Notes: a model not told the origin generated them from the sequence alone. Shown: positions 1 through 64,000, counted from the first letter of the stretch. The stretch: 64,000 nucleotides of DNA from Haladaptatus cibarius D43 (GCF_000710615.1 NZ_JDTH01000002.1:1852082-1916081), one strand, 5' to 3'. A program made the numbers and translations.

Positions 1-1075
1 GTGCAACTGCCATCTCCACCAAATCCCGGCGCATCAGCGGATATCGGTCGATCCGCTGGCCGAACGCTTCTCGGTTCGCGGCGCGAACTTTGCTCTCCAA
101 CAGCGCCCGACCGATGAGGCCACACGATGCGAACGCGTTGGCGATTCGTTCGAGATTGAGCATCTCGGATATGTATTTGAATCCGGATTCGGTGTCGCCC
201 ACGAGGTAGGCCTCCGTTTCCCGAAACTCGACTTCCGCCGTCGGGACGCTCACGGTACCGAGTTTGTCCTTCAGGCGACGAATGTAGAAATCGTTTTGCT
301 CGCCGTCGCGTTTCGTTTCGGAGACGAAAAACAGCGACAGTCCGGCGGTTCCTTCGGGTGCGTCGGGTCGCCGCGCGAGCGTGAGAATCGCACCGGAATC
401 GACGTTCGAGCAGAACCATTTTTCGCCTGTGAGTTTCCACAGGTCGTCCGATTCGTCACCCTCCGGGCGCTCTGCGATGGTTTCGGTTACACCCACGTCG
501 CTTCCGCCTTGACGCTCGGTGAGGAACATCGCCCCTTGCAGGAGGTCGTCGTAGTTCCGGGTCGTGAGTCCATCGTAAAAGTCGGAGAGGGAACCGTCAT
601 CGAAACGCTCTAACACGAGCGCGACACCGGCGGTCATGGCGACCGAGCAGGTCAGCCCCACGTCCGCGTAGGCCAGCAGGTAGTCCATCGTTAGATGGTG
701 AAGAATGGATTCCGGACTGTCCCTACCGGGTGGCGACCGAAACGAGTCGGCGACGATTCCTGCGCCGTAGGCCAGTTCCTCGTTTTCCAGTTGGGCCGGG
801 TGGTATTCTACTTCGTTGACGAGCGTTCCGAATCTGTCGTAGCGATGCAGTTCCGGGTCGTGGCGGTCGATTGTGTCCGAGTTGTCGGCAATTACTGTTC
901 CGACGGTGTCGCCGAACTCCTCGAATCGGTCTTCTGACCAGTCGCTCGCCCCGGTTCGGGCGACTTCCGAGCGAAGTACTGGGTCGTACTCCCAGTAGTT
1001 CATGCCGCGTCCCTGCTCGAACTGAGCGTAATCGAGCGAGGAAGAGTGGTCGAGTTGTTCGGGATTTGATGTCAT
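1..1075 (-). CDS. AidB-like acyl-CoA dehydrogenase (partial, C-terminus outside window)
   Basis: The ATG lies at 1075-1073 and the frame stays open to base 1, so about 358 N-terminal residues are present and the C-terminus is missing. The middle carries the segment FLTERQGGSDVG, the FAD/substrate-binding signature of the AidB branch of acyl-CoA dehydrogenases, followed by KLTGEKWFCSNVDSG. These proteins are flavoenzymes that oxidise acyl-CoA thioesters; AidB itself is linked to protection from DNA alkylation in bacteria. Family membership is clear. The substrate cannot be read from the sequence. It is cytoplasmic, with no signal peptide. Confidence 0.85.
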   Translation of the reverse strand, partial: MTSNPEQLDHSSSLDYAQFEQGRGMNYWEYDPVLRSEVARTGASDWSEDRFEEFGDTVGTVIADNSDTIDRHDPELHRYDRFGTLVNEVEYHPAQLENEELAYGAGIVADSFRSPPGRDSPESILHHLTMDYLLAYADVGLTCSVAMTAGVALVLERFDDGSLSDFYDGLTTRNYDDLLQGAMFLTERQGGSDVGVTETIAERPEGDESDDLWKLTGEKWFCSNVDSGAILTLARRPDAPEGTAGLSLFFVSETKRDGEQNDFYIRRLKDKLGTVSVPTAEVEFRETEAYLVGDTESGFKYISEMLNLERIANAFASCGLIGRALLESKVRAANREAFGQRIDRYPLMRRDLVEMAVA

Positions 1076-1103
1076 GCTACCGAACGAATCGGGTGCGAAG
1101 TAA

Positions 1104-1523
1104 TTAAACGATGTCCCGGTAGACACGGCCGAAGGCGATTCGCTGGAGGGTCGCAATCGCCGCATTTTCCTTTTCGTTGTAGGTCGCGGCAACCACGGTT
1201 TCTGTGGCGGGTGCGACGTGCCACGCGACGTTTTCGACGTTGTCGCTCCCTTCCACGTGAACGTCGAAGTTCTCGGGGATCGCGTCCTCGAACTCCTCGC
1301 GCGTTCCGGTGGTAACCGAGAGAAGCGAAGCGAACAGCGCGTCCCGAGCGGTTTCGATCACGTCGCCCGTTACGCGCTCGCGGTACTCCTCGCGGTCGAA
1401 TTCCATCGCTTTCGCCGTCTCCTTGACGACGGTTTGGGCCGCCGGGCCAACGGACTCGTACTGTTCGCGTGCTGTGGATTCGTCTTCAGGGGAGAAGGTT
1501 CCGTGCGTTTCCATACCCGGCAA
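1104..1523 (-). CDS. DUF5809 family protein
   Basis: An acidic protein of up to 139 residues that I recognise as the haloarchaeal DUF5809 family, by the opening METHGTFSPEDES, the central AMEFDREEYRERVTGDV and the ending AFGRVYRDIV. The family usually starts at METxG, so the ATG at 1514 (136 residues) is more likely than the ATG at 1523. No function is known and there are no catalytic motifs, membrane segments or cysteines. It sits 15 bp downstream of the DUF5810 gene on the same strand, a pairing I know from other haloarchaea, so the two are probably co-transcribed and may act together. Confidence 0.8.
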   Translation of the reverse strand: MPGMETHGTFSPEDESTAREQYESVGPAAQTVVKETAKAMEFDREEYRERVTGDVIETARDALFASLLSVTTGTREEFEDAIPENFDVHVEGSDNVENVAWHVAPATETVVAATYNEKENAAIATLQRIAFGRVYRDIV

Positions 1524-1538
1524 TTCACGGGGCGGGAA

Positions 1539-1997
1539 CTATTCGTTTTCGTCCTCGTCGTCTGCTTTTCTGTCAGTGTCTTCGTTCCCGTCAGCGTCTC
1601 CGTTCCCGTCAGTATCTCCGTTTTCGTCCAGCATCTCCTCGGTCATCTGTCGCGCTTCGTTGAGGATGGATTGGGCTTCCGCACCTATATTCGCGTCACG
1701 TCCGTAGCCGCCGGTTTGCTGGAGTTCGGTCTCTAAACTGCGTTCCTGCTGGCCGTGATGCTGATGGCCGTGGTCGTGAACCGTATCCTCGAACACCTGC
1801 GGATACTCCTCTTCCGAGGCGTGTTCCGTGACGCGCGATGCGAGTTCGTCCGGACTCTCCTCGCTCCATCCCGGCGTGTGCTCGTCCAACCACGTTTCGT
1901 GGTCGTCATCGCCGAGCATCGCGGCGAACGCGAGATGGTTGGCGAGGTGTTCCCCGTCGGACTGTGGCGTCTCGCAGACCGGACACGCAAATCCCAT
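1539..1997 (-). CDS. DUF5810 family zinc-finger protein
   Basis: A 152-residue protein opening MGFACPVCETPQSDGEHLANHLAF: a CxxC pair followed by two histidines, which reads as a C2H2-like zinc-binding site, then DDHETWLDEHTPGW. A His-rich patch (HDHGHQHHGQ) follows. The last 30 residues are a low-complexity Asp/Glu/Gly/Asn tail with repeated DGNGD-like units. This matches the haloarchaeal DUF5810 family. Function is unknown; a nucleic-acid or protein-binding role is only an inference from the finger. It is the first gene of a pair with DUF5809. Confidence 0.8.
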   Translation of the reverse strand: MGFACPVCETPQSDGEHLANHLAFAAMLGDDDHETWLDEHTPGWSEESPDELASRVTEHASEEEYPQVFEDTVHDHGHQHHGQQERSLETELQQTGGYGRDANIGAEAQSILNEARQMTEEMLDENGDTDGNGDADGNEDTDRKADDEDENE

Positions 1998-2054
1998 ATC
2001 GCCCTGTAGGAAACACAGACGGAAAAGCGGTTCAGTTCGGGCGATGGGAGCGAC

Positions 2055-2525
2055 TCAATCGAGTTCGACTATCATCACGAGCGCGCTCTCCCCGTCGCCG
2101 TAGTAGCGCGGCACGGTTCGAAAGTAGTGGAAACCGAACTCCTGATACAGGGAAATCGCGGGTTCGTTGCTCTCTCGCACCTCCAATTTGACGGAATGAA
2201 CACCGCGCGCTTGGAGGCCGTTGAGCGCGCGCAGCAACAGTTGCCGCCCGATTCCCTCCCCTCTGCGAGAGGGATGCACCGCGAGGTCTTTGATGTGGCC
2301 GAGCGCCCGCCCGTGATTTGGCACGATGTCCGCGACGACGTACCCGAGGATTTTCGAGTCGCCCGCGGCCACCAGAAACGTCGGTTCGCCGACGTAGCGC
2401 TGAAACGCGGAAAACGGCCACGGCTGGCTAAACGACGCCTTCTCGATGCGGAAGATGGCGAGCAAATCCGCGTCTTCGGCGGGGCGAATCGTGGGTGCGT
2501 CCGCCTCGTTCGCGGTAGTTGTCAC
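2055..2525 (-). CDS. rimI: Ribosomal protein S18-alanine N-acetyltransferase (RimI-type GNAT)
   Basis: A 156-residue single-domain GNAT acetyltransferase. The acetyl-CoA loop is seen as RRGEGIG (about residues 87-93) after the strand HIKDLAVHP. The C-terminal half has KLEVRESNEPAISLYQEFGF and a YYG..ESALVM ending, typical of RimI. In archaea this family acetylates protein N-termini, with broader specificity than bacterial RimI. It is cytoplasmic and looks monocistronic. An AT-rich stretch of about 100 bp separates it from the divergent exported-protein gene. Confidence 0.85.
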   Translation of the reverse strand: MTTTANEADAPTIRPAEDADLLAIFRIEKASFSQPWPFSAFQRYVGEPTFLVAAGDSKILGYVVADIVPNHGRALGHIKDLAVHPSRRGEGIGRQLLLRALNGLQARGVHSVKLEVRESNEPAISLYQEFGFHYFRTVPRYYGDGESALVMIVELD

Positions 2526-2654
2526 GGGTGGGGGTTCGGTCTAATGAGACAAAGCCTTGACGTCCGAACTACTCATCACAAGAATATATAAATTATAAAT
2601 AGTTAATATAAAATAAGAAAACTTATTATATTGATTCTAACCACAAAATGTTTC

Positions 2655-3695
2655 ATGACAGGAAAAGACAATAACAAGTCGACTGCAAACCGGCGTAACG
2701 TACTCCAAGGAATTGGTGCTGCAGGTGGACTGGCAGTCCTCGGCACACCGCTTGCAATGAGTGGAATAGCCCAAGGTATGGATGGTAGTTGCACCGAAGT
2801 TTCGAATGTTGATTGCGGTTCGTTTTCCGGATCAGATTGTCCTGAAAAATTATGGAAATGTTCTGATAAGTGAGAGAGTACAGAAAGTGTTGGTTTTATA
2901 ACACAAGGATCTGCTCTGGCTTGGTACGAGGCTGTCTGGCACCCAAAACGTAATGCTTGGCTTCATGATATGGCCATTGATGCAACTATGTGTGGTAGAT
3001 GGGACAACCCACAGGTTTCAGGATATACCCGGTCGTCTAAGATTGGAGGACAGTACTACGATATGACCCTGGGCAACACAGATAGATGGAGTATAGACCC
3101 AGACTCTAATAACAGTTACTTCGGTGTTTATCCGCACAGTGGTAGTAACGATGTACTCCCAGATTCGATAGAACTCGTTGCCGACGTAGGACTCGGAATG
3201 TTACACCCCGGTGTCGCATTCGCTCTCGCGGTTGATGATATTGCAGAATCTCTATCAGATAATAATGGTGTTAGCCAAGTTTCGGACGGGTGGGAATTAA
3301 CACATCATCCGAGTGCTTTCGAAGATAGATGGACTGATTGTAAGCATTTCCAGCGTTTCTTCGTTGAGGCACCACAAGATGTGATCCCAACTGCTGAACA
3401 TCTAAATATAAAGGTGGGGTGTAATTACGGCTACTTAGGCAATAATGCAACCGAAAGCGAATACTCTCTCATCTTCGGCCAAGATAGTGCAGATGAACCA
3501 TCGGTTAGCACCATGTTGGCGCAAGAAGATGGGACTATCGACTTAAATCCGGAAAACATGAGTCAAGAGACTAAAGACCGGTTTGGTATTAAGAAGATAG
3601 ATAATACCAAGACATCAGTAAATGATTCTGACACCGGGACAGGGACTCCAAAATACGTTGCCAAAAACTTCCCAATTAGCGCCAATATAAAATAG
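2655..3695 (+). pseudogene. Tat-exported Cys-containing protein, frame interrupted by a single TGA
   Basis: From ATG 2655 a protein starts with a Tat signal (ANRRNVLQGIGAAGG, then a hydrophobic stretch) and a Cys-rich segment. A TGA at 2871-2873 ends it after 72 residues. The same frame then continues without another stop to 3695, giving 273 further sense codons. The first 32 of these (2874-2969, starting ESTESVGFITQG) come before the next ATG at 2970, which argues that the two halves were one gene of 346 codons. A CGA-to-TGA or TGG-to-TGA change would explain it. Base composition is AT-rich compared with neighbours, suggesting an acquired accessory gene. I do not recognise the family. A start at ATG 2631 is possible but lies before the expected Tat n-region. 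Confidence 0.7.
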
Positions 3696-3757
3696 AGCAA
3701 CATACTTGCTTTTCCAAAGAAAGAAAATTTATAACTATGAGAGAAGGATAGGGCGAT

Positions 3758-3970
3758 ATGAATCTCTCAGAAATAGCAGTTTCCGCCATATTAATCGTGG
3801 CAATAGGTTTGATCTGGATATTATTTCCTAGGGCAATTTTCAAACTTCGAAATACGCCAGGAATAAACAAAGAAACAGAGCTGAACGAATCAGGTGTAAT
3901 TTTTTATCGTATCATTGTCATGTTAATAATTGTAGTTGGCCTATTTTTAATATATTTCGAATACTTTTGA
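3758..3970 (+). CDS. Small two-helix membrane protein
   Basis: A 70-residue protein with a hydrophobic segment at about residues 6-23, a short polar loop (FPRAIFKLRN then a charged stretch) and a second hydrophobic segment at about 48-67. A TATA-like AAATTTATAA lies about 30 bp upstream of the ATG, consistent with a short-leader transcript. It belongs to the same AT-rich island as the interrupted Tat-protein gene. Topology and loop resemble the 72-residue protein at 52509-52727. Function is unknown. Confidence 0.65.
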   Translation: MNLSEIAVSAILIVAIGLIWILFPRAIFKLRNTPGINKETELNESGVIFYRIIVMLIIVVGLFLIYFEYF

Positions 3971-4025
3971 TCTTTAACTGCGATTCTGTGCAGCCTCGTT
4001 AAAATTGGAAAATAAAAGCTCGCGC

Positions 4026-6005
4026 TTAGTCGTCAGCAGGTGCCGCGCTGTCGCCGGACTCGGCCTGCTTTTTCGTGTGCGAGAGCTTGCCACCGTCTGC
4101 GAGGATACGGCGTTCGCGCTCGGAGGCGTCGAGGTTCGCGGTGAGTTCCCAGTCGTCGTTCACGCGAACCGTGAACTCTTCCTGACCGGAGCGGACTGCT
4201 TCCGCAACGTCGTCAACGACTTCGATGTCGTCGCCCTGCTCGATTTGCTCGTAATCGTCCGCGTCGATTTCGAGGGGGAGCAGACCGAAGTTGAAGAGAT
4301 TCGCTTTGTGGATGCGGGCGAAGCTCTGTGCGAGCACACCTTCGACACCGAGGAACATCGGGCACAGGGCCGCGTGTTCGCGGGAGCTACCCTGACCGTA
4401 GTTCTCGCCAGCGACGAGGAAGCCGCCGTCTGCGTCGAGTGCGCGCTGTGCGAACGAGTCGTCAACGCGCGAGAGGGTGAACTCGGAGAGTTTCGGGATG
4501 TTCGACCGGTACATCAGGATATCCTGCGTCGCAGGGATGATGTGGTCGGTCGTGATGTTGTCCTGCATCTTGAGCAGGGCAGGGCCTGCGAGGTTGGATT
4601 CGAGTTCGTCCTTCAGCGGCACGTCGCCGATGTTCGGGCCTTTGATGAGGTCGTCGTCCACGGCCTCGTCGGGGGAGATGAGGTCTGGGTCGTCGGCGCT
4701 GGTGCCGTACTTGTCGCCCATTTCGACGCCCGGTGCGTCTAAATCGCCGAGTTCGTCGGCGAGGTCGCGTGGGTCGATGATTTCGCCCTTGATTGCCGCC
4801 GCCGTGGCGACTTCCGGCGAACAGAGGTAGACCGAGTCGTCCTCGATTCCGGAGCGACCTTCGAAGTTGCGGTTGAAGGTTCGGAGCGAGACGGAGTCGG
4901 ATGCCGGAACGTGACCGATACCGATACAGGCACCACAGGTCGCCTCGGAGAAGTTGACGCCAGCGGCCATCATCTCTGCGACCCAGCCCTCGCGGGCGAG
5001 CATCTCGGAGGCCTGCTTGGAACCGGGTGCGACGATGAGGTCGGTTTTCCGGTCTACTGTGCGGTCTTCGAGCATTTTCGCGGCGGGGAGAATGTCCTCG
5101 TAGCCACCGTTCGTACAGGAACCGAGAATGACTTGGTCAACGGATTCGCCAGCGACTTCGCGGACGGGAACGACGTTGTCCGGCATCGACGGCTGTGCGA
5201 TGAGCGGTTCGAGGTCAGAGAGGTCGATGACGATTTCGTCGTCGTACTCCGCGTCGTCGTCGGGCGTGAGTTCGACGTATTCGTCCTCGCGGCCGAGTCG
5301 GGAGAGCCAGTCTTCCGTCTCCTCGTCGGTCGGGAAGATGGAAGTCGTCGCGCCGAGTTCCGTACCCATGTTCGTGATGGTCGTTCGCTCGGGAACGGTG
5401 AGCGTTTCGACGCCGGGGCCGGTGTATTCGAATATTTTGCCGACGCCGCCTTTTACGGAGAGGCGACGGAGCATCTCAAGGATGACGTCCTTGGCAGTTG
5501 CCCATTCTGGGAGTTCGCCTTCGAGTCGAACGCTGACGATTTCGGGCATCTCGATGTAGTACGGGCCGCCACCCATGGCGACTGCGACGTCGAGTCCGCC
5601 GGAACCGATTGCGAGTTCGCCCAGTCCGCCGGGGGTCGGCGTGTGGGAGTCCGAACCGAGCATCGTCTTGCCGGGTGCGGCAAAGTTCTCCTTGTGGACG
5701 TTGTGACAGATACCGTTGCCGGGGCGGGAGTAGTGTGCGCCGAACGTGCCTGCCGCCGAGCGGAGGAATCGGTGGTCGTCCGTGTTTTTAAAGTCGAACT
5801 GATAGGTCTGGTGGTCACAGTACTGCGCGGCGACTTCGGTCTGGACTTCGTCCATGTCGAGCGCCTCGAACTGGAGCCAGACGAGGGTGCCAGTCGTGTC
5901 CTGTGTAAGAACTTGGTCGATCTCGATTCCGATTTCTTCACCGGTTTCGAGTTCGCCCTCGACGAGGTGGTCGTCGAGAATCTTTTCCGTCAGTGTTTGT
6001 CCCAT
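4026..6005 (-). CDS. acn: Aconitate hydratase
   Basis: A 659-residue aconitase that interconverts citrate and isocitrate in the TCA cycle. The [4Fe-4S] ligands are visible as Cys297 (GSCTNGG) and Cys357/Cys360 (TCGACIGIG). Other family blocks are GSDSHTPTPGGLGELAIGSG (about 117-136) and, in the C-terminal swivel domain, GENYGQGSSREHAA. The swivel domain is fused at the C-terminus as in other single-chain aconitases. The protein is acidic, with a disordered Ala/Asp-rich end. It is divergent from the dUTPase gene and appears monocistronic. Confidence 0.95.
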   Translation of the reverse strand: MGQTLTEKILDDHLVEGELETGEEIGIEIDQVLTQDTTGTLVWLQFEALDMDEVQTEVAAQYCDHQTYQFDFKNTDDHRFLRSAAGTFGAHYSRPGNGICHNVHKENFAAPGKTMLGSDSHTPTPGGLGELAIGSGGLDVAVAMGGGPYYIEMPEIVSVRLEGELPEWATAKDVILEMLRRLSVKGGVGKIFEYTGPGVETLTVPERTTITNMGTELGATTSIFPTDEETEDWLSRLGREDEYVELTPDDDAEYDDEIVIDLSDLEPLIAQPSMPDNVVPVREVAGESVDQVILGSCTNGGYEDILPAAKMLEDRTVDRKTDLIVAPGSKQASEMLAREGWVAEMMAAGVNFSEATCGACIGIGHVPASDSVSLRTFNRNFEGRSGIEDDSVYLCSPEVATAAAIKGEIIDPRDLADELGDLDAPGVEMGDKYGTSADDPDLISPDEAVDDDLIKGPNIGDVPLKDELESNLAGPALLKMQDNITTDHIIPATQDILMYRSNIPKLSEFTLSRVDDSFAQRALDADGGFLVAGENYGQGSSREHAALCPMFLGVEGVLAQSFARIHKANLFNFGLLPLEIDADDYEQIEQGDDIEVVDDVAEAVRSGQEEFTVRVNDDWELTANLDASERERRILADGGKLSHTKKQAESGDSAAPADD

Positions 6006-6185
6006 ATCGGTCGAATATCGACTCTCCGAAGGTATAAATCCCGCGTGTTTACGTTTTCATCGTTCGTGGTAAATTCGGCTCTCGTCCGGCAATTCTTTCG
6101 AAATCTAAGCCAAACGAATGCCAACACGGAACAACCGACGCACCGATTCGACACGATTTTTACGGGTAGAACTGAAGAACGTGGT

Positions 6186-6677
6186 ATGTTCCGGAGTGGG
6201 ACGTTCGTTGCAGAGCACATCGCGGAAACCACAGACGAGCAGGTTCAGCCCAACGGGGTCGATTTGACGCTGGAAGCCGTGTACGAACAGCGCGATTCCG
6301 GCCGAATCGGTCGGGAGGAAAAAGAAATCGGTGACCGACAGCGAATCGAGTCCGAGCAAGTCGGCGAAAACGTACCGGAAACGTACTACCTCCCGAAAGG
6401 GGCGTACATCGTCCAGTACGCGGAAACGGTACGGATTCCGGAAAACCACGTCGGCTATATTTATCCACGCTCGTCGCTCATGCGCAACTCCTGCATGCTC
6501 AACACGGCAGTTTGGGACGCAGGCTACGAAGGCAAAGGCGAGGGACTGCTACAGGTTCATCACGACATCGAACTCGAACGGGGTGCACGAATTGCACAAC
6601 TCGTGTTCGGCGAAGCGAGCCACGAGACAACCTACGACGGCGATTATCAGGGCGAGAACATCGAACCGGTTTCGTAG
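6186..6677 (+). CDS. dut: dUTPase / dCTP-deaminase-family protein
   Basis: A 163-residue protein of the dCTP deaminase/dUTPase fold. Visible motifs are YIYPRSSLMRN (nucleotide-binding RSS), AVWDAGYEGKGEG (active-site strand carrying both an Asp and a Glu) and GARIAQLVF near the end. Haloarchaeal orthologues are annotated as deoxyuridine 5'-triphosphate nucleotidohydrolase, keeping dUTP out of DNA and making dUMP for dTMP synthesis. The start at ATG 6186 follows a TATA-like TTTTTA at about 6151-6158. The same frame is open far upstream, antisense to aconitase, but that part is not coding. Whether it also deaminates dCTP is open. Confidence 0.85.
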   Translation: MFRSGTFVAEHIAETTDEQVQPNGVDLTLEAVYEQRDSGRIGREEKEIGDRQRIESEQVGENVPETYYLPKGAYIVQYAETVRIPENHVGYIYPRSSLMRNSCMLNTAVWDAGYEGKGEGLLQVHHDIELERGARIAQLVFGEASHETTYDGDYQGENIEPVS

Positions 6678-6766
6678 GAATAAACCACGACAAGGTTGTT
6701 TCAGCATCATTTTTGTGGAAATTACGTAGAATAGAATGTTTCAACTCTTGGCGGAAAGTGTTTAGT

Positions 6767-6774
6767 TTATTTAT
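6767..6774 (+). promoter_or_regulatory. TATA box of the subtilase gene
   Basis: The AT-rich element TTTATTTA sits about 22-26 bp upstream of ATG 6793. This spacing predicts a leaderless transcript starting at or next to that ATG. It would exclude the upstream GTG at 6781 as the start codon. Confidence 0.55.
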
Positions 6775-6792
6775 TTCAGAGTGGAATATGGG

Positions 6793-8226
6793 ATGGTTGA
6801 TACCCAACCACACGGACGGCGGCGATTCCTGAAAGCAACCGGCGCAGCGGCAGTCGCGTCGGCAATACCATTCAGCGGCACTGCGAGTGCGGGTGACGGG
6901 ATTATCGACGGCGCGTTCGACCTTGCGACAAGCGCGCTCCAGCAGTCCCTCGTCGTGTTCGACAGCAACGACGACGTTGACCAGTTGGGCACGCTTGACC
7001 TCGTGAATGGCTACCACAAGTTCGAGGTACTTCCTATCGGATACACCGAACTCTCCGTGAATCAATTGAAGACGTTGGCCGACTGGGACTCGGTTCGATA
7101 CATTCAGAAGAACGTCGAACTGGACTACTACAACGAGGACATACGGGAGGTGACCAACGTTTCCGAAGTGCAATCGAGCGACTACACCGGGGGCGGCGTT
7201 CACACCGCAGTTATCGACTCGGGAGTCGATGGCGACCACCCCGACCTCGATTCGAGCCTCGTTGCAAACTGGCGATGGGTTGGTAATCCGCTCGGCGAAC
7301 CGACTCTCTGGGTTCCGGCCGGGGACTTGGACACCGACGACAACGGTCACGGAACCCACTGTTCCGGGACGGTCGCTGGCGATGGAACGAAAAGCGACGG
7401 GCAACAGAGGGGAATGGCTCCCGACGCCGACCTCACCGTTTACTCGGCGGGGCTAGCACTGCTCATCGTGAAACCGGTGGCCGCGTTCGACCACCTGCTC
7501 GCGCGGCAGAAAGCGGGTGAGACGGACATCTCCGTCATCTCGAACTCCTACGGGTCTTCGAACGGAAATGCGTTCAACCCGGACGACGCGCTGAACGTCG
7601 CCACATGGGAGGCGTGGCAGGAAGGACTTCTGCCGGTGTTCGCGGCGGGCAACTCCGGGCCGAGTACGAACACGCTCAACCAGTACGCCAAGGCGCCCAA
7701 CGTGCTGGGCGTCGCCGCAACGAGAGACGACAAGACGGTTACGGACTTCTCCTCGCGCGGGCGCGAGCAAAGTGCCAGTCCGAGCAACTGGAACCGCAAA
7801 ACGGCACTCGATAATTTGGAGCAGTATCGCAACGACGGGTCGCCATCCGGGCCGCTTGGAATCTACCGACCGGGAATCGGTGCGCCCGGAAACGCCATCG
7901 TCAGCACGATGGCACCGACAGACCCACTCAACCTGCAGGGAGCAGACACCGACCTGTGGTACGCAAGCATCAGCGGGACGAGTATGGCCTGCCCGGCAGT
8001 CGCCGGAATTGCGACCCTCCTCGTCGATGCCTATCGACAGAACAACGGCAGCTCGCCGACGCCCGCAGAACTGCTGAACACGATGACAGCGGAGGCGGAA
8101 GACGCAGTCAGTAGCTACACGCCGTGGAACATCGGTTCTGGATTCGCGAACGCGGAGTCCGCCGTCACTCGTGCAGAGAACGGAAATATGGCCACGTACA
8201 GCGACGTGAGCCTCGTGAACTACTGA
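6793..8226 (+). CDS. Secreted subtilisin-like serine protease (halolysin type, S8)
   Basis: A 477-residue preproprotein. A Tat signal (GRRRFLKATGAAAVASA) is followed by a propeptide of about 90 residues with an inhibitor-like segment ending near WDSVRYIQKNVELDYY. The S8 catalytic domain carries Asp142 (AVIDSGVDGDHPD), His186 (DDNGHGTHCSGT) and Ser397 (SISGTSMACPAVAG), plus the oxyanion Asn in AAGNSG. Folding before Tat export is typical of haloarchaeal extracellular proteases. There is no long C-terminal extension, so it is shorter than some halolysins. ATG 6793 is preferred over GTG 6781 because of the TATA spacing. Confidence 0.93.
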   Translation: MVDTQPHGRRRFLKATGAAAVASAIPFSGTASAGDGIIDGAFDLATSALQQSLVVFDSNDDVDQLGTLDLVNGYHKFEVLPIGYTELSVNQLKTLADWDSVRYIQKNVELDYYNEDIREVTNVSEVQSSDYTGGGVHTAVIDSGVDGDHPDLDSSLVANWRWVGNPLGEPTLWVPAGDLDTDDNGHGTHCSGTVAGDGTKSDGQQRGMAPDADLTVYSAGLALLIVKPVAAFDHLLARQKAGETDISVISNSYGSSNGNAFNPDDALNVATWEAWQEGLLPVFAAGNSGPSTNTLNQYAKAPNVLGVAATRDDKTVTDFSSRGREQSASPSNWNRKTALDNLEQYRNDGSPSGPLGIYRPGIGAPGNAIVSTMAPTDPLNLQGADTDLWYASISGTSMACPAVAGIATLLVDAYRQNNGSSPTPAELLNTMTAEAEDAVSSYTPWNIGSGFANAESAVTRAENGNMATYSDVSLVNY

Positions 8227-8318
8227 ACTGAGAGTTTCAGAAACCTCACCGGGGCGACCACAGAAATCGACACATCTATTTTTATCGAATTGCCACAGTC
8301 AGTCGGTCGAAGCGACTG

Positions 8319-8429
8319 ATGTCTTCAGACGTAATAAAAGAGTGTGACAACTGCAGCGAACAGGTACTCGATGTGTATCTCGAAGACGGACTGTGTTCGG
8401 ACTGTCGTAACGAAGCCAACACAGAGTGA
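8319..8429 (+). CDS. 36-residue zinc-finger microprotein
   Basis: ATG 8319 to TGA 8429 encodes 36 residues with two CxxC knuckles, CDNC and CSDC, 15 residues apart, separated by an acidic loop (VLDVYLEDG). This is the signature of a compact four-cysteine zinc finger. A TATA-like TATTTTTAT lies at 8277-8285, about 34 bp upstream of the ATG, so the gene has its own promoter. An inverted repeat, CAGTCG and CGACTG, lies just before the ATG. Many haloarchaeal zinc-finger microproteins of this size exist and most have no known function. It is too short for standard ORF cutoffs. Confidence 0.75.
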   Translation: MSSDVIKECDNCSEQVLDVYLEDGLCSDCRNEANTE

Positions 8430-8528
8430 CGAATGCCACGCACGAGTGCCGACAACTGAAACACGAGTGGTCGAACGCAACTATTTCGAAACGAAAGGGT
8501 TTTTCAACGGTTCTTCGCACTGACAAGC

Positions 8529-9776
8529 GTGCAACGCCAACGGGTTCAGTTTTACGCGCTCTATCTCACTCGGTTCGCCGCCGGGTTCGGAGTCATCACG
8601 CTGGCGACCCTACTTCCCGAATATCTCAACGTTCTCGACCCGGAGTCGGGAGTCGTCGTCGGCCTGTTCGTTTCCGGATTGACCGCGGCACAAACCGTGG
8701 TCACCATCCCGATGGCGTGGGCGGGCGACCGCTACGACAAGCGAACCGTCCTGCTCGTAAGTCTCGCGCTATCGGTTTGCTCCTACGCCGCCTTCCCGTT
8801 CGTAGAGAGCAGTTGGGGCTTCATTGCGGCGCGGGCGCTTCAAGGAGTTGCCATCACCGGAACCAGCCTCATCACGCTTTCTCTGGTCGGGGAACTCTCG
8901 TCGGTAGACACGCGAGCGAACAACATCGGCAAGGCGAACTCGGCGCGGTTTGCGGCGTCCATCCTCGGGTCGATTGCCGCTGCGGTGCTGTACAGTCGCT
9001 ACGGATTCAGCGTGGTTTTCGGTGTCATCGTTGCCCTACTAATTCCGGCCCTGCTCGGTATCCTCCTGTTCGTCGAACGTGATGGGACGCGAATCGAGGG
9101 GTTCCCCTTCTCGGATTTGGCGCTGAATCCCAAACTGCTCACGCTGACGAGTTTCCGGGCGCAGTACGCCGTGGCGGTGACGATGGTTCGAAACTGGGTC
9201 GTCGTCTACGCCGGACTGAACGCCGCGGAGGGTGGACTGGCATACGCGGCCCTCGCAGTCAGCGTCGTTCTCGTCTCGGAGAAGTTCATGAACATGCTGT
9301 TTCAGCCCTACACGGGCCGACTGTCCGACAATTACGGACGCGCCCTCTTCGTCTTCGTCGGCGGCGGACTGTACGGATTGGTCGCCCTCTGCGTTCCATT
9401 CGCCCCCACAATCGGCCAAACGCTCGGCCTGCCAGCCATGTTTCCCATCCTCGGCGAACTCTCGCCCGCTTTCCTGCCCCTCGTCTTCCTGAACGCCCTC
9501 CTCGGCGTGGCGGACAGTTTCCGCGAACCGGCCAGCATGGCCCTCTTCGCGGACGAAGGCGCGGACGGCGCAGGTGTGGCCAGTAGCTTCGGAATTCGGG
9601 AACTCGTCTGGCGACCCGGAAGCATCCTCGCGCCGATTCTGGCAGGTATCCTGATGACCGGCCCCGGCATCCAGTGGGTGTTTTACGTCGGTGGTTTGGC
9701 CTCTATTTCCGGCGTGCTGACCTTCTTCGGCGTGCTGTCGTATTCGCACGGCGCGAAGGCGCTGACGCAGTGGTAG
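8529..9776 (+). CDS. MFS transporter
   Basis: A 415-residue major facilitator superfamily permease with 12 predicted hydrophobic segments and a GTG start at 8529. The loop between helices 2 and 3 contains AWAGDRYDKRTVLL, the MFS motif A (GxxxDRxxRR-like), and a related loop YTGRLSDNYGRALFVF starts the second half. The substrate is not evident; drug or metabolite efflux is the common role for this type. It follows the zinc-finger microprotein by 99 bp. Confidence 0.85.
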   Translation: MQRQRVQFYALYLTRFAAGFGVITLATLLPEYLNVLDPESGVVVGLFVSGLTAAQTVVTIPMAWAGDRYDKRTVLLVSLALSVCSYAAFPFVESSWGFIAARALQGVAITGTSLITLSLVGELSSVDTRANNIGKANSARFAASILGSIAAAVLYSRYGFSVVFGVIVALLIPALLGILLFVERDGTRIEGFPFSDLALNPKLLTLTSFRAQYAVAVTMVRNWVVVYAGLNAAEGGLAYAALAVSVVLVSEKFMNMLFQPYTGRLSDNYGRALFVFVGGGLYGLVALCVPFAPTIGQTLGLPAMFPILGELSPAFLPLVFLNALLGVADSFREPASMALFADEGADGAGVASSFGIRELVWRPGSILAPILAGILMTGPGIQWVFYVGGLASISGVLTFFGVLSYSHGAKALTQW

Positions 9777-9970
9777 CGAAACGAAACTGCATTTGATGCG
9801 GATTCGGTTGGTGGTACATTTGGTGCAGAGATAGGATTTGGCCACAGAATCGGTTTTTAAAGCCGAGAAACTCCGTCGAGAACCGTATCTTTCGAGGTGC
9901 TAGCTATTGCCGACTCCAATCAGACCGCCTCCGCACCGCACCCGCCAGTTCGCGGTTACACCGCTCACAT

Positions 9971-9991
9971 CGAGATTTCTTCGAAATCTCG
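9971..9991. repeat. Perfect 9-bp hairpin
   Basis: Arms CGAGATTTC and GAAATCTCG are separated by a 3-nt loop (TTC). It is internal to the nested inverted repeats of the 9.8-10.3 kb noncoding region. Confidence 0.7.
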
Positions 9992-10134
9992 TACTCCCCA
10001 CTCCTCCCCGCCAGCGCGGAAGTTGCACTCGATGTTCGCTAACGCTTCACCTCTCGTGCGAGCGCGCTGGCACAAACCACCGCGAACACACCAGCCAAAA
10101 GCCAAAATCGGCGATTCAACCAATCACTTGGCGG

Positions 10135-10170
10135 GGCCGAGGGCAGTCGCCCTCGGCCCGCCTGCGGGCC
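10135..10170. repeat. Two overlapping GC-rich hairpins
   Basis: The first has arms GGCCGAGGG (10135-10143) and CCCTCGGCC (10150-10158) with a 6-nt loop. The second has arms GGCCCGC (10155-10161) and GCGGGCC (10164-10170) with a 2-nt loop. They share four bases, so the two structures are mutually exclusive in one RNA. There is no U-tract, so this is not a classical terminator. Confidence 0.65.
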
Positions 10171-10336
10171 TGGCGGACTGGCGAACGAGGAACGAGCGAC
10201 TGCAAGGAGCAAGTGACGAGTGAGGGCGATTTGCAGACGTGATTTGCAGTCACGAAGTGAAAGACGGTTTCCTCTGCACTTGCAACCGTACGGAAACCAA
10301 CGACGGCGAAAAAGCCAAAGAAAATTCTCGGTCGGT

Positions 10337-11506
10337 TTACTCACCCAAGTCGAACATATCGGCGGCCTGTTCCATGTCTTTGTCCCCGCGGCCACTCAGA
10401 TTGATGAGAATCACGTCGTCTTCGTCCTTCTCTTCGGCAATCTGTTTCGCCAGCGCGACGGCGTGGCTGGATTCGAGTGCGGGAATAATTCCCTCCAGTT
10501 CGCTTAGTTCACGGAACGCAGAGAGGGCTTCGTCGTCAGTGATGCCGTGATACTCACAGCGACCGGACTCGTGGAACTGGGCGTGTTCCGGGCCGACGCC
10601 AGGGTAATCGAGTCCTGCGGAAACGGAGTGCACTTCCACGTCGTCCGCCAGAATCCGGGTTCGCATTCCGTGCAGAATGTCAGTTTTGCCGTTGGCCAGC
10701 GGTGCAGCGTGGCGTTTCGAGTCCGACCCCTCGCCGCCGCCCTCCGCGCCGTAGAGTTCGACTGGGTCGTCTCGGAAGGCGTGAAAGAGGCCGATTGCGT
10801 TCGACCCGCCGCCGACGCAGGCGACTGCAGCGTCGGGGAGTCCGCCGGTTTTCTCCTGTATCTGCTCCCTCGCTTCCGCGCCGATGACCGACTGGAAGTC
10901 GCGCACCATTCGCGGGAACGGGTCAGGGCCGACGACGCTCCCGACGAGGTAGTGGGTGTCCTCCATGTTTTCGGCGAAGTCCTCCAACGCGGCGTCCACC
11001 GCGTCCGCAAGGCCGGAATCGCCACGAGTGACTTCGTTCACCTCGGCCCCCATCAGGTGCATTCGGAAGACGTTCATTTTCTGGCGCTCGGCGTCCTTTT
11101 TCCCCATGTAGATTTCCGTGGGAATGTCGAGGAGCGCGCCGACCATGGCGGATGCGGTGCCGTGCTGGCCCGCACCGGTTTCCGCGATGAGACGTTCTTT
11201 TCCGGCTTTCTTAGCGAGCAATGCCTGTCCGAGGCAGTTGTTGATTTTGTGCGCTCCGCCGTGGAGCAGGTCTTCGCGTTTCAGATAGATTTGTGCGCCG
11301 TACTCCTCGGAGAGACGCTTCGCGTGGTAGATTGGTGTCGGCCTCCCCGCGAAATCCGCAAGGAGAGAGCGAAAGTCGTCCTGAAACTCGTCGGTGTCGT
11401 AAATTTCGTCGAACGCTTCTGCGAGGCCGGAGAGCGGTTCTTCGAGCGCGTCGGGGACGTATCTCCCACCGAACGTCCCGAACTGAGTCGCGTTTTCCTG
11501 TGACAT
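10337..11506 (-). CDS. trpB: Tryptophan synthase beta chain
   Basis: A 389-residue pyridoxal-phosphate enzyme that condenses indole with serine to tryptophan. The PLP lysine is Lys87 in [11 protein letters not shown], the phosphate loop is [10 protein letters not shown] and AETGAGQHG is intact. Length fits the TrpB1 class rather than the longer TrpB2. No trpA, trpC or other trp gene is adjacent, so this copy is solitary. A TATA-like element (minus-strand TTTATGT, 11532-11538) and a palindrome at 11509-11526 lie directly upstream. It may act with a TrpA encoded elsewhere or as an indole-salvage enzyme. Confidence 0.93.
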
Positions 11507-11508
11507 GG

Positions 11509-11526
11509 GGGAATCGTTTCATTCCC
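11509..11526 (-). promoter_or_regulatory. Candidate operator at the trpB transcription start
   Basis: A perfect dyad GGGAAT-N6-ATTCCC lies between the TATA box (11532-11538) and the trpB ATG (11506), over the expected start of transcription. A repressor bound here would block initiation, which would suit tryptophan- or indole-responsive control. No regulator gene is adjacent. Confidence 0.5.
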
Positions 11527-11589
11527 ATGTACATAAATCTACTTCAGAGATCATCGGAGAGCATTAAGAGACATATATGTACAACCTCT

Positions 11590-11604
11590 ATGGCCGGAGG
11601 CCAT
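11590..11604. repeat. Short hairpin between trpB and the FAD-Rieske gene
   Basis: Arms ATGGCC and GGCCAT with a GGA loop lie in the 216-bp gap upstream of trpB. The significance is unknown; it may be part of the 3' end of the upstream minus-strand transcript. Confidence 0.35.
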
Positions 11605-11722
11605 TCGTAACACCAGTTGCGTGGCAGTACCCAAATACTATTCTACGAGAATCATTTCTGAAACTTAACGCTGGAAAGAGGAGCTAAATTCAACTCAAAG
11701 AAGTCATGTCCACCGGCAATTC

Positions 11723-13255
11723 TCACTTCTTCGGCAAGTCACGAACCGCTGGCCCGTCGAGAACTGCCCCATCGAAGTCGAACCGCGACCCGTGACACGG
11801 ACAATCCCACGATTGCTCCGCGTCGTTCCACGCGACGACACATTTCAGGTGCGTACAAACCGCCGAAACGCGGTGGAGTTCACCATCCTCGTCCCGGTAC
11901 TCGGCGACGGCGTTTCCGTCCTCGCGGGTTACTCTCGCCTCTCCTCGTGGGAGAGAATCGTGCGATTTGCGCGTTCCGTGCGGTTTCCGAACCCAGTCCT
12001 CCACGAATCGCTTTCCCGTGTTCGCGTTCTCCTGCGCGAGTGGTTTCGCATCCGACAGGGACGGGAGTCGTCTGGGGTCGAAAACGTCCGACCACTCGCT
12101 TCCCCGTCCGGCGATTTCGTCGGCGAGAATCCGACCCGCGGCGATACCGTTCGTCATCCCCCACCCGCCGAATCCCGTTGCGACGTAGACGTCGTCCATC
12201 CACGGCGCAAGCGGGCCAACGAACGGAACGGAATCCGTCGTTCGATAATCCTGCGTTGACCAGCGGTAGACTACTTCTTCCACATCGAAGTGGTTTCTCG
12301 CCTCGCGCTCGACTGCGCGATATCTGTCGGCGGTCGAACCACCTTGTCCAGTTTTGTGATTTTGCCCGCCAATGAGGACGAACGATTCGCCGTCGATTTC
12401 GTGTGGTCGAACCGAGAAATATGGCTCGCCGGAGCGATAGTACATCCCCTTCGGTTGCGGGTCGGCGATTCGAGTTGCCAGCACGTACGACCGCTTCGGA
12501 AACTGCCGGGCGAAGTATCCGGCGGGGTCGGAAAATGGAAAATGGGTTGCGACGACGACGGCGTCCGCGGTTACGGTTCCTCGCTCCGTCGTGACTTTGC
12601 AGGGCGAACCGGAATCGAGGTCGGTTGCCTTCGTCTGTTCGAAAACATCGCATCCGTCGCCGGAAATTTCGGCGGCTAACCCGAGCAGATACTTCCGCGG
12701 ATGGAACTGCGCTTGGTCGTCGAATCGAACTGCGGCCACGGCGTCCGACGGAATCGAAATATCCTCCGTGAAGGAAGCGGGCAGGCCGACGCTCCGCGCG
12801 GCGTTCACCTCCTGTCGAATTTTGTTCCGGTCGTTTTCGTCAGAGACGTAAGTGTAGGCAGGGCGGGTACGAAAATCACAGTCGAAGTCGTCCGCGCGCT
12901 CGGCGACGATTTCGATGGCGGCCTCGTTCGCCTCGGCGTACTGGCGAGCGCGGTCGCGCCCGAACCGGGAGACGAGTGATTGATACACGATTCCGTGCTG
13001 ACTCGTCAATTTGGCGGTCGTTCGCGCTGTCACTCCGGAGACGATTCTATCGGATTCGAGCACCGAAACTGTTCGTCCGGCGTCTTTCAGTTCCATCGCG
13101 GCGGAGAGCCCCGCGATACCGCCGCCGACGACCGCAACGTCTACGCGATGGTCGTCCTGAAGCGGTTCGAAATCGGTCGATTCAGTCGTTTCGAGCCAGA
13201 GTGAGTCGTCTGTTCCGGGTAAGTCGTCCGTTTCCGGTGAGTCGTTTGCATTCAT
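11723..13255 (-). CDS. FAD-dependent oxidoreductase with C-terminal Rieske domain
   Basis: A 510-residue two-domain protein. The N-terminal DAO-type flavoprotein domain has the dinucleotide motif VAVVGGGIAGLSAAMEL (about 39-55) and GFGGWGMTNGIAAG near the end of the domain. The C-terminal 85 residues form a Rieske [2Fe-2S] domain with CTHLKC and CPCHGSRF, both Cys-x-His and Cys-x2-His ligand sets intact. The architecture suggests electron flow from an amine- or amino-acid-like donor via FAD to the iron-sulfur cluster. The substrate is unknown. No signal peptide is seen, so it is probably cytoplasmic. Confidence 0.88.
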   Translation of the reverse strand: MNANDSPETDDLPGTDDSLWLETTESTDFEPLQDDHRVDVAVVGGGIAGLSAAMELKDAGRTVSVLESDRIVSGVTARTTAKLTSQHGIVYQSLVSRFGRDRARQYAEANEAAIEIVAERADDFDCDFRTRPAYTYVSDENDRNKIRQEVNAARSVGLPASFTEDISIPSDAVAAVRFDDQAQFHPRKYLLGLAAEISGDGCDVFEQTKATDLDSGSPCKVTTERGTVTADAVVVATHFPFSDPAGYFARQFPKRSYVLATRIADPQPKGMYYRSGEPYFSVRPHEIDGESFVLIGGQNHKTGQGGSTADRYRAVEREARNHFDVEEVVYRWSTQDYRTTDSVPFVGPLAPWMDDVYVATGFGGWGMTNGIAAGRILADEIAGRGSEWSDVFDPRRLPSLSDAKPLAQENANTGKRFVEDWVRKPHGTRKSHDSLPRGEARVTREDGNAVAEYRDEDGELHRVSAVCTHLKCVVAWNDAEQSWDCPCHGSRFDFDGAVLDGPAVRDLPKK

Positions 13256-13333
13256 GGAAACCCCCGAACACGTTCGAGGTCGGAGTGGATAAGGAAGGTG
13301 GCCGGAAGATGGGCGACCGAAACCGATGTGAGA

Positions 13334-14965
13334 TTACTGCATGTAGCCGAGGTCGGCCAGTCGCTCCTCGACGCCTGCTTCGTCGTCGCTGTCCATCGAA
13401 ACGTCGTCGTCTTCGTCGTACTCCGGATAGCTCTGTGAACCACTATCGTCAACGACCGGAATTACGTCTCCGTCCATTCGGTCGCTGTACGGAATCCCGA
13501 ACGCGGACATAATGGTCGGCGCAACGTCGAAGAGATGAGCCTTCGTCGGCATTCCGTCCGGGTCGATTCCCCTTCCTTGCGCGGCGACGATACCCTCTAT
13601 TTTGTGATTCCACGGTTCGGTCGGCGGTGCGAAGTAATCGCCAAGCAGTTGTGCAGAGAGGAACTGCCCCATCTCGTTCGGAATCGTCACGATGTCCGGG
13701 GCGTTGTCGGCGTTTTTCCCGTGGAAGTACTTCTCGCGGGGTGCGACTTCGCCGAAGACCGGTTCGCCGTCGGGTGTTTCTACCCCACTGAGTTTTTCTA
13801 TCAAGTCGTCGCGGACTTCGTCGTACTTGTCCGGGGGAACGATACCCTGCGGTTCACGGCCGCGCAAGTTGATTCTGACGCCCAACTCGGTTCGGGCGCG
13901 CATGTAGGCGGTCGATTTCGGGAAATCGACCTGCTCGTTTCCGGTTCGGGCGACGTTTTTCGGCGCGTACTGCTTTGCGATTTCCGCCAGCCCGACCTTC
14001 TCCAAACCAGTTCTGATTCGGTGGGCGGTGAACCCGAACTCCGCCATCTTCGCGGCCATTCGCTCGAAGGTGTTCGGTTCCCACGTCTTCGTATCCTTGC
14101 CTTCCCGGAGTTCCTCCTGAATCGGGTTCCACGACGGCATTCCTTTGCCACCTTTCCGTGCCTTCACGTAGCCTTCGTCGCGCAGAAACTCGTTGACGCG
14201 GAACTCGTACTTTTCGTAGGGACCCATCCCGTGGTCGCTGGCGATGAGAACCGTGTTCGGGTCACACTCCTCCAGCAATTGGCCGACCTGCTTGTCGGCT
14301 TCCTCGTAGACGGTTTTCACCTTGTCCCACTCGCCGTTGAACTCGTGGAAGACGGTGTCCGTCTTCTGGAATTGGACGAACCCGAAGTCGGGTTCGTGTT
14401 TGTCGGCCAGATAGCGGAACGCCTCGCCGCGCATGCGGACGAGGTTCGTGTACTCGTCCATCTTTTCAGCGTCCGAGAGTCGCTCGTCACCGCGGGTGTA
14501 GTTCGGATAGACTCGATAGTCGCCGATTTCGTTGCGAACCTCGTCCAGTAGCCCTTCCGGATAGCACCGGGGGTCTTCCGGCCCGATGAAACCCGGAATT
14601 ATCGCGCCATCGATTTCTTCCGGTGGATGGGTAACTGGCACGTTGACGACGACACTCGATTTGCCGTGTTTATCGAGCAGCGACCATATCGAGTGTTCCT
14701 CGACGTCGTTTCCGCTGACGACGTGGAAGTCGTAACCTTCGTAGGCGACGAACCCACAGACGCCGTGTTGTCCGGGGTTGACCCCCGTGTAGAGTGACGG
14801 CCACGCACTCGGCGTCCACGGCGGCATCTGGGACTCGAGCGGGGCGGACGCGCCATCCTCACAGATAGACCGAATGTTCGGGATAACGTCTTCTTCGTAG
14901 AGGCGTTCGAAAACTGGCAGACAGCCCGCGTCGATACCGATGAGGAGGACATCTACGTTACTCAT
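13334..14965 (-). CDS. Alkaline-phosphatase-superfamily phosphodiesterase/pyrophosphatase
   Basis: A 543-residue protein of the type I phosphodiesterase/nucleotide pyrophosphatase family. The opening strand VLLIGIDAGC supplies a metal Asp, PPWTPSAWPSLYTG carries the Thr/Ser nucleophile region, and IASDHGMGPYEK supplies the Asp-His metal pair. A further metal site is likely around NHKIEGIVAAQG. It has no signal peptide. Related haloarchaeal genes often lie near surface-polysaccharide clusters, but none is seen here, so the substrate stays open. It is transcribed in the same direction as the FAD-Rieske gene, 78 bp upstream of it. Confidence 0.85.
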   Translation of the reverse strand: MSNVDVLLIGIDAGCLPVFERLYEEDVIPNIRSICEDGASAPLESQMPPWTPSAWPSLYTGVNPGQHGVCGFVAYEGYDFHVVSGNDVEEHSIWSLLDKHGKSSVVVNVPVTHPPEEIDGAIIPGFIGPEDPRCYPEGLLDEVRNEIGDYRVYPNYTRGDERLSDAEKMDEYTNLVRMRGEAFRYLADKHEPDFGFVQFQKTDTVFHEFNGEWDKVKTVYEEADKQVGQLLEECDPNTVLIASDHGMGPYEKYEFRVNEFLRDEGYVKARKGGKGMPSWNPIQEELREGKDTKTWEPNTFERMAAKMAEFGFTAHRIRTGLEKVGLAEIAKQYAPKNVARTGNEQVDFPKSTAYMRARTELGVRINLRGREPQGIVPPDKYDEVRDDLIEKLSGVETPDGEPVFGEVAPREKYFHGKNADNAPDIVTIPNEMGQFLSAQLLGDYFAPPTEPWNHKIEGIVAAQGRGIDPDGMPTKAHLFDVAPTIMSAFGIPYSDRMDGDVIPVVDDSGSQSYPEYDEDDDVSMDSDDEAGVEERLADLGYMQ

Positions 14966-15125
14966 CGTATCTCACCCGGGACATAGCTTCGGCCAGCGTA
15001 TCTCGTTTCTTCCGTCGGACAGGAACCATATCGACCCTGCGCTGCGACGCTCGCCAGACTCATTGCTGGCTCCTACCAGTTCTACTCATTTTATTATGGC
15101 ACGCTTAAACCTCCACGACAGTAAA

Positions 15126-16550
15126 TTAGTCGCCTTCGCCGTCAGTAGCAACCGTGCTGGTGTCGTCGATGACAGTTCGCTTCCACGTTCCACGGGTGAA
15201 CCAGAGCGCGGCGGCGACTGCTCCGACGACGTTGCCGACTGCCATTCCCATCCAAATCCCGGTCGGCCCCATGTCCTGAACGAATGCGAGATAGTAGACG
15301 ACTGGAACCCGCCCAAGCCAGAGCGCCACCATCGAAAACGCCATCGCAGTTTTCGTGTTTCCGGCCCCGCGGTACGCACCGAGCAGCACCTGTAACAGAG
15401 CCATAAACGCGAACTCGACGGAACGAATCCGGAGATACTCACTTCCGAACTCGATTGTTGCCGCGGCCTCCTGCGTTCCCGTCGCCATGAATACGCCGAC
15501 GATTGGTTCCGGAAACAGTGCCGCAACGATTGCAACGGAAAGCATGACGGCGGAGCCAACCTTCGCCGCGAGCCAAACGGCGCGCTCCGCACGGTCAGGT
15601 TTCTCCGCGCCGAGGTTCTGCCCGACCATCGTGTTGGTCGCCCGGCCTAACCCCATTGCCGGGAGAAACACGAGTGAGGCGAGGCGATTACCAAGTCCGT
15701 AAGCGCTGACCACGGGCGGCGCGAACTGGACGACCATTGCGGTCAGAGTAATCATCGCCAGCGCACTGGTGGATTGTTCGAGCGCGCTCGGCGTACCGAG
15801 TCGAACGATGTCCCAAATGTATCCGAGGTCGGGAACGAGGTCACCGACCTGTACGTCCGGCCCGGCGCTGGTTCCGAACAGGATGTACAGTCCGAGGACG
15901 GTTGCGACCGCTCGCGCGGAGATGGTTGCGAGCGCGGCACCTTGGATTCCCATGCCTTCAATGGGACCGAATCCGAAGATGAGTAGCGGATCGAGAATGA
16001 CGTTCACGACCACGCTGACGAACATGATTCGCATGGGCGTCCGAGTGTTACCGTAACCCCGCATCAGCGAACTGAAGACGAAGAAGCCGAAGAGGAACGG
16101 CAGGCCGAGGAAGAACACTTCCATGTACTGGCGAGCGAGCGGAACGACATCCACCGTCGTCGCTCCCTGAGACGGCATCAGTGTGAGCATCGGTTCGGTG
16201 AGGAAGAAACCGAGCGTCCCGAGGACGACCGAGAGGAGTGCCACGAACGACAGAATTTGTCCCGCGACTTTTCCGGCAGACCCTTCGCTATCGGCCCCGG
16301 TGTATTGGGCGACGAGGATGCTCCCGGCGGTCGTGAATCCGCCCGCGATGGAGATAAGGAAGAAGATAAGCGGGAACGCGATACTCATCGCGCCGACCGC
16401 GTTGGCGGAGAGTCGACCCAGCCAGAAGGTGTCCGCGACGTTGTACATCACCTGCAACAACTGAATAACGACTATCGGCCACGCGAGTTCGAACATCGGT
16501 CGCACCAACCCACCCTCCGTAATCGAACTGCTGGGCTGTGTGCTAGTCAT
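15126..16550 (-). CDS. MATE family efflux transporter
   Basis: A 474-residue integral membrane protein with 12 hydrophobic segments in two related halves, opening FELAWPIVVIQLLQVMYNVADTFW, the standard MATE N-terminus. MATE proteins export cationic or aromatic compounds in exchange for Na+ or H+. This copy is intact. A closely similar but broken copy lies at 22346-23762. Upstream of the ATG (16557-16600) are repeated GAAAC/GTTTC half sites that might be regulatory. Confidence 0.9.
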   Translation of the reverse strand: MTSTQPSSSITEGGLVRPMFELAWPIVVIQLLQVMYNVADTFWLGRLSANAVGAMSIAFPLIFFLISIAGGFTTAGSILVAQYTGADSEGSAGKVAGQILSFVALLSVVLGTLGFFLTEPMLTLMPSQGATTVDVVPLARQYMEVFFLGLPFLFGFFVFSSLMRGYGNTRTPMRIMFVSVVVNVILDPLLIFGFGPIEGMGIQGAALATISARAVATVLGLYILFGTSAGPDVQVGDLVPDLGYIWDIVRLGTPSALEQSTSALAMITLTAMVVQFAPPVVSAYGLGNRLASLVFLPAMGLGRATNTMVGQNLGAEKPDRAERAVWLAAKVGSAVMLSVAIVAALFPEPIVGVFMATGTQEAAATIEFGSEYLRIRSVEFAFMALLQVLLGAYRGAGNTKTAMAFSMVALWLGRVPVVYYLAFVQDMGPTGIWMGMAVGNVVGAVAAALWFTRGTWKRTVIDDTSTVATDGEGD

Positions 16551-16826
16551 CGTACTTTCGAAACGAAATAGTACCGTTTCAATATTTCGACTCTAAAATC
16601 AGGTGGCAATATCTACCAGAACCCGGCTTCGAGGTCATGTCCGCAGGAACCGCGGGAGAGATTTCCGAAAGGTAATTCGGGTTTAAAAACAGCCTAAACC
16701 GGGCAAAAGTGGATTTAGGCGGTAGTGAAATCCAGAGATAGTCACGACGTCCATCTGACCAGCCGTCGAAACCGAAGTACTCATAGCCGTTAGGTGCACC
16801 AATGGAGACGGAACGAACGGACATTT

Positions 16827-18146
16827 ATGATACTGACTGGAACAGTCGTCGCCGACGCGACGACGATTATCGAGGACGGGGCAGTCGTCGTCTCCGGCGA
16901 GACGATCGAAGCAGTCGGTGACCGCACCGAACTGCTCGACAGATACGCCGAACACGACGTAGACGAGTACGACCTTCTCCTTCCGGGCCTCGTCGGCGGC
17001 CACATTCACTCGGTACAGAGCCTCGGGCGAGGAATCGCCGACGACGCCGAACTGCTCGACTGGTTGTTCGAATACGTCCTCCCGATGGAAGCCAATCTCG
17101 ACGCGGAGGAGATGTACGCCGCGGCCCGATTAGGCTATCTCGAACTCATCGAGAGCGGGACGACCACCTGTATCGACCACCTCTCGGTTCGGCATGCAAA
17201 TCGAGCCTTCGACGCCGCGGAGGAGATGAGAATCCGGGGTCGCATCGGAAAGGTGCTGATGGACAAACGCGCCCCCGAGGGACTCCACGAAGTCACCGAG
17301 GCGGGACTGGAAACGACGGAAGACCTCATCCGGCAGTACCACGGCGCGAACAATGGCCGGATTCAGTACGCCGTCACGCCGCGATTCGCCGTCTCCTGTA
17401 CCGAGGAGTGTCTCCGCGGTGCGCGACGATTAACCGACAAATACGACGGCGTAAGAATCCACACGCACGCGAGCGAAAATCAGGACGAAATCGTCACCGT
17501 GGAATCCGACACCGGCCAGCGAAACATTCACTGGTTGGACGAAGTCGGATTGACTGGCGAAGACGTCGTCCTCGCCCACTGCGTCTGGACGGACGAATCG
17601 GAGCGCGAGGTGCTTGCGGAGACGGGAACACATGTCACCTACTGTCCCTCTTCGAACATGAAACTCGCCAGTGGAATCGCGCCAATCATCGACTACCTCG
17701 ACCGGGGAATCAACGTCGCGCTGGGCAACGACGGCCCGCCGTGCAACAACACGTTAGACCCCTTCACCGAAATGCGGCAAGCGAGCCTCCTGCAAAAGGT
17801 GGACGAACTCGACGCGCAGGCGGCCCCCGCGGGAACCATCTTCGAGATGGCGACGATAAACGGCGCTCGCGCCGCCGGATTCGACCGCGTCGGAAAACTC
17901 CGGGAAGGCTGGCAGGCAGACATCATCGGCGTGACAGCCGACATCACCCGCGCGACACCGCTGTACGACCCGCTTTCGCACGCCGTTTTCGGCGCGCACG
18001 GCGACGACGTGGAGTTCACGATGGTCGCCGGAGACGTGCTTCAACAAGACGGCGAGGTCGTCGTCGCCGACGCCGACGCGATTCGCGCGGAGGCGAACGA
18101 AATCGCGGCAGGGCTAGACGTGGCTCCCGAAACCGGCATCTTCTGA
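16827..18146 (+). CDS. Amidohydrolase (5'-deoxyadenosine / SAH / methylthioadenosine deaminase type)
   Basis: A 439-residue metal-dependent hydrolase of the amidohydrolase superfamily. Metal ligands are seen in GGHIHSVQSLGRG, IHTHASEN and VLAHCVW, and the catalytic Asp in ALGNDGPPCNN. The order and spacing match the MtaD/DadD group that deaminates adenosine-like nucleosides in methionine and S-adenosylmethionine recycling; other cytosine-deaminase-like roles cannot be excluded. The start at ATG 16827 (MILTGTVV) gives the normal N-terminal beta-sandwich. The frame is open upstream to 16794, but those residues do not look like protein. Confidence 0.85.
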   Translation: MILTGTVVADATTIIEDGAVVVSGETIEAVGDRTELLDRYAEHDVDEYDLLLPGLVGGHIHSVQSLGRGIADDAELLDWLFEYVLPMEANLDAEEMYAAARLGYLELIESGTTTCIDHLSVRHANRAFDAAEEMRIRGRIGKVLMDKRAPEGLHEVTEAGLETTEDLIRQYHGANNGRIQYAVTPRFAVSCTEECLRGARRLTDKYDGVRIHTHASENQDEIVTVESDTGQRNIHWLDEVGLTGEDVVLAHCVWTDESEREVLAETGTHVTYCPSSNMKLASGIAPIIDYLDRGINVALGNDGPPCNNTLDPFTEMRQASLLQKVDELDAQAAPAGTIFEMATINGARAAGFDRVGKLREGWQADIIGVTADITRATPLYDPLSHAVFGAHGDDVEFTMVAGDVLQQDGEVVVADADAIRAEANEIAAGLDVAPETGIF

Positions 18147-18163
18147 GCGTTGCCGATTTCCGG

Positions 18164-18325
18164 TTATCTTCTCAACGCGGCGATTGCCGTCGCAGGCGTT
18201 GAACCGTGAGCAGATCGACCGGCTGCGTCTTCTGCAATCCACTGGCCATCGGGCGTTTGTCGAACGGTCGCTAGGTCGGCAGGGTTGCGAACCGCGTATT
18301 CGTCGTCGTGATGCTGGAGGTGCAT
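18164..18325 (-). CDS. Small HicB-like hypothetical protein
   Basis: ATG 18325 to TAA 18164 encodes 53 residues. The segment VRQTPDGQWIAEDAAGRSAHGSTPATAIAAL has the strand pattern and G-x-T-x-x-x-A-I ending of HicB-type antitoxin folds and of short haloarchaeal relatives. No HicA toxin gene is adjacent. A TATA-like TATTAG lies about 29 bp upstream and contains the start of AGTTAACAA. It is convergent with the amidohydrolase gene. Function is unknown; similarity is by pattern only. Confidence 0.55.
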   Translation of the reverse strand: MHLQHHDDEYAVRNPADLATVRQTPDGQWIAEDAAGRSAHGSTPATAIAALRR

Positions 18326-18462
18326 GGATGGTAATTAGTAACGCACCTTGTTAACTAATAGCCAGATAAGTATGTAGTAGGGATCGCTTGAACCGCCGAT
18401 TTCGGACGATTTCGGAAGCGCGAGCGAGATGGTATTTAGCAGAGTGACGAGAACGGTTCGAT

Positions 18463-18558
18463 ATGACGCATTCGATTCAGGGCTTTGACCACATCGCGCT
18501 GCCCGTTTTCGACCTCTAACATGCAGTGTCGTTCTATCGGGAAGTCGCACACCGGAGA
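18463..18558 (+). pseudogene. Remnant of a VOC (glyoxalase/bleomycin resistance) family gene
   Basis: ATG 18463 begins GFDHIALPVFDL, the first beta strand of VOC-family proteins. It meets a TAA at 18517-18519 and then continues in frame with HAVSFYREVAH, which is the next conserved block of the same fold (normally A-x-x-F-Y). After about 32 codons similarity ends where the convergent alpha/beta hydrolase gene stops at 18559. Both the stop and the truncation show a dead gene. The junction may mark one boundary of the inserted AT-rich island at 18.5-22.3 kb. Confidence 0.75.
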
Positions 18559-19773
18559 TTATCGGACTGTAGTACACCAGTTGGACACCCACTGGATGAG
18601 GTCGTCCGCTACGTTTGCTTGGGGTTGGCCGGAGTGGCCGTTTTCATCTTCTTCTACGAACAGGTGGTTGAGGTCGTCGAAGAGACGGAACGAAACACCG
18701 TCTTCCGATTTCAACTCCGATTTCCATACTTCGAAATCCTTCTCGGTTGAGATTTGGGCATCCCGTTTTCCTTGTGCGATTCTCACGGGTACATTGAGGT
18801 CGGATGCTGTCTGTACTGGTTCGTAATCAGAGAGGCTATCCCAAAACGAAACGGGGAACTCCAGCAACTCCACGTCATCGTTCCAATCCCGATTACGTAT
18901 TTGTTGATACTCGCCTTCCAAAGACCGTAGTTGACTAGCATCGACCGCGCCCTCATCGGCCAGCGTGCGGTACTGGTCGATAACTACGTCTTCCAATCGG
19001 CGAGCGTTCGCGGCGAGGAGGATACCCCCCTGTGCGTTCGAGCGGCGGATAATCGCCGGAGCGAGCATGCCGCCCAAACTATGCCCAATCACGAAGACTT
19101 CGGAGATGTCCTTACGATTTGCTATCTGATTCACCGCATTAACCGCATCATCCAACACCAAGTTATCTACCGTGCATTCGTTCTCGTTCAGGTCGTAGGA
19201 GTAGGTTCGTTTGTTATATCGCAGCGTCCCGATTGTTTGGGAGGCAAGTCCGTAACCGAGGTCACGAAACGGCTTGTAGGATTCCAATGAACAGTCCATG
19301 TCGTGAGGACCTGACCCGTGAACCAGCACTACACCGGGATACGGTTCTTCCGCGGTCGGCAGTGCGATTTCTCCCGAGAGAGGATATTCGTCACTGCCGA
19401 CGACGACTTGTTCGCAACTGAACCGAGATTCATCGACGTACTCCGGAAGCACCGTCGTGCCCCGTTGCTGCGAAATGTATTGGAGTCCGGAGATGGACTC
19501 GTCTCCTCCCGAAAAAACGATTCGAAGGGTCTGTTGACCATCATCGAACTGCAGTTCCACGTTCCGAATCTGATACGGGTCTGCATCTTGTGTTCGAACG
19601 GTTTCGACAGAATTGAACTCGCCGAGCGTCTCAGTTAATCGAATCCAGTCCGATTCGAGTTTCGAGGAGGGGTACGCCTCTGCGAGGTCGTCGGTAAAAT
19701 AGCGTTCTGCTGTATCAAACTGGTGTTGCTTTAGAGAAGTTACGAAGTTATCAATAATTTGATTCATATTCAT
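18559..19773 (-). CDS. Alpha/beta hydrolase with DUF3887-like N-terminal domain
   Basis: About 404 residues from ATG 19773 (MNMNQIID); a longer start at ATG 19836 is possible but reads as non-protein. Residues 1-100 resemble the DUF3887/SnoaL-like domain (FVTSLKQHQFDTAERYFTDDL). Residues about 120-400 form an S9/dienelactone-type hydrolase with VVLVHGSGPHD, nucleophile Ser232 in IGHSLGG, an Asp in RIAQGKRDAQIS and His in DDLNHLF, so the triad is complete. No signal peptide is seen. It lies 81 bp downstream of the radical SAM gene on the same strand and is less GC-rich than the housekeeping genes, so it probably belongs to that operon, perhaps for peptide processing or self-protection. That role is inference. 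Confidence 0.8.
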   Translation of the reverse strand: MNMNQIIDNFVTSLKQHQFDTAERYFTDDLAEAYPSSKLESDWIRLTETLGEFNSVETVRTQDADPYQIRNVELQFDDGQQTLRIVFSGGDESISGLQYISQQRGTTVLPEYVDESRFSCEQVVVGSDEYPLSGEIALPTAEEPYPGVVLVHGSGPHDMDCSLESYKPFRDLGYGLASQTIGTLRYNKRTYSYDLNENECTVDNLVLDDAVNAVNQIANRKDISEVFVIGHSLGGMLAPAIIRRSNAQGGILLAANARRLEDVVIDQYRTLADEGAVDASQLRSLEGEYQQIRNRDWNDDVELLEFPVSFWDSLSDYEPVQTASDLNVPVRIAQGKRDAQISTEKDFEVWKSELKSEDGVSFRLFDDLNHLFVEEDENGHSGQPQANVADDLIQWVSNWCTTVR

Positions 19774-19854
19774 GTTTTTAGTTGATGAACTACGACGTAA
19801 CCGCTGCTTTAATATTCTATCAGTGAGTGTGTTCAAATAAGTTATAGGGTTCTT

Positions 19855-20907
19855 CTATGCCGTATCTGCGATATTGTCCAGACGTTGTATGATTGCCGGT
19901 TCGTGGTCAACCATGGACTGAGCGTCCCTTTTGATTGTGTCACTCAGGAAGATATCATCACGCACGATGTCTTCTTTGTTCTCTCGAACGTACTCCAAGA
20001 ACTCCTCACGATAGTTTCCAAGCAGGTCGTGACAAGCGTGGCAGATACCGCTGTACTCGCCCTCGACGCCGATTCGCTCCAAGAGCTTTTTCGGGCCAAT
20101 ATTGTGAATTAGCCAATAAATCATATTCTCTTGGCTATTGTGGACAATATCCATAAGCGATTTCTCGTCCAAACTTCCCAACGTCAGGTCGGGAACGTAC
20201 CACTGTGCGTGGCCGCAGCAGGCTTTTATCGTCCCGTCTGGATGGAGTGAAATTGTACTTACGACGTCGGAGCAGCCGGAATCGACGCCATTCCGAGCGG
20301 TCAATTCCGTAACGTCAATCTGGGCACCACGACCGAGTGGTGAAACGGTGTCTTCCAGAATCGTCAACCTATCGGAGTACGCGTCCGGATGTGCGCCAAA
20401 TCGCTCGGTGAGCAAGTCTATCATCGCTTGCGCATCATAGGTTGGGTTTTCGTCCCCGATAATCATGGCAACGGAAGTTTGTTTGAGGTCGCTCTCAACA
20501 GCCGCCTCCACCAAATTCACGATGTTGTCCGGCGGGGCGTACTCCGTGTGAAAGTCGTCGTAGCTGGTGTTAATTTCATCCAGTCCGGCATCAACGAGCT
20601 TCTTAATCATGCTTCTGGCACGCTCCATGTTGTGTGCCCACCAAGCGTTCGTGACGATTCGGGTTCGATAGCCTCTGGATTTCGCCTCTTTTATCGATGC
20701 AAGCAGTTTGTCGAGGTGAAGCGTTACCTCACCTCCGGTGAACACGACGAGCTGTAAGGTATCGAGCTCCTCCGCTTCCTCGAACGCTTGGTCGATATAT
20801 TCATCAGACAGCTCATATTTTGTCTCCGGGCTACTCCCGACACTACAGTGGTCACAAGCGAAATTACACTTGTAATCGAGGAACATGGAGAGAGTGCTCA
20901 CGTACAT
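19855..20907 (-). CDS. Radical SAM protein with SPASM-like C-terminal cysteines (candidate RiPP maturase)
   Basis: A 350-residue radical SAM enzyme. The 4Fe-4S/SAM site is Cys14-x3-Cys18-x2-Cys21 (YKCNFACDHCS), followed by the glycine motif VVFTGGEVTLH. The C-terminal third has five more cysteines (Cys212, 230, 231, 289, 292) around HPDGTIKACCGHAQW and ICHACHDLLG, a SPASM/Twitch-like arrangement for auxiliary clusters found in peptide-modifying enzymes. The start at ATG 20907 overlaps the TAA of the upstream gene by one base (TAATG), so translation is coupled. Pairing with a small-residue-rich partner suggests it modifies that partner's C-terminus. Confidence 0.85.
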   Translation of the reverse strand: MYVSTLSMFLDYKCNFACDHCSVGSSPETKYELSDEYIDQAFEEAEELDTLQLVVFTGGEVTLHLDKLLASIKEAKSRGYRTRIVTNAWWAHNMERARSMIKKLVDAGLDEINTSYDDFHTEYAPPDNIVNLVEAAVESDLKQTSVAMIIGDENPTYDAQAMIDLLTERFGAHPDAYSDRLTILEDTVSPLGRGAQIDVTELTARNGVDSGCSDVVSTISLHPDGTIKACCGHAQWYVPDLTLGSLDEKSLMDIVHNSQENMIYWLIHNIGPKKLLERIGVEGEYSGICHACHDLLGNYREEFLEYVRENKEDIVRDDIFLSDTIKRDAQSMVDHEPAIIQRLDNIADTA

Positions 20908-21431
20908 TACGTGACCCCCACGTATGTTTCGACAGCAACTGCAGCAGCGGCGGTATGAACAGCGCCGACAGTGTTGTAGACACCAACGGCGACGACGGCT
21001 ACACACACTGCGGCGACGGTACATGCTGTCGGCTTAACATCGTTGTCACCGACTGTTCCGTTTATCTCGACGCTATCTTCCACCTCGCGCGCACGTGCAT
21101 TGACGCGGATTATCGACTGCATCTGCTCATCCGTCAAGGAGTTTTCAGTAGACCGTTTCTGGAGGTCAGCGACTTGGTCTTCCTCCAGATACGGGAGGTT
21201 TTTCGGAGTTATCAGACCGGGATTTATCTCCTTTTGGAGGTCGTTAAGATCGGATTTTTCGACGTGGTTCGACCCAACTTCCTCAATCAGTTCTGGTGTG
21301 AATACGCCGTCCATGTGGACGAGCATATTCGTCTGCAGAACTTCATCAACTCCGTGACCAAAATCAAACTCTGATCGCTGAGAAACGCTGTCCGTGTGAT
21401 CTATTTGTCGTGAAGCTTTTACAGCATCCAT
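20907..21431 (-). CDS. Candidate RiPP precursor / partner of the radical SAM enzyme
   Basis: A 174-residue protein I do not recognise. Residues 1-134 are acidic and probably helical, including TPELIEEVG and SLTDEQMQSIIRVNARAREVE. Residues 135-174 change abruptly to a tail made almost only of Ala, Val, Thr and Gly, with Cys137 and Cys143, His159 and two Tyr, ending in YVGVT. A leader followed by a low-complexity Cys-containing core is what a substrate for a radical SAM maturase (for instance thioether or carbon-carbon crosslinks) would look like. The gene overlaps the radical SAM start. A TATA-like TTTAAAA lies about 30-35 bp upstream of the ATG. The tail could instead be a membrane segment. 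Confidence 0.6.
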   Translation of the reverse strand: MDAVKASRQIDHTDSVSQRSEFDFGHGVDEVLQTNMLVHMDGVFTPELIEEVGSNHVEKSDLNDLQKEINPGLITPKNLPYLEEDQVADLQKRSTENSLTDEQMQSIIRVNARAREVEDSVEINGTVGDNDVKPTACTVAAVCVAVVAVGVYNTVGAVHTAAAAVAVETYVGVT

Positions 21432-21700
21432 CGTAAATTTTAATATACAGATGTACTTTTTAAATATATTTAATAATTTCCGACATTTTAAAGAGGATTA
21501 ATTGTTATAAAAATAATTCTGATTTAAAAGAGTGTGTAAATCATCTCGATTTTAGGAGATGAGACAATTTCATGGCGCATAAGGATAGAATATCTAAAAT
21601 AAATTGAGATAAATAAATAAAAATTTTATTGATTTTTTCCTTTATCCGTCAGTATGAAGATCGTAGAAAAATATTTGTGCAATAGTGACTAATATATCAT

Positions 21701-22006
21701 ATGGCCGTAGATCGACTGATACTCACACTCACGAGTGGTCTGTTCGTGGTCGTACTTGGTGCCCTCATCAAATATAAAGGAATGTCCAAGCTGATTGCAG
21801 GATACGACCCGGACGAAGTAGCCGACGAGCAAGGACTGAATAACTTCATTGGAACGAACGCCATTCTCGTTGGAGTTCTCACGATGGTTGTGGGAATCGT
21901 CGACTACCTGGGCGTATTTGAAAATATCGTGTGGATTGCCTTCGGAGTCATCGTCGTCATCTTCGCCGGAAGAATGATTTTCGGCTCGCGCCGATACACC
22001 TACTGA
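21701..22006 (+). CDS. DUF3784-like membrane protein
   Basis: A 101-residue protein with three hydrophobic segments (about 6-23, 51-67 and 73-91). The first loop reads SKLIAGYDPDEVADEQGLNNFIG, which resembles the LIAGY motif of the DUF3784 family of small membrane proteins. An AAAAATATTTG element about 30 bp upstream can serve as TATA box. It is transcribed away from the radical SAM operon and converges on the next gene with a one-base gap. Function is unknown; a role in immunity or export for the peptide locus is speculation. Confidence 0.65.
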   Translation: MAVDRLILTLTSGLFVVVLGALIKYKGMSKLIAGYDPDEVADEQGLNNFIGTNAILVGVLTMVVGIVDYLGVFENIVWIAFGVIVVIFAGRMIFGSRRYTY

Positions 22007-22007
22007 T

Positions 22008-22190
22008 TTATGCAGGTATCTGCATATCGGCCACGAGCGTGTCTCCACAAGAGTGGCATTCGGCGCGAGGTTCTTCCTCTTCATCCTTGCCAGCAACACT
22101 GAATAGCGAGCCACCCATCACTGCCGCAAGTGCAAGAAATGTCTGGAGTACGGTACGCCGATTCACTAATTCAAGTTTTTCTGATTTCAT
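22008..22190 (-). CDS. Small exported protein with a CxxC motif
   Basis: A 60-residue protein with a twin-arginine N-terminus (VNRRTVLQTFLALAAVMGG) and a charged linker (KDEEEEP). It ends with AECHSCGDTLVADMQIPA, half of a zinc ribbon or a redox CxxC. A TATA-like CATATAG at 22217-22223 predicts a leaderless transcript at ATG 22190. The Tat motif resembles that of the interrupted gene at 2655 (NRRNVLQ). It could be a membrane-anchored or secreted small metal-binding protein; function is unknown. Confidence 0.6.
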   Translation of the reverse strand: MKSEKLELVNRRTVLQTFLALAAVMGGSLFSVAGKDEEEEPRAECHSCGDTLVADMQIPA

Positions 22191-22345
22191 TATTATTTTT
22201 ATCTGGCCATCGTACTATATGACCACGTTAATGTAAGTTATTAATTACAATATATCTTTCGTCTAGTTCGCTCAAGATTATAATCTGAACTATCCGCGGC
22301 AAGGCTCACGAGAGAGAGAGTCCACAGAACACATTTCCACCGATT

Positions 22346-23762
22346 TTACTTCTCAACGCCGGTCGATGAGAATTGTACCGGGTCACTGATGACGGCCTGC
22401 TTCCACGTGCCGCGAGTGAACCACAGTCCGGCCCCGATTGCGCCCACGATGTGCCCAATTGCGACACCCAACCAGATGCCAGTCGAACCGAGGCCGAGGA
22501 CGATGGAGAAGTAGTAGACGACGGGAACCCGACAGAGCCACAGCGTCACCATCGAGAACACCATCGCAGTTTTCGTGTTTCCGGCCCACGGTACGCCCCG
22601 ACGAGGACGTGGAACAGACCGATGAAGACGAACTCGATGGTTCGAATTTCGAGATACTCGGATGCGTGGCGAAGCGTTTCGTTTGCGTACTCCGAGCCAC
22701 TGGAAAGGAAGACGCTGACGAGGATGTCCGAAAACGCCAGCGCAACGAAAGCCACGACGACCATTACCGCACACCCCGCTTTTGCAGCCAACCAGACGGC
22801 CTGTTCCGCGCGGTCAACCTTGCCCGCGCCGAGGTTTTGGCCGACAATCGTGTTCGTCGCGCGACCCAGTCCGACCGCCGGGAGGAAAACGAGGGAGACG
22901 ATTCGATTGCCGAGGCCGTAGGCCGCGATAACCGGCGAGACGAAGGTGACGATAATGGCGGTGAGAGTGAGCATCGCCAGCGCGCCGGAGGATTCCTCCA
23001 GCGCACTGGGCGTGCCGATTCGGACGATGTCCCAAACATGAGAAACGTCAGGGACGAGATTTTCGAGTCGGATATCCGGGCCAAACGACGTTCGAAAGAG
23101 GATATAAAGACCGATGACAGTCGCCACACCGCGGGCGAGGACGGTCGCAATCGCGGCCCCCTCAATTCCCATTCCGTCGATTGACCCCCAACCGAAGATG
23201 AACAGCGGGTCTGCGACGACGTTCAACAGGACGCTGACGGTCAGGACTCGCATCAGGAGGCGGGTGTTTCCGTACCCGCGCATGAGCGCAGAGAAGACGT
23301 GAAAGCCGAAGATGAACGGCGTTCCGAGGAACAGCACTCGAAGGTAGTCGGTGGCCAACGGAATGACCGTATTCGCAGTCGCGTCCTGTGCCGGATACAA
23401 CGCCAGCAGTGATTCTGCGAGGAAATAGCTAACGCGCCGAGGACGAGCGACAGAACGCCGACGAACGAAATCGTCTGTCCCGTGACTTCTCCCGCGGACG
23501 TGTCGCTTTCCGCGCCGATGTACTGGGCGACGAGCGTACTTCCGGCGACGGTAAATCCGCCGCTGATGGAGATAATGAGAATGCTAACGGGAAGTGCGAC
23601 ACTCAGGGCACCGACCGCGGGTGCGGAGACGCGCCCGAGCCAGATAGTGTCTGTAATGTTGTAGGCAACTTGCAGGAGTTGCGTGATGATAGTCGGCCAC
23701 GCGAGCTTAAATAGTGGTCGCGAAAGCCGTCCCTCGGTAATCGTATCCTACGTTTCCGTCAC
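22346..23762 (-). pseudogene. Broken MATE transporter gene (three lesions)
   Basis: The region is homologous along its length to the intact MATE gene at 15126-16550 (for example ITEGRLSRPLFKLAWPTIITQLLQV against ITEGGLVRPMFELAW). The likely GTG start (23762) is followed by an in-frame TAG at codon 5. A frameshift occurs near 23435 where LGALA should run into FLAESLLALYPAQD. A second frameshift lies near 22590, one base shorter than the other copy in a G run, where VGAYRG should continue AGNTKTAM. The C-terminal part ends at 22346. With three independent defects a sequencing error alone is unlikely. Confidence 0.85.
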
Positions 23763-23861
23763 TAGTATTCGACAGTATTTGAGGAGATTTCAACGCTTTG
23801 AATTGCGAGTTGTGTAAGGAAATAAAAAGGAAATGTCGCCGAAGAGAGGACGGCGAGCAGA

Positions 23862-24437
23862 CTACGGCGTTTCGTTCGTCTCGACGCTGATGTCGGCCTG
23901 CGGATAGGCCGTACAGGACAGGAAGTATCCGTTGTCGAGTTCGTCGTCGCTAAGCGTGTCGTTGTTGCTGTGAATGACGTCGTCCGGTTCTCCGTCGGCG
24001 ATTTTCGCACCACAGGAGAGACACGACCCTGCGCGGCAGGAGTACGGAAGGTCCCAGCCTTCTTCTTCGCCTGCTTCGAGAATCGTCTCGTTGCTGGCGA
24101 CTTCGATGGTCGAACCCTCTTTGACGTATTCGACTTCGAAGTATTCGACTTCGTCCTCCGGAATCGCTTCGGGGTCGAAGCCAGCGTCCTCTTCCTCGCC
24201 TTCTTCGCCTTCGAGTTCGCCTTCCGCACCGGCACCCACAGCGACCGCACCGCCACCACCGATAGAGCGGTTCATCGGTTCGGGGAAGTCGGTTTCGGGG
24301 ACACTCGCCGCGCGTCGGTCGAGCACTTCTTGGGAAATGTCGTCCGCGGCGCGCCACTTGGTTCCCTTGGTGAAGTGCAGAGCCACTGCGGTGAGCGTGA
24401 GCAGTAGCCCGAGTCCCAGACCCAGTTCGTTTACCAT
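23862..24437 (-). CDS. Membrane-anchored 2Fe-2S plant-type ferredoxin
   Basis: A 191-residue protein from ATG 24437. Residues 4-20 form one transmembrane helix. A long acidic linker rich in Gly and Glu follows. The C-terminal domain is a plant-type ferredoxin with the cluster ligands Cys134, Cys139, Cys142 (SCRAGSCLSC) and Cys175 (FLSCTA). It would hold an electron-transfer domain at the membrane; polarity is uncertain, but a cytoplasmic domain is likely. The partner is unknown. The frame is open further upstream without protein-like sequence, so the helix start is preferred. Confidence 0.88.
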   Translation of the reverse strand: MVNELGLGLGLLLTLTAVALHFTKGTKWRAADDISQEVLDRRAASVPETDFPEPMNRSIGGGGAVAVGAGAEGELEGEEGEEEDAGFDPEAIPEDEVEYFEVEYVKEGSTIEVASNETILEAGEEEGWDLPYSCRAGSCLSCGAKIADGEPDDVIHSNNDTLSDDELDNGYFLSCTAYPQADISVETNETP

Positions 24438-24556
24438 ATGGCGGAAGCTACGGAACGGTGGTTTAACAGCATTGTGATTGACGGGTGGAAACGGAGTGAC
24501 GGTCGCTCGACCAGCAATCGAATCATTCCATAGAATTAACAGTCGTGGCGAGACGA

Positions 24557-24721
24557 ATGTTGAAAATGGCGACTCCGGCCGAGGCTGTGAGTGTGTTGGT
24601 CGCACTTGAGTTCGTCGTCGTGTCCGCGATAGTGCTTGTCTTGGTTCCGCTCGAAGCGGCGTTCTCGATTATCCCGCTTCTTTTAGTCTTCCTCATTGCG
24701 CTTCATCTGTATCGTTCGTGA
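24557..24721 (+). CDS. Small hydrophobic membrane protein
   Basis: ATG 24557 (or in-frame ATG 24566) to TGA 24721 encodes 54 or 51 residues. After MATPAEA nearly all residues are hydrophobic, giving two segments (VSVLVALEFVVVSAIVLVLV and a second ending LHLYRS) with a short break at PLEA. It is divergent from the ferredoxin and convergent with gnd. The strong membrane-protein pattern and a clear start support coding, but there is no recognised family. Confidence 0.5.
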   Translation: MLKMATPAEAVSVLVALEFVVVSAIVLVLVPLEAAFSIIPLLLVFLIALHLYRS

Positions 24722-24753
24722 GTCATTCTCGTTTCACTCGTCGCTCGCGGAGA

Positions 24754-25647
24754 TTACTCTCGCTTGACCTCGTGCCGACCGAAGCCATATCGAAGTCGAT
24801 TGGCCAACCGCCGCGAGAATCGGCCTTCCGACCGACTGTCGAATCGCTCGCCGAGGGCTTGGTAGATAAGCGGAACCGGAACCTCCTGTTCTAACGCTTC
24901 CTGCACCGTCCACGTCCCGGTCGAACCACCTGCGATGTGGTCGGCCACGTCGCCCAAATCGGTGCCCTCCTCGCGGAACGCTTCCTCACAGAGTTCGAGA
25001 AGCCACGAGCGGATAACCGCGCCGTTGTTCCACGTCCGGGCGACTTTCTCCAAATCGAGGTCGTATCGTCCCTCGTGGAGCAGTTCGAAGCCCTCGCCGT
25101 AGGTCTGCATCAGCGCGTACTCGACGCCGTTGTGAACCATCTTGACGTAGTGCCCCGAGCCTGCTTTGCCCATTCTGTCGTGGCCATCCGAGCCGGTCGC
25201 GACTGCGTCGAACACGGGAACCAGTTCGTCGTAGGCCCACTGCGGCCCGCCGACCATTAGCGAGAAGCCAAGTTCTGCTCCCGCCGGGCCGCCGCTGGTG
25301 CCGCAGTCGAGATACGCCGATTCCGTGGTTTCTGCACGTCGAACCGAGTCCTCGAAATACGAGTTCCCGCCATCGACGACCACGTCGTCCTCGTCAAGGA
25401 ACGGTTCCAAATCCTCCAGCGCGGCATCCACGGGTTCCCCGGCGGGCACCATCAGCCAGATTCGCTTCTCGTCGCCGAGTTTCTCGGCGAGGTCAGCCAC
25501 CGAATCGGCGGGTTCCGCACCCGCCGACTCTGCTGATTCGACCGCCTCCTCGGAGATGTCGTAGGCGACGATGTCGTGTCCCGCATCGAGCGTTCTGTCC
25601 ACTACGATTCGACCCATGCGCCCCAGTCCGATGACGCCCAGTTGCAT
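24754..25647 (-). CDS. gnd: 6-phosphogluconate dehydrogenase (decarboxylating)
   Basis: A 297-residue short-form 6-phosphogluconate dehydrogenase that converts 6-phosphogluconate to ribulose 5-phosphate. The Rossmann motif GVIGLGRMG opens the protein, DGGNSYFEDS is the substrate loop, GTSGGPAG binds substrate, and the catalytic Lys lies in YVKMVHNGVEY. The short form and the Asp-ending second strand (VAYDIS) suggest NAD+ use, as in haloarchaea with an oxidative pentose phosphate route. Confidence 0.92.
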   Translation of the reverse strand: MQLGVIGLGRMGRIVVDRTLDAGHDIVAYDISEEAVESAESAGAEPADSVADLAEKLGDEKRIWLMVPAGEPVDAALEDLEPFLDEDDVVVDGGNSYFEDSVRRAETTESAYLDCGTSGGPAGAELGFSLMVGGPQWAYDELVPVFDAVATGSDGHDRMGKAGSGHYVKMVHNGVEYALMQTYGEGFELLHEGRYDLDLEKVARTWNNGAVIRSWLLELCEEAFREEGTDLGDVADHIAGGSTGTWTVQEALEQEVPVPLIYQALGERFDSRSEGRFSRRLANRLRYGFGRHEVKRE

Positions 25648-25697
25648 GGCAGTAGGTGCTGGTGGGGGAGAGGTAGGGGTTGCGGTTCGAGTTCAGT

Positions 25698-26120
25698 TTA
25701 TGCTGTTGTCGTTGTAGCAGGAACGTACACCGCGTGTTTGCTGTAGATGTACGCCGCGATGGAACCGTTTCCGAGCAGTGTCACGAAACCGCTCGGACTG
25801 CCGAACCAGAGCGCAACCAAGCCGACCAGCGCGCCGAGAGCGAACATCACGACGGCGAACCCCCACGCCCACGTTTTCGCTCGAAACAAACCGTAGTAGA
25901 TAGGAAATTTTGCGAAGAGAAACGGCGAGAGAACGAGGAGGCCAATCTCGGCAACTGACGGCGGAATCACCGTTACCGAGAACAGCAGTGCGAAAACAAA
26001 GGGATCAACGACCAGCGCCAGCACGCAGATAGCTTCGATGTATTTCGGCGTCGGCGCACCACAATCACGGCAGAGTTTCGCACCGTCGCGGGTACTCGCG
26101 CCGCATTCTTCGCAAGACAC
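25698..26120 (-). CDS. Zinc-ribbon membrane protein
   Basis: A 140-residue protein whose N-terminus is a zinc ribbon (CEECGASTRDGAKLCRDCGAPTP, two CxxC pairs) followed by about three to four hydrophobic segments. The ribbon presumably faces the cytoplasm. It lies 128 bp downstream of another zinc-ribbon membrane gene on the same strand (26249-26584). Function is unknown. Confidence 0.7.
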   Translation of the reverse strand: MSCEECGASTRDGAKLCRDCGAPTPKYIEAICVLALVVDPFVFALLFSVTVIPPSVAEIGLLVLSPFLFAKFPIYYGLFRAKTWAWGFAVVMFALGALVGLVALWFGSPSGFVTLLGNGSIAAYIYSKHAVYVPATTTTA

Positions 26121-26248
26121 GTGACAATCTGTGGACAGAGGCTACTTCAAAATAGGGGTTCGGAGGAATCTAAAACCGGGATTCAAAACCGACGCTTTTG
26201 CGTGAGCAGGTAGAGGAGAATACCCCCGTTGAGAACCAATTTGGCGAC

Positions 26249-26584
26249 TCAAATCGGGGCACCGAGAGAGAATCCACCGACGCTGAGGAACACCTCCAAT
26301 CCGTACACCGTCACCGCGAGTTTCCATCGCCACAGACCGTAAACAATGACGAACTGGAGAGCGGCCACGAACAGAGTGAACCCGCCGAGTACTGTAGCGA
26401 AAAGGCCGCCGTCGAGAAGCCAGTATCCTAACACCGCCTGCAAGAAACCGCTCACGAGCACGAGTCCGCAGACGAGTGTAATGCCCCGCGGTCTGGTCGT
26501 GACGGTATCGCTCAGTCGTCGATAACAGTCCCGACAGTAAATCGAATCGGAGCCAACATCGACGCCGCAGTTTGGACAGTAAAT
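26249..26584 (-). CDS. Zinc-ribbon membrane protein with a possible ATT start
   Basis: The frame from 26584 reads a zinc ribbon YCPNCGVDVGSDSIYCRDC and then three hydrophobic segments, about 111 residues. There is no ATG, GTG or TTG in frame before the ribbon. The codon exactly where homologous ribbons have Met (xYCPNCG) is ATT (26584-26582). An out-of-frame ATG lies 5 bases upstream of it. A TATA-like TTTATAT at 26604-26610 fits a leaderless transcript near the ATT. A recent small indel at the start is the main alternative; starting at the in-frame GTG 26461 would delete the ribbon. Confidence 0.6.
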   Translation of the reverse strand: MYCPNCGVDVGSDSIYCRDCYRRLSDTVTTRPRGITLVCGLVLVSGFLQAVLGYWLLDGGLFATVLGGFTLFVAALQFVIVYGLWRWKLAVTVYGLEVFLSVGGFSLGAPI

Positions 26585-26629
26585 GACATATATATTTTGT
26601 AAGATATAAAATCTATTTCGGCCACGCGG

Positions 26630-27823
26630 CTACGCGAGCGCCGTTTCCAACACGTCCGTCACCCTGTCCGAGTGCTGAATCAACAGCGTTCCGAGAATGC
26701 TCATAATGAGCACGTAGCCGACGGTAAACGCGGGAATCAGGTCACCGAGCGCACCGGTTCCGACGCTTATGGCGAGCGTCGATAAGACCAGCGAGAACTC
26801 GCCGCGGGGAACCATTCCGAACCCGACGCGGAACGAGCGCGTTCTGTCGAGTCCGTAGAAACGCCCCGAAACGGTTCCGCTGACGAACTTGCCGACGGTC
26901 GTAACGACCACCGCAACACCCAACAGGAGGAGGATATCCGCCAGCAGGGTGATGTCCGTGGCCAAGCCGATGGAAAAAAAGAAGATGGCGGCGAACAGGT
27001 CACGAACCGGCGAAAGCACTTGTTCGATTCGGTGGACGTGGTCGGTTTGACTGAACATCGTCCCGACGAAGAAGGCGGCGACTGCCTCGCTGACGCCCAG
27101 TGCCAAGGCGGTTCCGGCGATGAGGACGGTGACGCCGGTCACGCGAAGAAGAAACAGTTCGTTCGATTCGGTTTCGAACAGTCGTTCGATGTACTCCGAA
27201 CCGTACCACGCAACCGCGACGAGGACGACGAGGAAGGCCACCGATACACCGATGGATAGTGCGGCGTCAGTCGGACTTCCCTCGCCCAGTGCGACCGCCG
27301 ACAGCAGGGCCAGATACACCGCGATGAAGATGTCCTCGAAGACGAGCGTTCCGAGAATCGGTTCGCTTTCCGCGTTCGCAATCCAGCCTTGGTCAATGAG
27401 CGACTTCGTTATCACGGCGCTGGAGGAAATGTAGACGATTCCAGCGAGGAAAAAGGATTCGAGCCACGAGAAGCCGAACAGGACACCGAGTCCCAGCCCG
27501 AGAAGGAAGTTGATTCCGAGGTCTACGAAGCCGATTTTGACCAGTCGGTCGCGGTTCGAAACGAGTTGCTGAAGGCTGAACTCCAAGCCGAGGAAAAAGA
27601 GGAGGAAGACGATACCGAGTTCGGCGAGAAGGTCGATGAACTCGCCGGTTTGGACGAGTTGCAGCGAGATGCCGCCGATGGCTGTCGGTTCGTTGGGACC
27701 GACGAGGATGCCGACGATGATGTAGGCGGGGATGACGGAGAGGCTAATACGGGATGCGAGCGCCCCGATGAGCGCTATAGCCGTCACTGCAATTCCGAAC
27801 TGAACGAGGAGCGGGTCTGCCAT
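26630..27823 (-). CDS. Cation/proton antiporter (KhtU/KefB type)
   Basis: A 397-residue monovalent cation:proton antiporter-2 family membrane protein with about 12-13 hydrophobic segments. Conserved blocks are AYIIVGILVGP, ELGIVFLLFFLGLEFSL and the late GMVPRGEFSLVLS. It lacks the C-terminal RCK domain of KefB; the regulatory subunit is a separate gene 7 bp upstream. The start is ATG 27823, just after the TGA of that gene. The pair probably exports K+ (or Na+) in exchange for H+ and so takes part in ionic or pH homeostasis. Confidence 0.88.
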   Translation of the reverse strand: MADPLLVQFGIAVTAIALIGALASRISLSVIPAYIIVGILVGPNEPTAIGGISLQLVQTGEFIDLLAELGIVFLLFFLGLEFSLQQLVSNRDRLVKIGFVDLGINFLLGLGLGVLFGFSWLESFFLAGIVYISSSAVITKSLIDQGWIANAESEPILGTLVFEDIFIAVYLALLSAVALGEGSPTDAALSIGVSVAFLVVLVAVAWYGSEYIERLFETESNELFLLRVTGVTVLIAGTALALGVSEAVAAFFVGTMFSQTDHVHRIEQVLSPVRDLFAAIFFFSIGLATDITLLADILLLLGVAVVVTTVGKFVSGTVSGRFYGLDRTRSFRVGFGMVPRGEFSLVLSTLAISVGTGALGDLIPAFTVGYVLIMSILGTLLIQHSDRVTDVLETALA

Positions 27824-27830
27824 CGGTTGT

Positions 27831-28325
27831 TCAGTTGCCCTCGTCGTCGGCGGTGAGCAAGTCCGAGAGTTCCGCCTGTTCCTCGCGGGTTCCGATGGCG
27901 ACGAGGATGTCGCCCGAGTCGATGCCCGTATCCGGACTTGGGTTCGAAATCGTCTCCTCGCCGCGCTGAATTGCGATGATGGAGACACCGGTTTGCTGTC
28001 TGATTTCCGCCTGTTGAAGGGTTTGGTCAACCAGCGGGGAACCGTCTTTGACCTCCACCCATTCGATGATGGACTCCCCGAGCGGAACGTTCAAATCGTC
28101 CATCTCGACCGGTTGGAAGTAGGCTCCTTCGAGGATAGAGCCGAGCTGACGGGCTTTCTTGCCCGTCAGCGAGGCGAGTTTGACGCTGTCCTCGTTCGGC
28201 GACGGACGCCGATACAGTTCGCGTTTTCCATCGTGGTGGATGATGACGACGAGTCGCTCCTCGCCGTCGAGTTCGAGTTCGAACTTGTGGCCGACGCCGG
28301 GGATTTCCGATTCGTAGACAGTCAT
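27831..28325 (-). CDS. Antiporter regulatory subunit (KhtT-like, RCK_C/TrkA-C domain)
   Basis: A 164-residue cytoplasmic protein. The N-terminal half (ESEIPGVGHKFELEL) is the KhtT-like domain. The C-terminal half is an RCK_C domain (PLGESIIEWVEVKDGSPLVDQTL ... GVSIIAIQRGEE ... GDILVAIGTREE). In KhtTU this subunit gates the antiporter in response to nucleotides such as c-di-AMP or NAD-type ligands. It is directly upstream of the antiporter gene, with 7 bases between, which supports a two-gene operon. Confidence 0.85.
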   Translation of the reverse strand: MTVYESEIPGVGHKFELELDGEERLVVIIHHDGKRELYRRPSPNEDSVKLASLTGKKARQLGSILEGAYFQPVEMDDLNVPLGESIIEWVEVKDGSPLVDQTLQQAEIRQQTGVSIIAIQRGEETISNPSPDTGIDSGDILVAIGTREEQAELSDLLTADDEGN

Positions 28326-28385
28326 AGTGGAAAGGGAGTTGGAAAAGGCATAAACGTCACGCTAAAAATCACGGTGGGCGATGGA

Positions 28386-28667
28386 TTACGTCACTCGAAA
28401 TTCGAAGAGTGCGTCTCGAATTTCCTCCCCTTTGGACACTTTGTGGAGATACACCGGTAGTCGCGGAGCGGTTCTGTAGCGGAGCCTAGCCTTCGTCTCA
28501 TTCTCCTCGTCGGAGTGATGGAGGGTGGCTACGACAAATCCGGTAGCGGTTCGGAACTCGATGGCTCCGTCGCGCCGAACCACACGAAGGTCGTCGAGTC
28601 GATGCCGAACCAAATCGGTAGCTTCCTCGGGCGAAATTCGGAGGTCAAGACGCTCGAAACTACTCAT
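28386..28667 (-). CDS. Hypothetical protein
   Basis: A 93-residue acidic/basic mixed protein (SPEEATDLVRHRLDDLRVVRRDG, ending KGEEIRDALFEFRVT) without cysteines, membrane segments or recognised domain. Haloarchaeal codon use and composition support coding. It is 60 bp upstream of the KhtT-like gene on the same strand, so it may be its co-transcribed neighbour. Confidence 0.6.
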   Translation of the reverse strand: MSSFERLDLRISPEEATDLVRHRLDDLRVVRRDGAIEFRTATGFVVATLHHSDEENETKARLRYRTAPRLPVYLHKVSKGEEIRDALFEFRVT

Positions 28668-28736
28668 TCCAATGGTAGTGATTCGAATACGGGACGGGTA
28701 ACCCTTTCGCCGAAAATAAAAACAGGCCGATTTTGG

Positions 28737-29693
28737 TTAACAGAAGTTCTGCGTCGCGTACACCTGTCCGTCTTCTGTGACGTAGATGCCAATTCCTTCG
28801 TTCTGCCACGAATCGGTGAGAATGTTCTCGCGGTGGCCCTGCGAGTTCATCCACTGGTCGACGATACCGCGAGCGAGTTCGCGTTCCGTGGTGTAGCGAA
28901 CCGTTTCGTCGCCGCTGTTAATCGGCGTGTCGTACCACGTCTGGGCGATATTTTCGCCGCCCGTGAGGTACGAACCGTCACCAGTCGATGCTTGACAGAT
29001 GTAGCCTGCTTGCTCGTAGCGGTCGGCGAAGTTCTCGCCCTCGGGAGAGGTGTGCGAGAAGTAGTTTCGAGTCGCCATGTCCTCGCTGTGTCCGCGCGCG
29101 ATGTCGCGGAGTTCGGTGTCGAACGAGATGGCGTTGAGGCCACGTTCCGTGCGCTCTTCGTTGACGAACTGGTGGACGTACCGCTCGACTTCGCTCCGGT
29201 CGAAGCCGTCCGATTCGTCTGGCGTCGTCGTTGGCTCAGTCGTAGTGGTTTCAGGCGATTCCGTGGTGGTTGTTTCTGGAGTCGTGGTAGATTCCGGCTG
29301 GGTCGTCGTGTCCGGTGTTTCCGTAGTAGTCGTCTCGTCCGGGGTCGAAGCCGTCGTTTCGGGCGGTTCGGTCGTCGGCTGTTCCGGTTCCGGAGTCGTC
29401 GGTCGGTCAGCATCGTCTTCACCTCCGGACAGGATTGATTGAAGGAAGTGCCAGAAATCACCGTTCAGTTCGCCGTCTTCGAGTGCGTTCTGTACGGCAG
29501 AAATCGCGCGTTCCCATCCATCCACCTCGGCGGCGTCAGTCGCGTCGGTCGAATCGGTTTCGTTTGCAGTCGAATCGTGGTCGCTTTCCGACATCGTCGA
29601 TTCGGACGAAACCGCACCGACGGCGACCGTACTGGTTAGAACGAGGATTGCGAGGGCCAGCGAAAGAGCGACCGAGAGGGGTTTCCGTCTCAT
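28737..29693 (-). CDS. Secreted CAP (SCP/PR1) domain protein
   Basis: A 318-residue exoprotein: N-terminal signal or membrane helix (SVALSLALAILVLTSTVAVG), an acidic Ser/Thr segment, then about 60 residues of Thr/Pro/Glu-rich linker with repeated TTTxPETTT units. The C-terminal CAP domain of about 140 residues has HSEDMATRNYFSHTSPEG, GENIAQTW and GHRENILTDSWQNEGIGIY, including the two His and two acidic residues of the CAP cavity. The linker may be O-glycosylated. CAP proteins in prokaryotes are extracellular; the activity is not established. Confidence 0.88.
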   Translation of the reverse strand: MRRKPLSVALSLALAILVLTSTVAVGAVSSESTMSESDHDSTANETDSTDATDAAEVDGWERAISAVQNALEDGELNGDFWHFLQSILSGGEDDADRPTTPEPEQPTTEPPETTASTPDETTTTETPDTTTQPESTTTPETTTTESPETTTTEPTTTPDESDGFDRSEVERYVHQFVNEERTERGLNAISFDTELRDIARGHSEDMATRNYFSHTSPEGENFADRYEQAGYICQASTGDGSYLTGGENIAQTWYDTPINSGDETVRYTTERELARGIVDQWMNSQGHRENILTDSWQNEGIGIYVTEDGQVYATQNFC

Positions 29694-30013
29694 GCCGTCC
29701 TCGCTGGTCGGGTGGTCGTCTGTCGATACTCATCGCGGCAGTCGGTCGATAGTTGTGACTGCCGGTCGTCGTGGGGGCTAGCGTGCCATGCCATCGCGGA
29801 TAGGTGTCCCTACCATGGGAACATAATTTTTTGCATAATTAGCCATTGATTATGGATTTCTAATGAAATTCGCACGAGATATTAGTAAACGAAATTTGTT
29901 GGTTGGTGAGATGACAAAATCATCAAATCAGAGAGAAATAGATACGGGGGCAAAGGTAATATCAGTTAAAGGATATTTCCACGGCACCCTGCAAAGAATA
30001 CGTTCGTTATTTG
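29694..30013. other. 320-bp intergenic region, no gene supported
   Basis: The half next to the CAP gene is GC-rich and the part at 29825-30000 is AT-rich. A plus-strand frame from ATG 29863 is open, but most of it lies antisense to the nuclease gene and shows no protein-like pattern beyond about 40 codons. I see no clear promoter pair or repeat here. Confidence 0.4.
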
Positions 30014-30901
30014 TTAGTACGCGCGACTCGTTACCCGACTTCCCGAATCGGTGTCGAGCAAAACGGTATCACCGTCGTTGTTCCAGACGGCGGAACCGCG
30101 GTTCCAGTACACGTCACTGCTCGAATCCGAACCGCTGCCGGTGTGGAGCATCACAGTTTCACCGGGGGCGAGCGACGTTCCCGAAAAGGTGTACGACTGG
30201 CCCACTGCGTCCGAAATCGTCCATCCCGAGAGCGAAATCGTGCTGGAACCGGTGTTTTCGAGGATCACGTACTCGTCGTTCAGGTTGTCGTTGTCGTTCC
30301 CCGAAGCATCGGCGTGAATCGTCTCGATGTCTACGTCACCCGCACCGCCAGCGTCGCGGCACCGCCACAAGTCCCTGCGTTCGCTTTGGGCGCTCGATTC
30401 GGCGCTGTAGTAGCTATCGCTCTTGGAAAACGTCGAATCGTACACCCGCGCCCGCCCGGAGTCGATGAGTTTGTAGTTGTAATCTTCACCGCCGTGGTAG
30501 ACGTAGGCCAGCAGTCGCCCGTAGTAGCCGCGTTTGTCGGATTCGGAATCGAACTTCAGGGTGACCTGCTTGCCTTCGAGTTCGCGGGTCATGAACGCCG
30601 TGGCGTCTTCACCCTCGTCGGCGAGACAGTTCTCACCGGCGCTGTTGGTCGGAAGGCCTTCGAACTCGTCGGGCGTGTTCGCGCTGTGCGTTTCGGGCGT
30701 ATCGACGCCGAGCAATCGGACGGTTTCCGTCGTTCCATCGGAATAGCGAACGTCCAACGTATCGCCGTCCACGACATCGGTGACAGTGACTCGGTCGCTG
30801 TCGGTGATGTACCCATTAGCAGGAACGACAGCAATCGCACCAGCGATACCACTAAGAACCAGTGTGAAAACGAGCGTGACGACTGCACCATAGTTTTTAA
30901 T
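30014..30901 (-). CDS. Secreted thermonuclease (SNase) with lamin-tail-like domain, possible ATT start
   Basis: The frame reads a signal segment (AVVTLVFTLVLSGIAGAIAV), the SNase core VTVTDVVDGDTLDVRYSDG ... VRLLGVDTPE with the expected metal and catalytic Asp/Arg/Glu, GRLLAYVY with the second Arg, and a C-terminal lamin-tail-like beta domain (EYVILENTGSSTISLSGWTISD). Only a GTG at 30772 inside the core can serve as a normal start. The frame is open back to 30904 and begins ATT AAA AAC TAT (30901 on), which would give an ideal MKNYGAVV signal start. The ATG at 30891 is out of frame. With ATT the protein has 295 residues. A start-region frameshift is the alternative. Confidence 0.75.
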   Translation of the reverse strand: MKNYGAVVTLVFTLVLSGIAGAIAVVPANGYITDSDRVTVTDVVDGDTLDVRYSDGTTETVRLLGVDTPETHSANTPDEFEGLPTNSAGENCLADEGEDATAFMTRELEGKQVTLKFDSESDKRGYYGRLLAYVYHGGEDYNYKLIDSGRARVYDSTFSKSDSYYSAESSAQSERRDLWRCRDAGGAGDVDIETIHADASGNDNDNLNDEYVILENTGSSTISLSGWTISDAVGQSYTFSGTSLAPGETVMLHTGSGSDSSSDVYWNRGSAVWNNDGDTVLLDTDSGSRVTSRAY

Positions 30902-31091
30902 TTTTTATATTACAAAATTAACCTTGTTTCTATTAGTATTTTATATAGTCAGGTCACAGACACACATACTGATATAAATTCGTGTGTTTCGGATAGAATC
31001 CGGAGAAAGCGAGTTGTCATTTCAAATAATTCTGTGCATCTGTTTCGTTATCCGGTACAATCAAATAATTAACCGGTGTATCGTATCGGAT

Positions 31092-31286
31092 ATGAGCGAC
31101 GACCGAATCATCCGACGATTAAACGTCGTCATCGTTCTCCTTTCGGTCATCGCAGTGTTGCTGGCGATGCCGTATTTCCTCTTCGTTATCGAAAATCTGA
31201 CAAGACTGTTTCAGGCCGTCGCCGCCGCGCTCGGAACCATCGGCATCTTCGCTCTCGTTCAAAGATATTGGACAGTTCGGGATTGA
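31092..31286 (+). CDS. Small two-helix membrane protein
   Basis: ATG 31092 to TGA 31286 encodes 64 residues: a short charged N-terminus (MSDDRIIRRLN), two hydrophobic segments (VVIVLLSVIAVLLAMPYFLF and AAALGTIGIFALV) and a basic end. The frame is open further upstream in AT-rich DNA that is not protein-like. It lies 50 bp or so before the valS promoter. Function is unknown. Confidence 0.6.
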   Translation: MSDDRIIRRLNVVIVLLSVIAVLLAMPYFLFVIENLTRLFQAVAAALGTIGIFALVQRYWTVRD

Positions 31287-31307
31287 TTCGAACGCCATCG
31301 GACGGGA

Positions 31308-31316
31308 ACCTTTATC
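31308..31316 (+). promoter_or_regulatory. Predicted valS promoter (TATA box)
   Basis: ACCTTTATC-type element with TTTATC at 31311-31316. Archaeal spacing places the transcription start at about 31338-31342, immediately before a 10-codon ORF and about 100 nt upstream of valS. No TATA-like element is seen 25-30 bp before the valS ATG itself. Confidence 0.5.
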
Positions 31317-31341
31317 AGCGACGACGCGCACAGTCACAGGT

Positions 31342-31374
31342 ATGAGCGCGATGGTGTCGGTAGTACGTCTATAG
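31342..31374 (+). CDS. Val-rich leader mini-ORF upstream of valS
   Basis: ATG 31342 to TAG 31374 encodes MSAMVSVVRL, with three Val codons in ten (GTG, GTA, GTA). GTA is an uncommon Val codon in this GC-rich genome. It sits at the predicted 5' end of the valyl-tRNA synthetase mRNA, which is unusual because most haloarchaeal mRNAs are leaderless. The position and content fit a leader peptide whose translation senses charged tRNA-Val. No strong terminator-like structure is visible between it and valS, so the mechanism is open and chance is possible. Confidence 0.4.
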   Translation: MSAMVSVVRL

Positions 31375-31437
31375 TGCAGACGATAAGCCGGTCGTGTTTC
31401 TCACCGAATCACCAGACAGCGACAGGAATTTGTATCC

Positions 31438-34056
31438 ATGAGCGACGTTCCAAACGACTACGAACCCGAGCGTATAGAACCAAAATGGCGGAAAGAGTGG
31501 CAAGGCTCCGATGTATACACCCCCGACGGTGATTTGGAGTACGTCATCGACACGCCACCACCGTATCCGACCGGAAACCTCCACATCGGACACGGACTCC
31601 AGTGGAGTTACATCGACTTCGCGGCGCGCTATCACCGCCTTCAGGGCGAACAAGTGCTGTTTCCGCAGGGATGGGACTGTCACGGACTGCCGACAGAAGT
31701 GAAGGTCGAGGAGAACCACGACATTCACCGAACCGACGTTTCCCGGGAGAAGTTCCGCAATCTCTGTATCGAACACACCGAGGAACAGATCGACTCGATG
31801 AAGGAGACGATGAACGAACTCGGCTTCTCAATCGACTGGAACGCGGAGTTCCGGACGATGGACGAGGAGTACTGGGCGAAAACCCAGCAGTCGTTCATCG
31901 AGATGGAAGAGTACGTCTACCGCGACGAACACCCCGTTAACTGGTGTCCTCGCTGTGAGACGGCCATCGCGGACGCGGAAGTCGAGAAGGAAGATCGGAC
32001 GGGAACGCTCTACTACGTCACCTTCGACGGCGTGGACAACGACGATATAGAAATCGCAACCACCCGCCCCGAACTGCTCTCGGCCTGTGTCGGTATGGCG
32101 GTTGACTCCGACGACGAACGCTACGCCGACCGAATCGGTGAGACGTTCGAAGTGCCACTGTTCGGGCAGGAAGTCGAACTCATCGCCGACGACGACGTTG
32201 ACGGCGACTTCGGAACCGGCGCGGTGATGATTTGTACGTTCGGCGACAAACAGGACGTGGACTGGTGGGCGGAGCACGATTTGGACTTGCGCCCGGTGTT
32301 CACCGAGGACGGTTACCTGAACGAACTCGCGGGCGAGTTTGAGGGCCTGACCATCAGCGAGGCGAAAGAGGAAATAGCCGAAACGCTGGACGAGGAGGGC
32401 TACCTCAACGACTCCGAACCGACCGAACAGGCGGTCGGTGCCTGCTGGCGCTGTGATACGCCAATCGAGATTCTGTCGAAAGAACAGTGGTTCGTCAAGG
32501 TGCAGTCGGACGAAATTATGGAAAAGGCGGAGAAAGTCGAGTGGATTCCCGACCACATGCACGCGCGCCTCGAAGAGTGGGCAGAGGGCATGGACTGGGA
32601 TTGGGTTATCTCCCGCCAGCGCGTGTTCGCCACGCCGATTCCGGCATGGGAATGCGAAGACTGTGGCCACTGGCATCTTGCAGACACGGACGAACTACCA
32701 GTTGACCCGACCGAAACCGGCCCGGCAGTCGGCGACTGTCCGGAATGTGGCGCGGACTCGTGGACTGGCGAAACCGACGTGATGGACACGTGGATGGATT
32801 CGTCTATCACGCCGCTTCACATCAGCGGGTGGCCCGACGACCTCGAACTGGACGAGTTCGAACCCGTCTCGCTCCGCCCGCAGGGACACGACATCATCCG
32901 GACGTGGGCGTTCTACACGCTCCTGCGCGTCGGCGAGTTGACGGACGAGCGTCCGTGGGACACCGCTCTCATCAACGGCATGGTGTTCGGCCCGGACGGC
33001 AACAAGATGAGCAAGTCCCGGGGCAACGTCGTCACGCCGAGGGAAGCCATCGACGAGTACGGTGCCGACTCGCTCCGGCAGGCATTGGTTCTCGGCGGGC
33101 AGCCCGGAAGCGACGTTCAGTTCCAGCCGAAGGAGGCGACTTCCGCATCGCGCTTCCTCACGAAAATCTGGAACATCTTTCAGTTCTCGCGCAACCACTT
33201 CGACGAGAACACGCCCGAAATCAGCGACCCGGCCTACCGTGACGCAGACCGCTGGATTCTCTCGCGGTTGTCACAGACCGCCGACTCCGTCAGCGAGGAC
33301 ATGGAAGAGTACCGCTACGACAGCGCGCTCCGAACGCTCCGCGAGTTCGTCTGGAACGACCTCGCGGACGACTACCTCGAACTCGTCAAGGGTCGCCTGT
33401 ACGAAGGCCGTCCCGGCGAGCGAAACGCGGCGCGACACGCGCTGTACACGACGTTCTCATCCATCATCCGGATGCTCTCGCCGTTCTCGCCGTTCTTCGC
33501 CGAAGAGGTGTACAGCCACCTCCCCGGAACCGAGGAAAGCATCAGTCAGTCGCGCTGGCCGGACGTCGAAATGCACGACGAGGAAGCCGAACTGGCTGGC
33601 GAAATCATCGCCGAAACCGCGAGCGAGGTTCGGGCGTGGAAATCCGACGAGGGAATGGCGCTCAACGAAGAACTCGACCGCATCGAACTGTACAGCGATG
33701 CCGAGCGGAAACCGGACACCTACGACCTGAGCGAGGCCGTGAACGCCCCGGTGTATCTGGAAGCCGGCAGGCCGAACGTCGAACTCGCGCCGGTCGGCGT
33801 TTCGCCCGACCACTCCGCAATCGGGCCGAAGTTCCGCGACAAAGCGGGCGCAGTCGTCGGCGCGCTGGAATCGACCGACCCCGCCGAACTCAAAGCTCAG
33901 TTAGACACTCACGGCGAAATTACGCTGGCCGCCGCGGGCGAGGAAGTCACCCTCGACGGCGACTGGGTCGAAATCGAAGAGGAGTACCGCGCGGAAAGCG
34001 GCGAGGAAGTCGAAGTGCTCGAAACCGAGCACGCGACGGTTCTCGTCTTTCCCTGA
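31438..34056 (+). CDS. valS: Valyl-tRNA synthetase
   Basis: An 872-residue class I synthetase that charges tRNA-Val. The HIGH motif appears as HIGHG at residues 49-53 ([10 protein letters not shown]) and KMSKS at about 523-527 ([10 protein letters not shown]). The editing (CP1) domain lies between, with TTRPELL and the zinc-like knuckles CPRC, CEDCG and CPECG. The anticodon-binding domain follows ([21 protein letters not shown]). Length fits archaeal ValS, and the C-terminal coiled coil of bacterial enzymes is reduced. It is preceded by a leader of about 100 nt with a Val-rich mini-ORF. Confidence 0.96.
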
Positions 34057-34262
34057 AGTGTAAAGTCGAATCTCACGAGCTTTTCTCGGACGAAATTCGC
34101 CGGAAGGGATGCGAATCAGTTGGCGACAGTGCGCCACGACTAACGTACCTATCCAGAAGCATTGCAACCCGCCAATATCGTTAGTTGACGGGATTGGCGG
34201 ATGACGACACTGGTTAACAACAACGAATACGACAATAGCAGAATTTATTAACTAGAGCCCTA

Positions 34263-34275
34263 ATATTGTTAATAT
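34263..34275 (+). promoter_or_regulatory. Candidate metalloregulator operator before znuA
   Basis: The dyad ATATT-GTT-AATAT lies between the TATA-like TTTATTA (34244-34250) and ATG 34280, over the predicted transcription start. A second site, GTTAACAACAA, lies at 34213-34223, upstream of the TATA box. The position fits repression of a metal uptake operon when metal is abundant; the regulator is not in the window. Confidence 0.45.
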
Positions 34276-34279
34276 ACTA

Positions 34280-35332
34280 ATGACGAACATCACTCGAAGA
34301 CGTGCGCTCAAAACGGGAACCGCACTGCTCGTGAACGGAACGATTGCCGGTTGTCTCGGCTCTTCTGCCGGTGATGGGTCGGACGATTCGACCACGGTGC
34401 AAACGTCGTTTTTCGTCCTAACCGACTTCGCGCGGAATGTTGTAGGGGACGCCGCGAACGCCGAGAGTTTGGTGCCAGTCGGTCAGCACGGTCACGGATG
34501 GGAACCGTCCGCGCAGGTTCAGCGGGACGCGATGGAATCCGACGCAGTAATTTACATGGGGAAAGGGTTTCAGCCGTGGGCCGACAGGATGGTGAAAAAC
34601 ATCGAACAAGACCGTCCAGAAATCACGATTGTCGCGGCGAGACACGGAATTTCTCTCCTGCCCGCGCCGGGACACGGCGACAAGCATGAAGGTGAAGAAA
34701 AGCATCATGAGGAGGAAAATCACGGGAACGAAACCGAGCACGGCCACGAGGAGGGCGACCAGCACGACAAGGGCGAAGGCGGGCACGACCACGGAGCCAG
34801 CGACCCGCACTTTTGGCTCGACCCGCAACGCGCGAACCAAGCAGTCTCGACCATCGAAAGTGGCCTTTCGGAAATGGAGGGCGTTTCCGGCGAGTCCCTC
34901 GCCGGAAACGCGGAGGACTTCCAAAATCAGTTGGACGAACTCGATTCGACGTTCGAATCCGAACTGGAATCCACGGAGCGAAACGCGGTGCTGGTCGCTG
35001 GACACAACGCCTTTCAGTATCTCGGCGAGCGATACGGGTTCGAGATTCACGCCCTGACGGGACTCGCACCCGACTCGTCGCCGAGTCCGAAGGACGTACA
35101 GCGCGCGCAGAATATCATCGAGGAACACGACATCACGCACGTTCTCGCACCCGTTTTCGAATCCGACAGGGCCGCGAAACAACTGGTTTCGGAAACCGAT
35201 GCAAAAGACCACCTTTCGATTACGCCGATTCCGAGCGTCACGGAAGAGTGGAATGAGAAGGATTGGGGATACATCGAAATCATGGAAGAAGTGAATCTCC
35301 CCTCGTTGAAAACGGCACTCGGAGCGAAATGA
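34280..35332 (+). CDS. znuA: Metal ABC transporter substrate-binding lipoprotein (ZnuA-like)
   Basis: A 350-residue cluster A-I binding protein. The N-terminus is a Tat lipoprotein signal (TRRRALKTGTALLV, lipobox IAGC). The metal-site residues are seen as a His in GQHGHGWEPSAQ, DPHFWLDP, VAGHNAFQYLGERYG and a late Asp/Glu region. Between about residues 130 and 175 is a long His/Glu/Asp-rich loop (GHGDKHEGEEKHHEEENHGN and following), the hallmark of zinc-type binding proteins rather than manganese. It is the first gene of a three-gene operon and overlaps the ATPase gene by 4 bases. Confidence 0.88.
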   Translation: MTNITRRRALKTGTALLVNGTIAGCLGSSAGDGSDDSTTVQTSFFVLTDFARNVVGDAANAESLVPVGQHGHGWEPSAQVQRDAMESDAVIYMGKGFQPWADRMVKNIEQDRPEITIVAARHGISLLPAPGHGDKHEGEEKHHEEENHGNETEHGHEEGDQHDKGEGGHDHGASDPHFWLDPQRANQAVSTIESGLSEMEGVSGESLAGNAEDFQNQLDELDSTFESELESTERNAVLVAGHNAFQYLGERYGFEIHALTGLAPDSSPSPKDVQRAQNIIEEHDITHVLAPVFESDRAAKQLVSETDAKDHLSITPIPSVTEEWNEKDWGYIEIMEEVNLPSLKTALGAK

Positions 35333-36066
35333 CAGTCGCCGAAATCGAAAACGCGACGTTCGGCTACGGCGACAGACCGGTGCTTTCGGACGTTTCGATG
35401 ACGGTCGAGGACGGCGAATTTCTCGGGCTCGTCGGCCCGAACGGGTCGGGAAAGAGCACTCTCCTCGAACTCGTCCTCGGCTTGCAAACGCCGGACGAGG
35501 GGACGGTTCGCCTGTTCGGCGAATCGCCGGAGAAAGGGAGAAAAGGCGGGCGCGTCGGCTACGTCGCACAGAACGTGACGGCAGTTTCCGGAATGCCCGT
35601 GACGGTCGAGGAAGTCGTCAGGGCGGGGCGGAGTTCCCTCCTTGGGTTCGGATTCGCCGGAGAGAAACACCGTGAGGCGGTCGCACATGCGATGGAAACC
35701 GTCGGAATCTCGGCTCTGGCAAACCGCAGGGTTGCCCGCCTTTCGGGCGGACAACAACAGCGCGCGTTCATCGCCCGCGCGCTGGCCGCAGACGCTGACG
35801 TGCTCGTGCTGGACGAACCGACGGTCGGCGTCGATGCCGAATCCAGAGAGGAGTTTTACACCCTCCTGCACGACCTGAACGAGGACGGTTTGGCCGTCAT
35901 TCTCGTGGAACACGACATCGGCGTCGTCACGGAACACGCGGACAGAATCGCCTGCCTGAACCGAAAGCTGTACTTCCACGGGGACACCGACGAGTTCGAA
36001 GCTAGCGAGGTGCTGGCCGAGGCCTACGGCGCGAACCAACGACAACTCCACCACGACCATGATTGA
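35329..36066 (+). CDS. znuC: Metal ABC transporter ATP-binding protein (ZnuC-like)
   Basis: A 245-residue ATPase with Walker A GPNGSGKST, signature LSGGQQQRAF, Walker B VLVLDEPTVGVD and switch His in VILVEHDIG. It starts at ATG 35329 inside the ATGA overlap with the binding-protein stop. The C-terminal NRKLYFHGDTDEF matches metal-type importers. It powers uptake through the permease encoded next, which overlaps it by 8 bases. Confidence 0.9.
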   Translation: MTVAEIENATFGYGDRPVLSDVSMTVEDGEFLGLVGPNGSGKSTLLELVLGLQTPDEGTVRLFGESPEKGRKGGRVGYVAQNVTAVSGMPVTVEEVVRAGRSSLLGFGFAGEKHREAVAHAMETVGISALANRRVARLSGGQQQRAFIARALAADADVLVLDEPTVGVDAESREEFYTLLHDLNEDGLAVILVEHDIGVVTEHADRIACLNRKLYFHGDTDEFEASEVLAEAYGANQRQLHHDHD

Positions 36067-36880
36067 TGTTGCGGAGATGCTGAGCTATCGGTTCATGCGT
36101 CTCGCGCTCATTGCGGGACTCTGCGTGGGCCTCGTCGCACCCCTCGTCGGGTCGTTTCTCGTCCACCGCGGGATGGCACTCATCGGGGATACGCTGGCCC
36201 ATTCCGCCTTCGCGGGAGTCGCGGTCGGACTGTTCCTCGGAAGTTTGGATGTCGTCGTCTCGCCGTATCTCACCGCGCTCGTGGTGTCCGTACTCGCGGC
36301 GCTGGCGATACAGGCGCTCGCGGAACACACCGACGCCTACGGCGACGTGGCCATGGCAATCGTGTTGTCGGGCGGGTTCGCCCTCGGGAGCGTCCTCATC
36401 AGCCTCTCGGACGGCGGAATTGCGGTCGGCATCGACCAATATCTGTTCGGCAGTTTGGCGACGGTCACCTCCGAAAACGTCACCGTGATGGTCGCGCTCT
36501 CGGCCCTCGTCGTCGGCGTCGTCGGTGTCACGCGACGACAACTGTTCGCCGTCACGTTCGACGAGACGGCGGCCCGCGTGTCGGGAATCCCGGTACGACG
36601 GTACAACCGCCTGCTGGTCGTGCTGACCGCGTTGGTCGTCGTCGCGGCCATGCAAATCATGGGTGTCATCCTCGTCGCCGCGATGCTCGTGGTTCCGGTC
36701 GCCGCGGCGTCACAGGTCGCGCATAGTTTCCGCCAGTCGCTCGTCATCGGCGTGCTCATCGGCGAAATCGCCGTCATCGTCGGCATCACGCTGTCCTACG
36801 CCTACGGACTCGCGGCGGGGGGAACTATCGTTTTGGTTGCAATCGGTGTGTTCACGCTGGTCGCCGTCGTTGCTCGCTGA
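36059..36880 (+). CDS. znuB: Metal ABC transporter permease (ZnuB-like)
   Basis: A 273-residue ABC-3 family permease with about eight hydrophobic segments. Family features include GSFLVHRGMALIGDTLAHSAFAGVA near the N-terminus and the cytoplasmic segment VTFDETAARVSGIPVRRYN. It is the last gene of the operon. Zn2+ is the most likely substrate, given the His-rich loop of the binding protein. Confidence 0.9.
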   Translation: MIDVAEMLSYRFMRLALIAGLCVGLVAPLVGSFLVHRGMALIGDTLAHSAFAGVAVGLFLGSLDVVVSPYLTALVVSVLAALAIQALAEHTDAYGDVAMAIVLSGGFALGSVLISLSDGGIAVGIDQYLFGSLATVTSENVTVMVALSALVVGVVGVTRRQLFAVTFDETAARVSGIPVRRYNRLLVVLTALVVVAAMQIMGVILVAAMLVVPVAAASQVAHSFRQSLVIGVLIGEIAVIVGITLSYAYGLAAGGTIVLVAIGVFTLVAVVAR

Positions 36881-36946
36881 GGAGGAAAATCGTCGATGGC
36901 CGTCGTCTTTAGGTGACTCCTCGTTGTTCCCGTTTCGGGGGATTCC

Positions 36947-37363
36947 ATGACAGTTAGCGACATTGCGGCGACTGACGTCGTCACTGCAACCGAAGACGCC
37001 ACGCTCGCGGAGATTGTACAAATGATGGGCGACGAAAGCGTCGGCTGTGTTCCAATCGTAAATAACGACGAACCAGTCGGAATCGTCACCGACCGAAAAA
37101 TCGCGCTCTCGCTCGCGGACGACGGAAATGCATCGAATCGAGCGGTAAGCGAGATTATGACCCGCGACCTGACAACTATCGAGTCCGATGCGAACGTCCA
37201 CGATGCAGTCGAGCAGATGGAAGACGCCGAAATTCGGCGTCTTCCGGTCGTCGAAAGCGGGCAACTGACCGGACTCGTGACACTCGATGACGTGCTGGTC
37301 GCGGTGGCTGACGAGTTGGACGAAGTCGCAGATGTTATCGAAGAGCAGTCGCCGCGGTTGTGA
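36947..37363 (+). CDS. Two-CBS-domain protein
   Basis: A 138-residue protein built of two CBS repeats: MTVSDIAATDVVTATEDATLAEIVQMMGDESVGCVPIV and ITMTRDLTTIESDANVHDAVEQM-like RRLPVVESGQLTGLVTLDD. CBS pairs bind adenosine nucleotides and act as sensors or stand-alone regulators. There is no fused effector domain. It lies 66 bp after the ZnuB-like gene, close enough for read-through, but a functional link is not shown. Confidence 0.85.
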   Translation: MTVSDIAATDVVTATEDATLAEIVQMMGDESVGCVPIVNNDEPVGIVTDRKIALSLADDGNASNRAVSEIMTRDLTTIESDANVHDAVEQMEDAEIRRLPVVESGQLTGLVTLDDVLVAVADELDEVADVIEEQSPRL

Positions 37364-37429
37364 ATCGGGGGACAAATCGCCGCGTCAGCAAACCACGAGA
37401 ACTTTTCTTCCGGTCTTCGATTGGCGAGT

Positions 37430-38527
37430 ATGGACGAGCGAATCCACGAACACGCCGAAGTGCTGGTAGATTGGAGCGCCCGGGTCGAATCAGGCGACAA
37501 CGTCGTCGTACTGGTTGACGATGGCGCACACGAACTCGCCATGGCGGTCGGCGAGAAACTGGGCGAACGCGGAGCGAACCCGCTTACGGTGTATCACTCC
37601 GACGAAGTCGAACGGTCGTTCCTTCGCGGACACGACGGCGACTTCGATGAAAATCCGGAACACGAACTGGCGATGTACGAAAACGCCGACGTAGTGCTTA
37701 GGCTTGGCGGAACCACGAGTACGACGGCGAAAGCCGACGTTCCGGGAGAGACGGAACAAGCGTACAACAAGGCAAGAATGGGTATCCGCGAAACTCGCCT
37801 CGGAACCGACTGGGTTTCGACGATTCATCCGACCCGCGCCCACGCACAGCAGGCGGGGATGGCCTACGAGGAGTATCAGGCGTTCGTCTACGACGCCGTG
37901 CTTCAGGACTGGGAGTCGCTCGCCGGGGAGATGGCGAAGATGAAGACGATTTTGGACGAGGGAACCGAGATCAGAATCGTCAAGGAGAACACCGACCTCA
38001 CGATGTCGGTAGAAGAGCGAACCGCGGTCAACAGTTGCGCGACGGTGGCTTACGACTCACACAATCTGCCGAGCGGCGAGGTGTTCACCGCGCCGCACGC
38101 CACCGAGGGCGAGGTGTTTTTCGACGTGCCGATGACGCACCGCGGCAAGCGAATCCGAAACGTGCATCTCACGTTCGAAGGCGGCGATGTGGTCGATTTT
38201 AGCGCCGAAACAGGTGAGGACGTATTGGCCGACATCCTCGACACGGACGAAGGAGCACGACGACTCGGCGAACTCGGCATCGGGATGAACCGCGGCATCG
38301 ACCGCTTTACCGACAGCATCCTGTTCGACGAGAAGATGGGTGATACGATTCACCTCGCGGTCGGACGCGCATACGACGCCTGCCTTCCCGAGGGCGAAAC
38401 TGGCAACGACAGCGCGGTACACATCGACATGATAACCGACATGAACGAAAAATCGCGGATGGAAGTGGACGGCGAAGTCGTCCAGCGAAACGGCGCGTTC
38501 AGGTGGGAAGACGGCTTCGAAGGGTAA
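37430..38527 (+). CDS. M29 family aminopeptidase
   Basis: A 365-residue thermophilic-type (aminopeptidase T) metallopeptidase. The C-terminal metal site is visible: ELGIGMNRGIDRFTDSILFDEKMGDTIHLAVGRAY followed by GNDSAVHIDMITDM, which supply the Glu, His and Asp ligands. It removes N-terminal residues from peptides in the cytoplasm. The start is ATG 37430 (MDERIHEHAEVLVDW); an upstream in-frame TTG at 37421 is less likely. Confidence 0.9.
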   Translation: MDERIHEHAEVLVDWSARVESGDNVVVLVDDGAHELAMAVGEKLGERGANPLTVYHSDEVERSFLRGHDGDFDENPEHELAMYENADVVLRLGGTTSTTAKADVPGETEQAYNKARMGIRETRLGTDWVSTIHPTRAHAQQAGMAYEEYQAFVYDAVLQDWESLAGEMAKMKTILDEGTEIRIVKENTDLTMSVEERTAVNSCATVAYDSHNLPSGEVFTAPHATEGEVFFDVPMTHRGKRIRNVHLTFEGGDVVDFSAETGEDVLADILDTDEGARRLGELGIGMNRGIDRFTDSILFDEKMGDTIHLAVGRAYDACLPEGETGNDSAVHIDMITDMNEKSRMEVDGEVVQRNGAFRWEDGFEG

Positions 38528-38534
38528 ACCGAAT

Positions 38535-39605
38535 CTATATCCACCATTCGCTTTGTCGTTCTCGTACCGACGCGTCTTGGAACGGTGGGGCCAGTTCCGA
38601 CTCGTCGAGGCCGAATCCGTATCCCAACCAGTAGCCGACGTACCAGCCGGCAGCGTCGGTATCGACGCCGGAAATCGAGATGGTCAGTCTGTCGTACTCC
38701 TCCAGCGCGCCGTCTTGGTCGGGGTCAGTTCCGCGGATACCGCCGCAGGAACCGCTCGAACTCGGATTGCACGGCAGTTCGTCGGGGAACTCCACGACGA
38801 TGTCCGCGTTCGCTCGATTGTTCGTCACGGTGAACGAAACGTTCGACGGAACGGTATCTTCTGCTCCGTCAGCGTAGTAGTCGAGCGCGTGTTCTACCTG
38901 TTCTCGAATTGCCTCTCGGTCTTTTTGCTCGCTCGTTTGGCCGAGATACACCGTCAGTTCGGCGTCGGCCCACGGCAGATCACGGTCGGTTGCGTCCGTC
39001 ATTGGTCGGGAAGCCAGCGACGATTGGGAGGACATCACCGACTGCGGGGCGGAACTGTGATTCAAGCCGAGCGTGTGGCCGAGTTCGTGTTTCAGGATGT
39101 GAACCGTCGAATCGCTGGAAAACGAATCGTCCACGTCGATATGCATAGGGCGAGAAATCTGGTTCGAGTTCGTGATGTACGGCGCACATCCCGCGGCGTG
39201 CTCGACTCGTGGACAGCTTTCGACGTTCTCCACGAAGTTGACGATGAGGTCGGGACTCCCCGCATTTGGAACGAGTTCGTACTGAATCGCGTAGCCCGCG
39301 TACTGTTCGCTGTTTGCTTCCCAGTAGTCGAGCGCATGCTGCACTTCCTCGCGATATTGACGGTCGGAGTTCGCGCTCGTGTTAATCGCCACCGTGACGA
39401 CCGATTCATCCCATGGATTCGACCGGTCTGCGATGGCCCCCTCGGAGGCGGTTTGTCCCGTTCCCTGCGTCGGATTCCGCGTCGAATCGTCGAACGTCGG
39501 GTCAGTCGTTTCGACCTGTTCCACCTCGGTCGGCAGGTCGAACTGAACGCTGGCACAACCGGACAGGACGAGACAGAGGACAAGCAGGAGGGCGCGCCGC
39601 GTCAT
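38535..39605 (-). CDS. Matrixin-like lipoprotein protease with a duplicated, degenerate second domain
   Basis: A 356-residue lipoprotein (signal RRALLLVLCLVLSGC, lipobox LSGC) starting at ATG 39605. Domain 1 (about 65-205) has the metzincin motif HELGHTLGLNH with His173, His177 and His183 as zinc ligands and Glu174 as base, plus a Met-turn-like SVMSS. Domain 2 (about 213-356) repeats the same layout (EQVEHALDYY against EEVQHALDYW; ADIVVEF against PDLIVNF), but the metal motif is YWLGYGFGLDE, without any ligand. So one active and one pseudo-protease domain exist in tandem. The in-frame ATG at 39659 would overlap the next gene. Confidence 0.8.
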   Translation of the reverse strand: MTRRALLLVLCLVLSGCASVQFDLPTEVEQVETTDPTFDDSTRNPTQGTGQTASEGAIADRSNPWDESVVTVAINTSANSDRQYREEVQHALDYWEANSEQYAGYAIQYELVPNAGSPDLIVNFVENVESCPRVEHAAGCAPYITNSNQISRPMHIDVDDSFSSDSTVHILKHELGHTLGLNHSSAPQSVMSSQSSLASRPMTDATDRDLPWADAELTVYLGQTSEQKDREAIREQVEHALDYYADGAEDTVPSNVSFTVTNNRANADIVVEFPDELPCNPSSSGSCGGIRGTDPDQDGALEEYDRLTISISGVDTDAAGWYVGYWLGYGFGLDESELAPPFQDASVRERQSEWWI

Positions 39606-39631
39606 TGTCTCATAAAGGGGGCGCGGTGGTA

Positions 39632-40558
39632 TCAAGCCTTGGGACTCCGGAAAGTACAATCGAAATCGAGGGTGTGGGTGTAGGACGCCGATTCGACCTG
39701 AATCGTCGCATGGTCGATATCGAACTGCTCACCGAGTTCCTGCTGACAGTGCCGAAGCACCGCGTCGGGGTCAACGCCCTCTTCGACCGCGACGTGCGCC
39801 GAAAGCGTGTACTGCGTCGAACTCAGCGACCAAACGTGAACGTCGTGTGCCTCCACGACGCCCGGCAGGTCGGTCAGATACGCGCGGACTTCGTCCACAT
39901 CGATTCCAGCAGGGGTTCCTTGCAAGAGAATGTTCAGACTTTCACCGAAGAGATCTTTCGCGGAGTAAAGCACCAACAGCGCGACGAAGACGGCGAACAG
40001 CGGGTCGAGAATGTACAAATCGGTGAAGACGAGCGCGATGCCGACGGCAATCGCCGCCACGCTTCCCAGCGCGTCCGCAACGAGGTGGAGAAACGCGCCT
40101 TCGACGTTCAAAATTCCGCGGTGTTCCGACAGCACCCACGCGCCAGCGAGATTTGCCAGCAGTCCGAGCACGCCCACGACAACCACGAGTTCGGCATCAA
40201 TTGGCTGTGGATTGCCGAATCGGCGAAGCGAATCGAACAACACGTAGCCGACTGCGACCAACAAAAGGAGTCCGTTGCCCAGCGCGCCGAGCACTTCGGC
40301 GCGCTGGTAGCCGTAGGTTCTGCGGGCGTCGGCGGGACGCGCGGAAATCCACGCCGCGAACAGCGCGAGGCCGAGACTCGCGCTGTCGGCGAGCATGTGA
40401 ACCGCATCAGCCAGCAGGGTCAGCGACCCGGAGTAGAGTGCCCCGACCAGTTCCACGACGAAGAAAATCGTGTTGATAACCAACGCGATGGTTAGCGCGC
40501 GAAAACTGGTGTCGCCGGAATCGTCGGAATCGTCGTGGTCAGCATGGTCGTGCGCCAT
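39632..40558 (-). CDS. Cation diffusion facilitator (zinc exporter)
   Basis: A 308-residue CDF transporter with six hydrophobic segments. The N-terminal His/Asp-rich stretch (HDHADHDDSDD) is typical of the Zn-CDF (CzcD) group, and the metal site in helices 2 and 5 is seen in ALLADAVHMLADS (Asp/His) and VEGAFLHLVADALGS (His/Asp). The cytoplasmic domain ends VVEAHDVHVWSLS ... CDFTFR-like. It exports Zn2+ (or Co2+/Cd2+) in exchange for protons. It lies 57 bp downstream of the P-type ATPase gene, same strand. Confidence 0.88.
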   Translation of the reverse strand: MAHDHADHDDSDDSGDTSFRALTIALVINTIFFVVELVGALYSGSLTLLADAVHMLADSASLGLALFAAWISARPADARRTYGYQRAEVLGALGNGLLLLVAVGYVLFDSLRRFGNPQPIDAELVVVVGVLGLLANLAGAWVLSEHRGILNVEGAFLHLVADALGSVAAIAVGIALVFTDLYILDPLFAVFVALLVLYSAKDLFGESLNILLQGTPAGIDVDEVRAYLTDLPGVVEAHDVHVWSLSSTQYTLSAHVAVEEGVDPDAVLRHCQQELGEQFDIDHATIQVESASYTHTLDFDCTFRSPKA

Positions 40559-40615
40559 CGGACAAGGTACGGTCTGGAGGCTATCAGTCGTTGTGGAAAA
40601 TCGGCTCTTGGAGTT

Positions 40616-43111
40616 CTAGTCGTCGTCCGGTTTGACGCCCGCCAGTCGCATCGCGTTGCTCGTCACGCCGAAGGTCATTCCCATATCCCCGATGATGATG
40701 GCGTGAACGACCTGCACCAAGTTGAGCGGTGCGCCCACCGCGAGGACGGCTTTCACCGCAAGGCTGGCCCAGATGTTCTGCCGAATGACGCCGTTCGCTT
40801 TCCGGGCGAGTCTGCGGAGGTACGGGAGTTTCGACAGATCGTCGCTCATCAGGGCCACGTCGGCGGTTTCGATGGCGGTGTCGGTTCCGGCCGCGCCCAT
40901 TGCGACCCCGACCGTCGCGGCGGCCATCGCGGGCGCGTCGTTGATGCCGTCACCGACCATAGCGACACCGCCCTCGGTGAGTTCTTCGACAGCGGATACT
41001 TTCTCCTCCGGCATGAGTTCGGCCCGGAACTCGTCCACGCCGACCTGTTCCGCGATTGCGCGGGCGGTGCCTTCGTTGTCTCCCGTGAGCATCACGATGT
41101 TTGAGATACCGAGGTCGTGGAGGCGTTGGACGGTCTTTTTTGCGCCGGGGCGCACTTCGTCCGCGATGGCGATGACGCCCTCCAGTTCATCCTCGGTTCC
41201 GACGAAAACGATGGTTTTTCCCTCCTGCTCAAATCGCGGGACGACCTCCGTGAGCAGGTCGAGACAGTCCTCGCGGCCGTCGCAGATGCTTTCCGGTTCG
41301 ACCGATTCGACCATCTCGCCCTGTTGAACGACCGCGCTACCCCCATCAGTTGTCAGATGCGTGTGTTCGAGGTCGAAGCCCAATTCGGCGAACAGTGCAG
41401 GTTTTCCGGCGTAGTGAGTTACGCCGTCCAAATCGGCTCGGACGCCCTTCCCAGTTAAACTCTCGAAATCAGAAACTTCGCGCTCGCCGACGCCTCGGTC
41501 GTGTGCGTGGCCGATAATTGCCTCGGCAATTGGGTGTTCGCTCCGGTGTTCGATGCTGTGGGCGCACCGAAGCACGTCGTCCGCGCTGTTGCCGTTGAGC
41601 GAGAGAACGTCCGTGACGGTCAGTTCGCCCTTTGTCAGCGTACCCGTTTTGTCGAAGGCGACCGAATCGAGTTCGCCCATCGCTTCGAGGTGGTCGCCAC
41701 CTTTGATGAGAACCCCGTTTCGCGCCGAACTGGTGAGTCCGGACACCACGCTGACGGGCGTGCTGATGACGAATGCACAGGGACACGCGACGACCAGAAG
41801 CGTCAGTCCGCGGGTGAACCAGTCCTGAAATGATCCATCGAGGAAGAGCGGCGGCACCGCGGCGGTGAGAACCGCCGCGACGACCACGACGGGGGTGTAG
41901 TAGCGCGCAAATCGATCGACGAACTGCTCGTGTTCGGTTTGGTTGCCCTGTGCGTCCTCGACCATCTCCACGATGTTCGAGATGGTCGAATCGTCCGCTT
42001 CCGCGGTCGATTCGACTTCGAGGTAGCCCTCTTCGTTTACCGTCCCGGCGAACACCTCGTCGCCGACTTCCTTCTCGACTGGGACGCTTTCGCCCGTGAT
42101 TGGTGCCTGATTGACCGAACTCGTTCCCTCGCGTACGTCGCCGTCCACCGGGATTTTCTCGCCGGGACGGACGACCACGGTGTCGCCGACGTGAACGTCT
42201 TCGACTGGCACCGTTTTTTCGCCACCTTCCCGGCGAACAGTCGCCATGTCGGGCGACAAGTCCATCAGTTCGCGCAGGGAGTTTCGCGCTCTGTCCATCG
42301 AAAATCGTTCGAGGAGTTCGGCGACGCTGAACAGCACCGCGAGCGTCGCGGCTTCGAAGTAGAGATTGACGGCCAGCGCGCCGAGGATGCCGACGGACAT
42401 CAACAGGTCGATGTCGAGACTGGCGTTTTTCGCGGAATAGTAGCCGTTTCGAACGATTTCCTGCCCGCCGATTGCGGTGGCCACGAGGAAACCGATGTCC
42501 GCGGCGGTGAACGTCCGACCGACTGCGGCAAACAGTTCGGGATTCGAAGCAGGGAAGAAGAACTCAAATATCAGTCCGAAGACGAGAAAAATCCCGCCAG
42601 CCCACGTTTTTAGCGCGCGAGTGCTCTTCCACACCGTGTGCGGGGATTCGACCGCCGAACCGTTGGAACTGTCGTCGGTTGTTACCTCTTCCACCTCGTA
42701 GCCTGCACTCTCAACTGCCGTCACGAGGTCGTCGTGGGATGCGTCCGAGGAGGTGGTGATAACGACTCGGCCCGACGTGGGCTGTGTGTCGTACTCCATG
42801 ACGCCCGGAACATCCGAAAGTGCGTTTTCGACTTTTCCGGCACAGGACGGACAGTCCATACTGGGAACTGAAAGCGTCTCGCTTCGCGTGTCATCCACAT
42901 CGTAGCCCGCGCTCTCGACGGCGGTTCGGATAGCATCTGCATCGGTTCGGTTAGCGTCGAACGTGACGACTAACCGGCCCGAGGTCACTTGCGCGTCGGT
43001 TTCCTCGACCGCGTCAAGCGATTCGACGCTTTTCGTCACTTTCCCGGCGCAAGACGGGCAGTCCATGCTAGGAATCGAGAGACGAAGCGTCTCAGCCTCG
43101 TTGTTACTCAT
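40616..43111 (-). CDS. Heavy-metal P1B-type ATPase, Zn/Cd/Co-type features
   Basis: An 831-residue metal pump. Two N-terminal HMA domains carry MDCPSC (Cys18/Cys21 and Cys87/Cys90). The transmembrane metal motif is Cys443-Pro-Cys445 (ACPCAFVIS), the phosphorylated Asp is Asp487 in [11 protein letters not shown], and [11 protein letters not shown] is the hinge. The last helix has [16 protein letters not shown], with the acidic residue typical of the P1B-2 (ZntA-like) class; HMA motifs with DCxxC also fit that class better than CopA. It is followed by the CDF gene, supporting a zinc-efflux operon. Copper remains a possible substrate. Confidence 0.88.
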
Positions 43112-43136
43112 TATCGAACCGTAGTCGCTGAAGAGT

Positions 43137-43143
43137 TATTAAT
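43137..43143 (-). promoter_or_regulatory. Predicted promoter of the P-type ATPase gene
   Basis: Minus-strand TTAATAA lies about 29 bp upstream of ATG 43111. Farther upstream, GTTAACAATAA (43201-43211) resembles GTTAACAACAA before the zinc-uptake operon. Confidence 0.4.
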
Positions 43144-43278
43144 TGCACTGCCACAAAACCGGGGCAGTTTATGGAATTATTATTAAATAATACACCCATA
43201 GTTAACAATAAGACGCTCGTATAACTTCGTTTCTCTGCGTTGCACAAACGTTTCATCGGCACATTTGGTGTGAAAAAC

Positions 43279-43318
43279 ACCGTTCAAAACCGTTCAATCT
43301 GTTAATAGACCGTTGAAA
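43279..43318 (+). repeat. Three 10-bp direct repeats (iteron-like)
   Basis: ACCGTTCAAA (43279), ACCGTTCAAT (43289), a degenerate CTGTTAATAG (43299) and ACCGTTGAAA (43309) occur in exact 10-bp register, about one helical turn apart. They lie 70-110 bp upstream of the 30-residue membrane peptide gene and upstream of the P-type ATPase promoter on the other strand. This looks like an operator array for a cooperatively binding regulator. Confidence 0.5.
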
Positions 43319-43384
43319 ACGGAAACGGTGCATAACCATCGTTCTCACTTATTGGGGTCGCAGTGTACCGTGTAACTGGGTAGT

Positions 43385-43477
43385 ATGACGCACATCAAAG
43401 CAAGCGCCGCCCTAGCGATGGTCGCTGTCGAAGTGCTCGCAGGGGTTGCATTACTGGCACTGGCGTTCGGCATCTGA
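43385..43477 (+). CDS. 30-residue single-helix membrane peptide
   Basis: ATG 43385 to TGA 43477 encodes 30 residues: MTHIKASAALAMVAVEVLAG followed by a hydrophobic end (VALLALAFGI), one transmembrane helix with a single Glu inside it. A TATA-like CTTATT lies about 32-37 bp upstream of the ATG, and an array of 10-bp repeats lies upstream of that. It converges on the 3' end of the RNase P RNA gene with a gap of about 5 bp. Function is unknown; it is too small for standard gene callers. Confidence 0.45.
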   Translation: MTHIKASAALAMVAVEVLAGVALLALAFGI

Positions 43478-43481
43478 AAAT

Positions 43482-43868
43482 CGGCTGAGGGGAGTAAGCC
43501 CCCTTCTGTTCGGCTCGGCATTCGGCTAAGCGTCCGCACCGTGTGTCCGAGCTACCATGATGGCACGGACTTGCACCGGCAAGGATTCGCCGTTCCATCC
43601 ATTCTTCGTGGTCCGCGCACTGACTGAGTCAGTACGACGTGGCGTGACGAAGTCACGCGCCCTTAGTGGGTTAACTCCCTCCCCTCTCGGGTCGGTTCGC
43701 ACACTGCATCGGTCACACGAAGTGGTCTCGTTTCTGTTCCAGAGCCAGTGGTTTCCCACTCCGGACTTGCGTCCGGTTGCCTGCTCGGACGGTGGGGGGA
43801 CTTTCCTCACGTGGGTTCCGACGTACTATCGGAACCGTCGTCCGCGGGAACCGAGCTCCCTCTGCCGG
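43482..43868 (-). ncRNA. rnpB: RNase P RNA
   Basis: On the minus strand the 5' part contains GTGAGGAAAGTCCCCCC (about 43797-43813), the universal CR-I element of RNase P RNA. The 3' part contains ACAGAAGGGGGCTTACTC (about 43494-43511), the CR-V element. The ends can pair as helix P1 (CGGC-A-GAGGGAG near 43867 with CTCCCCTC-A-GCCG near 43482). The length of about 387 nt is normal for an archaeal type A RNA, which matures the 5' ends of tRNAs. A TATA box lies 25 bp upstream. No protein frame in this span is credible. Confidence 0.93.
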
Positions 43869-43889
43869 GGAAAACTAGTTCATACTCGC

Positions 43890-43896
43890 GTTTAAG
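43890..43896 (-). promoter_or_regulatory. RNase P RNA promoter
   Basis: Minus-strand CTTAAAC, a TATA-like box centred 25 bp before the predicted RNA 5' end at 43868. The agreement of box position and P1 pairing supports both calls. Confidence 0.6.
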
Positions 43897-43982
43897 CCGT
43901 TCGGTCTTCGTAGTCATGGGGGCTTAAAGCCAGCCAGATTGAAGGGAAGCGTTGAAGATGCTTCTGTGCATAAGCAACTTGT

Positions 43983-44585
43983 ATGTCTGAGGCACAGGCA
44001 GTAGCCCTCTCTTACGAGGATGGCACGCGCGCGGTAGAACTCGCACGGGAGGCAGTAAATTCGTATGTTATCAATGGGCAACGAGAGCAACCGGGGAGTA
44101 TGCGAGAAGCATTCTACGCCCGGACGGGCGTCTTCGTCCGGCTGGAGTCCACCCGTGGGCGCGGCAGTCTCCGTGGGTGCGCTGGTGCCTACGACACGAG
44201 CGAACAGTTAGGACACCAAATCGTCGATTCCGCCATCGCGGCGGCAAGCGGCGACTCCTGCGGGTCGGAAATCGAACCCGCCGAGTTGTCGAATCTCAAC
44301 ATCTCCGTGTTCATCGTCGAAAACACGATGTTGACCGACAACCCAACGCGAGACATGACGTTGGGTCGCCACGGTGTCGCGGTCGAAGGCCACGGCAAGC
44401 ACGCGTGGATGTACCCGACGCTCCCCACCGAACACAACTGGAGCGAATTCGAGTATCTCGACCGAGCGTGTCGAAAAGCAGGACTTCCCCACGGCGCGTG
44501 GGAAGAAGACGACGTGTTCGTCACCCTCATCGAAGGGCCAGTGTTCCGCGAGCGGAAACCCGAAGGAAGTATCGAACGGATTTAA
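43983..44585 (+). CDS. AMMECR1 domain protein
   Basis: A 200-residue protein of the AMMECR1/TIGR00296 family. The diagnostic LRGCAGAY segment (normally LRGCIG) is at about residues 60-67, and the second conserved block GRHGVAVEGHGKHAWMYPTLPTEHNW near 125-150 is present. The family occurs in archaea and eukaryotes and has no proven enzyme activity; the conserved Cys suggests a catalytic or binding role. It is divergent from the RNase P RNA gene. Confidence 0.9.
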   Translation: MSEAQAVALSYEDGTRAVELAREAVNSYVINGQREQPGSMREAFYARTGVFVRLESTRGRGSLRGCAGAYDTSEQLGHQIVDSAIAAASGDSCGSEIEPAELSNLNISVFIVENTMLTDNPTRDMTLGRHGVAVEGHGKHAWMYPTLPTEHNWSEFEYLDRACRKAGLPHGAWEEDDVFVTLIEGPVFRERKPEGSIERI

Positions 44586-44629
44586 AATCGACCAATCGAG
44601 CGAAGATAGAACGTAGAAATCGACCAAAT

Positions 44630-45775
44630 TCAGAAATCCACCAGCGAAGCGTCGTCGCGGGCGCGACGAGCGGCAGTGTCAATATCGAACTCTCGAACGA
44701 TTTTACCGTCACGAATGAGCGGTTGCAGTAGCGGTTCGCCGTCAGCATCAGGTTCGTGACGCGCGAGGGAAACGTGATGGCCACCGTCTGCGGTTCGATA
44801 CACCTGTTTTTTACCCGAGAGTTTCCCGCGTTTTGCCACCGGTTTATCGTTGATTTCCACGATGTCGAGCGCAAAATCGACCGGTTCCGCACTGGTGATG
44901 TGACTGCCGACGCCGAATCCCGCCGCCACATCGCGGAGTTCGCGGAGTTCTTTGGGGCCGAGGCCCCCGCTGGCGAAGATGTCCACGTCCTCGAAGCCGT
45001 GGGAATCCAGTTCCCAGTGCAGTTCGCGTAGTATGTGTCGGAAGTCTCCCCGGCGCGACCCCGTGGTGTCGATTCTGACGCTATCCAAGGAGTCGCCGAG
45101 TGCGTTCGCCGCGCGAAGCACCTCGTCTTTTTCGTCGGAAAAAGTGTCACAGAGTGCGACACGGGGAACGTCGTCGCCGACTGCCGCATCGAATGCGCGC
45201 CACGCTTCTTCCTGTTTGCCACTGCCGAAACAGATGAGAAGCGCATGGGGCATGGTGCCGCTCGGTTCCTTGCCGAGGATTTCACCCGCCGCGACGTGTG
45301 AAAAGCCGTCCAATCCCGCGACGAGAGCCGAGCGTTCTACTACTGCGGCAATCGACGGATGGACGTGTCGCGCGCCGAAACTCACGATTTGGGAGTCCGG
45401 CGCAGCGACGCGCGCTTCGAGTGCGTTCGTCGCCATTCCCGAGGCGTGAGACAGAAAGCCGAGAAGCGAAGTTTCGTGTCGCGCGAAATCGAGATAGTTG
45501 CCTTCGATGGTACACACCGGCCCGCCGTCGAACAGTCGGCCCTCTTCCATCGCGTCCACGTCGATTGGCAATCCGGCGAGGAGATTGGCCGCGTCTTTCA
45601 GTCCGGCAAGCAGTTCGAACTCGCCCGTCGGGAACTGGTCGGCAGTCACCTCGGCGACGACGTGCGGATTCTTCCCCGCGGCTTCGAGAGTCGTTTCGGT
45701 ACGCAAAAAGTAGGCGTCCGTCGCGGTTCCGTCACGAATCGCATCCTCCGAAACCACGTCGAATCGGTCGCTCAC
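44630..45775 (-). CDS. Nicotinate phosphoribosyltransferase
   Basis: A 381-residue NAPRTase-like enzyme that makes nicotinate mononucleotide from nicotinate and PRPP (NAD salvage). Visible blocks are TDAYFLRT, VSFGARHVHPS, RIDTTGSRRGDF (phosphate binding) and FASGGLGPKEL. The GTG start at 45775 (VSDRFDVVSEDAIRDG) matches how haloarchaeal homologues begin; an ATG at 45829 would add 18 unlikely residues. A nicotinamidase gene, which makes its substrate, lies 1.7 kb away. Confidence 0.87.
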   Translation of the reverse strand: MSDRFDVVSEDAIRDGTATDAYFLRTETTLEAAGKNPHVVAEVTADQFPTGEFELLAGLKDAANLLAGLPIDVDAMEEGRLFDGGPVCTIEGNYLDFARHETSLLGFLSHASGMATNALEARVAAPDSQIVSFGARHVHPSIAAVVERSALVAGLDGFSHVAAGEILGKEPSGTMPHALLICFGSGKQEEAWRAFDAAVGDDVPRVALCDTFSDEKDEVLRAANALGDSLDSVRIDTTGSRRGDFRHILRELHWELDSHGFEDVDIFASGGLGPKELRELRDVAAGFGVGSHITSAEPVDFALDIVEINDKPVAKRGKLSGKKQVYRTADGGHHVSLARHEPDADGEPLLQPLIRDGKIVREFDIDTAARRARDDASLVDF

Positions 45776-45865
45776 GCGAACCACCTGTTGCTCATACCGG
45801 GGGTATTCCCCGCGACAGCGAAAAACCACCGGGTTTGTCGGGCAGAGAATCGGAAAAAGTTAGAG

Positions 45866-47365
45866 CTATGCCTGCGGCGCGGAATTGCGTCGAACGTCCG
45901 AAAGGTCGTTGACCGTCGGCGCGTTCACGATAACGACGGTGTCGCCGTTCTGCTGGACGTAGAAGGCGTCACCGAAACCGGTGCTGTCCGGTACCGTCCA
46001 CGTGTTCTGTCGGCCATCCACCTGCTTTGCGTTGCGATAGTTGAGCAGTCGTTTGTAGCCGTCCACGAACTCCGTAGCGTCCTTGTTCGAGTCCCATTTG
46101 GTTTTAAAGACGTATCCCGTCTCGTTTCTCGGCGTGTTGTCGTTCGTGTAGGCGACGATTTTGTCGCCGTCCCAGCCTTCGGTCGGCGTACTTTGGTAGT
46201 TCAGCGGGTCGAAATCCTGTGGATTACCCTCGCTATCCCTGTTGATGAACCCGTTGGCGGGAATAACCGGCGCGCGCTGACTCTCGTAGGCGGGGTACAT
46301 GAACATCGAGAAGATGCCCGCTTCGCCGACTTCACCGAAGTTCGGACGGCCCTCGGGTTTCAGACGCTCCCAACCGTTGCTGGTTCTGTCCTGCACGGTA
46401 ATCTGTGCTGGCTCGTCGTCGGGATACTTTTCGGGGTGGATTACCTGCTCGGTGCTGGCGGGTGGATTTTCGTAGAGTGCGTTGACATCCTCCCAGCCCT
46501 GTTCTTCGTGGATTTGTTTTACGAACGGCGGGCCGTCGCTGTACGGTTGGAATTTGAGCAGATACGGGCCGATGTTGGCGAGTTGGCCCCCGCCACTGCT
46601 TTCGCTCTCGTCGGGCATCAGGCACGTTCCCTGCCACGCGTTGTTACACCGCTGTTCGTAGAGATAGTCGAGATAGTTGCCGTCGCCCTCGACGACGCCG
46701 TCGATGGCGTTGTGTCGCTCACGGGTGGATTGGTCGAACGAGTCGAAGCCGAACTTCTGGTCTTGGAGCGCGTGGAACAACTCCTGTGACAGCGTAATCT
46801 CGTTCATCTTGGGCGAGCTCTGGTTGTTCGAGATGATGACGATGGACTCCTCTCCGGGGCTGTAGTAGCCGCCGACCGACGTTCCGGAGTTTTGGGTCTG
46901 CACCGCAATGGAGTCGGTCGATTCGTCAATCATCATCAGCGCCTCGAATTTGACGTTGTCGAACAGCGTGCGCTTCGGTGGCGACGTCTGTTTTCCCTGC
47001 TCGCTCCGGAACTCGTCGCGCGCGATAACTTTTACCGGAACTTTCTTATCGAACTCCAGTCCTCGAATCTTCTCGACGCGGGCCATCGAGCGACTGACGA
47101 CGGCGTCGAGTTCCGAATCGTTCAGTCCGTCGTTACGGGTCACATTGACCGTCTCGTTGAACCAGTAGCCTTCCTCCCATCCTAGCACGTCGGATTCGGG
47201 GTCGGGTGGGTGAACTGCTTGTTTCTCGCCCGATGGAGTGTCATCGGGGGCTTGCGTCGTGTTCGTCACGTCGGGGTCGTCCGTGGTCGTGTCCTCGGTG
47301 GGAGTCGATGAACACCCAGCTAAGACGAGCATGAGAGCGACCGCGACAACGGTAATCGTTCGCAT
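45866..47365 (-). CDS. Hvo_1808-type surface lipoprotein
   Basis: A 499-residue secreted lipoprotein (VVAVALMLVLAGC, then a Thr/Asp-rich linker). It matches the haloarchaeal Hvo_1808 family of surface proteins. The central ITLSQELFHALQDQKFGFDS looks like a metallopeptidase helix in which the first His of HExxH is replaced by Gln (QELFH), so it is probably a catalytically inactive or altered relative. It ends with a compact domain (NGDTVVIVNAPTVNDL). It lies outside the membrane; substrate or partner unknown. Confidence 0.8.
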   Translation of the reverse strand: MRTITVVAVALMLVLAGCSSTPTEDTTTDDPDVTNTTQAPDDTPSGEKQAVHPPDPESDVLGWEEGYWFNETVNVTRNDGLNDSELDAVVSRSMARVEKIRGLEFDKKVPVKVIARDEFRSEQGKQTSPPKRTLFDNVKFEALMMIDESTDSIAVQTQNSGTSVGGYYSPGEESIVIISNNQSSPKMNEITLSQELFHALQDQKFGFDSFDQSTRERHNAIDGVVEGDGNYLDYLYEQRCNNAWQGTCLMPDESESSGGGQLANIGPYLLKFQPYSDGPPFVKQIHEEQGWEDVNALYENPPASTEQVIHPEKYPDDEPAQITVQDRTSNGWERLKPEGRPNFGEVGEAGIFSMFMYPAYESQRAPVIPANGFINRDSEGNPQDFDPLNYQSTPTEGWDGDKIVAYTNDNTPRNETGYVFKTKWDSNKDATEFVDGYKRLLNYRNAKQVDGRQNTWTVPDSTGFGDAFYVQQNGDTVVIVNAPTVNDLSDVRRNSAPQA

Positions 47366-47477
47366 TCCTGTAGGGGACAGGTAGGACTACTGTGTAAAAA
47401 AGGTCGTGAATGTGACGTGACACAACAGATGTGTTACCTTCGAAACGGTTTGGTGGGAACCTGACGTAGGATGCGAC

Positions 47478-48050
47478 ATGAACTTCGACCCAGATTCGAC
47501 CGCCGTCGTCGTCGTTGACATGCAAAACGGCTTCTGTCACCCGGACGGAAGCCTTTACGCGCCGGGGAGTGAGGGCGTTTTCGACCGAATTCAAGAACTT
47601 CTCGCACGCGCGCGCGAGTCAGGTGCGTCCGCGGTGTTCACCCGCGACGTTCACCCGCCGGAGCAGTTCGAGGACGCGCACTACTACGACGAGTTCGACC
47701 GCTGGGGAGAACACGTCGTCGAAGGGACGTGGGAAACCGAAATCGTGGACGAACTCGACGTGCGCGAGGACGACCACGTCGTCACGAAACACACCTACGA
47801 CGCCTTCTACCAGACCGATCTCGAAGGCTATCTCGATACTCACGGCATCAAAGACCTGCTCATCTGCGGAACGCTGGCAAACGTCTGTGTCCTCCACACC
47901 GCCGGAAGCGCGGGATTGCGGGATTTCAAGCCGGTCATCGTGGAGGACGCCGTGGGATACATCGAAGAAGGTCACAAGGAGTACGCAGTGGAACACTCGG
48001 CGTGGTTGTTCGGGGAAGGCGTGGAGTTAGACGACGTTGAGTTTTCGTAA
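47478..48050 (+). CDS. pncA: Nicotinamidase / isochorismatase family hydrolase
   Basis: A 190-residue hydrolase with the catalytic triad of nicotinamidases: Asp14 (VVVVDMQNGF), Lys104 (VVTKHTYDAF) and Cys137 (GTLANVCVLHTA). A metal-site pattern DVHPPEQF follows the second strand. It converts nicotinamide to nicotinate, the substrate of the phosphoribosyltransferase encoded nearby on the opposite strand. Other cysteine-hydrolase specificities are possible, but context favours NAD salvage. Confidence 0.85.
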   Translation: MNFDPDSTAVVVVDMQNGFCHPDGSLYAPGSEGVFDRIQELLARARESGASAVFTRDVHPPEQFEDAHYYDEFDRWGEHVVEGTWETEIVDELDVREDDHVVTKHTYDAFYQTDLEGYLDTHGIKDLLICGTLANVCVLHTAGSAGLRDFKPVIVEDAVGYIEEGHKEYAVEHSAWLFGEGVELDDVEFS

Positions 48051-48075
48051 GGGATTCGAACCCGAAATCGGCGGT

Positions 48076-48105
48076 TTGGTGGGCAGGCCGTGACCTGCCC
48101 GCCAA
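48076..48105. terminator. Strong hairpin downstream of the nicotinamidase gene
   Basis: Twelve-base arms TTGGTGGGCAGG and CCTGCCCGCCAA around a 6-nt loop, with one non-Watson-Crick position, start 25 bp after the nicotinamidase stop. It can form in RNA from either strand. No U-run follows, so it may be a 3'-end processing or stability element rather than a true terminator. Confidence 0.5.
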
Positions 48106-48148
48106 GTAGCCAAACGAACCAACAGCACGGAACTCGAACTCCAAACCA

Positions 48149-48622
48149 GTGCCAGCACACGACCACAATTCGGACGGCCCGGAAGACGACGTGAACTATC
48201 GAGGACACCCCGAAAAGTACGTCGAGAACTACGAACTCGACGGAAGCGAAAAAGGCGTGTTCAAAGTCGAACCGTACAAATCCGAACTGCTTCCGCACTG
48301 GTCGTATGCCGACCCCGAATCAGCAGAAGAGTCGGCGAAGAAACTGTTCGAACAGTACGAAACGTACCGCGAGAACGACGACTTCATCGGGATGGATATG
48401 GCGCGAAAATACTGCCAGATGGGGTTTACGAGAGCAATGCGCTACGCGAAATATCCCGGCGGGAAGAAGTACGACGACGATGGCGAAGAACGAGAACCGG
48501 AACGCTGGGCCGACCCCGAAAAGCGCGAAGCGGCGAAAATTTTTAAACGAAGATGGGACGAGATTCGCCACGATGAAAGATACCAGACGTTGAAAGAAAA
48601 CCATCGAAATCGCACGCAGTAG
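48149..48622 (+). CDS. DUF4385 family protein
   Basis: A 157-residue acidic soluble protein with a GTG start at 48149. The segment DFIGMDMARKYCQMGFTRAMRYAKYPGGKKY is the hallmark of DUF4385, and HWSYADPESAEESAKKLFEQY precedes it. The C-terminus is charged and helical. No function is known. It is a haloarchaeal/bacterial family without catalytic motifs. Confidence 0.85.
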   Translation: MPAHDHNSDGPEDDVNYRGHPEKYVENYELDGSEKGVFKVEPYKSELLPHWSYADPESAEESAKKLFEQYETYRENDDFIGMDMARKYCQMGFTRAMRYAKYPGGKKYDDDGEEREPERWADPEKREAAKIFKRRWDEIRHDERYQTLKENHRNRTQ

Positions 48623-48658
48623 TTAGCCAACCTTCGAACGAGTAGATGCCCGACGGAC

Positions 48659-49567
48659 TCAGTGGATACTCACGGAAATCGAGTCCCCGGCCGAAAAGTC
48701 GTGGCCCGGGCAGACGAGTTTCGCGCCGAACTGCTCGCGCGCGACGAACAGCGAGAGGCCGGTAATCGGCGTTCCGTTCACGCGAATTTCCACGTCGTTC
48801 CACGTCACGGTTCGTCCGTCGGCGCTGCCGACGGACGAATTCAAAAGCGAGACCGAATCAGAACTATCGGTGGCCGAATCGGAACACCCACTTCGGTTTC
48901 CCAGCGCGCCGCCGCCCTCGTAATGTGGGAGTCCGCCGTCGAGTACGGTAGTTTCATCGCCTGTAATACCAGCGATTCCGACGAATCGTTCGCCCGGCGC
49001 AGGATGCGTCGGTGAATCGAGGACGACGAAGGTGTCGCCAGTGGCGACCACGCGACCTGACCCGTCCCATGCAAGCGGTTCGATTTCGACCGGGCACTCC
49101 ATCGGAAGCGACCCAGAGGCACGAACCGGGTTCGAATCTTGCGGACGAAAGCCGAGGTGGATGTGGTTTGCGACCCACGGCGCGAAGAATCCCGAGCGAA
49201 CCATCTCGCCCAGCGAGTCACCGATTTCGATCCAGTTGCCGGGTTCGACGCCGGGCTTTACGTGGAGCATCCGAGCTAGATAGTCGCCGGTATCGACCAC
49301 GATGAGATAGTCCTGCGCCACGGCGTAGTGTTTCCGCGGAGCGGTCACCGTCCGCGTTTCGACCACTTCGCCAGCGACAGGACTGGGCGCGCTCGTCTCG
49401 CGGGTCGCTTCGCTCCCCACTCGACTGTCCGACCCTCGGAAACCATCGCTACCGGGATACAGGTCGATAGCACAGCCCTCGTCGTGGGCGGTGTAAGGGG
49501 AGTTGTAGAGCGAAAAGCGCGGATAGCGCGACAGAACCTCCGGCGGAAGTCCGACCATGCAACCCAC
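48659..49567 (-). CDS. M23/LytM-like fold protein, haloarchaeal
   Basis: A 302-residue protein. The N-terminal half has YTAHDEGCAIDLYPG, then APSPVAGEVVETR, and later ANHIHLGFRPQ. These are the H-x(n)-D, central turn and HxH elements of LytM/M23 duplicated-hybrid-motif peptidases, in the right order. The C-terminal third is Ser/Asp-rich and ends in a beta-rich tail. Archaea lack peptidoglycan, so the substrate would be different or the domain may only bind metal or ligands. No signal peptide is seen. It is divergent from the lipoate-ligase gene. Confidence 0.6.
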   Translation of the reverse strand: MGCMVGLPPEVLSRYPRFSLYNSPYTAHDEGCAIDLYPGSDGFRGSDSRVGSEATRETSAPSPVAGEVVETRTVTAPRKHYAVAQDYLIVVDTGDYLARMLHVKPGVEPGNWIEIGDSLGEMVRSGFFAPWVANHIHLGFRPQDSNPVRASGSLPMECPVEIEPLAWDGSGRVVATGDTFVVLDSPTHPAPGERFVGIAGITGDETTVLDGGLPHYEGGGALGNRSGCSDSATDSSDSVSLLNSSVGSADGRTVTWNDVEIRVNGTPITGLSLFVAREQFGAKLVCPGHDFSAGDSISVSIH

Positions 49568-49612
49568 TCTAGACCGAGTGCGTTTACATACGTCGGGTTA
49601 CAATGGAATGCT

Positions 49613-50302
49613 ATGCGCGTGCTTCGTGGGCGGGCCGAAACGCGAGACGAAGACCGGACGGTCACCGCCACGATGCTCACAGAGACGGCAGACAGCGGTG
49701 AGGCCGCGGTTCGGGTGTGGACACCCCACCGACAAATCGCGTTCGGTCGGCGGGACGCCCGCGCCGATGGATTCGATGTGGCGAAATCGGTTGCCGAAAC
49801 CTGCGGGCTCGAACCCATCGAGCGAAGCGTCGGCGGACGAGCAGTCGCCTACACCGGAACGACAGTTGCCTTCGCCCACACGGTTCCACTCGCGGATATG
49901 CGACGAGGGATGGAAGAGCGGTACGCCGAAACGACCGAGGCAGTTCAGCGGGCCTTCTGGCGACTCGGCGTTCCAGCCCAACGCGGCGAACCGCCGCGGT
50001 CGTTCTGTCCGGGAGACTATTCGCTCCAGTGGAACGGAAAGCTCGCCGGAGTCGCACAGCGAGTCAGAACGGGATCAGCACTGGTTTCGGGCGTCGTCGT
50101 CGTGGACGGCCACGACGAAATCGCAAGCGTCCTCGACCCGATTTATGCGGCGCTCGACGTGCCCTTCGACCCGGGTTCGGTCGGCAGTATCGCCAAAGCA
50201 GACGGAGATGCAGACCCCGAATTTGTCATCGAAACCATCGAAGCCCTGCTGGTCGGCGATGCGGAAGTGACGGTCGAACACGTCGGCGACCGAGAGATTT
50301 AG
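49613..50302 (+). CDS. Lipoate-protein ligase A family protein
   Basis: A 229-residue biotin/lipoate protein ligase family enzyme. Seen are VWTPHRQIAFGRRDA, RSVGGRAVAYT (the GG-x-A-V motif) and the catalytic Lys143 in WNGKLAGVAQR. It probably transfers lipoate or octanoate to E2/H proteins of oxo-acid dehydrogenase or glycine cleavage complexes. The start is ATG 49613; the frame is open upstream but antisense to the M23-like gene and not coding. It is 25 bp upstream of dihydroorotase, likely one transcript. Confidence 0.82.
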   Translation: MRVLRGRAETRDEDRTVTATMLTETADSGEAAVRVWTPHRQIAFGRRDARADGFDVAKSVAETCGLEPIERSVGGRAVAYTGTTVAFAHTVPLADMRRGMEERYAETTEAVQRAFWRLGVPAQRGEPPRSFCPGDYSLQWNGKLAGVAQRVRTGSALVSGVVVVDGHDEIASVLDPIYAALDVPFDPGSVGSIAKADGDADPEFVIETIEALLVGDAEVTVEHVGDREI

Positions 50303-50327
50303 GACGGTTCCCAAACCACTCGCGGGT

Positions 50328-51605
50328 ATGCTTACCATTCGGAACGCAACGCTCGCCGACGGGAGCAAGCGAGACGTTCGCATCGACACCGACGCAGGAC
50401 GGATTTCCGCAATCGGGTCGTCGCTCACGGAATCGGGCGAGGCCATCGACGCCACAGGGAAACTCCTTCTTCCGGGCGCAATCGACGCCCACGTTCATTT
50501 CCGCCAGCCCGGGTTTTCGCACAAAGAGACGTGGGAAACCGGAAGCAAGAGTGCGGCGGCGGGCGGCGTCACGACCGTCGTAGACCAACCGAACACCAAC
50601 CCGCCGACGATAGACGGTGAGTCGTTCGACGAGAAGGCGGAATTGGCGAAAGCTTCGTACATCGACTACGGAATCAACGGCGGCGTTACGCCCGAGTGGA
50701 ACCCGGAATCACTGTTTGACCGCCCGGTGCTCGCGCTCGGCGAGGTGTTTCTCGCGGATTCGACGGGGAAGATGGGAATAGAGGAAGACTTATTCCGCAA
50801 AGCGGCCGAACGCGCCACCGACGACTATCTCGTCGTGACGGTTCACGCCGAGGATGCGGATTTGTTCGATGAGGACGCAAAATCGCGGGACGGCGACGAT
50901 TCGGATGCGTGGAGTGCCTACCGCACTGCAGAGGCCGAGGCCGCCGCCGTGGAGCGCGCCTGTGAAATCGGGGACGAACTCGGCGCGCGATTACACATTG
51001 CACACACCAGCACGCCCGAGGGCATCGACGCCGCACAGGAAATCGGCGCGACGTGCGAGGTGACGCCGCATCATCTGTTCCTCTCGCGCAACAACGCAGA
51101 CGAACTCGGAACCTTCGGGCGGATGAATCCGCCGCTCAGGAGCGAAAAACGGCGGGAAGAAGTGTTCGCGCGCGTTGCGGACGGAACGGTCGATATGATT
51201 GCGACAGACCACGCACCGCACACCCGCGAGGAGAAGGACGCAAGCATCTGGGACGCACCGAGCGGCGTGCCCGGCGTCGAAACGATGCTTCCACTCCTGC
51301 TTGAAGAGGCCCGGAAAGGAAATCTAAGTTATGACCGAGTAGCAGACCTGACCGCCCGGAATCCGTCGAAGGTATTCGGTATGCCGCGAAAAGGTCGCAT
51401 CGAGGAGGGCAGAATGGCCGACCTCGTGCTGGTTGACCCCGACGAAACCCGTGAAATTCGTGGCGACGACCTCCACTCGAAATGCGGCTGGACGCCGTTC
51501 GAAGGCTGGACGGGTGTCTTCCCCGAACTGACGATGGTTCGCGGAAACGTGGTGTTCGAGGACGGCGAGTTCGGAGAAGCAGTCGGGGAGAACGTTCGAG
51601 GATAG
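50328..51605 (+). CDS. pyrC: Dihydroorotase
   Basis: A 425-residue amidohydrolase-superfamily enzyme that closes the pyrimidine ring (carbamoyl aspartate to dihydroorotate). The metal motif is DAHVHFRQPGF, the conserved GGVTTVVDQPNTNPP follows, later ligands are in HIAHTSTPEG and VTPHHLFLS, and the catalytic Asp is in ATDHAPHTREEKD. It follows the lipoate ligase gene by 25 bp. Confidence 0.93.
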   Translation: MLTIRNATLADGSKRDVRIDTDAGRISAIGSSLTESGEAIDATGKLLLPGAIDAHVHFRQPGFSHKETWETGSKSAAAGGVTTVVDQPNTNPPTIDGESFDEKAELAKASYIDYGINGGVTPEWNPESLFDRPVLALGEVFLADSTGKMGIEEDLFRKAAERATDDYLVVTVHAEDADLFDEDAKSRDGDDSDAWSAYRTAEAEAAAVERACEIGDELGARLHIAHTSTPEGIDAAQEIGATCEVTPHHLFLSRNNADELGTFGRMNPPLRSEKRREEVFARVADGTVDMIATDHAPHTREEKDASIWDAPSGVPGVETMLPLLLEEARKGNLSYDRVADLTARNPSKVFGMPRKGRIEEGRMADLVLVDPDETREIRGDDLHSKCGWTPFEGWTGVFPELTMVRGNVVFEDGEFGEAVGENVRG

Positions 51606-51642
51606 CCCGAATTATTTAAAAGTTCGATAGAGTAGGAAGTGT

Positions 51643-51840
51643 ATGCAAGCCGTCGTCCTCGCCGCCGGAAAAGGAATGTGCCTCCGACCGCTGACCGACG
51701 AGAAACCGAAGGCGGAGTCGATTCAGCGACTCGTGGACGAAAAGACGATGCTAGCGATGACGGCGGACGGATGGTCGGTGAACGTTAACATGCCCGAAGA
51801 ACGGGGACTAGCGGAACGGAGACTGAAAAACAGTACGTGA
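51643..51840 (+). pseudogene. Internally deleted sugar nucleotidyltransferase remnant
   Basis: A 65-codon frame that opens MQAVVLAAGKGMCLRPLTDEKPKA, the start of sugar-1-phosphate nucleotidyltransferases. The signature GxGTRLRP has become GMCLRP. After about 28 residues it jumps to DGWSVNVNMPEERGLAERRL, which looks like the C-terminal end of the same family (typically W-x-V-N-x-x-x-x-x-x-x-A-E). About 200 codons are therefore missing from the middle. It is almost certainly non-functional. Confidence 0.65.
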
Positions 51841-51884
51841 CAGCCGTCACGATTAGGCACTGCGAGGCCGAACGTCAACGTGTC

Positions 51885-52508
51885 ATGGAATCGGGGGAAG
51901 TGGCGATTTCGGTCGATGGCGTTCGACTGGAAGGGAATCTCGAAGTTCCGCAGGAAGCAACGGGAATCGTGATTTTTGCGCACGGCAGTGGAAGCAGTCG
52001 GAAGAGTCCGCGTAACAACTTCGTGGCCGAGCGACTGCGGGAGTTCGGTCTGGGAACGTTGCTGTTCGACTTGCTCACCGAAGAAGAAGACACCGTCTAC
52101 GAGAATCGGTTCGACATCGAACTGCTGACCGACCGACTCGTCGCGGCGACGGAGTGGGTCGAAAACCGTGCGGAGACAACAGAGTACCAACTGGGCTATT
52201 TCCGGTCGAGTACGGGAGCCGCCGCCGCGCTTCGTGCGGCGGCGCGCCACCCCGTCGGCGCAGTCGTTTCGCGCGGCGGGCGGGTTGACCTCGCAACAGC
52301 AGTGTTAGACGCGATGTCCGCGCCGACGCTGTTCGTCGTCGGCGCGGAGGACACGCAGGTACTCGAACTGAACCGGGAGGCATACGCGCAGTTGTCCTGC
52401 GAGAAGGAACTCGAAATCGTGGCGGGTGCGGGCCACCTGTTCTCCGAACCGGGGACGCTGGAGACGGTTGCGAACGTGACAGGCGAGTGGTTTGCGTCGA
52501 ATCTGTAG
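51885..52508 (+). CDS. Dienelactone-hydrolase-like alpha/beta hydrolase
   Basis: A 207-residue protein from ATG 51885. The core has GIVIFAHGSGSSRKSPRN (oxyanion region), GYFRSSTGAAAALRAA (nucleophile Ser in the SxG elbow), ALTLFVVGAEDTQV-like Asp strand and GAGHLFSEPG (catalytic His). The RSSTG nucleophile elbow differs slightly from the usual G-A-S-T-G. Related haloarchaeal genes are often fused to phosphoribosyltransferases; this one is stand-alone. The substrate is unknown. Confidence 0.8.
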   Translation: MESGEVAISVDGVRLEGNLEVPQEATGIVIFAHGSGSSRKSPRNNFVAERLREFGLGTLLFDLLTEEEDTVYENRFDIELLTDRLVAATEWVENRAETTEYQLGYFRSSTGAAAALRAAARHPVGAVVSRGGRVDLATAVLDAMSAPTLFVVGAEDTQVLELNREAYAQLSCEKELEIVAGAGHLFSEPGTLETVANVTGEWFASNL

Positions 52509-52727
52509 CTACGGGAGGAAAAGCGGGACGATTACCAGCAGCAAGCCGAGAAGGGTACAAAGCAGTCCGTAGGCTTGGTATCGAGCGATGCCGAACTCGG
52601 TGAGTTCGCCCGAAGAGGCGACGGCAACACTATGTCTGATTTCAAATGTTTTCTGTGGTCTTGTCGCTACAGCAACCCCAATCCCGAGGATCAGAAGCCC
52701 CACAAGTGTCGATTCGAGAACGACCAT
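52509..52727 (-). CDS. Small two-helix membrane protein
   Basis: A 72-residue protein: helix 1 (about 7-22, VGLLILGIGVAVA), a polar loop (TRPQKTFEIRH...GELTEFGIARYQ) and helix 2 (about 52-71). The layout, with a Pro plus aromatic/Arg motif just after helix 1 and a Tyr/Arg before helix 2, matches the 70-residue protein at 3758-3970, so both are probably one family. It is 40 bp downstream of another membrane-protein gene. Confidence 0.65.
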   Translation of the reverse strand: MVVLESTLVGLLILGIGVAVATRPQKTFEIRHSVAVASSGELTEFGIARYQAYGLLCTLLGLLLVIVPLFLP

Positions 52728-52767
52728 ACAACTCTTAACTATGATATTTAGACAAAAAGCTTACGGC

Positions 52768-53127
52768 CTAATATGCCGCATGCAAGACGGGCGTCATCGC
52801 ACTCACGCCGACCATCCAGCCAGCACCGATACTACCGATGACCGTCATCGCACGACGGGAGTCCGCCTCCGTCCAGTCCGAGTTCGAATCGAGTTGTTCG
52901 TTCATGTTTTCGATGGCCTCACCCGCGAACACCGAACCCGACCACCCGAGGAGGCCGATAGCGAACCCGAGCGCACCGAGTGCGAAGACGTTCGCGCTGG
53001 CGAACCGCACCGAATCGCCCAACAACACGGCGGCGAGGAGAGCAACAGCGCCCAACGCGAACCCGAGAAACCCGAACCGGGCGGCGAAGCGAGCGCGCGA
53101 AAAGAGCACCGCACCGAGGGAATCCAT
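52768..53127 (-). CDS. Conserved haloarchaeal membrane protein
   Basis: A 119-residue protein with hydrophobic segments at about 15-37, 46-66 and 95-117 and an acidic loop (NMNEQLDSNSDWTEADS). Its ATG shares a base with the TGA of the upstream permease (TGATG), so it is translated with the dipeptide transporter operon. It has no known ABC subunit features; it could be an accessory protein or an unrelated passenger. Confidence 0.65.
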   Translation of the reverse strand: MDSLGAVLFSRARFAARFGFLGFALGAVALLAAVLLGDSVRFASANVFALGALGFAIGLLGWSGSVFAGEAIENMNEQLDSNSDWTEADSRRAMTVIGSIGAGWMVGVSAMTPVLHAAY

Positions 53128-54089
53128 CAGTCTACCGTTTCACGCATGCGGGGGTCGAGTGCGTCGCGCATGCCGTCGCCGAGCAGGTTGAAGCCCAGCA
53201 CGGTCACGGCGAGGAACAGACCGGGGAAGAACGACCACCACCACTCGCCGGAGAGCAAGCCGTTTTCGACGCCGTTCGAAAGCATCAGCCCCCACGACGG
53301 AGTCCCCGCTTGCGCACCGAATCCGAGAAACGAGAGCGCCGCGAGGTCGATGATGGCCAGCCCGAAGTTGAGCGTACTCTGCACCGTGATGGGTGCGAGC
53401 GAGTTCGGCAGGATGTGCCGCACGAGCACCCGCGGGTCGGTTGCGCCGAGTGCGACCGTCGCGTCGATGTACTCGTCTTCGAGCACTTTCAGCGCCGCAC
53501 CGCGGACGACGCGGGCGAACCGCGGCGTGTACACGAGCGTCAGTGCGACGACTGCACGCCAGAGTCCCCAATCGTTCGGGAAGATGGCGACCAGCGCGAG
53601 CGCCAGCAAGAGCGCCGGGAACGCGAGCAGCACGTCCATCGTCCGCATGATGACGTTGTCGGTGAGGTCGCCGTAGTAGGCCGCCATGATGCCGAGTCCG
53701 ACGCCGAGAACCGTCGAGGCACCGACCGTGATGGTACCGTATTTCAGCGCCAGCCACGCACCGTACATGACGCGGGGAAAGATGTCACGGCTCTGGATGT
53801 CGGTTCCGAAGAGGTATTCACAGGAACCGAGCGAACCGACCGACCCCGAGAGCGACTGATGACCGCACGGCCCTTGCATCGACGGGGCGCTACCGAGTTG
53901 CGAGGTCGTGATTACCCCGAGGTCGAGGAACAACCTCGCGTAGAGGGCGATTGCCACCATCGAGAGGATGATGAACAGGCCGGCCACGGCGAGACGATTC
54001 GACAGAAGCTGTGAGAGGAACGGCGAGGCACGGAGTCGTTCGACGACTCCGCGCGTCTGCTGTTCTTCGGATTGTGATTGCGTACTCAT
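53127..54089 (-). CDS. dppC: Dipeptide/oligopeptide ABC transporter permease (DppC-like)
   Basis: A 320-residue permease with six hydrophobic segments. The N-terminal TM region is preceded by a cytoplasmic Gln-rich stretch. The EAA loop is seen as ALGATDPRVLVRHILPNSLAPI (EAA-x3-G-like). DppC-type family features are FGTDIQSRDIFPRVMYGA and GWGLMLSNG-like segments. It overlaps the DppB-like gene by 4 bases (ATGA). Confidence 0.9.
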   Translation of the reverse strand: MSTQSQSEEQQTRGVVERLRASPFLSQLLSNRLAVAGLFIILSMVAIALYARLFLDLGVITTSQLGSAPSMQGPCGHQSLSGSVGSLGSCEYLFGTDIQSRDIFPRVMYGAWLALKYGTITVGASTVLGVGLGIMAAYYGDLTDNVIMRTMDVLLAFPALLLALALVAIFPNDWGLWRAVVALTLVYTPRFARVVRGAALKVLEDEYIDATVALGATDPRVLVRHILPNSLAPITVQSTLNFGLAIIDLAALSFLGFGAQAGTPSWGLMLSNGVENGLLSGEWWWSFFPGLFLAVTVLGFNLLGDGMRDALDPRMRETVD

Positions 54090-55099
54090 TGTTCGATCCT
54101 CGGGTCGAGGTAGGAGTATGTGATGTCAACGCCGAGATTAACCAGCGTGAACAGGAGCGCGAATACCAGCACGGTACCTTGCACGACAGGGTAGTCACCG
54201 GCAGTGATGGCGTCCACCAGCAGTCGGCCGACGCCCGAGATACCGAACACGGTTTCGGTCAGCACCGCACCGCCGAGCAGTGAACCGAACTGAATACCGA
54301 TGACCGTAATCACCGGAATGAGCGCGTTCCGAAGGCCGTGTTTCATCAGGGTGATTTTGATTCCCTGCCCCTTGGCGCGCGCAGTTCGGATGTAATCCTG
54401 CCGGACGACTTCCAGCATCGACGAGCGCATCATCCGGGAGATGAGCGCCATCTGGTAGATGCCAAGAACGAGGCACGGCAAGAAGAGGTGCCGAATTGCG
54501 GATACGAACGCATCGAACTCAAGCACGAGCAGTGTGTCGAGCGTAATGAAACCGGTTATCGCCGGTATCGAATGCTCCGCCGCGATACGGCCGCTCGTCG
54601 GAAGGACGCCGAGCATCTGAGCGAACAGGAGGATGAGAAGCGGGCCGCTCCAGAAGATAGGCACGCTGATTCCCGTCAGTGCACCGACCCGCGTGAAGTG
54701 GTCGGTGAACGAGTTCTGTTTGACCGCGCTGATAATCCCCAGCGGGATACCTATCGAAACACCGATTATCTGGCCGATAATCGCCATCTCGATGGTTGTC
54801 GGGAGTTTGTCGCCCAGAATCGTGGTGACCGGAACGCCTCGCCGAAGGTTGTACGACTGACCCAAATCGAGCTTGAGGGTGTTGAAGAGGAACTCTCCGT
54901 ACTGCACCCATATCGGTTGGTCGAGTCCCAAGTCACGTTCTATCTGACGAACGAACTCCTCCGATGCGCGCTGACCGGCCATCGACCGCGCCGGGTTCCC
55001 CGGAGAAAGATGGAGAATTGCGAAAACGAACGTCGCAACGCCCAACAAAACCGGGATCAGCAACAGAATACGCTTTAGGAGAAAGCGCTTGCTAATCAT
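54086..55099 (-). CDS. dppB: Dipeptide/oligopeptide ABC transporter permease (DppB-like)
   Basis: A 337-residue permease with six hydrophobic segments. The N-terminus (LLKRILLLIPVLLGVATFVFAILHLSPGNPAR) is typical of DppB. The EAA-loop segment is YIRTARAKGQGIKITLMKHGLRNALIP. It forms the membrane channel with the DppC-like protein. It is 49 bp downstream of the binding-protein gene. Confidence 0.9.
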   Translation of the reverse strand: MISKRFLLKRILLLIPVLLGVATFVFAILHLSPGNPARSMAGQRASEEFVRQIERDLGLDQPIWVQYGEFLFNTLKLDLGQSYNLRRGVPVTTILGDKLPTTIEMAIIGQIIGVSIGIPLGIISAVKQNSFTDHFTRVGALTGISVPIFWSGPLLILLFAQMLGVLPTSGRIAAEHSIPAITGFITLDTLLVLEFDAFVSAIRHLFLPCLVLGIYQMALISRMMRSSMLEVVRQDYIRTARAKGQGIKITLMKHGLRNALIPVITVIGIQFGSLLGGAVLTETVFGISGVGRLLVDAITAGDYPVVQGTVLVFALLFTLVNLGVDITYSYLDPRIEQ

Positions 55100-55148
55100 T
55101 ATCCAAACGCATGCTATCGGTCACCAAAAAAGATGCGTTCTTCGGTCG

Positions 55149-56834
55149 TTATAGTTCAACCAAATTGAGGTACGGTCCGCTGATTGGCGCAAGCGTAAAG
55201 TTGCTCACGTCGTTGCTGACACCGCGAAGTTCCTCGGTGTGGGTGACGTACACCCACGGTGCTTCGTCGTGCGCGATTTTTCCGGCGTCTTTGTAGATTT
55301 GCTCGCGCTCGCTGTCGCCGTACTTCTTCTGTCCTTCCTCGATGAGGCTCATGAACTCGTTGTTCGCCCACGCGGCGTTGTTGCTCGTGTTGTTCATGTC
55401 TTCCCACGCCATCCAATCTTGGTCTTCGGAGGCTTCGACGCCGTCTTTCGGTTGTGGGTGGAGCAGTGCGTAGTAGAAGTTGTCCGGGTCACCGTTGTCG
55501 GTCATCCAACCGAGGAAACAGGCGTCGTGTTTACCCTCGGACGTGTAGGTGAGGTACGGGTCCCACACCTGTTCGTTGACGGTGACTTCGATGCCGATTT
55601 CTTGGAGGTTCGAACGAACCGTGTCCGCCGTCTGAACGGGTGACGGGAAGTACGGACGCGGGTTGTTCATCGTCGACAGTTCGAACGAGAAGCCGTCGGC
55701 GTAGTCCGTCTGGTTGAGGAGTTCTTGGGCTTTCTCCGGGTTGTACGGGTACGGGTCAAGACTGTCGTTGTAGCCCATGACTCCCGGTGGAATCGGCTGA
55801 CTCGACTGGACGGCGAGTCCCTCGTAGATGTTCTCCACGATGGCTTCCGTGTTGATGGCGTGGCTGATAGCCTTTCGGACGTTCTTGTCGCGGAACGCTT
55901 CGACGCGCGACATGTTGAACGCCATGTATCCGACGTTCAGGCCTTCCGTCCGTTCGAGCGTGACGCCGTCGCCACCCTCAATCTGCTTCGCCTGTTGTGC
56001 GCCGAGGCCGTCAACAATCTGGGATTCTCCGGAGAGGAGTCGCTGTGCGCGAGTACCGTTGTCCTGAACGCCGTCGAAGACTACTTCATTCACATTGGGC
56101 GCGTCGCCCCAGTAGTCGCCGTTCGCCGTGAGTCGGATGCGGCCTTGGTTCGTGTTCCAGTTGTCCAGTTCGAACGGGCCGGTGCCGACCGGCTTGCTGG
56201 CAATCTGGCCGCCGCTCTCTTGGATTTGTTTCTTCGAGAGCACCGCGAGTGCGAATACGGCAAGGTTGGCGAGGAACGGCGCGTATCGCTCCCCGAGTTC
56301 GAACTTCAGCGTGTAATCGCCGTCGGCACTCACATTGTTGACCTTGCCGAGCAGGTAATTACCGTAGATGGACGCGTTTCCTTTTCCATCGTAGTGGTTG
56401 TCGATGTAGTGTTCCGAGTCCTCCTTGAGGAATCTGTCGTAGGTTGCGAGAAAGTCGTCTGCGGTGAAATCCTCGCCGTTGTGGAATTTTGCGTCCTCGC
56501 GGAGTTGGAGCGTCGCCGTCTGGCCGTCGAGGTTGAAATCCGTCGCAAGACCTTCGGTGAGCGCGGTTTCTCCGGGCTTGAAGTGGATGAGGCGGTCGAA
56601 AATCTGGTTCATCACCTTCGCGTCCTCACCGCTGGTCGTCGCCTGCGGGTCGAGCGAACTGGAGTCACTCCCACGCGCGTAGGAGAGCAGTCCACCGCCG
56701 TTGCCGTCGCCATCGCCGTTTCCGTCGTCTCCTTCGTCGCCGCCGAGACAACCGGCGAGCGATGCGGCGGCGGCCGCTCCGCCCGCCGCTTTGAGGAAAC
56801 TACGTCTGTCTGTTACATTGTTTCGTGACGCCAT
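55149..56834 (-). CDS. Peptide ABC transporter substrate-binding lipoprotein
   Basis: A 561-residue family 5 solute-binding protein. Tat lipoprotein signal: DRRSFLKAAGGAAAAASLAGC, with a Cys at the lipobox and a Gly/Asp linker after it. The two-lobed SBP_bac_5 domain follows (LDPQATTSGEDAKVMNQIFDRLIHF; FDPYLTYTSEGKHDACFLGWMTDNGDPDNF). It binds peptides or nickel-type ligands outside the cell and delivers them to the DppB/DppC-like channel. Confidence 0.9.
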   Translation of the reverse strand: MASRNNVTDRRSFLKAAGGAAAAASLAGCLGGDEGDDGNGDGDGNGGGLLSYARGSDSSSLDPQATTSGEDAKVMNQIFDRLIHFKPGETALTEGLATDFNLDGQTATLQLREDAKFHNGEDFTADDFLATYDRFLKEDSEHYIDNHYDGKGNASIYGNYLLGKVNNVSADGDYTLKFELGERYAPFLANLAVFALAVLSKKQIQESGGQIASKPVGTGPFELDNWNTNQGRIRLTANGDYWGDAPNVNEVVFDGVQDNGTRAQRLLSGESQIVDGLGAQQAKQIEGGDGVTLERTEGLNVGYMAFNMSRVEAFRDKNVRKAISHAINTEAIVENIYEGLAVQSSQPIPPGVMGYNDSLDPYPYNPEKAQELLNQTDYADGFSFELSTMNNPRPYFPSPVQTADTVRSNLQEIGIEVTVNEQVWDPYLTYTSEGKHDACFLGWMTDNGDPDNFYYALLHPQPKDGVEASEDQDWMAWEDMNNTSNNAAWANNEFMSLIEEGQKKYGDSEREQIYKDAGKIAHDEAPWVYVTHTEELRGVSNDVSNFTLAPISGPYLNLVEL

Positions 56835-57117
56835 ACGTCACAGTGTTTCTATGTTCCATATAAACATACCGAACCGATAGTAGAATATATTCATATGGAT
56901 CAACACATAATACGTCGTGAAAGTGATTAGTAGTCGGTGATTTATCTTTCGAGTTCAAAATAAGCCGCCGAAATTCCACTTTTGGCAACGGTATGAAATC
57001 TTTGATGCGCCACGTTAGTTTTGGATTCGGTCGCGGATGGGGTGATAAAATCAATCAGACTACCCGAGTATTGTCACCACATTCGGGCAAAAATACACAA
57101 AGGTACACGAAATCCAG

Positions 57118-59574
57118 CTATTCGGGTTGGTCGTAGAGATGGCACGCCGAGGGGTGTGCGCTGTTCTGTAGCACTGGACTGTTGTGTTCGCAGATGCTCG
57201 TGAAGTTTTCACGGAGGAGCGACTCGGCAGACTCCCAATCGCCGTTTTCGAGATGGTCGAACGATTGTTCGACTATCTCGCGGGGTTCGCCCGTCGGTTC
57301 GGTGTCGAACAGGCGACTCCAGAGGACGGCGCGGAAGGAACCGCTAGCCACCGACCCACCGTCGGTTGCGGTCGCTTCCTGCACTGGAGCGGTGCCTTCC
57401 GCTGCCTGCTCGCGCACGGAGTCGAGGTTGATGGAGCGGTCTTCGACCCGTTCGCGGTAATCCATCACTTCGCGGAACGCCCGCTGGTCGATGTCCATGC
57501 CTTCCGGCGGGATGATTTTCGGACAACGGGTTCGGAAGTGACAGCCACTCGGCGGGTCGATTGGCGACGGAACGTCGCCTTCGAGGATGATTCGGTCGTC
57601 GGTGTCCGCTCGCGGGTCGGGTTCCGGAATCGCCGAGAGGAGCGCCTGCGTGTAGGGGTGTTTCGGGTCGGCAAACAGTTCGTCGGTGTCCGCGACTTCC
57701 ACGATTTCGCCGAGGTACATCACCGCGATGCGGTCTGAGATGTGGCGAACCACGGAGAGGTCGTGCGCGATGAACAGATAGGTCAACCCGAACTCCTCCT
57801 GCAAATCTTCCAGCAAGTTGATGATTTGGGCCTGCACGGACACGTCCAGCGCAGAAACCGGTTCGTCGGCGACGATGAAGTCGGGGTCAACCGCCAGTGC
57901 GCGGGCGATGCCGACGCGCTGGCGCTGACCGCCCGAAATTTCGTGGGGATAACGGTCGCGCTGACCCGGTTCCAGACCGACGTTCTCCATCAGTTCGGTA
58001 ACGCGCTCGTCGCGGTTACCTTTCGCAAGGCCATGGATTTTTAGCGGTTCGGCGATGGTTTGTTCGACCGTCATCCGCGGGTCAAGACTGGACAGCGGGT
58101 CTTGGAAAATCATCTGCATGTCTTTTCGTGTCTCGCGGAGTTCCGTGCTGTCCAACCCGCCGAGGTCGGTTCCCGCGAAGACGACGCGCCCGTCCGTCAG
58201 CTGTTCGAGGCGCAAGAGCGAGCGACCGGCGGTCGATTTACCACACCCAGATTCGCCGACGAGGCCGAGCGTCTCGCCCTCGTAGATGTCGAAAGAGATG
58301 CCATCGACCGCTTTCACGCTCTGATTCTCCTTTGCGAGCCACTTGTCGAGGAAATCGTCCGCCCGGGAATAGTGTTTTTTCAGTTGGTCAACCGTCACCA
58401 GCGATTCGCCGGTTTCGTGTCCTTCGGTCGAAATACTCTCGTGTTCCTCGATGTACTCTTGCTCCTCGAAATCTTCGAGAACGCATTTCGCGCGATGGTC
58501 AACGCCGTCCGGGCCGTGTTGAAGACTCGGAATTTCGCCCTGCGTACACTCCGGTTTCGCCCACGGACAGCGCGGCGCGAAGTGACACCCTTCGGGCATG
58601 TCGATGAGGTCGGGAACGTTGCCGTCGATTGGCGTCAGGCGCTCTTTGTCCTCGCGCGGGATGGATTCGAGCAGCGCGTAGGTGTAGGGGTGGCTCGGAT
58701 TGTGGAAAATCTCGTCAACCGGGCCGACTTCCACGAGGTCGCCCGCATACATTACCGCAACGCGGTCACAGGTTTCGGCGACGACGCCGAGGTCGTGCGT
58801 AATCATGAACACGGACATGCCCAGTTCGTCCTGCAAATCGTTGATGAGGTCGAGAATCTGGGCCTGAATCGTCACGTCCAGCGCGGTCGTCGGTTCGTCC
58901 GCGATGAGCAGTTTCGGTTTGCAGGCGAGCGCGATGGCGATGAGGACGCGCTGGCGCATCCCGCCGGAGAACTCGTGTGGGTACTCCTCGACGCGGGATT
59001 CTGGCTCGGAAATCCCGACTTCCTGCAGGATGTCGATGGTGTCCTGGAGGAGGTCTTCGTCCATGCTGTCATCACCGAGTTTCGGCGCGATTTCACGAAC
59101 CGCGTTCCACCAGTTGTCGTTTCGTTTGCCCTCGTACTGGTGGAGTCGCAGACTTTCCGCGACTTGCTCGCCCACGGTCAGCGCGGGATTGAGCGAGGTC
59201 ATCGGGTCTTGGAAAATCATCCCCATTTCGCCACCCCGGATGTCTCGCATGACGGGTTCGGGAGCGTTCATGAAGTCGATGTAGCCCTCGTCGGGGAACA
59301 CGAACTTTCCGACGCCTTCCGGGTACTTATCCGCGAACTCGGAAGCGATGTCCTCGTCTTGGAACTTGATGTCGCCGGAGACGACTTCGCCCGGGTCGTC
59401 GATGAGTTGCATCGCGGAGAGCGCGGTGACGCTCTTTCCCGACCCCGATTCGCCGACGAGTCCGACCGTCTCACCCTCGCGGATGGTCAGTTCGAAGTCG
59501 TCCACCGCCTTGACCGTTCCCCGCTCCGTGTGGAACTGCGTCTTGAGATTCGAGATGGACAGTAAATCGGTCAC
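57118..59574 (-). CDS. Fused two-domain dipeptide ABC transporter ATPase (DppD-DppF type)
   Basis: An 818-residue polypeptide with two full ATPases. Domain 1 has Walker A GESGSGKS (about 41-48), signature SGGMRQRV and Walker [13 protein letters not shown], and ends with the oligopeptide-type Cys motif [15 protein letters not shown]. Domain 2 (from about 395) has Walker [10 protein letters not shown] near 439, [21 protein letters not shown] and [10 protein letters not shown]. These are normally separate DppD and DppF genes; here a linker of about 70 residues joins them, so one chain makes the ATPase heterodimer. It is upstream of the binding-protein gene with a 283-bp gap that could hold a second promoter. 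Confidence 0.9.
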
Positions 59575-59700
59575 AGTTACGCGGGTATCCTTTTCCTGTT
59601 AGCAAAAATCGTTCGGTTGTATGTAGCACGCGGCATACGAACGAGGAAAGCGGCCATCGACGAAGGAAGGTTGTTGTCTAGGCGGAGTGTGCAGGACAGT

Positions 59701-60156
59701 ATGAAACGGGTATCCGAATTGTATTCCCCGAAATCAGTGGCGGAGTACACGCTGGACGACGACAGACTCGTGGAAGTCGAAGACGAATGGTTGCGGCTTT
59801 CGGCGGACAGGGAGGCCGTCGAATTTGGGCGGACGATTACGGTCACGATAGAGAATGTTTCCGAGAGAGAAGTAATCGTTAGCCCAGAACACCCGTTTAC
59901 ACTTTTGGAAGAAACCAAATCCGGATGGGTAGAACTCGTCGGGACAACAGCGAACGGCGTTCCGTTGGCGGCATTAGCTCTGTCCCCGGGTAGTTCGGAA
60001 GCCATAGAACTACCGATAAGACGGGATGCAGTCGCCGATTTCGGGACGTACGGTCTCCTTCGAGAACTCTCGCCGGGACAACACCGATTCGTCTATCTTG
60101 GTTCGAATCCGTACCTGTGCATCGATTTCGAGATAAAACCGAGCGAAAAACAGTAG
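59701..60156 (+). CDS. Hypothetical protein with Ig-like beta domain
   Basis: A 151-residue protein from ATG 59701. After VSELYSPKSVAEYTLDDDRLVEVEDEWLRL comes a beta-rich segment (EFGRTITVTIENVSEREVIVSPEHPFTLLEE ... GQHRFVYLG) of the sort seen in Ig-like/transglutaminase-associated folds. There is no signal peptide. Coding is supported by composition; no function can be assigned. An upstream in-frame TTG (59617) would lengthen it without a protein-like start. Confidence 0.6.
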   Translation: MKRVSELYSPKSVAEYTLDDDRLVEVEDEWLRLSADREAVEFGRTITVTIENVSEREVIVSPEHPFTLLEETKSGWVELVGTTANGVPLAALALSPGSSEAIELPIRRDAVADFGTYGLLRELSPGQHRFVYLGSNPYLCIDFEIKPSEKQ

Positions 60157-60163
60157 TCTGGAA

Positions 60164-60688
60164 TTACAACCGCAACACCATCTCCAACTCGAAACTCTCC
60201 GCGTCGGCGGTGTCGAATCCGACGTTCCGGTAGAGGTTCACGGCGGCGCGGTTCCAGCGTTCGACCGTGAGCCACACTTTATCGACATCCTGCTGTCGTC
60301 CGTAGCCGAGTAGTGTGCGAATGAGGTGTGATCCGATTCCCGCGCGCTGGTAGTCCTGATGAACGAAGATGGCGAGTTCGTAGGCGGAGTCACCGTCCGG
60401 AACGAGGGTCGCGTGGCCCGCAATTTCGTCGCCGTGCCACGCGACCACGTTGTAGCCGTCGCCGTCGGTCAGGGTCTCGACCCAATTTCGGACTCGTGAC
60501 TCCGTGGCCGGGGGAATCCCCTGTGCGCGGTCGGCGGGGTCGAAATCGGAGTACATCGCCACGAGCGGTTCCACGTCGTCTTCGAACGCTCGGATTTCTA
60601 TCTCGCGCTCCTCACGGTCGTTGAACGAAAGCGGCGGTTCCGGAAACGGCCCTGCGGGTTCGTCCGGAAAACGTCGATGGTCGTTCAT
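60164..60688 (-). CDS. GNAT family N-acetyltransferase
   Basis: A 174-residue acetyltransferase. Motif A is seen as IFVHQDYQRAGIGSHLIRTLL (QRAGIG acetyl-CoA loop) and the C-terminal strand as RWNRAAVNLYRNVGFD. The acceptor is unknown. Its ATG overlaps the stop of the UspA gene upstream (60685-60688), so the two are co-translated. Confidence 0.87.
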   Translation of the reverse strand: MNDHRRFPDEPAGPFPEPPLSFNDREEREIEIRAFEDDVEPLVAMYSDFDPADRAQGIPPATESRVRNWVETLTDGDGYNVVAWHGDEIAGHATLVPDGDSAYELAIFVHQDYQRAGIGSHLIRTLLGYGRQQDVDKVWLTVERWNRAAVNLYRNVGFDTADAESFELEMVLRL

Positions 60689-61053
60689 CGTACCAGTTTC
60701 ACCGAGACGTGGGAGTTCAACAGGACGAACTCGGCGATGTGGCCGAGTCGAATTTTCCCCATCGGACTGCGCTGGCCGCCGCCGAGAACGATTTGGTCGT
60801 AGCCCTCGCTTTCGGCGATGTCGAGCAGTCGGCTTCCAGGGTCACCCGACACGTCGCGTACTGTCGCGTCTAAGTCGGCGTCCGCGAGCACGGTTTCGAC
60901 CTTCTCGCCGATTTCGTCCTTCGTCCGGTCGCTCTCCGGATTGTCGAGGACGGCGACCGTCAGGTCGTCGTCCGCGAGAACGGCGCGCGATACCGTCTGT
61001 TCCAGTGCGGTGAAAGAGTCTTCACTTCCACCGATTCCCAACAATACTTTCAT
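60685..61053 (-). CDS. Universal stress protein (UspA family)
   Basis: A 122-residue protein from ATG 61053 (MKVLLGIGGSEDSFTALEQTV). The C-terminus has YDQIVLGGGQRSPMGKIRLGHIAEFVLLNSHVSVKLVR, a variant of the ATP-binding G-x2-G-x9-G-(S/T) motif in which the last position is altered, so nucleotide binding is uncertain. It is co-translated with a GNAT gene, which may modify the stress protein or simply share its regulation. Confidence 0.85.
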   Translation of the reverse strand: MKVLLGIGGSEDSFTALEQTVSRAVLADDDLTVAVLDNPESDRTKDEIGEKVETVLADADLDATVRDVSGDPGSRLLDIAESEGYDQIVLGGGQRSPMGKIRLGHIAEFVLLNSHVSVKLVR

Positions 61054-61137
61054 ACTACCCCCATGCCCGGCATCTGCCAAAACAGTTGGGTGCGATACTG
61101 CGATACGCTTTTGCACCCCGCTCGGTAACGACGGCGT

Positions 61138-61821
61138 ATGTCAAACGACCCCTCCCCGCCGGAACGCGACACGGAGGACTCGAACGAGATGGGCGAAGCG
61201 GACGAAATGAACGAGCCGAACGGAATTAGTGATACGGACGAAAATACAGAATCAAGCGCGCAAGGAGCGGAATCCGCGGATTCCGCTCCCGAACTCCCGC
61301 CGGACGTACAAAAATATGCGCGGTTCAAGAAGATGGACGGCGCGGAGTACGACCGCGTCAACGAGTTCCTGCGCGACCGGACGTATATCACCGCGCGCGA
61401 GTGGGCAATCGCTCGACTCTGTGCAGATTTCAGAACCGAAACGGGCGTCGAGATGACGAAGATTGGCAACAACCTGCCGTATCTCATCCCGTTCATGACC
61501 GACACCTACACCCCGCAGGCGGTCAATCAAGCGCGGTCTGCGTTCGAGGATAAAGTCAGGAAAGCGGGTGCGACGTTCCTCTACGGCGCGATGTCCGGGT
61601 TTTTCACCGCCGAGGAACTGGACGACGTGATGTACGAAGTGACCGAGGTGGCGAAGTTCCTTCTCGAAGTCGAGGGCGTTGATCTCTCGGTTGACGACGA
61701 ACTCGCCGCCGAAGACCGAATTTCGGACGTGATGCGCGAAGTGCGCGAATCAAGCGAGCAGTTGCGCCACGACGAGATGGAGTGTCCGCACTGCGGCCAC
61801 GAAATCGGCGAAAACGAGTAA
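61138..61821 (+). CDS. DUF5806 family protein
   Basis: A 227-residue haloarchaeal protein. The first 55 residues are a disordered acidic stretch, followed by the conserved core KYARFKKMDGAEYDRVNEFLRDRTYITAREWAIARLC and GAMSGFFTAEELDDVMYEVTEV. The C-terminus carries a half zinc ribbon CPHCGH. The match is to DUF5806. The predicted all-helical core and CxxC suggest a nucleic-acid-associated role, but this is inference. It converges with the next gene with no gap. Confidence 0.8.
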   Translation: MSNDPSPPERDTEDSNEMGEADEMNEPNGISDTDENTESSAQGAESADSAPELPPDVQKYARFKKMDGAEYDRVNEFLRDRTYITAREWAIARLCADFRTETGVEMTKIGNNLPYLIPFMTDTYTPQAVNQARSAFEDKVRKAGATFLYGAMSGFFTAEELDDVMYEVTEVAKFLLEVEGVDLSVDDELAAEDRISDVMREVRESSEQLRHDEMECPHCGHEIGENE

Positions 61822-62355
61822 CTATTCGTCAGCGTCAGTCGCCGAGTCGTCCGTTTCGGCTTCTTGCTCCGGTTCCGGCGGTTGGAACACCGCGGGGTCG
61901 TCGTGCGTGAATCGAACGCGGTCTTCGGTCAAGGTTCGGATGAACGAATACATCACGCCCGCGTTCATCGCATCCTGTAGCATTTGTTCCGCCCCTCGCA
62001 CGTCGTAGTACGTCGGATAGCAGACCGCGGTTTCGGTGTCGTGGTCTTCCATGACGACGACGACGAAGACGAGAGAGTCACCCGTCGCGCGGAACGCCTC
62101 GAAGGCGTCGAACTCGACGCCGGAATCGAGCAGGTCGGAAACCGCGTCGAACTCGTCGTTCGGGACGAGTACGTCCAGTCCGAACTCGTCGTGGTCTTCA
62201 GTCCAACGTGGCGTCACGTCGCCCGGATGGAGTTGTACGACGTCCCATCCCGACTGTTCGTAGTCCTCCGCCGTGGCTTCCATGTCGGCGAGAACGTCCT
62301 CCCAAAACGGCATCGCTCGTGAGTGCGCCGTGGTATTCGGCGTCGTCCCGTCCAT
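61822..62355 (-). CDS. Conserved haloarchaeal hypothetical protein
   Basis: A 177-residue acidic soluble protein: MPFWEDVLADMEATAEDYEQSGWDVVQLHPGDVTP, FEAFRATGDSLVFVVVVMEDHDTETAVCYPTYYDV and a Glu/Gln/Asp-rich tail. I know such proteins only as haloarchaeal conserved hypotheticals. Its stop codon directly abuts that of the DUF5806 gene. Confidence 0.75.
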   Translation of the reverse strand: MDGTTPNTTAHSRAMPFWEDVLADMEATAEDYEQSGWDVVQLHPGDVTPRWTEDHDEFGLDVLVPNDEFDAVSDLLDSGVEFDAFEAFRATGDSLVFVVVVMEDHDTETAVCYPTYYDVRGAEQMLQDAMNAGVMYSFIRTLTEDRVRFTHDDPAVFQPPEPEQEAETDDSATDADE

Positions 62356-62426
62356 ACACCGATTCGGGGCTTTTTCGGGTAAAAACGTTGTGTCATCGCG
62401 GTTCGAGAAGATCAGACGGAGAAAAG

Positions 62427-62882
62427 TTAGACCGAAAGCACGGGTTGGCTGGCGTACAACAGCACGTACTCCGCGGCCTTCTCCAGCACTTCGCCGGGTT
62501 CGCCGGAAAGTGGTTCTCGCGGGATGACGAGGAAGTCGGCGTCGATTTCGTCCGCGCAGTCGAGGACGGCACTGCCGGGATGCTGGAGTTTGCGCATGGT
62601 GGAGAATCCGAGCGCGATGGAGTTGCTGAGTTCGACGTCCGCGTCGTCCGCGACGTCGTGGGCACTGTCGATGAACGATTCGGTTTCGACGACGACATCC
62701 TCCTCTTCGACGGCACCTGTCTCGACTGCGCGGGTCATCTCCTCGCCGAGGACGTAGAGCGCGTGGACGCGCGCGTCGTACTTCTCGGCGATAGCGACTG
62801 CGTACTCGATTGCTCGCACCGATTCGTCGCTCCCGTCAACCGGAACGAGTACCGTATTCACTTCGACTGGCGACGCGGTCAT
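62427..62882 (-). CDS. Universal stress protein (UspA family)
   Basis: A 151-residue Usp from ATG 62882 (VNTVLVPVDGSDESVRAIEYAVAIAEKYDARVHALYVLGE). The C-terminal DADFLVIPREPLSGEPGEVLEKAAEYVLLYASQPVLSV has lost the glycine-rich ATP motif, as in the non-nucleotide-binding Usp group. It is divergent from another usp gene across a 233-bp gap containing a 12-bp inverted repeat. Confidence 0.87.
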   Translation of the reverse strand: MTASPVEVNTVLVPVDGSDESVRAIEYAVAIAEKYDARVHALYVLGEEMTRAVETGAVEEEDVVVETESFIDSAHDVADDADVELSNSIALGFSTMRKLQHPGSAVLDCADEIDADFLVIPREPLSGEPGEVLEKAAEYVLLYASQPVLSV

Positions 62883-62990
62883 ATCCGTGGGTGCGTGCAG
62901 GGAGGCAAAAAACCTTCTCTCACTGGGTGCGAAATCGGCACGGCTCTCGAAATCCGAGACAGTACGGGAGAACGTTCGGTTCGATACCAA

Positions 62991-63020
62991 CAAACCGCAA
63001 TCGGGTGTGATTGCGGTTTG
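62991..63020. promoter_or_regulatory. Perfect 12-bp inverted repeat between divergent usp genes
   Basis: Arms CAAACCGCAATC and GATTGCGGTTTG are separated by the 6-nt loop GGGTGT. It lies about 110 bp from the start of one usp gene and 96 bp from the other. It fits a dimeric regulator site shared by the two divergent promoters, or a hairpin. Confidence 0.5.
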
Positions 63021-63115
63021 GGTGCAACCTTGCCCCGTCGGGCGTATTGATAACGTATAACATAACACTTAGCAGTTTTGGTTGACGCAATATACGACCT
63101 CACACTTTAACAACG

Positions 63116-63571
63116 ATGCAAACGGAAGAAGAAACCATGATAGACACCGTCGTCATCGCCACCGATGGCTCCGAAAGCGTGGAGCGTGCGGTTACGGTCG
63201 CGCTTGACCTCGCGCGCAAGTTCGACGCCGAAGTTCACGCGCTGTACGTCGTGGACGCAGGTGAGGTCGAATCCTCACCCGAAACGCTCCGAGACGAACT
63301 GCACGCCGCGCTCGAATCGCAGGGCGAAACTGCACTCGAATCAGTGCGCGATCACGCCGACCGCGACGTCGTTACCGCAGTTCGAGAAGGCAACCCTGCC
63401 GCAGAAATCCGCGAGTACGTCCGCGACAATGACGCCGACGTGGTCGCAACGGGAACCAGAGGACGCCACGGCGAGAACCGATTCCTCATCGGAAGCGTCG
63501 CGGAACGCGTCGTCCGTACTTGCCCGACGCCCGTGATGACTGTCCGGCAACTCGACCCCGGCGAGGCGTGA
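63116..63571 (+). CDS. Universal stress protein (UspA family)
   Basis: A 151-residue Usp with an intact ATP-binding motif, GTRGRHGENRFLIGSVAERV (G-x2-G-x9-GS), and the opening TVVIATDGSESVERAVTVALDLARKFDAEVHALYVVD. The start may be ATG 63116 or, more like other Usps, ATG 63137 (MIDTVVIATDGS). A TATA-like CAATATAC about 25 bp before 63116 supports the first. It is the only one of the three Usps here with a full nucleotide motif. Confidence 0.9.
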   Translation: MQTEEETMIDTVVIATDGSESVERAVTVALDLARKFDAEVHALYVVDAGEVESSPETLRDELHAALESQGETALESVRDHADRDVVTAVREGNPAAEIREYVRDNDADVVATGTRGRHGENRFLIGSVAERVVRTCPTPVMTVRQLDPGEA

Positions 63572-63607
63572 CCAAAGTTTATATCATCCGGCTGCAATTT
63601 TTGCGGT

Positions 63608-64000
63608 ATGTCCGCTATCGAATTGGACGGCGTCGCCAAACGATTCGGGAACGTCGTCGCCCTCCGAAACCTCTCCCTCACCGTGGAGGAAGGAGAAGTG
63701 TTCGGCTTCCTCGGCCCGAACGGGGCGGGGAAATCGACAACTATCGACATTCTTCTCGATTACGTCCGCCCGACCAACGGAACCGCTCGCGTGTTCGGTT
63801 ACGATGCACAGCACGAGACGCGCCGAGTTCACGAACGTATCGGGGTGCTACCCGATGGCTATCGTACCTACGACTATCTAACCGCCCGACAGCACCTCGA
63901 ATTCATCGCCGAATCTCGGGGTGTTGACAGCGACCCGGACGAACTGCTTCGGCGGGTCGGCATCCCCGATGCCGCAGACCGGCGGACGGAAGGGTTTTCA
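63608..64000 (+). CDS. ABC transporter ATP-binding protein (partial, runs off window)
   Basis: The first 131 residues of an ABC ATPase: SAIELDGVAKRFGNVVALRNLSLTVEEGEVFGFLGPNGAGKSTTIDILL with Walker A GPNGAGKST. The later RVHERIGVLPDGYRTYDYLTARQHLEF is the Q-loop region of the CcmA/DrrA-type exporter ATPases. The signature and Walker B lie beyond 64000. Such ATPases pair with an ABC-2 permease, expected downstream. It follows the usp gene by 36 bp. Confidence 0.88.
   Translation, partial: MSAIELDGVAKRFGNVVALRNLSLTVEEGEVFGFLGPNGAGKSTTIDILLDYVRPTNGTARVFGYDAQHETRRVHERIGVLPDGYRTYDYLTARQHLEFIAESRGVDSDPDELLRRVGIPDAADRRTEGFS

What the first reader, a model, noticed from the sequence alone, without database searches (positions are those of the whole stretch)
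18559..21431. Possible uncharacterised archaeal RiPP locus: 174-residue substrate, radical SAM maturase, alpha/beta hydrolase
Seen: three minus-strand genes in order. The first two overlap as TAATG (base 20907) and the third follows after 81 bp. The radical SAM enzyme has the CxxxCxxC site plus five C-terminal cysteines in a SPASM-like layout. Its coupled partner ends in an Ala/Val/Thr-rich tail with two Cys. The locus sits in an AT-rich island with pseudogenes at both edges. Known: coupled small substrate plus SPASM-type radical SAM enzyme is the usual plan of sactipeptide-like and related RiPP systems in bacteria; I do not recognise this combination from archaea. Inference: the tail is modified and possibly released by the hydrolase.
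Basis: partly seen in the sequence, partly recalled or inferred. Interest (0 to 1): 0.75.

Follow-up and report, generated by a model that had tools for sequence, protein, structure and literature searches.

The report
Archaeal peptide and its D-amino-acid-installing enzyme
A salt-loving archaeon carries a two-gene unit, a precursor peptide and a radical enzyme of the kind that flips amino acids to their mirror-image form in a bacterial toxin peptide; this hints that archaea also make D-amino-acid peptides of this type, although no chemistry has been shown.

Summary
The genes are as described. The enzyme's best match over its length is the YydG/EpeE peptide epimerase (TIGR04078, E 8e-34, well under the family cut-off). 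Its only PDB sequence hits are EpeE structures, and all eight EpeE-type cysteines are present, including the H-atom donor (C231 = EpeE Cys223). The partner is a new precursor family: an acidic leader of about 133 residues and a Val/Ala/Thr-rich tail of about 41. Enzyme and precursor occur together in 8 of 8 haloarchaeal loci. One tail has no cysteine, which argues against an obligatory thioether. Three relatives carry an ABC ATPase and permease; the hydrolase is in only 2 of 8. Distant plasmid-borne bacterial relatives pair the same enzyme type with Val/Ala-rich or alternating Asn-x-Asn tails, the latter beside methyltransferase and SdpI/DUF1648 genes, which recalls polytheonamide. The locus lies in a segment absent from a congeneric genome. 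Best reading: an archaeal epipeptide-like RiPP with D-residues, probably membrane-active; a new variant of a known kind, not a strict epipeptide.

The parts
20907..21431 (-). precursor peptide gene, 174 aa: leader residues 1-133 (acidic, conserved start MDAVKAA..IDH.xS), Val/Ala/Thr-rich tail residues 134-174
   Evidence: homologues beside the enzyme in 7 other haloarchaeal loci
20910..21032 (-). putative core (tail) PTACTVAAVCVAVVAVGVYNTVGAVHTAAAAVAVETYVGVT; 88% identical to G246 while the leader is 44% identical. The exact leader/core cut is not known
19855..20907 (-). radical SAM enzyme, 350 aa, YydG/EpeE-like peptide epimerase; donor Cys candidate C231 (codon 20217-20215)
18559..19773 (-). 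DUF3887 + alpha/beta hydrolase (EstD-like), 404 aa, triad candidates S232/D338/H370; accessory, candidate leader peptidase or protective hydrolase
   Evidence: homologue in the same place in G246 (37%), remote one (23%, 5e-16) in a Rhizobium relative locus
21701..22006 (+). DUF3784 small membrane protein, divergent from the precursor; candidate immunity protein (inference)
   Evidence: also beside the pair in Halocatena salina and G246, but common in haloarchaea generally
22008..22190 (-). 60-aa ORF with a twin-arginine signal, Cys pair and C-terminus LVADMQIPA, convergent with DUF3784
   Evidence: homologues only beside DUF3784 in G246, H. salina and (degenerate) G118
22399..23741 (-). frame-broken second MATE gene (69% to the single MATE gene of congener G325), right edge of the segment absent from G325

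Best explanation
This is a RiPP locus of the epipeptide kind in a haloarchaeon. The 174-residue precursor is made with a long acidic leader. The adjacent radical SAM enzyme cleaves SAM, takes the C-alpha hydrogen from Val (perhaps Ala/Thr) residues in the C-terminal tail, and lets its own Cys231 return a hydrogen from the other face, turning L- into D-residues without a mass change. The hydrophobic tail, freed from the leader, would then act on membranes, as the B. subtilis epipeptide does. Shown here: gene anatomy, co-occurrence, homology to EpeE, conservation of all eight cysteines, selection on the tail. Inferred: epimerisation, number and place of D-residues, leader removal (hydrolase here; other means elsewhere), export, membrane activity, and DUF3784 or ABC-transporter immunity.
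For: Best NCBIfam match TIGR04078 YydG peptide epimerase, E 8.3e-34 over residues 5-298, next family 5.9e-11. Only PDB sequence hits: EpeE 8AI1-8AI6, E 3e-19 to 3e-18. Foldseek of the AF2 model: nine EpeE chains first, E 2e-13 to 2e-11, then SuiB 1e-8 (model confidence modest, pLDDT 64). C14, C18, C21, C212, C230, C231, C289, C292 kept in 8 archaeal enzymes, bacterial relatives and an annotated Macrococcus EpeE; C231 aligns to EpeE Cys223, the H donor (PMC5682303, PMC8326336). Pairing 8 of 8: search of 392 genomes finds the enzyme in 5 and the precursor beside it in those 5, plus Halorussus halobius (two loci) and MAG QS_1_68_17. Tail 88% identical against 44% in the leader with synonymous sites near saturation. 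Relatives G073, H. halobius-1, QS_1 add ABC ATPase + permease, as in epeXEPAB, where EpeAB is the autoimmunity transporter (PMC12871923).
Against: Enzyme scores 117 bits against the family cut-off of 300. EpeE Asp210, mutated in one of the solved structures, is not conserved (Thr218 here). The precursor has no visible similarity to EpeX/YydF and is over three times longer. No exporter or known leader protease is in the window locus. Alternation of beta-branched residues in the tails at lag 2 is weak (p 0.04 for all eight, 0.15 for five divergent ones). No chemical evidence exists.
Confidence: 0.74

Rival explanations
1. Sactipeptide- or ranthipeptide-like maturase: the enzyme links Cys137/Cys143 of the tail to other residues by thioether bonds.
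For: Two Cys in the tail, a pair conserved in six of eight precursors; the enzyme has a SPASM-like C-terminus (Pfam SPASM 8.7e-6).
Against: The G101 precursor tail (LAVLPLPVVAAVAVHVEVTIY) has no Cys although its enzyme is 53% identical. Sactipeptide maturase models score far lower than the epimerase (StsB 3.2e-6 against 8.3e-34). Donor Cys of EpeE kept.
Confidence: 0.1
2. Proteusin/polytheonamide-like product: the enzyme epimerises alternate residues processively so that the roughly 40-residue tail folds as a D,L beta-helix that crosses the membrane as a channel. This is a special case of the best explanation, so the two confidences overlap.
For: Tail length and Val/Ala composition; bacterial relatives of the same enzyme type have alternating tails NANAVANANALANANIMANVN (Klebsiella pmk4), NWKVNANVHYNVNTNLNVSTNANFNYNANYNYN (Thermus pTA14), NANAVTNANIILNANGMANANANA (Collinsella) beside methyltransferase genes.
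Against: Archaeal tails have no Asn repeat and only weak lag-2 alternation; no methyltransferase in the archaeal loci; [quoted passage not shown]
Confidence: 0.25
3. The partner is not a substrate: it is a single-span membrane protein of which the tail is the anchor, and the radical SAM enzyme modifies something else.
For: Max mean hydropathy 2.06 over 19 residues, enough for a membrane span; no confident fold for the precursor (pLDDT 43).
Against: Strict pairing in 8 of 8 loci; in H. halobius-2 and G101 the pair stands with no other shared gene; the tail is the slowest-changing part; most relatives of this enzyme type outside archaea also sit beside small proteins with hydrophobic or alternating tails.
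Confidence: 0.08
4. Decayed, non-functional island: the genes are a relic in an AT-rich acquired segment flanked by a broken MATE gene.
For: Segment absent from congener G325, MATE pseudogene beside it, only 5 of 392 genomes carry the pair.
Against: All three ORFs open and all catalytic residues kept; the comparison with G246 shows constraint (pN/pS 0.19 enzyme, 0.43 precursor, tail pN 0.07).
Confidence: 0.05

Closest known systems
Epipeptide locus epeXEPAB (yydFGHIJ), B. subtilis and other Firmicutes; enzyme EpeE/YydG (TIGR04078; PDB 8AI1-8AI6)
   Same: Enzyme fold, all eight cysteines, donor Cys, precursor gene directly before the enzyme gene in most loci, hydrophobic tail; ABC ATPase + permease in three archaeal relatives
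   Different: Score under the family cut-off; Asp210 not kept; precursor 150-180 aa instead of about 50 and unrelated in sequence; tail of about 20-40 Val/Ala residues instead of DLWYFVKS..; EpeP peptidase absent; alpha/beta hydrolase, DUF3887, DUF3784 or Yip1 proteins instead
Proteusins (polytheonamide, PoyD-type epimerases)
   Same: Long leader, Val/Ala-rich tail suited to many D-residues
   Different: Different epimerase family with a single cluster (PMC8326336); no nitrile-hydratase-like or Nif11 leader match in the window precursor
Plasmid-borne bacterial relatives found here (Thermus pTA14, Klebsiella pmk4, Collinsella, Rhizobium, Eleftheria, Streptomyces, Lactococcus, Enterococcus mundtii)
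   Same: Same enzyme type, hydrophobic or alternating tail encoded beside it in most, serine or cysteine hydrolase or peptidase nearby in some, SdpI/DUF1648 in three
   Different: Leaders unrelated to the archaeal one; methyltransferase in four; archaeal enzymes form their own clade (100/99)
Archaeal RiPPs reported so far (lanthipeptides, YcaO, sacti/ranthipeptide, lasso; PMC12144867)
   Same: Haloarchaeal RiPP locus
   Different: No epipeptide or radical SAM epimerase is reported in that survey's text

Membership tests
Epipeptide (epeXEPAB) | Enzyme passes TIGR04078 cut-off (300 bits) | tested here: not met
   117.4 bits, E 8.3e-34, residues 5-298
Epipeptide (epeXEPAB) | CxxxCxxC plus auxiliary-domain cysteines and donor Cys223 | tested here: met
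   All eight Cys aligned with Macrococcus EpeE; C231 = Cys223
Epipeptide (epeXEPAB) | Short EpeX/YydF-type precursor (about 50 aa) | tested here: not met
   174 aa, no NCBIfam precursor family above cut-off; compare the 51-aa Macrococcus YydF
Epipeptide (epeXEPAB) | EpeP membrane peptidase | tested here: not met
   None in the window locus; a cytosolic-looking alpha/beta hydrolase instead
Epipeptide (epeXEPAB) | EpeAB ABC transporter | tested here: inconclusive
   Absent in the window; ABC ATPase + permease follow the enzyme in G073, H. halobius-1 and QS_1; orthology to EpeAB not tested
Epipeptide (epeXEPAB) | D-Val/D-Ile in the mature peptide | not testable with these tools
   needs chemistry
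Sactipeptide/ranthipeptide | Cys in the core of every precursor | tested here: not met
   G101 tail lacks Cys
Sactipeptide/ranthipeptide | Maturase passes a sactipeptide/ranthipeptide model | tested here: not met
   StsB 26 of 625 bits, PapB 25 of 340 bits
Proteusin | Nitrile-hydratase-like or Nif11 leader | tested here: not met
   No match for the window precursor
Proteusin | PoyD-type epimerase | not tested
   No PoyD-type family appeared among the matches and none was compared directly; literature says no significant homology to EpeE (PMC8326336)

The most novel reading that the evidence does not exclude
A RiPP class not described in the papers I could search, shared by haloarchaea and plasmid-borne bacterial loci: EpeE-type epimerases acting on long-leader precursors to make many-D, alternating D,L tails (with methylation in some bacteria) that form membrane pores, with SdpI/DUF3784 or ABC immunity. 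It would be the first D-amino-acid RiPP of this kind in Archaea and a polytheonamide-like peptide made by an unrelated epimerase family.
Probability: 0.3. Interest if true: 0.82.

Novelty: new variant of a known kind. Interest (0 to 1): 0.68.

Why it matters
Epipeptide loci are reported from Firmicutes (PMC8326336 and Popp et al. 2021 as cited there), and the archaeal RiPPs validated so far are lanthipeptides (PMC12144867). An epimerase-precursor pair in haloarchaea would add peptide D-amino acids installed by a radical enzyme to archaeal chemistry, gives a two-gene system that can be tested in E. coli or Haloferax, and offers candidate archaeal antagonism peptides with candidate immunity genes. 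The bacterial relatives suggest that EpeE-type enzymes serve a much wider set of substrates than the short EpeX peptide.

Tried and rejected
Single-sequence scan of genome contigs gave nothing; the alignment scan gave three loci. No phage record matches the enzyme, and IMG/VR gives only two weak partial matches (30% over 115 residues), so a viral origin is not supported. G014 precursor hit (E 0.002) rejected: no enzyme in that genome and stops in the frame I read there. Precursor structure: pLDDT 43, no use made of it. DUF3784 as a specific marker rejected: 119 of 392 haloarchaeal genomes carry it. DUF3887 hydrolase as a specific marker rejected: 31 of 194 genomes. Archaeal rSAMs L023 and L030 from the phylum search were set aside: they have a single Cys where the donor pair lies. 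The EpeE structure paper is not held.

Full report
The observation. The enzyme has CxxxCxxC and five further cysteines; the tail of the first protein has two. GC is 51.0% against 58.1% for the window, and 40.5% just upstream. At the right edge lies a frame-broken second MATE gene; I found no pseudogene at the left edge.

The enzyme. Against NCBIfam the only strong match is TIGR04078, the YydG peptide epimerase, E 8.3e-34 over residues 5-298; the next family is more than twenty orders of magnitude weaker. The score, 117 bits, is well under the curated cut-off of 300. In the PDB by sequence it finds EpeE/YydG structures alone. A modest AlphaFold model (pLDDT 64) finds nine EpeE chains first and SuiB only at E 1e-8. 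In an alignment of eight archaeal enzymes, nine bacterial plasmid enzymes and an annotated Macrococcus EpeE, all eight cysteines are kept, apart from one bacterial gene (Collinsella) that as annotated lacks its N-terminus. Residue C231 aligns to EpeE Cys223, which reviews give as the enzyme's H-atom donor (PMC5682303, PMC8326336). EpeE Asp210, mutated in one of the solved structures, is Thr218 here and is not conserved in the wider family.

The partner. Searches of 392 genomes of the class found the enzyme in five and the precursor in the same five (plus one hit, G014, that I reject); in each the two genes are adjacent. A second collection gave Halorussus halobius (two loci) and a MAG, QS_1_68_17, again with the pair; one of the five, Halocatena salina, carries it on a 415-kb plasmid. 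That is 8 of 8 loci. In H. halobius-2 the precursor follows the enzyme. The precursors share a start of the form MDAVxAA..xDHxxS and a Val/Ala-rich tail. Between the window and G246 the tail is 88% identical and the leader 44%, at near-saturated synonymous sites, so the tail is the constrained part. The G101 tail has no cysteine. No library names the precursor.

Accessory genes. They vary. Window and G246: DUF3887 + alpha/beta hydrolase (37% identical). G073, H. halobius-1 and QS_1: ABC ATPase, permease and a separate protein with a weak DUF3887 match; G073 also a Yip1-like membrane protein. G101, H. halobius-2 and H. salina: no such gene beside the pair. So the pair is the core unit and the hydrolase is optional. 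A DUF3784 gene lies beside the window, G246 and H. salina loci, with a convergent small Tat-signal ORF ending in M-x-I-x-A; DUF3784 itself is common in haloarchaea, so its link is suggestive only.

The wider family. The plasmid collection holds eleven bacterial relatives besides H. salina, two of them annotated YydG. Of the rest, Klebsiella pmk4, Collinsella and Thermus pTA14 encode, beside the enzyme, proteins with alternating Asn-x-Asn tails, a methyltransferase, and SdpI or DUF1648 genes; Eleftheria, Streptomyces, Enterococcus and Tropicibacter have Val/Ala-rich or hydrophobic stretches; Rhizobium has a methyltransferase-like gene and an alpha/beta hydrolase remotely related to the window's (23%, 5e-16). 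Archaeal enzymes form one clade (100/99) apart from these; the position of EpeE in that tree is unsure because of a long branch. I read this as one broad family of EpeE-type epimerases whose substrates range from short EpeX to long alternating tails. The polytheonamide likeness is a resemblance, not a test.

Origin. In the congener G325 the genes on both sides are collinear (window 13335-16593 and 23863-25688), but 16594-22398 is missing and only one MATE gene is present where the window has two. The locus is therefore a gain in this lineage or a loss in the other; its lower GC and the broken MATE copy favour gain.

Mechanism and confidence. Most likely the enzyme epimerises hydrophobic residues in the tail and the freed tail acts on membranes. 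The homology, cysteine conservation and pairing are shown; the chemistry, cut site, export and activity are inferred. The thioether reading is disfavoured mainly by the Cys-free G101 tail and the family scores.

Status. Not a strict epipeptide (family cut-off, precursor type and EpeP not met), but it probably works like one: a new variant of a known kind. A survey of archaeal RiPPs names lanthipeptide, YcaO, sacti/ranthipeptide and lasso loci and does not mention epipeptides in its text (PMC12144867); my literature search covers open-licence papers only, so an earlier report elsewhere cannot be excluded.

Noticed in passing
window 21701-22006 (+) and 22008-22190 (-); L007 11671-11976/stop 11664; L008 6907-7206/6722-6910; L063: A small DUF3784 membrane gene and a convergent 58-62-aa Tat-signal peptide with a Cys pair and a conserved C-terminus (LVAxMxIxA) form a recurring two-gene unit; a degenerate copy in G118 stands without the radical SAM pair. 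Function unknown.
   Followed up: partly
G127:C2:335570-336372 (L082) and G031:C6:226513-227327 (L083): DUF3784 lies directly beside a DUF3887-hydrolase lipoprotein gene in genomes without the epimerase, so these two may form a unit of their own.
   Followed up: partly
window 16594-23741 against G325 (L079): Segment present in the window genome and absent from its congener, ending in a second, frame-broken MATE gene 69% identical to the single MATE gene of G325; looks like acquisition by recombination at the MATE gene.
   Followed up: yes
L043 3207-3941, L040 3231-3956, L036 2599-3504: Bacterial plasmid proteins with alternating Asn-x-Asn tails beside EpeE-type enzymes, methyltransferases and SdpI/DUF1648 genes: a polytheonamide-like look with an unrelated epimerase type.
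   Followed up: partly
L075 4673-7940 (genome G666, same phylum, not Halobacteria): Another archaeal enzyme of the wider family, grouping with the bacterial ones, beside a 232-aa protein and a papain-like peptidase gene; Lactococcus plasmid p001F also has a C1 peptidase next to its enzyme.
   Followed up: no
L080, L081 (IMG/VR): Two large viral-collection contigs carry radical SAM genes with weak similarity (30% over 115 residues) to the epimerase; probably only the common radical SAM core.
   Followed up: no
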